Origin: Candidatus Hydrogenedentota bacterium | Lineage (GTDB): Bacteria > UBA8481 > J006 | Direction of reading: 5' to 3' | Assembly: GCA_003697085.1 (NCBI GenBank) | Contig: RFFU01000083.1 | Span: 1 to 15,009 of the forward strand | Length of the DNA stretch: 15,009 nt | Shown: positions 1 to 15,009 of the stretch, in pieces | Layout of the letters: every line of letters starts with the position of its first letter | Numbering within the stretch: position 1 is the stretch's first letter | Translations under genes and position numbers: made by a program | The notes under the pieces: model-generated | Databases searched by the model: none | The model's input: only the letters and a program-made list of their open reading frames with translations | Told to the model about the DNA's origin: nothing

Positions 1-183
1 GAAATTCTCTTCCCGTTCCTCGATAGAATCGCGGCTTTCCCGAAAGACCATAATCGTTCGGGCTTCGATCCTTCCACGGTCCTGACCGTGATTGAAAATT
101 CGCCGGAACTGCTCCTCCGCTGGAGATTTCTCCTACAGTTTTTCGCCCGTCCTCCGCGAAGTTCAAAACCGGAAACGATCTAA
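1..183 (+). CDS. 3' end of an unrecognised gene (partial)
   Basis: The + strand is open in frame 1 from the first base of the window to a TAA at 181-183, giving the last 60 residues of a protein whose start lies outside. Third codon positions are rich in C and G, as in the other genes here, and the peptide is plausible as protein (it contains STVLTVIENSPELLLRWRFL and ends in PRSSKPETI). No domain is recognisable from so short a tail. It is basic and hydrophobic near its end but shows no clear membrane segment. It converges on the LysM/TolC gene, with 81 bases between the two stop codons. A chance open frame of this length is possible, so confidence is moderate. Confidence 0.6.
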   Translation, partial: EILFPFLDRIAAFPKDHNRSGFDPSTVLTVIENSPELLLRWRFLLQFFARPPRSSKPETI

Positions 184-184
184 A

Positions 185-200
185 TCTGATTTCGATCAGA
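185..200. terminator. UUCG-loop hairpin between convergent genes
   Basis: TCTGAT (185-190) and ATCAGA (195-200) form a perfect 6-bp stem around a TTCG tetraloop, one base after the stop codon of the partial gene. UUCG loops are unusually stable and common in terminators. No clear T-run follows on either strand, so it may be only part of a terminator or an RNA 3'-end stabiliser. Confidence 0.4.
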
Positions 201-264
201 GTCCGCCACTCGGCCTCACCCGCCCCCCGTCTCTGTCCGCTCTTCCCCTGCTTGTTTCCTTCTC

Positions 265-2022
265 CTACCGTCTTCGAATCACGCTGTCCGTCGCCGCGGC
301 GGCTCTGAGCCGAGCCAACCCCAATCGGTACGCGTACGCCGCTTCGGCGCGAGCCACGCGCGCCTTTCGAAGAGAGTCGGCCGCTTCAAGAAGATCAAGG
401 GCCGGAATCGTTCCGGCTTTGAACGAGACCTCCGCCATCCGCAACGCCTCTTCCGCCGCCAAAAGGCTCTTGCTCCGCGCCGTCAACATCCGCGAGGCGG
501 CGTAAAGATCGTAATAGACCTTCCGGACATCGCGGCGGGCATCGAGGATCGCGCGGTCGAGGCGCGCCCGCAAAGCCGCGACATCCGCCTTCCGCGAGGC
601 GACCTTCTTCTCCGCGCGAAATCCGTCGAAGACCGGAACGCTGATGCCGATTCCGATTGTACGATAGGATTCCTCCTCTCCCGTAAAGAAGAGACTGGCC
701 GTTTTGTAGTCGTGCTTCTTGCGACTCCAGGCGATCGAGCCGGTAACGGTGGGATAGAGTTGAGCGCGCTCGAACTTCACCAAGGCCTCCCCCGATTCGA
801 CGTTGAAACGAAGGACAGCCAGATCGGGGCGATTACGGATCGCCAGCGATTCGGCCGTTTCCGCGGGAACCGGTGCCGCGGTCAGTTCGAGTCTTCCTTG
901 GGGGCGGATTCGCATCGAGGGAGGACGCCCCATCACAACGGGCAAAGCCTCCCACGCCGCCGAGAGATTCCCTTCCCTGCGCGCAACGTCCGCTTCCGCT
1001 TCCGCCAGCCGCGACTCGGCCCGCATCACATCCAAGCGTGTTCCCGTTCCAAGCCGGTACCGCGCGCGCGTCGTTTCCAAAAACCGTCGCGCGACTTCGA
1101 GATCATCACGGGCCGCGTGCAGCCGCTCTTCTTCCAACAACGCGTTCAAAAAAGCCGCTTCCACCTCGTAACGAACCCGAATCCGGGCCTCCGCCAGCGC
1201 CGCCTCCGCCGCCGCCGCATCCGCTTTCGAGGCCGCAATCGAATGGGAAATCCTCCCGAACGTCAACAAATTCTGGTCGATTTCGAGCGTGCCGCCGAGC
1301 GAGCTCTCATCGAGACCAAGAACCGACGTCGAGCGGAATGTTTCCAGATCCTGCCACTCACCTGAAGCCGTCACCTGGGGCAGCGCATCCGCGCGCGCCA
1401 CGCCGATCAAAGCCCGTGTCCGAAGATACTCTTCCCGCGCCGCAATGATCTCCGGAGCCGCCTCCAGCGCTTCCGCCACCGCCTCCTCCAGCGTCATCCT
1501 CTCCGGCTCCCGGAATTTCCCTCCCGCTCCCCGGGGCATCAAACGCGTCCAGGATCGCTCCCACGTCTCGGCCGTTTTCCCGCGATCCCGTCGCGCCGCG
1601 CCGGAATCTGCTTCTCCGCGATCATTGTTTTCTTCCTGCTTCTCTTCACCCTTTGGGAATCGTCGGCCTGCCTCCTCGCTTTGTCGCGTGGCTCGAGAAC
1701 GGATTTCTCTTCCATTACCACTTGGAGAATTGCTGGTCTTCGACACCTCCAACGCCTCTGCATTCTCTTCCCCCGGCCCGCACCCCTGTGGCAGAAGCAA
1801 GGTCATCCCCGGAGAGAGACGATACGGAGCCACTATGCCGTTCAACTCGGCAATGTCCGGCCAACGGGATCCACGCCCGCACTCCGCAACCGCAATCCTC
1901 CATAATGTCTCGCCGCTTTTCACCCGATGGGCGGTCGTCGCTGAAACTTCTCCGCACGGGAAAAGTGTTCCTCCCAGGATCAGCGCGGCCGCTCCAAGAA
2001 TCCTTGCCGCCTTTCCGTTCAT
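265..2022 (-). CDS. LysM domain fused to a TolC-family outer-membrane efflux protein
   Basis: The product is predicted at 585 residues. An ATG 45 bases upstream is also open, but the start at 2022 gives a normal signal peptide (about residues 1-28, cleavage after VSA) and has AGGGA 8 bases upstream. Residues 32-79 match a LysM peptidoglycan-binding module (HRVKSGETLWRIA, ending in LSPGMTLLLPQ). Residues 80-170 are a charged, Glu/Arg-rich linker with low sequence complexity. From about 176 to the end is an outer-membrane efflux protein domain, with paired long helical repeats starting at MTLEEAVAEALEAAPEI. TolC proteins are trimeric outer-membrane exit ducts for type I secretion and RND or ABC efflux. 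The LysM part suggests an extra grip on peptidoglycan (inference). No inner-membrane or adaptor gene lies next to it in this window. The channel assignment is strong; the substrate is unknown. Confidence 0.9.
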   Translation of the reverse strand: MNGKAARILGAAALILGGTLFPCGEVSATTAHRVKSGETLWRIAVAECGRGSRWPDIAELNGIVAPYRLSPGMTLLLPQGCGPGEENAEALEVSKTSNSPSGNGREIRSRATRQSEEAGRRFPKGEEKQEENNDRGEADSGAARRDRGKTAETWERSWTRLMPRGAGGKFREPERMTLEEAVAEALEAAPEIIAAREEYLRTRALIGVARADALPQVTASGEWQDLETFRSTSVLGLDESSLGGTLEIDQNLLTFGRISHSIAASKADAAAAEAALAEARIRVRYEVEAAFLNALLEEERLHAARDDLEVARRFLETTRARYRLGTGTRLDVMRAESRLAEAEADVARREGNLSAAWEALPVVMGRPPSMRIRPQGRLELTAAPVPAETAESLAIRNRPDLAVLRFNVESGEALVKFERAQLYPTVTGSIAWSRKKHDYKTASLFFTGEEESYRTIGIGISVPVFDGFRAEKKVASRKADVAALRARLDRAILDARRDVRKVYYDLYAASRMLTARSKSLLAAEEALRMAEVSFKAGTIPALDLLEAADSLRKARVARAEAAYAYRLGLARLRAAAATDSVIRRR

Positions 2023-2237
2023 CCTATCGTCCCTGGTACCCACGCTTCTTCCGGAAAATCCTACCATATCCCTTCACGGTGACCACGCGATTCGCGCTTC
2101 GAAATCCCTCTTTCTTTTTCTGAAATCCGTTCTACCATAAGGATTGATTCGAATCTCCGATTCAGAAGACTCCGAAGCCCGGTTCGATGAAAGACCGTGC
2201 CTCGGCTTCACTAGCGAAAGAGATATGGAAACGCCCC

Positions 2238-2254
2238 AAGGAGGAATCCTCTTG
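2238..2254 (+). promoter_or_regulatory. Shine-Dalgarno that decides a TTG start
   Basis: AAGGAGG at 2238-2244 stands 7 bases before TTG at 2252. The open frame extends further upstream (TTG at 2144, ATG at 2225), but those candidates lack such a site and would add a charged tail ahead of the membrane segment. The TTG at 2252 is therefore chosen. Confidence 0.8.
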
Positions 2255-3019
2255 ATAAAGAAACTCATCAAAACCGTTTTTCTTCTCCTCTTTCTGACCA
2301 CACTGTTCCTGACCCTCTTCGCCGTTCGTATCCCCCTGGCGACCTTCGCGGCACGGTTTCTTTTCATCCAGAGCAAACCGGTGGATTCGGATCTCATCTT
2401 CGTTCCGGCCGGCTCGCCCGCCACCCGTCTTCCCATCGCCTTCCGCCTTTACGACGAGAAATTCGCTCCGCGGATCTGGTGCACGACCTCTTTTCGCACG
2501 CGGGCCGATCTCTCCTTCGAGCGTGCGTTGGGATTTCGGGTGGACGAGGAATGGATCGTATCCGAAGCAGCGAGGCGCCATCGGATTCCTCCCGATCGTT
2601 TTCGCATCCTCGACGGTTCTCAAAGCACCTACAACGATCTTCAACTCCTTCGCAAAGAACTCCAGACACGCACCGGCCGGAATATCCGCTCCGTGATCAT
2701 CGTTTCCGATCCGTATCATCTTCGTCGCATCGCCTTCTGTGTCCGGTCCGTCTTCGGGGAGACCTCGCCCCTTCGTTTCACCTACGCTTCGTCCGATCCC
2801 GATCGGTATATCGCCGAGTTGGCCGATCCGGAGGACATCTGCACGATCGCTCTCAATGAATGGCTCAAGCTCGGCGCCTACCATCTCAAATACGGAATCC
2901 TCCGCCCCGTTCTCGAACGACTCCCTCATCCCACCGCGATCCTCTCCAAGGCTCTCGCCGGGAAATCTTCCGAAACGAAGAAACAGACCTCCCCTTCGTA
3001 CGGAATGAGAGCGGATTGA
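2252..3019 (+). CDS. ElyC/SanA/YdcF (DUF218) family membrane protein
   Basis: With the TTG start the protein has 255 residues. A hydrophobic N-terminal anchor (about 6-26) is followed by the DUF218 fold: DSDLIFVPAG (45-54, the first strand and loop), a mid-domain STYND (125-129, where the family usually has a conserved acidic/Asn site), and VIIVSDPYHLRR (148-159, the most typical family motif). Members such as SanA and ElyC sit in the inner membrane facing the periplasm and affect cell-envelope integrity and peptidoglycan or polysaccharide precursor use; a precise reaction is not established. The gene diverges from the LysM/TolC gene and begins a + strand cluster with a glycosidase and a methyltransferase, which fits an envelope or polysaccharide role. 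Its stop (TGA 3017-3019) overlaps the ATG of a 20-codon ORF by one base. Confidence 0.85.
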   Translation: MIKKLIKTVFLLLFLTTLFLTLFAVRIPLATFAARFLFIQSKPVDSDLIFVPAGSPATRLPIAFRLYDEKFAPRIWCTTSFRTRADLSFERALGFRVDEEWIVSEAARRHRIPPDRFRILDGSQSTYNDLQLLRKELQTRTGRNIRSVIIVSDPYHLRRIAFCVRSVFGETSPLRFTYASSDPDRYIAELADPEDICTIALNEWLKLGAYHLKYGILRPVLERLPHPTAILSKALAGKSSETKKQTSPSYGMRAD

Positions 3020-3081
3020 TGAAAGGATTTCCGAGGTTTTTCGCGGGAGATGTCTTCTCGATGCGGGACCGCGTCCTATGA
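3019..3081 (+). CDS. 20-codon ORF bridging two genes (possible coupling relay)
   Basis: ATG at 3019 shares one base with the TGA of the DUF218 gene, and this frame ends in TGA at 3079-3081, forming an ATGA overlap with the ATG of the glycosidase. The 20-residue peptide begins MKGFPRFF, is basic, and resembles nothing I know. Its likely role, if any, is to hand ribosomes from one gene to the next rather than to make a functional peptide. There is no strong ribosome-binding site of its own. It could be chance. Confidence 0.3.
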   Translation: MKGFPRFFAGDVFSMRDRVL

Positions 3082-4304
3082 ATCTTCCGGAATGCGGAAA
3101 GCCGGTTCCCGTCGAGATCGTTCACGCGAACGGTTCCTATCACCTCCTTCGCGGCGGCGAGCGGATGCGGATTCAAGGAGCCGGAGGCACGAAACGGCTT
3201 GATCTCTTGAAGAAATTCGGCGGCAATGCGGTACGAACCTGGCACCTCGATGACCTTCCTCCCGTACTTTCGGCGGCCCAACACCATTCCCTCGCTGTGG
3301 CTGCGGGAATCTGGATGGAACACAAACGCCACGGTTTCGATTACACGAATTCTTCGCTCGTGACGGAACAGAGAGAGAAGATTCGGGAAGCGGTGAGGCG
3401 CTTCCGCAACCATCCGGCGTTACTTCTTTGGGGAGCCGGAAATGAAGTGGAACTGGACGAAGAGAGGCCCGAGGTGTGGAAGGCCATCAACGATGTCGCC
3501 GAGATGATCCACGAAGAGGATCCCCTTCATCCGGTTTATACCGTCATTGCGGAAGCCACGCCCTCGAAGATCGAGGCTTTGCAGGAGTTTTGTCCCGGGA
3601 TCGATCTTCTCGGAGTCAATTCCTATAACGATATGGAAAACCTCGGAAACCGGCTCGTCAGCCTTGGATGGGATCGTCCCTTTATCGTGACCGAATTCGG
3701 CCCGGCGGGATATTGGGAGGTGGAAACGACGGAGTGGGGGGCGGAGATCGAAGAGACGAGCACGGAAAAGGCGGAGCACTACCGGCGTGCGTATGAAGGA
3801 ACCGTCGTGCGCCACGCCGACCTCTGCCTCGGTTCCTTCGCCTTCTTCTGGGGACAGAAGCAGGAACGAACTTCCACATGGTTCAGTCTCTTTCTTCCGG
3901 ACGGAACCCGCCTCGAACCGACCGACACACTCAAACATCTCTGGACGGGAACCTGGCCCGAAACGCGGTGTCCGACGATTCTCGATATTCCCAAACCGAT
4001 CACGGGGCGCCGGTTTCCCCCGGGATCACGGCAAGAGGCTTTTCTCGCGGCCGGTCATCCCGAGGGGGAACCTTTTTTCATCGAGGCGATCGTCGCGGCG
4101 GAAAGCAGAGACAAACGTTCCGGGGGTGACCCGGAAGAGGCTCCCCCCGTCTTTCCCGAGGCCGTAAAGGAGATAAGCGATGATCGGATCGTCTTCGCGG
4201 TACCCGAAAATCCCGGCCCCTATCGCCTCCACATCACTGTCCGCGGCCCCCAGGACACCGCGGCCTCCGCCAACTTCCCCTTCTGGGCCGGGGCAAAAGG
4301 TTGA
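3078..4304 (+). CDS. GH2-like TIM-barrel glycosidase, no signal peptide
   Basis: The 408-residue product resembles the catalytic TIM barrel of glycoside hydrolase family 2 and its relatives. FGGNAVRTWHLDDLP (48-62) is the usual early-barrel strand. WGAGNEVE (118-125) holds the Asn-Glu pair in which Glu123 would be the acid/base. VTEFGPAG (204-211) holds Glu206 as the likely nucleophile, and the late barrel has FAFFWGQK (254-261). Residues from about 310 form a small C-terminal domain. The long N-terminal jelly-roll of classical GH2 enzymes is missing, so this is a short form. The N-terminus (MNLPECGKPV) has no signal peptide or anchor, so it is either cytoplasmic or its true start is missed; the frame upstream is open but offers no good start codon. 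Substrate unknown: beta-galactoside, beta-mannoside or glucuronide are all possible. It overlaps the next gene by 4 bases. Confidence 0.8.
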   Translation: MNLPECGKPVPVEIVHANGSYHLLRGGERMRIQGAGGTKRLDLLKKFGGNAVRTWHLDDLPPVLSAAQHHSLAVAAGIWMEHKRHGFDYTNSSLVTEQREKIREAVRRFRNHPALLLWGAGNEVELDEERPEVWKAINDVAEMIHEEDPLHPVYTVIAEATPSKIEALQEFCPGIDLLGVNSYNDMENLGNRLVSLGWDRPFIVTEFGPAGYWEVETTEWGAEIEETSTEKAEHYRRAYEGTVVRHADLCLGSFAFFWGQKQERTSTWFSLFLPDGTRLEPTDTLKHLWTGTWPETRCPTILDIPKPITGRRFPPGSRQEAFLAAGHPEGEPFFIEAIVAAESRDKRSGGDPEEAPPVFPEAVKEISDDRIVFAVPENPGPYRLHITVRGPQDTAASANFPFWAGAKG

Positions 4305-5134
4305 CCTTCAGTTTGCCGAATAAGCCGACAGGCAATTTTCATTCAGAACCGTCCGGATCCTTGCTCCCCTTGCCGCCCCTTTCGCGCGAGGAATATCTGC
4401 GCGCAGTCGTCCCTCAATCTCCGATAGGTCCGATCGCCGAGGATCTAGCCGCGTTTCTCGGAATGGAACGCGCGGAAGTGGAACGGCGGGCCCGCGCCGA
4501 TGCCGAGGACACCTCGCTCCGCCGGGAATGGATGAAGAAATCGATTACTCTCTCCGAGGAAGACGTCCGCCGATTCTACACCGCCTCCCGTCACGGGTAT
4601 CTCTTCTCCCACGCGCTGGCGGATCGGTATTCCTTCAACAAGTACCGCAAGATCCGCCCGTTTTGTGTCGGCCCGAGACTGCTCGATTACGGCGCGGGCA
4701 ACGGGACAATCTCCTTGTTGTTGGCCCTTTATGACGGGTTTCACGTCACCGCCGTCGATATCGAATCGGCACATTCCCGCTTCGCCGCGTTCCGCTTCGC
4801 TCGATATAAAACTAGCATCCGACAGGTGATTCTCGAAGGGAATTCGTTCCCCGCCGGACGGTTTCATACCATCCTGGCTCTCGATGTTCTCGAACACTGC
4901 GTCGATTGGAGGGGATTCTTGGAATGGGCGGAAGCGAGCCTCGAGCCGCAAGGTCGCCTCGTTCTCAAGGTCTCCTTCGCGCTCTACCCGGGAGGAGCAC
5001 TGCACATCACGGACCGGACGAATCTATCGGCGGATACTCTGAGGGACGCTCTTGCGCGGCTGCGATTCCAGCCGATCTTCTCCGATGACTCCCTTTTCGT
5101 TTACGAACGATCGTCGAAAAAGCCGCCTCCCTGA
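4301..5134 (+). CDS. Class I SAM-dependent methyltransferase
   Basis: This is a 277-residue protein if translation begins at the TTG at 4301, whose TTGA overlaps the stop of the glycosidase; TTG at 4313 or 4361 are alternatives, as no ribosome-binding site settles it. Residues 127-138 (LLDYGAGNGTIS) are the glycine-rich SAM-binding motif I. Asp153 (TAVDIES) is the acidic residue that would hold the ribose. DVLEH (195-199) is the common post-motif II signature of methyltransferase-11/23 type folds, and GRLVLKVSF (218-226) is the later strand. The first 80 residues are a separate, mostly helical, charged region. The target could be a sugar, lipid or small molecule, and the neighbours favour a polysaccharide or envelope component (inference). 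Overlap with the upstream gene implies translational coupling. Confidence 0.85.
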   Translation: MTFSLPNKPTGNFHSEPSGSLLPLPPLSREEYLRAVVPQSPIGPIAEDLAAFLGMERAEVERRARADAEDTSLRREWMKKSITLSEEDVRRFYTASRHGYLFSHALADRYSFNKYRKIRPFCVGPRLLDYGAGNGTISLLLALYDGFHVTAVDIESAHSRFAAFRFARYKTSIRQVILEGNSFPAGRFHTILALDVLEHCVDWRGFLEWAEASLEPQGRLVLKVSFALYPGGALHITDRTNLSADTLRDALARLRFQPIFSDDSLFVYERSSKKPPP

Positions 5135-5209
5135 TCCGATCGGAACGATCCCTCCGGAAACACACACACATCGCGAAGAGAGACGAAACACACCGGTCTC
5201 CTTTTTCTC

Positions 5210-5238
5210 TTGACGAGGCTCTTCATCGCTTCTAGCCT
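5210..5238 (+). promoter_or_regulatory. Sigma-70-like promoter ahead of the lipoprotein/hydrolase pair
   Basis: TTGACG (5210-5215) and TAGCCT (5233-5238) are separated by 17 bases, placing transcription start near 5245. The -10 box is weak (3 of 6), but the arrangement matches the promoter at 7908 and the operator lies just downstream. The implied 5' leader is about 113 bases. Confidence 0.55.
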
Positions 5239-5250
5239 CTTCGGGAGCCG

Positions 5251-5264
5251 TGTAACCGGTTTCA
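5251..5264. promoter_or_regulatory. LacI-type operator 1
   Basis: TGTAACCGGTTTCA has a perfect AACCGGTT core with a central CpG, the usual form for LacI-family operators. It begins 41 bp after the first base of the -35 box and lies just past the expected transcription start, a classic repressor position. It is the exact reverse complement of the site at 7949-7962. Confidence 0.8.
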
Positions 5265-5357
5265 TCGCGTAAAGCAGATGGGAGCGCTTTTCGGCAACAG
5301 GTGGGACCGGCCGGAAGAGAAGGAAGCGCGCCGTGATCGAGGAAAGGAGCCGTACCA

Positions 5358-5999
5358 TTGCCTTCATTGGATCAATCCTATTTCCGGAGCAAAATCCCAA
5401 CGATCGCGCTTCTGCTTTCTTTGACATTCGGATTCCTCGGCATCGAGGCGTGCGGTGGAGGCGGGGAGGGAAAGAAAGAGACGCCGCCGGTGCTGGTCCT
5501 CGCGGATTTCGATTCCGCCCGCCCGCCGGCCAACATCGGGGGGGCCTATTCGGTTTGGATGGTCGATGCCGAGGACACGGCTCAGTGGTGCGCACTTGGA
5601 TATTCCAGCGACTACGCCTCCGGAGGAAAAGGCTACGCTCTCCGGCTCGATTATGACGTCGATGACGTAAAACCGGCCTACAACGGCTTCTGGCTCAAAT
5701 TGCAAAACCTCGACGCTTCCGAGTACGATGCCCTCTCGATGAAACTCGCCGGTGATCCCCGGGGGTGCACGAAAAAGATCATCGTCGAACTTAAGAATCC
5801 CTTTCAGACCGGAAAATACACGGTGGTGGGGATCGACACCTACGTTCGAGAATTCCGCATCCCGCTCGGAAAATTCAAGGGCCTGACGGATTTCCGATCG
5901 CTGACCGAAATGACGATCGTCTTCTCGGACATCGGCGTGACCGCCAAGACCGGAACTCTCTACGTGGATGACATTCGTCTCTTGCGGACGAAAGGCTGA
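5358..5999 (+). CDS. Lipoprotein with CIA30/CBM11-like domain
   Basis: This is a 213-residue protein starting at TTG 5358, chosen because AGGAG (5345-5349) lies 8 bases upstream and the start gives an intact signal sequence. The lipobox GIEAC puts the lipidated Cys at residue 32, followed by a Gly-rich spacer, so the mature protein is membrane-anchored in the periplasm or at the surface. The rest is one beta-sandwich domain of the CIA30/CBM11-like, galactose-binding superfamily: VLADFDS near its start, then KKIIVELKNPF, REFRIPLGKFKGL, and TGTLYVDDIRLL at the end. Such domains bind glycans or stabilise complexes; no catalytic residues are expected. The same domain recurs in the genes at 8089 and 8969. 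It is followed after 5 bases by the hydrolase gene, so the two are almost surely co-transcribed and controlled by operator 1. Confidence 0.87.
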   Translation: MPSLDQSYFRSKIPTIALLLSLTFGFLGIEACGGGGEGKKETPPVLVLADFDSARPPANIGGAYSVWMVDAEDTAQWCALGYSSDYASGGKGYALRLDYDVDDVKPAYNGFWLKLQNLDASEYDALSMKLAGDPRGCTKKIIVELKNPFQTGKYTVVGIDTYVREFRIPLGKFKGLTDFRSLTEMTIVFSDIGVTAKTGTLYVDDIRLLRTKG

Positions 6000-6004
6000 A
6001 AAGC

Positions 6005-7951
6005 GTGCGACGTCGTTCCGTCGTCATCTTCCTCGTGGTATTGCTCCTGGGAATAGGGTTCGCTCTTTGGAAGATGCGTCGAGGCGAGGAATCCGACATC
6101 CGTGAGGTGACGTTGGACCGGATCGAGCAGGCCGCGTTCCTTTATTTCTGGGAGAATGCCGATCCGAGAACCGGCTTGATCCTCGACAACCAGAACAATT
6201 TCCTCGCGAGCGATTTGAGTTATTCTCCCTCTTCCGTCGCGGCGGTTGGATTCGGGCTGAGCGCGATCGTGGTAGGGGTGGAACGCGGTTGGGTCTCTCG
6301 CGCCGACGCCAAGGACCGCGTCCTGACGACACTGAAAACCTTTCGCGATAAATGCGAAAATGTTCATGGATTCTATTATCATTTTCTCGATCCGAAGACG
6401 GCAAAGCGGACCTGGCACTCGGAACTGTCGTCCGTTGATTCCGTTCTCTTTTTGGCGGGGGCCTTGACGGCCGGGAGTTACTTCGGCGGAGAGGTCGAAT
6501 CGCTGGCGAAAAAACTCTACGAACGGGTCGAGTGGCCCTGGATGCTCAACGGCGGCAAGACCTTTGCAATGGGCTGGAAACCCGAGGGCGGATTTCTCTC
6601 GACGCGCTGGGAGCATTACGACGAATCTTCTCTGCTCTATATTCTGGCGATCGGCTCGCCCACGCATCCGATTCCCGCCGAGTCGTGGAAGGCGGTCCGG
6701 CGGGAAATCGGGGAATACAAGGGCCACGTCTGCCTCGTCTCCGGCCCTCTCTTCACGCATCAATACAGCCATCTCTGGATCGATTTTCGCGGGATCACGG
6801 ATGGATTCGCCGATTATTGGAAATCCTCGATCGAGGCGACGAAGGCCAACCGGCAGTTCTGCCTGGACAACGCCTCGTCGTACAAGACCTATGCCGCCGG
6901 CCTGTGGGGATTGACCGCTTGCGATGCTCCCAGCGGGTACCGTGCCTACGGGGCTCCCCCCGGACGGGCCGTTCACGACGGAACCGTCGCTCCGACCGGC
7001 CCCATCGGTTCCTACCAATTCACCCCGGACCTCTCCTGGGAAGCGATCCAGGCTTTTCTTCGGGTCGACGGCCTTTGGGGGCGTTATGGATTCGCTGACG
7101 CCGTCAACCTCGACGTCGTCAATGTTCAAGGAAAGCCCTGGATTTCCACGAACGCGATCGGCATCGACAAAGGGGCTGAAATTCTCTCCATAGAAAACGG
7201 GCGGACGGAACTGATCTGGAAACTCTTCTCCTCACGTGCGGAGGTGAAACGCGGCCTGGAGCGAGCCGGTTTCCGGCAGGGAACCATGGCAATGAAACCG
7301 ACGGTTTCGGAAGCCCCCACGGTCTTCCGAACGAAAGCCGACCGTCCCACGACCACGATTCCGCGGGCGGAGAAATCGCCTTCGATCGATGGGAATCCGG
7401 CGGACCAAGCGTGGGCGAAGGTGTCGCCCCTCTTTCTGGACGAGGTGACGCGGGAGCGCGGCGCCGTATCCGGTCCGAAGGACCTCTCCTCCTCCTTCCG
7501 ATTCCTCTGGGATGAGAAAGCCCTGTACGTCCTTGCCGAGATCACGGACAACGAGATCGTGACGGAGCATGCGGGGAAGGATATCTACCAGGACGATCTC
7601 ATCGAAATTTACATCGATCCTCAGAACAACCTGCTCGATTGGGGGAATTCCCGCGACTTCCAGATCGGCTTCGCCCCGATCGGGGAACGCGGCGAAGCGT
7701 GGGCCTGGTTCCAGAACCGTTCCGGCCGGGAAGCGGAAATCGAATACGTGGTTCTCAAGAAACAAGGGGGATACACCGTGGAAGCAGCGATCCCATGGAC
7801 CTTTCTCGAAACGGTTCCCGAACGGGGAAAGAGGATCGGGTTCTCCTTCGCCGTCCATGACAAGGATACCGATGAAACTCCGGACGCAAAATTTAATTGG
7901 TTTTTCCTTGACCCGGGGATTTATTTGGGTATAGGTTTACTGGGCGGTTGA
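6005..7951 (+). CDS. Membrane-anchored glycoamylase-like hydrolase with CBM9-like C-terminus
   Basis: The 648-residue protein starts at GTG 6005 with AAAGG 9 bases upstream. An N-terminal signal anchor (about 5-23, flanked by RRR and RR) holds it in the inner membrane. Residues about 35-420 form an alpha/alpha-barrel of the glycoamylase-like family (PF10091), with WHSELSSVDSVLFLAG (about 136-151), HQYSHLWIDFRG (about 251-262), and LWGLTACDAPSGYRAYG (about 299-315) as its signatures. That family includes GH144-type beta-1,2-glucanases and parts of cyclic beta-1,2-glucan synthases, so a beta-glucan substrate is likely, though not shown. A linker leads to a CBM9/DOMON-like domain (about 456-648: SPSIDGNPADQAW, then DDLIEIYIDPQNN). 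Its stop codon shares bases with operator 2, and its 3' end contains the promoter for the next gene. It forms an operon with the lipoprotein 5 bases upstream. Confidence 0.88.
   Translation: MRRRSVVIFLVVLLLGIGFALWKMRRGEESDIREVTLDRIEQAAFLYFWENADPRTGLILDNQNNFLASDLSYSPSSVAAVGFGLSAIVVGVERGWVSRADAKDRVLTTLKTFRDKCENVHGFYYHFLDPKTAKRTWHSELSSVDSVLFLAGALTAGSYFGGEVESLAKKLYERVEWPWMLNGGKTFAMGWKPEGGFLSTRWEHYDESSLLYILAIGSPTHPIPAESWKAVRREIGEYKGHVCLVSGPLFTHQYSHLWIDFRGITDGFADYWKSSIEATKANRQFCLDNASSYKTYAAGLWGLTACDAPSGYRAYGAPPGRAVHDGTVAPTGPIGSYQFTPDLSWEAIQAFLRVDGLWGRYGFADAVNLDVVNVQGKPWISTNAIGIDKGAEILSIENGRTELIWKLFSSRAEVKRGLERAGFRQGTMAMKPTVSEAPTVFRTKADRPTTTIPRAEKSPSIDGNPADQAWAKVSPLFLDEVTRERGAVSGPKDLSSSFRFLWDEKALYVLAEITDNEIVTEHAGKDIYQDDLIEIYIDPQNNLLDWGNSRDFQIGFAPIGERGEAWAWFQNRSGREAEIEYVVLKKQGGYTVEAAIPWTFLETVPERGKRIGFSFAVHDKDTDETPDAKFNWFFLDPGIYLGIGLLGG
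7908..7936 (+). promoter_or_regulatory. Promoter inside the 3' end of the hydrolase gene
   Basis: TTGACC (7908-7913) is followed by TATAGG (7930-7935, spacer 16) or ATAGGT (7931-7936, spacer 17). Transcription would start near 7942, giving the next lipoprotein a leader of about 147 bases. The -35 to operator distance is identical to that at 5210. Confidence 0.6.
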
Positions 7952-7962
7952 AACCGGTTACA
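7949..7962. promoter_or_regulatory. LacI-type operator 2
   Basis: TGAAACCGGTTACA is the exact reverse complement of operator 1. Its first three bases are the TGA stop codon of the hydrolase. It begins 41 bp after the first base of the -35 box, so repression by blocking the polymerase at the start site is expected. Confidence 0.8.
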
Positions 7963-8008
7963 CGGCATTTTAAACGAGAGGCGCGGCTCGTACGCGGCCC
8001 CTTGACCG

Positions 8009-8024
8009 GAGCGGCCGCTCTTTT
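8009..8024 (+). promoter_or_regulatory. Palindrome plus T-run in the leader of the second lipoprotein
   Basis: GAGCGGCCGCTC (8009-8020) is a perfect 12-bp palindrome followed by TTTT. As RNA it could fold with a 4-bp stem and GGCC loop. It may be a weak attenuator or pause site, or chance in GC-rich DNA. Confidence 0.3.
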
Positions 8025-8088
8025 GTGACCGGTGTCGGGTTTCGCTTCGAGAACCCGGAAATGGTGTGTGGAAGGAGGAAGAGGGCTG

Positions 8089-8805
8089 GTGAACGCAATC
8101 GTATCTTCCCGCGTGCGGGAATGGAATTGGACCGTGGTGGCGGCAATGGTTCTGACGGGTATGTTGGTGGGATGCGGAGGGTCGAAGAGCGTGGCTCCCC
8201 CGCCCGCTCCCCCGGCGCCGCCGAAGGTGGAAACGCCCGTCGCCAAGAAACCCGGCACACAAGAAACGAAGGCAACTCCGGCCGACGCCGCGCCATCGGG
8301 AGCAGTGAAAATCCTCTCGGATTTCAACTCCTTCGAGCGCGTCAATACCATCGGAGGAGGATTTGGAGGATGGAATTCGACGGAGCCCCAGCCGGAGGCC
8401 GTCGTCGAGGAGAAGATCGAGGACGGCGTGGGCCCGGATGGAAGTCCCGCTTGGAAGATATCGTACGATATATCGACCCCCGGATCCTTCTGTGGTTCGT
8501 GGATGAAGCTGAACGATTTCGATGCTCGCTCCTATTCCTACCTCGCCTTCGACATCAAGGGCGAGGGCACGTATCCGACCCGAGTCAAGTGCGAACTCAA
8601 AAACGAAAACAACGCGAATGTCGGCCGTACGATGATCACCGGCATTTCCGATCAGTGGCAACGAAAGCGGATTCCGTTGGCGAAATTCAAGCGGGCGCTC
8701 GGAAATCTCAACCATCTTTCGGAATGGGTTCTGGTCATGGACGAGGCCGCGGTCGGAAAGGTGAAGGCGGGGACGATCTTGGTTGATAACGTGGCCTTCG
8801 AGTAA
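8089..8805 (+). CDS. Second CIA30/CBM11-like lipoprotein
   Basis: This is a 238-residue protein from GTG 8089, selected because AAGGAGG (8072-8078) lies 10 bases upstream; starts further up the open frame have no such site. A hydrophobic stretch ends in the lipobox LVGC, with Cys29 as the lipidated residue. A Pro/Ala/Lys-rich linker (about 34-70) then spaces the domain from the membrane. The globular part, from ILSDFNSFERV to ILVDNVAFE, is the same beta-sandwich as in the 5358 gene: an aromatic-rich middle with GSWMKLNDFDARSYSYL, VKCELKNEN, and KRIPLAKFKRAL. The most likely role is binding a glycan at the cell envelope. It has its own promoter and operator 2 and is followed by a third domain copy in the 8969 gene, 163 bases downstream. 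Confidence 0.87.
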   Translation: MNAIVSSRVREWNWTVVAAMVLTGMLVGCGGSKSVAPPPAPPAPPKVETPVAKKPGTQETKATPADAAPSGAVKILSDFNSFERVNTIGGGFGGWNSTEPQPEAVVEEKIEDGVGPDGSPAWKISYDISTPGSFCGSWMKLNDFDARSYSYLAFDIKGEGTYPTRVKCELKNENNANVGRTMITGISDQWQRKRIPLAKFKRALGNLNHLSEWVLVMDEAAVGKVKAGTILVDNVAFE

Positions 8806-8968
8806 CGGATTGGGAAGCGCGACTCGAAAAGAAAGAATACACTACCTTGTTAAGCGTCGTCACTGAAGAAAGTTTTTCTCTCCTCCGGGCGCGGACTTGG
8901 TTCGAGACAGAGTGCGGTGACGGAGGCGGGAAGTAACGCCACGAAAATAACGAAAGGGGCGGGAGAGA

Positions 8969-10573
8969 ATGACACTTCCGGGCGGCAAGAAATTCGCGCC
9001 ACGTGACAAGCGGGCGCGGAGACTCGTGACGATGCAGGTCTCTTTCGGTCTTCGGACCGAGCAGGATACGATCTTCGAAGGGGAATCGACGGGACTTAAC
9101 GAACACGGGCTGGCGGGCCGCGTGAATCTCGTCTCCGGGAGACTCCCCTCGAATCTCGCCGGAAAACGTGTCTCCGTTCGCTTGGACCTTCCCAAGGAGA
9201 CCGGATTCCGGAGGATCGAGGGGGAGGTATTGCGTTTCACGACATCCTGGGTTCCCGGATACCGTTACTTCCTCGCCGTCAAATTCGACCGGATCAGCCG
9301 CGAGGATGTCGAATACCTCAAACGTTTCATCTCTTGGCAGGAGGGGCGGTATTTCGAGGAGGAAAAGCCTCCGAGGCAATGGTACGTTCACCGGACCGTG
9401 GAGAATTCCACCTACGGACCCCTTACCGCCAAGGAAGTGGAATCCGCCGTGCGGGCTGGAGCGTTGACCGAGCAGGACTGGATCTGGTCTCCCTTCGACG
9501 GTGAGTGGATTCCGTTCACGAAGGAAATCCTTTCCGCCGAAGAAGCGATTCCTCTTGCTGTGGAGAGTGCAAGCGGCGGGAGCGGTCTGACGCCGGAAGT
9601 CACGAAAGCGAGCGGCTCGACGGCGGCTGACCAACGGAAGACGACCGACGGGAAAGCCTCCGCCGGAAGGCCGACGGCCTCGAGGCTTCTCGAACGCCGC
9701 CCTCCGTCTTCCGCTGGAAGGTGGCTTCGCGCTTTCACCGTCTCAGTCCTTCTCCTCTTCGCCGCCCTCGGCGCGGGAATCGCTTATTGGACCGGTTGGC
9801 TCGATCCGTCGGAACCCGCTCAAGAATATCGCCGGGCCCTTGAATCCCACGACTCCGGCCGTTACTACCTCGGCATCCGTTTCATGGACGACCTCTGCCG
9901 CCGCTTTCCCAAGAACCGTTTCGCCCGCCGGGATCTGTTGACCCGCTATCTAGCCGAATCGGAGTCCCTCATCGACCGATCAATCGCCAATACGATGTTC
10001 GAGGAACCCAAGCGCGACAACATCGGCGTTCCTCCGCCCGATCGTTTCGTTCTCTGCGATTTCAACCGCGACGGCTATACCGCGCGCGAAATCGCGCCGC
10101 CGATCTTCGCTTGGAAGAGCGATCCTTTCGACAAGGAAACCCGCATCGACATTGAATACGATCCCTCGGACAAAATCGGTTCCGCCGGATATTCACTCAA
10201 GATCGATTACCATCTCCGAAGGGAGCCCGGTATCTACGCCGGACTCTGGGTTCGTTTCCGCGGGCCTGATCGACCGTCCCTCGATCTCTCCGACTATTCC
10301 TACCTTCTCTTCCGGATCAAGGGAGACGGAAAGGCGCGCGGTTACACGCGGTCGCTTCAGGTGGAACTGCGTAACGAAAGAGAGATCGGCATTGTTACCG
10401 TCAACAACATTCCGAACGAGTGGACACAAGTAAAGATTCCCTTTGCTCACTTCAAGGGTATCACGCAGTGGGATCGGCTTCGTTCCCTCCTTTTCGTCCT
10501 GGATTCCAGCCGCGTGACGGATCGGGACGGTGTCTTGCTTATCGACGAAATAGCCGCGGTAAAGGCACGATAA
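8969..10573 (+). CDS. PilZ-like/GYF_2/transmembrane/CIA30 multidomain protein
   Basis: The 534-residue protein starts at ATG 8969, a few bases after GGGAGAG. Residues about 12-122 look like a PilZ domain: an Arg-rich start (RDKRARR, 12-18), TGLNEHGLAG (41-50) at the position of the usual DxSxxG motif, then beta strands ending in FLAVKFDRIS. Key c-di-GMP contacts are altered (Gly42 and Asn44 instead of Asp and Ser), so binding is doubtful. Residues 137-183 (WYVHRTVENSTYGPLTAKEV, then DWIWSPFDGEW) fit a GYF_2 module. A disordered linker (about 190-250) leads to one membrane helix (about 254-274). Outside come a short helical region (about 285-345, possibly TPR-like) and a CIA30/CBM11-like domain (about 358-534), with LQVELRNEREIG, VKIPFAHFKGI and GVLLIDEI. 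The topology suggests a link between a periplasmic glycan or protein partner and a cytoplasmic signal. It is probably co-expressed with the 8089 gene, though the 163-base gap could hide a promoter. Confidence 0.83.
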   Translation: MTLPGGKKFAPRDKRARRLVTMQVSFGLRTEQDTIFEGESTGLNEHGLAGRVNLVSGRLPSNLAGKRVSVRLDLPKETGFRRIEGEVLRFTTSWVPGYRYFLAVKFDRISREDVEYLKRFISWQEGRYFEEEKPPRQWYVHRTVENSTYGPLTAKEVESAVRAGALTEQDWIWSPFDGEWIPFTKEILSAEEAIPLAVESASGGSGLTPEVTKASGSTAADQRKTTDGKASAGRPTASRLLERRPPSSAGRWLRAFTVSVLLLFAALGAGIAYWTGWLDPSEPAQEYRRALESHDSGRYYLGIRFMDDLCRRFPKNRFARRDLLTRYLAESESLIDRSIANTMFEEPKRDNIGVPPPDRFVLCDFNRDGYTAREIAPPIFAWKSDPFDKETRIDIEYDPSDKIGSAGYSLKIDYHLRREPGIYAGLWVRFRGPDRPSLDLSDYSYLLFRIKGDGKARGYTRSLQVELRNEREIGIVTVNNIPNEWTQVKIPFAHFKGITQWDRLRSLLFVLDSSRVTDRDGVLLIDEIAAVKAR

Positions 10574-10911
10574 CGACAGGAATAGCTCTTTCGTTCGCCC
10601 TTCTTCGTTTTTCACTTTCCGAGGTAGAACGGCACGTTGGTAACCGTCAACGGTAAGGAGAGAAGCCTCGTCCTTGCCCTGTTTCTTGCCCCCAACCCTG
10701 CCTTCTTCCTTTTCCCCTTTCCCTTTTGCCTTTCTCATTTTCCGTGTTCTCCGTGTGCTCCGTGATTTCTTCTCTTCCGTGTCATTCCGTGTCTTCCGTG
10801 GTTTCTTCTCTTCCGTGCTATTCCGTGTCTTCCTCGGGGTATTCCGTGGACTTTTCGGACGCGTTGTTCTATCGTTGTTTGGAGTGGTTTCACCAAGGAG
10901 TTCAAGAGCCG
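10574..10911. other. Intergenic repeat block A
   Basis: This 338-base gap has no convincing gene. It contains a small inverted repeat (ACCGT 10643-10647, ACGGT 10650-10654), a pyrimidine-rich stretch (about 10674-10740) including CCTTTTGCCTT and TTTCTCATTTT, and then a run of CCGTG-centred repeats to about 10850. The open frame that runs through it into the DNA methyltransferase is repeat-derived and compositionally unlike protein (Ser/Val/Phe/Cys repeats). Confidence 0.75.
10766..10833. repeat. Two 32-bp direct repeats, period 36
   Basis: The segment at 10766-10797 is repeated at 10802-10833 with only two differences (TC versus CT in the middle). Both begin TTTCTTCTCTTCCGTG and end CCGTGTCTTCC. 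Shorter CCGTG units precede it from 10741. This is the most regular part of repeat block A. Confidence 0.85.
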
Positions 10912-11949
10912 ATGAACCAGATCGTCTTCGCTGATAATCTCGCCTTCCTCACGACCCTTCCGGAGGGCTCGGTCAACCTCGTCTACATCGATCCTCCGTT
11001 CAATACCGGCAAGACCCGGCGTTACCGTCGGCTCGAAACGCGGCGTTCCGGAAAAGCGGGGAATCGCATCGGCTTTCTTGGAAAGTCCTATGCCACGACG
11101 GAACGAAGTGTCACAACCTATTCCGACATTCACTCCGATTATCTCGGCTCGCTCGAACCGCGCCTCCGGGAGGCTCACCGGGTTCTGGCGGAGGACGGCT
11201 CCCTTTTCTTCCACATCGATTATCGGGAGGCCCACTACTGCAAGATTCTTCTCGACGAAATCTTCGGGCGTGAATCCTTCATGAACGAGATCATCTGGGC
11301 GTATGACTACGGCGCGCGGAGTCGAAAACGCTGGTCGCCAAAGCATGACACGATCTTCTGGTATGCCAAATCCCCGGTCCGCTATACCTTCAACTTCGAG
11401 GAGATGGATCGGATTCCGTATATGGCCCCCGGATTGGTCACGCCCGAAAAGAGAAAACGCGGAAAGACGCCGACCGACGTCTGGTGGCACACCATCGTCC
11501 CGACGAACGGAAAGGAACGCACCGGATACGCGACACAGAAACCGCTGGGAATCCTCAAACGGATCGTCAAGGTTCATTCGCGGCCGGAAGAGACTGTCCT
11601 CGACTTCTACGCGGGAAGCGGTACGACGGGAGAAGCGGCGGCTCGTCTGGGACGGCGTTTCATCCTCGTCGATAACAATCCGCAGGCGATCGAGGTTATG
11701 TGTCACCGCTTGCGCTTTGCTTCGCCGGTTCTCGTGAACCTTCATAATCGACCGGTCGGAAAAGAAAAGGGCAATCTTCCCCTCTTTCGGGAATGGAACC
11801 AGAGTCTTCCTCCTTTTCCGCCCCCAAACGCGGCAAATTCCGCGTCCCCCCCTAAAACCGCGAGTACCAGGAAGAAACGGAAGTCTCCCTCGGTGACGCG
11901 GAGAAAAGAATCCGAAAATCGGGAAGTTCGGGAAGAACGCGATGCCTGA
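10912..11949 (+). CDS. Beta-class DNA adenine-N6 methyltransferase, apparently orphan
   Basis: This is a 345-residue protein from ATG 10912, with AAGGAG (10895-10900) 11 bases upstream; upstream in-frame sequence is repeat and is excluded. YIDPPFNTG (25-33) is catalytic motif IV, and DPPF points to adenine-N6 methylation. FYAGSGTTGEAA (232-243) is the SAM-binding motif I. The order IV before I defines the beta class, as in type III Mod subunits and many solitary methylases. A basic insert (about 34-60) and the central GYATQKP (205-211), a conserved part of the fold, are visible. The C-terminal 55 residues are Pro/Ser then Lys/Arg-rich and look disordered. No restriction enzyme lies nearby, so it is probably a solitary epigenetic methylase or a remnant of a system. 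It overlaps the solute-binding gene by 8 bases. Recognition site unknown. Confidence 0.88.
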   Translation: MNQIVFADNLAFLTTLPEGSVNLVYIDPPFNTGKTRRYRRLETRRSGKAGNRIGFLGKSYATTERSVTTYSDIHSDYLGSLEPRLREAHRVLAEDGSLFFHIDYREAHYCKILLDEIFGRESFMNEIIWAYDYGARSRKRWSPKHDTIFWYAKSPVRYTFNFEEMDRIPYMAPGLVTPEKRKRGKTPTDVWWHTIVPTNGKERTGYATQKPLGILKRIVKVHSRPEETVLDFYAGSGTTGEAAARLGRRFILVDNNPQAIEVMCHRLRFASPVLVNLHNRPVGKEKGNLPLFREWNQSLPPFPPPNAANSASPPKTASTRKKRKSPSVTRRKESENREVREERDA

Positions 11950-13228
11950 GGAACCCGAAACAACGGGCGCTTCCGGCCGCAATCCCCTCTTGCTTCTTCT
12001 CCTCCTCTATTCCGCGCTTGTGACGGCCGCCCTCGTCGCCCTTCTGCCCTACTATCTCGATGTCACAAGGGAAAATCGTTCCTTTTCCTCTTCTCCGCCC
12101 GTCACTTACCCGGAACCACTTATCATCTGGCTTTACGGAACGGAGTCTGAAATGGTGCACACGATTCTCCCCTTCTTTCAGCGGGCGTACCGTCAGTATG
12201 AGGTTCGCGTCGTTCCGAAGACGTGGAGTTCTCCGGCCGCAGTCGATCTCGTTGCGTTGCCTCCCGATCTCTGGCCGGACCTGATTCAAATCGGCTCAAC
12301 CTGGCTTCCCGAACTCGCGGACAAGGACCTCATCCTTCCCTTGGATCCCTATCTCTCCCACTCCTTCATCGAAGCGAGCGACTTCGCGAAGAATTCCTGG
12401 TCCTTGTATCGGTATCGCAATCATCAGTACGCCATTCCCTGGTACATCGACGTTCGCGCCTTATACTACCGTTCGGATCTGCTTCCTTCCCCGCCGAAAA
12501 CCTGGAACGAAGTGCTCCGACTCCGACGGACGCGCTCGCGAAAATATCGCTACCCGCTCACGTTTGCTTTGGACGACCCCAAAAATTTCCTGATGCTCTA
12601 CTGGGCGGCGGGCGGGACGCTCTCCCGACCGGATCCCTTGGTGCTGAAGAAATCCCTGAAACGGTACAAACAACTTCTTCTGTCTCGCATCGTTCCCAGC
12701 GGTCCCTTCGAGAACACGCGCGATCCGGAAGCGGTTCTGGCCTCGGGGTACTGTGCCGCAATGATATCGGGGCCGTGGCATCTGAGAGCATTGGAGCGGG
12801 AATTCCCACAGGTATCGGATTCCTGGGCAACGGCTCCGTTGCCGGCCGATTCGACGACCGTTTCGTTCCTGGGAGGTGCGGGTTGGGCGATTCCGAAGCA
12901 TGCGAAGAATCCCGAGGGGGCCTGGACGTTCATCGAGTATATGACCCATGTGGAACGGCAGAAGGAATGGTGGCGGGCCGTCGGAAACCTACCGGCCGTT
13001 CAGGCTGCTTGGGATTCGTCGATCGAGACGAATCCCCATCTGGCCGGTTTCGCCGCAATGCTTTCCCATCTTCGCCATCCTCCGGTCGATCCACGCTGGA
13101 ACGAGACGGAGCGGGAATGGAAAAACATTCTCGACGACTACACCTCGGGCAAAATCACTCTCACGCGCGCCAGGACGGAGATGCTTCGCTCCTTGAAATG
13201 GCTCCGGTCGAATAACTCGAACCTCTGA
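11942..13228 (+). CDS. Membrane-tethered sugar-type ABC solute-binding protein
   Basis: This is a 428-residue protein starting inside the methyltransferase gene at ATG 11942. A cytoplasmic tail of about 13 residues is followed by one hydrophobic segment (about 14-40, Leu-rich) with no lipobox, so it is held by an uncleaved helix instead of a lipid. The rest has the family 1 extracellular solute-binding fold: PLIIWLYGTESEM at the first strand, DLIQIGSTWLPELADKDLILPLDPY, the hinge motif YAIPWYIDVRALYYRSDLL, GYCAAMISGPWHL, and FLGGAGWAIPKHAKNPEGAWTFIEY. Relatives bind oligosaccharides or sugars for ABC importers. No permease or ATPase is present in this window, so it may work with distant transporters or act as a sensor. 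The neighbouring LacI-type regulator would suit a sugar substrate, but no operator was seen before this gene. Confidence 0.88.
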   Translation: MPEEPETTGASGRNPLLLLLLLYSALVTAALVALLPYYLDVTRENRSFSSSPPVTYPEPLIIWLYGTESEMVHTILPFFQRAYRQYEVRVVPKTWSSPAAVDLVALPPDLWPDLIQIGSTWLPELADKDLILPLDPYLSHSFIEASDFAKNSWSLYRYRNHQYAIPWYIDVRALYYRSDLLPSPPKTWNEVLRLRRTRSRKYRYPLTFALDDPKNFLMLYWAAGGTLSRPDPLVLKKSLKRYKQLLLSRIVPSGPFENTRDPEAVLASGYCAAMISGPWHLRALEREFPQVSDSWATAPLPADSTTVSFLGGAGWAIPKHAKNPEGAWTFIEYMTHVERQKEWWRAVGNLPAVQAAWDSSIETNPHLAGFAAMLSHLRHPPVDPRWNETEREWKNILDDYTSGKITLTRARTEMLRSLKWLRSNNSNL

Positions 13229-13336
13229 ACACCGGGCTTGGCCGGGGCACACATCAAGAACCGCGGGACACGCGGAGAAAATGAGAAAACGGAATACAGG
13301 GAACGAAAGAAGAGAGGAGATTGTTCAACGCCGGAA

Positions 13337-13356
13337 TCCTGCAGGTTCCCGCAGGA
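13337..13356. terminator. Hairpin in repeat block B
   Basis: TCCTGC (13337-13342) and GCAGGA (13351-13356) form a 6-bp stem with an 8-base loop, about 110 bases after the solute-binding gene. There is no T-run, so a terminator role is uncertain; it could instead belong to the repeat element. Confidence 0.3.
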
Positions 13357-13742
13357 AAGGATTGGCCACAGAGACCCAGGGATCACAGAGGATGAAATGA
13401 AAAAATGAAGAGACCCGAGAAAACAGGAGGATTTCCCCATACGCTTTTTTCTTGCCTTTTTCCGTACAGGGAAAGCCCTCTTTTCAGGTCTTACGCTCTC
13501 AGAAAACGACGTTCACCGATCTCTTCTTTTCTTCTTTCTCCGTGACTTCTCCGTGTGCTCTGTGTTCTCTGTGGTTTCCTTGTGTGCGCCTTGCAGGAGT
13601 CCAGTTCAACGTTTGGAATTCCGCACTGAACATTGGAAAACGAAAAATGAATACCGGGAAACGAGAAACAAGGAACGATAAATCGCCGCCGAGATCCGTC
13701 TTCTACGTCTCCGCAGCCATTCTTTTTTTAACTGGTTTTTCT

Positions 13743-13772
13743 TTGTGAACGGCATGGCGGTTCGTGTAATAT
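13743..13772 (+). promoter_or_regulatory. Promoter of the LacI-type gene
   Basis: TTGTGA (13743-13748) and TAATAT (13767-13772) are separated by 18 bases. Transcription would start at about 13779, at or next to the ATG at 13780. No ribosome-binding site precedes that ATG, so a leaderless message is likely. Confidence 0.55.
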
Positions 13773-13779
13773 TCGGCAT

Positions 13780-14817
13780 ATGAAATCGGTTTCACGTTCA
13801 AAGAGAGCCACCATTTATGATGTCGCCGCTGCGGCGCGTGTCTCGACCGCGACTGTTTCGAGATACCTGCGCGGGTACGATCGGATCACAGCGGAAAAGA
13901 AAAAGCGGATTCAGCAGGCCATTGCGGCACTCGATTTCGAACCTCATCCGATCGCACGCTCCTTGGCTCTTCCCATCAAACGAACCCTCGGTCTTCTGAT
14001 TATGCGAGGGTCCCGCGCTTATGCCGACCTTTTTCTGGCCGAAATCCTCTCGGGCGTGACCCGAGCCGCTTCCGCACTCGAACTCTCCTTGATGATCTCC
14101 GTTCCTTCCGCTTCGTCCGAGATCCCTTCCGTAGTGGAACGGATCCGCCGTGTCGTCGATGGAAGCCTCCTCCTCGATGTCTCTCTCGGCGATCAGACCG
14201 TGCGGAAATTGGCGGCCGGCGGCCACCCGATTCTTCTGGTCAATCAGGTCCATTCCAGAATTCCCTCCGTCTCGATAGACAATTATCTCGGAGGGAAGAC
14301 GGCCGCCGAGTATCTCGTGAAACTGGGTCATACGAGGATCGCCTGTTTGGCCGGAGACACGTCCATCAGCCGGCAGCGCCTCGATGGTTACCTTTCCGGC
14401 CTCGCCGAGGGGGGACTGAGGCCGGCGGAAGTAGTCGGCTGTGCCTTCGACAGGGAGAAGGCCCGCCGGGCTTTTCGAAAGATCATCAAACGCCGAAAAC
14501 CTCCGACCGCATTGCTCGTCGCCAGTGACTGGATGGCGGTGGGAGTCCTGGAAGAAGCCCGCGCGCTCGGCGTCGAAATCCCCCGCGACCTCAGCGTGAT
14601 TGGTTTCGATGACGCCATCATCGCAGAGACAACGGTCCCGGCGCTGACGACCATCCGCCAACCGCTGGAACGCCTGGGAGCCGAGGCGGTCGAAACACTC
14701 TGGGGATTCGTGACGAAAACAGAAAAAACGCCGGGATCCTCGAGAAAACGATTCAGCGAAAAATCTCTGGCTCCGAAACTGGTCGTTCGACAATCGACCG
14801 CACCGCCACAGTTGTAA
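13780..14817 (+). CDS. LacI/GalR-family transcriptional repressor
   Basis: The 345-residue protein has the full family layout. The helix-turn-helix is at residues 10-31 (TIYDVAAAARVSTATVSRYL), the usual N-terminal position, which supports the ATG at 13780. The hinge helix (PIARSLA, 57-63) has a Leu at the place that wedges into the central CpG of operators. Then comes a periplasmic-binding-protein-like sensor domain with GHPILLVNQV, a YLVKLGHTRIACLAGD strand, and DLSVIGFDDAIIAE near the C-terminus. It should bind a sugar or sugar phosphate and repress sugar-use genes. A site resembling the operators at 5251 and 7949 lies across its own start codon, implying autoregulation. It is separated from the other genes by repeat blocks, but it is the only regulator visible and the natural candidate for those sites. 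Inducer unknown. Confidence 0.93.
   Translation: MKSVSRSKRATIYDVAAAARVSTATVSRYLRGYDRITAEKKKRIQQAIAALDFEPHPIARSLALPIKRTLGLLIMRGSRAYADLFLAEILSGVTRAASALELSLMISVPSASSEIPSVVERIRRVVDGSLLLDVSLGDQTVRKLAAGGHPILLVNQVHSRIPSVSIDNYLGGKTAAEYLVKLGHTRIACLAGDTSISRQRLDGYLSGLAEGGLRPAEVVGCAFDREKARRAFRKIIKRRKPPTALLVASDWMAVGVLEEARALGVEIPRDLSVIGFDDAIIAETTVPALTTIRQPLERLGAEAVETLWGFVTKTEKTPGSSRKRFSEKSLAPKLVVRQSTAPPQL
13781..13794. promoter_or_regulatory. LacI-type operator 3, across the regulator's start codon
   Basis: TGAAATCGGTTTCA has matching TGAAA and TTTCA arms and a central CpG. Read in the same sense, it differs from TGAAACCGGTTACA (operator 2) at two positions. It begins with the TG of the ATG and lies about 2-15 bases after the expected transcription start, a position suited to autorepression. 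Confidence 0.65.
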
Positions 14818-14820
14818 AAT

Positions 14821-14837
14821 CCGCCACGGGCGGCCTT
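14821..14837 (+). terminator. Probable terminator of the LacI-type gene
   Basis: CCGCC (14821-14825) and GGCGG (14829-14833) form a 5-bp GC stem with a 3-base loop, three bases after the stop codon, followed by CCTTTCC. The U-tract is short, so this would be a weak intrinsic terminator. Confidence 0.5.
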
Positions 14838-15009
14838 TCCTGCGGCACGGAATGCCCCACGCTCTAATCCGCTTCTCCCTCGCCCCGTTTCCCTTTTTCC
14901 TTTTGCCTTCCTACTCCACCTTCTCACGCAACGGTCTCGGCACTCTCCGCTCCGCTCGCGCATCCTTTTTCTTTTCTCCCTCTCTGTGTCTCTGTGTCTC
15001 TGTGGCCAC
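14838..15009. repeat. Intergenic repeat block C (runs off the window)
   Basis: This pyrimidine-rich sequence (about 14870-14970) shares the exact 11-mer CCTTTTGCCTT (14899-14909) with block A (10722-10732). It ends in three CTCTGTG-type units to the window edge. GTCTCTGTGGCC at 14996-15007 is the exact reverse complement of 13364-13375 in block B. No gene is visible. Confidence 0.75.

What the first reader, a model, noticed from the sequence alone, without database searches (positions are those of the whole stretch)
5210..7962. Two promoter-operator units with identical geometry control glycan-binding genes
TGTAACCGGTTTCA (5251-5264) and its exact reverse complement (7949-7962) each begin 41 bp after the first base of a TTGAC-type -35 box and sit just past the expected start site. 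One precedes the lipoprotein/hydrolase pair, the other the second lipoprotein. An exact 14-bp match at matched distance is very unlikely by chance. It defines a small LacI regulon for a surface glycan system.
Basis: partly seen in the sequence, partly recalled or inferred. Interest (0 to 1): 0.75.

Follow-up and report, generated by a model that had tools for sequence, protein, structure and literature searches.

The report
LacI regulon for β-1,2-glucan use
Two matching DNA switches in this stretch belong to a small set of repressor binding sites, scattered over an uncultured bacterium's genome, that appear to turn on genes for finding, cutting up, importing and consuming the sugar polymer β-1,2-glucan; the kind of switch is ordinary, but it assigns a pathway and a regulator to genes that had none.

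Summary
TGTAACCGGTTTCA (5251-5264) and its reverse complement (7949-7962) each start 41 nt after a TTGAC, and the exact match is really 18 bp. Exact hits to TGWAACCGGTTWCA are very rare: 4 in the 3.2 Mb genome. Three lie upstream of genes: the two here and one before the genome's only GH35 gene. The fourth is inside a prepilin gene and is probably chance. One-mismatch sites lie at the start codon of the window's own LacI gene and before an ABC-transporter/GH94 operon. The regulated proteins point to one substrate, β-1,2-glucan: a GH144-type endo-β-1,2-glucanase, CBM11-fold lipoproteins, a Lin1841-like sophorooligosaccharide-binding ABC system, a GH94 closest to the cyclic-β-1,2-glucan-synthase phosphorylase domain, and a GH35 with all seven IaSGT residues. 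The same parts form one cluster in Ignavibacterium album. In the only held relative, LacI-type boxes precede two PF10091 genes and a CBM11/GH94/GH35 divergon. So the LacI regulon is supported, but it is a β-1,2-glucan catabolic regulon rather than a generic surface glycan system. "Identical geometry" holds for these two sites only, and the promoters are weak, unproven matches. It is a new member of a known kind.

The parts
5210..5215 (+). candidate -35 box TTGACG; possible -10 TAGCCT at 5233-5238 (weak)
   Evidence: sequence; not called by the sigma-70 scan
5247..5264 (-). operator 1: TGTAACCGGTTTCA (5251-5264) within an 18-bp exact match to operator 2
5358..5999 (+). lipoprotein 1, CBM11 fold, TTG start preceded by AAGGAG
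   Evidence: no Pfam hit; AlphaFold model pLDDT 81 matches CtCBM11 1v0a, Z 18.1, rmsd 2.0, 147 aligned; BLASTP to lipoprotein 2 E 2e-15
6005..7951 (+). membrane-anchored GH144-type endo-beta-1,2-glucanase (PF10091) with C-terminal CBM9
   Evidence: Pfam; best PDB matches XcSGL/XCC2207 8xul and CpSGL 5gzh; catalytic acids aligned at E207 and D145; only PF10091 gene in the genome
7908..7935 (+). candidate promoter inside the GH144 gene: TTGACC-16-TATAGG
   Evidence: sequence; not called by the sigma-70 scan
7949..7966 (+). operator 2: TGAAACCGGTTACA (7949-7962); its first three bases are the GH144 stop codon
8089..8805 (+). lipoprotein 2, CBM11 (GTG start after GGAGG; lipobox LVGC)
   Evidence: Pfam PF03425 above gathering cut-off; only PF03425 hit in the genome
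8969..10573 (+). PilZ + GYF_2 + CBM11/CIA30-like protein, probably downstream in the operon
   Evidence: similarity to lipoprotein 2; a PilZ/GYF protein follows the GH144-lipoprotein pair in G001 C168
11942..13228 (+). extracellular solute-binding protein, best PDB matches 3uor and Lin1841
13743..13772 (+). candidate lacI promoter TTGTGA-18-TAATAT
   Evidence: sequence
13781..13794 (+). operator 3: TGAAATCGGTTTCA (one mismatch), overlapping the LacI start codon; candidate autoregulatory site
13780..14817 (+). LacI-family repressor, predicted cognate regulator
   Evidence: Pfam LacI HTH + Peripla_BP_3; closest PDB relative CcpA; one of three LacI-HTH genes in the genome

Best explanation
The two repeats are operators of a local LacI-family repressor encoded at 13780-14817. 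Without inducer a dimer sits at or just past the promoters and blocks transcription; at 7949 it could also block read-through from the upstream operon. When beta-1,2-glucan breakdown products (probably sophorooligosaccharides; inferred) enter the cell, the repressor lets go. That turns on, at dispersed loci, a beta-1,2-glucan pathway. CBM11-fold lipoproteins and a membrane-anchored GH144 endo-beta-1,2-glucanase capture and cut the polymer outside the cytoplasm. A Lin1841-like ABC transporter imports the oligosaccharides. A CGS-type GH94 phosphorylase and a GH35 beta-1,2-glucosyltransferase process them inside. The repressor also controls itself. Shown here: the sites, their rarity, their positions, and the sequence identity of the genes. 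Inferred: binding, effector, repression, transcription starts and enzyme activities.
For: Few exact hits genome-wide, and the non-coding ones are all upstream of glycan genes. LacI-type boxes TGNAANCGNTTNCA: 13 against 2 for the reversed control in this genome, 17 against 2 in the relative. Boxes precede the genome's only PF10091, only GH35 and only PF03425 genes, and one of its three GH94 genes; the other two GH94 loci have none upstream. Independent substrate evidence: GH144 PDB matches and catalytic acids; C91 SBP best match Lin1841, E 8e-86; [quoted passage not shown] C92 GH35 best match IaSGT, E 3e-75, with Y52, E102, N175, E176, N275, E343 and Y378 all conserved. Relative G001: boxes 30 and 77 nt upstream of two PF10091 genes, and one between a CBM11 lipoprotein and a GH94-GH35-ATPase operon. 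The same parts are clustered in I. album (PMC8861115), and lin1838 LacI was proposed to regulate the Listeria cluster (PMC3960220).
Against: No binding, expression or growth data. Promoter matches are weak and were not called by the scan. The C91 site differs at one central base (TGAAACCGCTTACA) and could belong to another LacI protein. In G001 the syntenic GH144 gene on C168 has no recognisable box upstream, and PF10091 on C198 has none. The G001 LacI with best similarity is only 39% identical. The C72:6061 box precedes a GYF/NHL gene pair with no obvious link to glucan.
Confidence: 0.8

Rival explanations
1. The boxes are real LacI-type operators but are bound by another LacI paralogue (C106 or C136) or by a CcpA-like global regulator; the window's LacI gene is only a neighbour.
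For: The box resembles a CcpA cre-like consensus and the nearest PDB relative is CcpA. The genome has two other LacI-HTH genes.
Against: A box sits at the window LacI gene's own start. TGWAA-class boxes are few and cluster on one pathway, not as a global regulon would. The box just after the C136 LacI gene is of the TGCAA class, and so is the one some 9 kb from the C106 LacI gene, which suggests a different specificity.
Confidence: 0.12
2. The two repeats are a chance or duplication-derived inverted repeat with no regulatory role.
For: The 18-bp identity extends beyond the palindrome on one side, which could reflect copying. One exact genome hit is probably coincidental, inside prepilin GFTLIELL codons.
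Against: Rarity against shuffles and base composition, upstream placement, independent loci C92 and C91 with unrelated flanks, and boxes before the same gene types in the relative.
Confidence: 0.04
3. The regulon is real but serves another beta-glucan (mixed-linkage, laminarin or cellodextrin).
For: CtCBM11, the nearest fold for lipoprotein 1, was solved with a beta-1,3-1,4-linked tetrasaccharide. Pfam names are generic, and GH94 includes cellobiose and laminaribiose phosphorylases.
Against: Four unrelated proteins each have a beta-1,2-specific best match in the PDB, with conserved IaSGT residues including Asn175.
Confidence: 0.1

Closest known systems
Ignavibacterium album IaSGT/GH144 gene cluster (IALB_1177-1187; PMC8861115)
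   Different: One cluster in I. album; here the parts are dispersed over at least three contigs and joined by an operator. The paper contains no occurrence of 'regulator'. Here CBM11 lipoproteins and a CBM9 on the GH144 are added.
Listeria innocua lin1838-1843 beta-1,2-glucan cluster (PMC3960220)
   Same: LacI gene (lin1838) proposed to regulate a GH94 phosphorylase and a sophorooligosaccharide ABC transporter
   Different: Listeria uses SOGP and a GH3 beta-glucosidase. In the PMC3960220 passage regulation is only suggested for the neighbouring LacI gene; here operators are identified.
Local LacI-family regulons (Ravcheev et al. 2014, PMC4052901)
   Same: Even palindrome with central CG, site near the start codon, small sugar regulon, autoregulation
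   Different: That paper contains no occurrence of 'glucan'.

Membership tests
LacI-family local sugar regulon | LacI HTH plus periplasmic-binding-protein-like effector domain | tested here: met
   PF00356 and PF13377 above cut-off
LacI-family local sugar regulon | Even palindromic operator with central CG | tested here: met
   TGWAACCGGTTWCA; rule from PMC4052901
LacI-family local sugar regulon | Sites few, near starts of carbohydrate genes, with a site at the regulator's own gene | tested here: met
   exceptions: one C72 hit coding, one C72 hit before an unrelated gene
LacI-family local sugar regulon | Effector-dependent DNA binding | not testable with these tools
   needs protein
GH144 endo-beta-1,2-glucanase | Sequence similarity to XcSGL/CpSGL over the catalytic domain with acids equivalent to CpSGL E211 and E142 | tested here: met
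   E207 and D145; residue roles from PMC12102758
GH144 endo-beta-1,2-glucanase | Hydrolysis of beta-1,2-glucan | not testable with these tools
   needs assay
GH35 beta-1,2-glucosyltransferase (IaSGT) | Y52, E102, N175, E176, N275, E343, Y378 | tested here: met
   all seven aligned identically in the C92 protein; R349 not conserved, as in many homologues
Sophorooligosaccharide-binding protein (Lin1841) | Close sequence relationship | tested here: met
   C91 protein best match 5ysb, E 8e-86; the window SBP is much weaker, E 9e-33
CBM11 | CBM11 fold or profile | tested here: met
   lipoprotein 2 by Pfam; lipoprotein 1 by fold only

The most novel reading that the evidence does not exclude
This would be the first LacI regulon for beta-1,2-glucan catabolism defined at the operator level, with lineage-specific operators before GH144 genes in unrelated phyla (TGWAACCGGTTWCA here, GCGCAATCGATTGCGC in Acidobacteriota), and the CBM11-like lipoproteins would be a new family of beta-1,2-glucan-binding surface proteins.
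Probability: 0.4. Interest if true: 0.5.

Novelty: new member of a known kind. Interest (0 to 1): 0.36.

Why it matters
The operator ties genes that a homology search would call 'glucoamylase', 'β-galactosidase', 'cellobiose phosphorylase' and 'unknown lipoprotein' into one pathway with a definite substrate in an uncultured lineage, and gives a motif that can be scanned. It also flags CBM11-like lipoproteins as candidate β-1,2-glucan binders.

Tried and rejected
The exact box at C72:3647 was rejected as a regulatory site: it lies inside prepilin GFTLIELL codons. C72:6061 precedes a GYF/NHL gene pair and was kept only as unexplained. A sigma-70 scan gave no support for either window promoter. 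A DNA-looping role for the two sites was considered; it is unlikely at 2.7 kb with a PurR/CcpA-sized LacI protein (inference from length, not tested). Most GH144 loci of other phyla lack the TGNAANCGNTTNCA box, so the motif itself is lineage-specific.

Full report
Observation. The window carries TGTAACCGGTTTCA at 5251-5264 and TGAAACCGGTTACA at 7949-7962. Each begins 41 nt after the first base of a TTGAC, at 5210 and 7908. The exact inverted match is 18 bp, TGAAACCGGTTACACGGC, at 5247-5264 (-) and 7949-7966 (+). No exact TGWAACCGGTTWCA occurred in 300 dinucleotide shuffles of the window, and looser LacI-type boxes averaged 0.007 per shuffle against 3 observed. Base composition predicts about 0.03 exact hits in the genome; there are 4.

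Promoters. At 7908-7935 TTGACC-16-TATAGG is a fair sigma-70 match. At 5210 only TAGCCT lies at a usable distance. A standard scan called neither. The shared 41-nt spacing is unlikely by chance but was noticed after the fact, and the other members of the set do not share it. At C91 the box lies 52 nt after TTGACG, at C92 it overlaps a TTGAAA-17-TATAAG promoter-like sequence, and at lacI it lies 38 nt after TTGTGA. All these positions suit a repressor.

Genome-wide sites. The window is the whole of contig C118 of a 3.2 Mb, 145-contig genome. The exact hits are the two window sites, C92:2061 and C72:3647. C72:3647 lies inside the GFTLIELL codons of a prepilin gene and is probably chance. C92:2061 lies upstream of a GH35 gene. 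One-mismatch boxes include 13781, overlapping the LacI start codon, and C91:7353, upstream of a solute-binding protein/permease, permease, GH94 and MalK-type ATPase operon. General LacI boxes number 13 against 2 for the reversed pattern. Six of the 13 are of a TGCAA class; one follows the C136 LacI gene directly and one is about 9 kb from the C106 LacI gene. The TGWAA class is therefore best assigned to the window's LacI gene, one of only three LacI-HTH genes in the genome.

What the regulon does. Window ORF 6005-7951 is PF10091 plus CBM9. Its best PDB matches are XcSGL (XCC2207) and CpSGL, the GH144 endo-β-1,2-glucanases, with acids aligned at E207 and D145 (PMC12102758). The C91 binding protein is closest to Lin1841, which binds sophorooligosaccharides. 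The C91 GH94 is closest to the GH94 domain of cyclic β-1,2-glucan synthase. The C92 GH35 is closest to the β-1,2-glucosyltransferase IaSGT and has all seven subsite -1 and catalytic residues (PMC8861115). The genome has one PF10091 gene, one GH35 gene, one PF03425 gene and three GH94 genes. The box precedes the first three and one of the three GH94 genes; the other two GH94 loci have no box upstream. Lipoprotein 1 has no Pfam hit, but its AlphaFold model matches CtCBM11 (Z 18.1, rmsd 2.0 over 147 residues), and it is related to lipoprotein 2, a PF03425 member.

Conservation. Only one relative of the same order is held, G001. Its contig C168 matches PEWQ01000103.1, Candidatus Hydrogenedentes bacterium CG07_land_8_20_14_0_80_42_17, in length and in carrying the GH144 gene. 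There, TGTAAGCGGTTGCA lies 30 nt upstream of one PF10091 gene, TGTAAGCGATTACA 77 nt upstream of another, and TGTAAGCGGTTACA lies between a CBM11 lipoprotein and a GH94-GH35-ATPase operon. The G001 cluster on C168 repeats the window's order, GH144, lipoprotein, PilZ/GYF protein, but without a recognisable box. More distantly, Omnitrophota clusters combine GH144, a binding protein and GH94, two of them with CBM11-like proteins, and an Elusimicrobia cluster combines GH144 with CBM11-like lipoproteins and GH35. Many Acidobacteriota GH144 loci have a LacI gene nearby, and in four of them a perfect palindrome GCGCAATCGATTGCGC precedes GH144. No baseline for LacI proximity was computed.

Mechanism. 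Most likely a local LacI repressor, released by a β-1,2-gluco-oligosaccharide, controls capture (lipoproteins), cutting (GH144), import (ABC) and processing (GH94, GH35), and itself. Sites, rarity, positions and gene identities are shown. Binding, effector, repression and enzyme activities are inferred.

Comparison with what is known. The I. album cluster holds the same enzymes and transporter (PMC8861115). A LacI gene beside the Listeria β-1,2-glucan cluster was already suggested as its regulator (PMC3960220). The LacI-regulon survey PMC4052901 contains no occurrence of 'glucan'. This is a new member of a known kind, with the operator level as the added element.

Noticed in passing
7949-7951 and 13780-13783: Operator 2 begins with the GH144 stop codon TGA, and operator 3 overlaps the LacI start codon; with TAATAT at 13767-13772 and no Shine-Dalgarno, the lacI transcript may be leaderless.
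   Followed up: partly
10912-11949: An N6/N4 DNA methyltransferase (PF01555) sits between the PilZ/GYF/CBM11 protein and the solute-binding protein.
   Followed up: no
10640-10870, 13260-13720, 14900-15009: Intergenic stretches rich in repeated 'ttccgtgtcttccgtgg' / 'ctctgtgtctctgtgg' text, with similar text elsewhere in this genome and in G001 C1.
   Followed up: no
L036 (C106:108413), L038 (C110:46078), L040 (C113:27296), L030 (C47:13222), C129:7225, C136:17252: A second class of LacI-type boxes, TGCAANCGNTTNCA, before other genes; C129 encodes a LacI-like effector domain for which no HTH was found by Pfam.
   Followed up: partly
L089, L090, L091, L092: Perfect 16-bp palindrome GCGCAATCGATTGCGC upstream of GH144 in four Acidobacteriota loci, each with a LacI gene within a few kb.
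   Followed up: partly
8969-10573 and L058:1066-2355: A PilZ + GYF_2 protein follows the GH144-lipoprotein pair in both genomes but has a CBM11-like C-terminus in one and TPRs in the other.
   Followed up: partly
model of 5358-5999: The lipoprotein 1 fold also matches residues 21-201 of the Parabacteroides beta-1,2-glucanase 5z06 (Z 13.1, rmsd 3.1, 155 aligned).
   Followed up: no
L052:6061: TGTAAGCGGTTTCA upstream of a GYF/NHL gene pair on C72, the one non-coding TGWAA-class box with no visible link to glucan.
   Followed up: partly

Follow-up and report, generated by a model that had tools for sequence, protein, structure and literature searches.

A gene in the 15,009-nucleotide stretch of Candidatus Hydrogenedentota DNA analysed here (the window) encodes a protein in which a PilZ-like barrel, a GYF_2 domain, a membrane helix, a TPR-like remnant and a CIA30 domain of the CBM11 type follow one another on a single chain. 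This PilZ-like/GYF_2/TM/CIA30 combination is real and conserved, and is apparently previously undescribed. We propose, with a probability of about 0.45, that the protein is an Alg44-like scaffold or switch, oriented with its N terminus inside and its C terminus outside, that couples cytoplasmic contacts to periplasmic glycan assembly or processing, with the PilZ-like domain being mainly protein-binding. The gene is laid out as follows.

8969..10573, forward strand: the entire gene (PilZ-like / GYF_2 / TM helix / TPR-like remnant / CIA30 of CBM11 type), an intact open reading frame of 534 residues, assigned from Pfam, AlphaFold, a paralogue and relatives
9002..9358, forward strand: PilZ-like barrel, residues ~12–130, in which K14-R15..R18 LVTM and TGLNEHG replace RxxxR and D/NxSxxG
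9371..9541, forward strand: GYF_2 domain, residues ~135–191, with W138 Y139, G150 P151 and W180
9731..9787, forward strand: core of the single TM helix, residues 255–273; the model helix spans 248–274
9809..9994, forward strand: TPR-like helical segment, residues ~281–342, with homology to the first part of the TPR region of relatives from a second genome (G001)
10028..10570, forward strand: CIA30 / CBM11-type jelly roll, residues ~354–534, predicted to be periplasmic

In Pfam, the window protein passes the threshold for CIA30 alone (26.7 bits; cut-off 24); GYF_2 (21.7 bits; cut-off 25.8) and PilZ (19.5 bits; cut-off 22.5) are marginal. The genome also encodes, on a different contig, a paralogue (L021:8243-9769; 508 residues, 38% overall identity) that has the identical domain order and exceeds both of these cut-offs, scoring 29.4 bits for PilZ and 31.6 bits for GYF_2, and a relative in G001 reaches 24.4 bits for PilZ, again over the 22.5 cut-off. 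Since the paralogue, of the same order, passes both thresholds, the doubt raised by the low scores of the window protein is removed, and profile searches do find the PilZ and GYF_2 domains named in the initial annotation. The GYF signature W-Y...GP...W (W138, Y139, G150, P151 and W180) is invariant across the aligned family. TPR-like helices lie between the membrane helix and CIA30, and the match to one relative (L008) spans residues 14–343. The possibility that the fusion is a frameshift or misassembly artefact was rejected, as the paralogue has the same order on a separate contig.

An AlphaFold model of the window protein was built with 16 related sequences. Its pLDDT exceeds 90 in the greater part of three regions: the PilZ-like barrel, the helix within the membrane and the jelly roll beyond it. 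A separate model of residues 8–194 agrees with the full-length one. The linkers at residues 192–244 and 338–352 are of very low confidence and the pTM is 0.45; the relative placement of the domains is therefore not predicted. A PDB sequence search with the full-length protein returned no match and a PilZ-GYF2 profile gave chance matches only, so fold comparison was used instead. Residues 12–130 resemble PilZ structures, with MotI (5vx6) at Z 13.8 and the Alg44 PilZ domain (4rt1) at Z 11.1; the PilZ domains of MapZ and YcgR also matched. The GYF segment aligns with GYF structures at Z 5.0–6.4 (GIGYF1, 7ruq, Z 6.4; Smy2, 3fma, Z 6.1). For the outer domain (residues 355–534), CBM11 (1v0a) has the highest score, Z 17.2, with CBM30 and other carbohydrate-binding modules close behind, and CIA30/NDUFAF1 structures score Z 16.4–16.7; in Foldseek, the first matches are NDUFAF1 chains. 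Each domain in the order originally claimed is supported by AlphaFold and PDB comparison, structure prediction having recovered the PilZ, GYF and CBM11 folds.

The claim of a single membrane helix also stands. One hydrophobic segment is present, directly after an arginine-rich stretch, RRPPSSAGRWLR, and a comparable hydrophobic helix occurs in all four family members. The positive-inside rule predicts that the N terminus is cytoplasmic and that the CIA30 domain is periplasmic.

The PilZ-GYF2 pair was found in just two genomes, the source genome (G000) and G001, among about 386 covered by profile search. In pattern scans of 84,980 species, which overlook distant forms, the sole source of the pair was the G001 MAG, apparently Candidatus Hydrogenedentes bacterium CG07_land_8_20_14_0_80_42_17. 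The whole window protein had no match as a single-sequence query against genome contigs, a profile scan recovering the G001 MAG only, and no match in plasmid and phage collections. PilZ was present in one of 30 GYF_2 proteins scanned, namely the paralogue; this set, biased to high-scoring GYF_2, comprised the paralogue and 29 high-scoring matches from a 372-genome search, and most of the others were SPFH/Band-7 or zinc-ribbon proteins. The source genome (3.2 Mb) has 15 GYF_2 matches, the most among the genomes listed. Among the papers searched, none was found to describe PilZ joined to a GYF or GYF_2 domain, the single match for PilZ with DUF4339 being a Xanthomonas genome paper, and a search for the order PilZ/GYF_2/TM/CIA30 found no described protein, in keeping with the initial view that the arrangement was not a recognised one.

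Gene order in G001 suggests how the chain may have arisen. Its two PilZ-GYF2-TM proteins carry C-terminal TPR repeats instead of CIA30. At one locus (L023) the order is MurJ-type flippase, glycosyltransferase, glucoamylase-CBM9, CIA30 lipoprotein, PilZ-GYF2-TM-TPR and TM-CIA30, the last two genes overlapping by 4 bases. The window has the corresponding order, glucoamylase-CBM9, CIA30 lipoprotein and PilZ-GYF2-TM-(short TPR-like)-CIA30. As L023 has the same neighbourhood in split form, the window protein appears to be a fusion of two neighbouring genes. The simplest account is that PilZ-GYF2-TM-TPR fused with TM-CIA30 and most of the TPRs were lost, or else that a split took place in the opposite direction. 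By BLAST the window CIA30 domain is nearest to the L023 TM-CIA30 protein (E 1e-44) and the paralogue (4e-40); support in the CIA30 domain tree is too weak to prove orthology. At the other locus (L024), PilZ-GYF2-TM-TPR and a CIA30 lipoprotein are followed, in the same orientation, by Wza-like, Wzc-like and FecR-like genes. Elsewhere in G001 a CIA30 lipoprotein is fused to a PF10091 glucoamylase (L025:141-2273). As only two genomes carry the family, the conserved context rests on few loci.

Three companion genes precede the target in the window.

5358..5999, forward strand: CIA30-like lipoprotein without a Pfam match, its homology recognised by alignment
6005..7951, forward strand: N-terminally anchored glucoamylase (PF10091, GH144-like) with CBM9, an orthologous neighbour being present in G001
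8032..8805, forward strand: CIA30/CBM11 lipoprotein (CBM_11, 28.1 bits; cut-off 27), whose start codon may be further downstream

The two free lipoproteins were correctly described as having the same outer domain: they are 29–30% identical to it (E 1.7e-21 for 5358–5999 and 4e-16 for 8032–8805) and have lipobox-like N termini. The best PDB relatives of the enzyme between them include the endo-beta-1,2-glucanase 5gzh, and in a solved beta-1,2-glucanase (5z06) the N-terminal domain shares the CIA30/CBM fold (Z 13.3). In a profile alignment with CtCBM11, the consensus aromatic residue before 'nGlW' aligns to the tyrosine of the DGYWG stretch, which we take to be a ligand contact. It is plausible that the outer domain binds a glycan, judging from its predicted fold (CBM11, Z 17.2) and its neighbours; a beta-glucan as the ligand is a guess.

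Several other features of the window were noted. At 265–2067 (reverse strand) a TolC-family outer-membrane protein and an N-terminal LysM form one open reading frame, an unusual fusion (LysM at residues 47–93, TolC-like part from about residue 190). Imperfect tandem TTCCGTG-type repeats (10740–10833; 36-base period, 89% match) lie at the start of an N6/N4 DNA methylase reading frame (10726–11949), whose true start is probably further downstream; similar repeat-rich text is found upstream of parA in L021 (6706–7035). A solute-binding protein (11942–13228), which has an N-terminal anchor to the membrane in place of a lipobox, is followed by a LacI-family regulator (13780–14817), and no ABC permease is encoded within the window. 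There is no Rfam match in the window, and promoter- or terminator-like sequences are not in excess in the region.

The PilZ-like domain departs from both c-di-GMP motifs. In place of RxxxR the window protein reads K14-R15-A-R17-R18 (KRARR). Of the four family members, three have lysine or glutamine at position 1 of the motif (lysine in the window protein, glutamine in two relatives), and the paralogue alone has the motif intact. The second motif, [D/N]x[S/A]xxG, reads GLNEHG, and all nine aligned PilZ-like domains have GxNExG here, with G and N replacing D/N and S/A. The other eight PilZ domains of the same genome all have RxxxR and [D/N]x[S/A/G]xxG in canonical or near-canonical form. Because the window protein has lost both motifs and these eight domains keep them, canonical c-di-GMP binding appears unlikely from the sequence. 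A profile of the GxNExG group matched one canonical PilZ domain of the genome weakly (probability 20%, profile to single sequence), so sequence alone does not join the two. PilZ proteins that act via protein contacts without c-di-GMP exist (PMC11800159). We infer that the window PilZ-like domain, too, works mainly via protein contacts and not as a canonical c-di-GMP receptor.

The GxNExG type extends beyond this family. In distant genomes, L057:1435-2217(-), L059:913-1854(+) and L060:1432-2202(-) encode an N-terminal receiver and a C-terminal GxNExG PilZ-like domain; in L057, Pfam confirms Response_reg and its PilZ model misses the PilZ-like part. L056:1321-1860(+) and L058:1318-1881(+), outside the four-member family, combine GxNExG with a retained RxxxR (RRRPSR) and lie directly downstream of an acetyltransferase-like gene; L056 has no PilZ match in Pfam. 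The subfamily, which also follows receiver domains, makes it possible to test whether some PilZ folds have given up c-di-GMP.

If the protein is an Alg44-like scaffold or switch, its PilZ-like barrel and GYF domain would bind partner proteins inside the cell as the input, the GYF partner probably being a proline-rich segment. One helix would cross the inner membrane to a short TPR-like neck, and the CIA30/CBM11-type head would dock nascent or processed polysaccharide, or else the anchored GH144-like enzyme and the neighbouring CIA30 lipoproteins. We favour signalling from the inside out. The window encodes neither a polysaccharide synthase nor proteins for export or chain length, and the genes that do lie nearby, for a solute-binding protein, a LacI regulator and a GH2-like protein, would fit glycan use equally well. 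It is conceivable, if unlikely, that a c-di-GMP-independent GxNExG barrel and GYF are allosterically tied via one helix to the glycan head, with free lipoprotein heads presenting or competing for the glycan, which would constitute a new trans-membrane switch.

Other readings differ in what the cytoplasmic part senses and what the head binds. The initial annotation envisaged a glycan signal passed inward or a c-di-GMP state passed outward; analogy makes communication across the membrane a reasonable idea, but the loss of both motifs weakens the c-di-GMP part. A true receptor of the Alg44 type, in which residual arginines and a variant loop bind c-di-GMP and the state is passed to the periplasmic head, would suit the nearness of the fold to the Alg44 PilZ domain (4rt1, Z 11.1), the 17 GGDEF matches in the same genome and the intact RxxxR of the L021 paralogue and L056/L058. 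We nevertheless consider it unlikely, given the substituted second motif in nine of nine aligned domains, the lysine or glutamine for the first arginine in three of four family members and the canonical motifs of all eight other PilZ domains.

Signalling could also run from the outside in, the CIA30 head binding an oligosaccharide product of the GH144-like enzyme and PilZ-like/GYF releasing or recruiting a partner in the cytoplasm that governs glycan use. The anchored solute-binding protein, LacI regulator and GH2-like protein nearby would fit such a sensor, as would a G001 locus (L026) where a CBM11-type lipoprotein adjoins GH94, GH35 and a MalK-type ATPase. The window protein has no output domain (kinase, cyclase or HTH), however, and both G001 PilZ-GYF2 loci adjoin flippase, glycosyltransferase, Wza-like or Wzc-like genes, making this reading distinctly unlikely. 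The CIA30 fold in NDUFAF1 serves pure protein docking. Were the outer domain to do the same and bind no glycan, the protein would be an envelope assembly factor, as might be read from CIA30 being its sole Pfam domain over cut-off and from the NDUFAF1 chains that top the Foldseek list. This is less probable still: the best structural Z is to CBM11 with other carbohydrate-binding modules near, the sister lipoproteins exceed the CBM_11 cut-off, and the domain is found fused to and adjacent to glycoside hydrolases.

The protein shows the plan of exopolysaccharide regulators, PilZ / TM / periplasmic module, carried out with different parts, apparently joined when genes fused, in a lineage about which little is known. 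Related parts occur in known systems. The outer-domain fold is common to CtCBM11 (1v0a, Z 17.2) and CIA30/NDUFAF1 (7zkp, Z 16.4) at an identity of only about 14–18%, and the GH144-type beta-1,2-glucanases 5gzh and 5z06, kin of the neighbouring enzyme, cleave glucan and are without PilZ or GYF. GltJ (AgmX) of Myxococcus xanthus is an inner-membrane protein switch with a cytoplasmic GYF domain, a membrane helix and a periplasmic part. It differs in that a zinc ribbon takes the place of PilZ and its periplasmic end is TonB-like, and it acts in gliding motility, not on glycans; its GYF structure (7z3c) matches that of the window protein weakly (Z 4.0).

Alg44, the alginate co-polymerase and regulator of Pseudomonas aeruginosa, likewise joins a cytoplasmic N-terminal PilZ domain through a membrane anchor to a periplasmic C-terminal part and is linked to a polysaccharide. 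Alg44 is not known to carry a GYF domain. Its C-terminal part is of the membrane-fusion type and it is encoded beside an Alg8-type synthase, whereas the window protein has CIA30/CBM11 and no synthase gene in the window. Alg44 has canonical motifs (R17, R21, D44 and S46) and requires c-di-GMP (PMC12564702). Known exopolysaccharide systems combine a c-di-GMP/PilZ regulator with a TPR scaffold, a carbohydrate-binding module and an enzyme that cleaves the polymer, and contacts such as Alg44–AlgK and Alg44–AlgX occur among them (PMC9734138). The BcsA–BcsB and AlgK–AlgX modules of synthase-dependent systems share PilZ, TPR, a carbohydrate-binding module and a glycoside hydrolase or lyase with the genes described here. 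There, the parts are separate proteins that work with a synthase; here, with no adjacent synthase, PilZ-like, GYF and TPR lie on one chain, and the CIA30 head is either fused to it or encoded next door.
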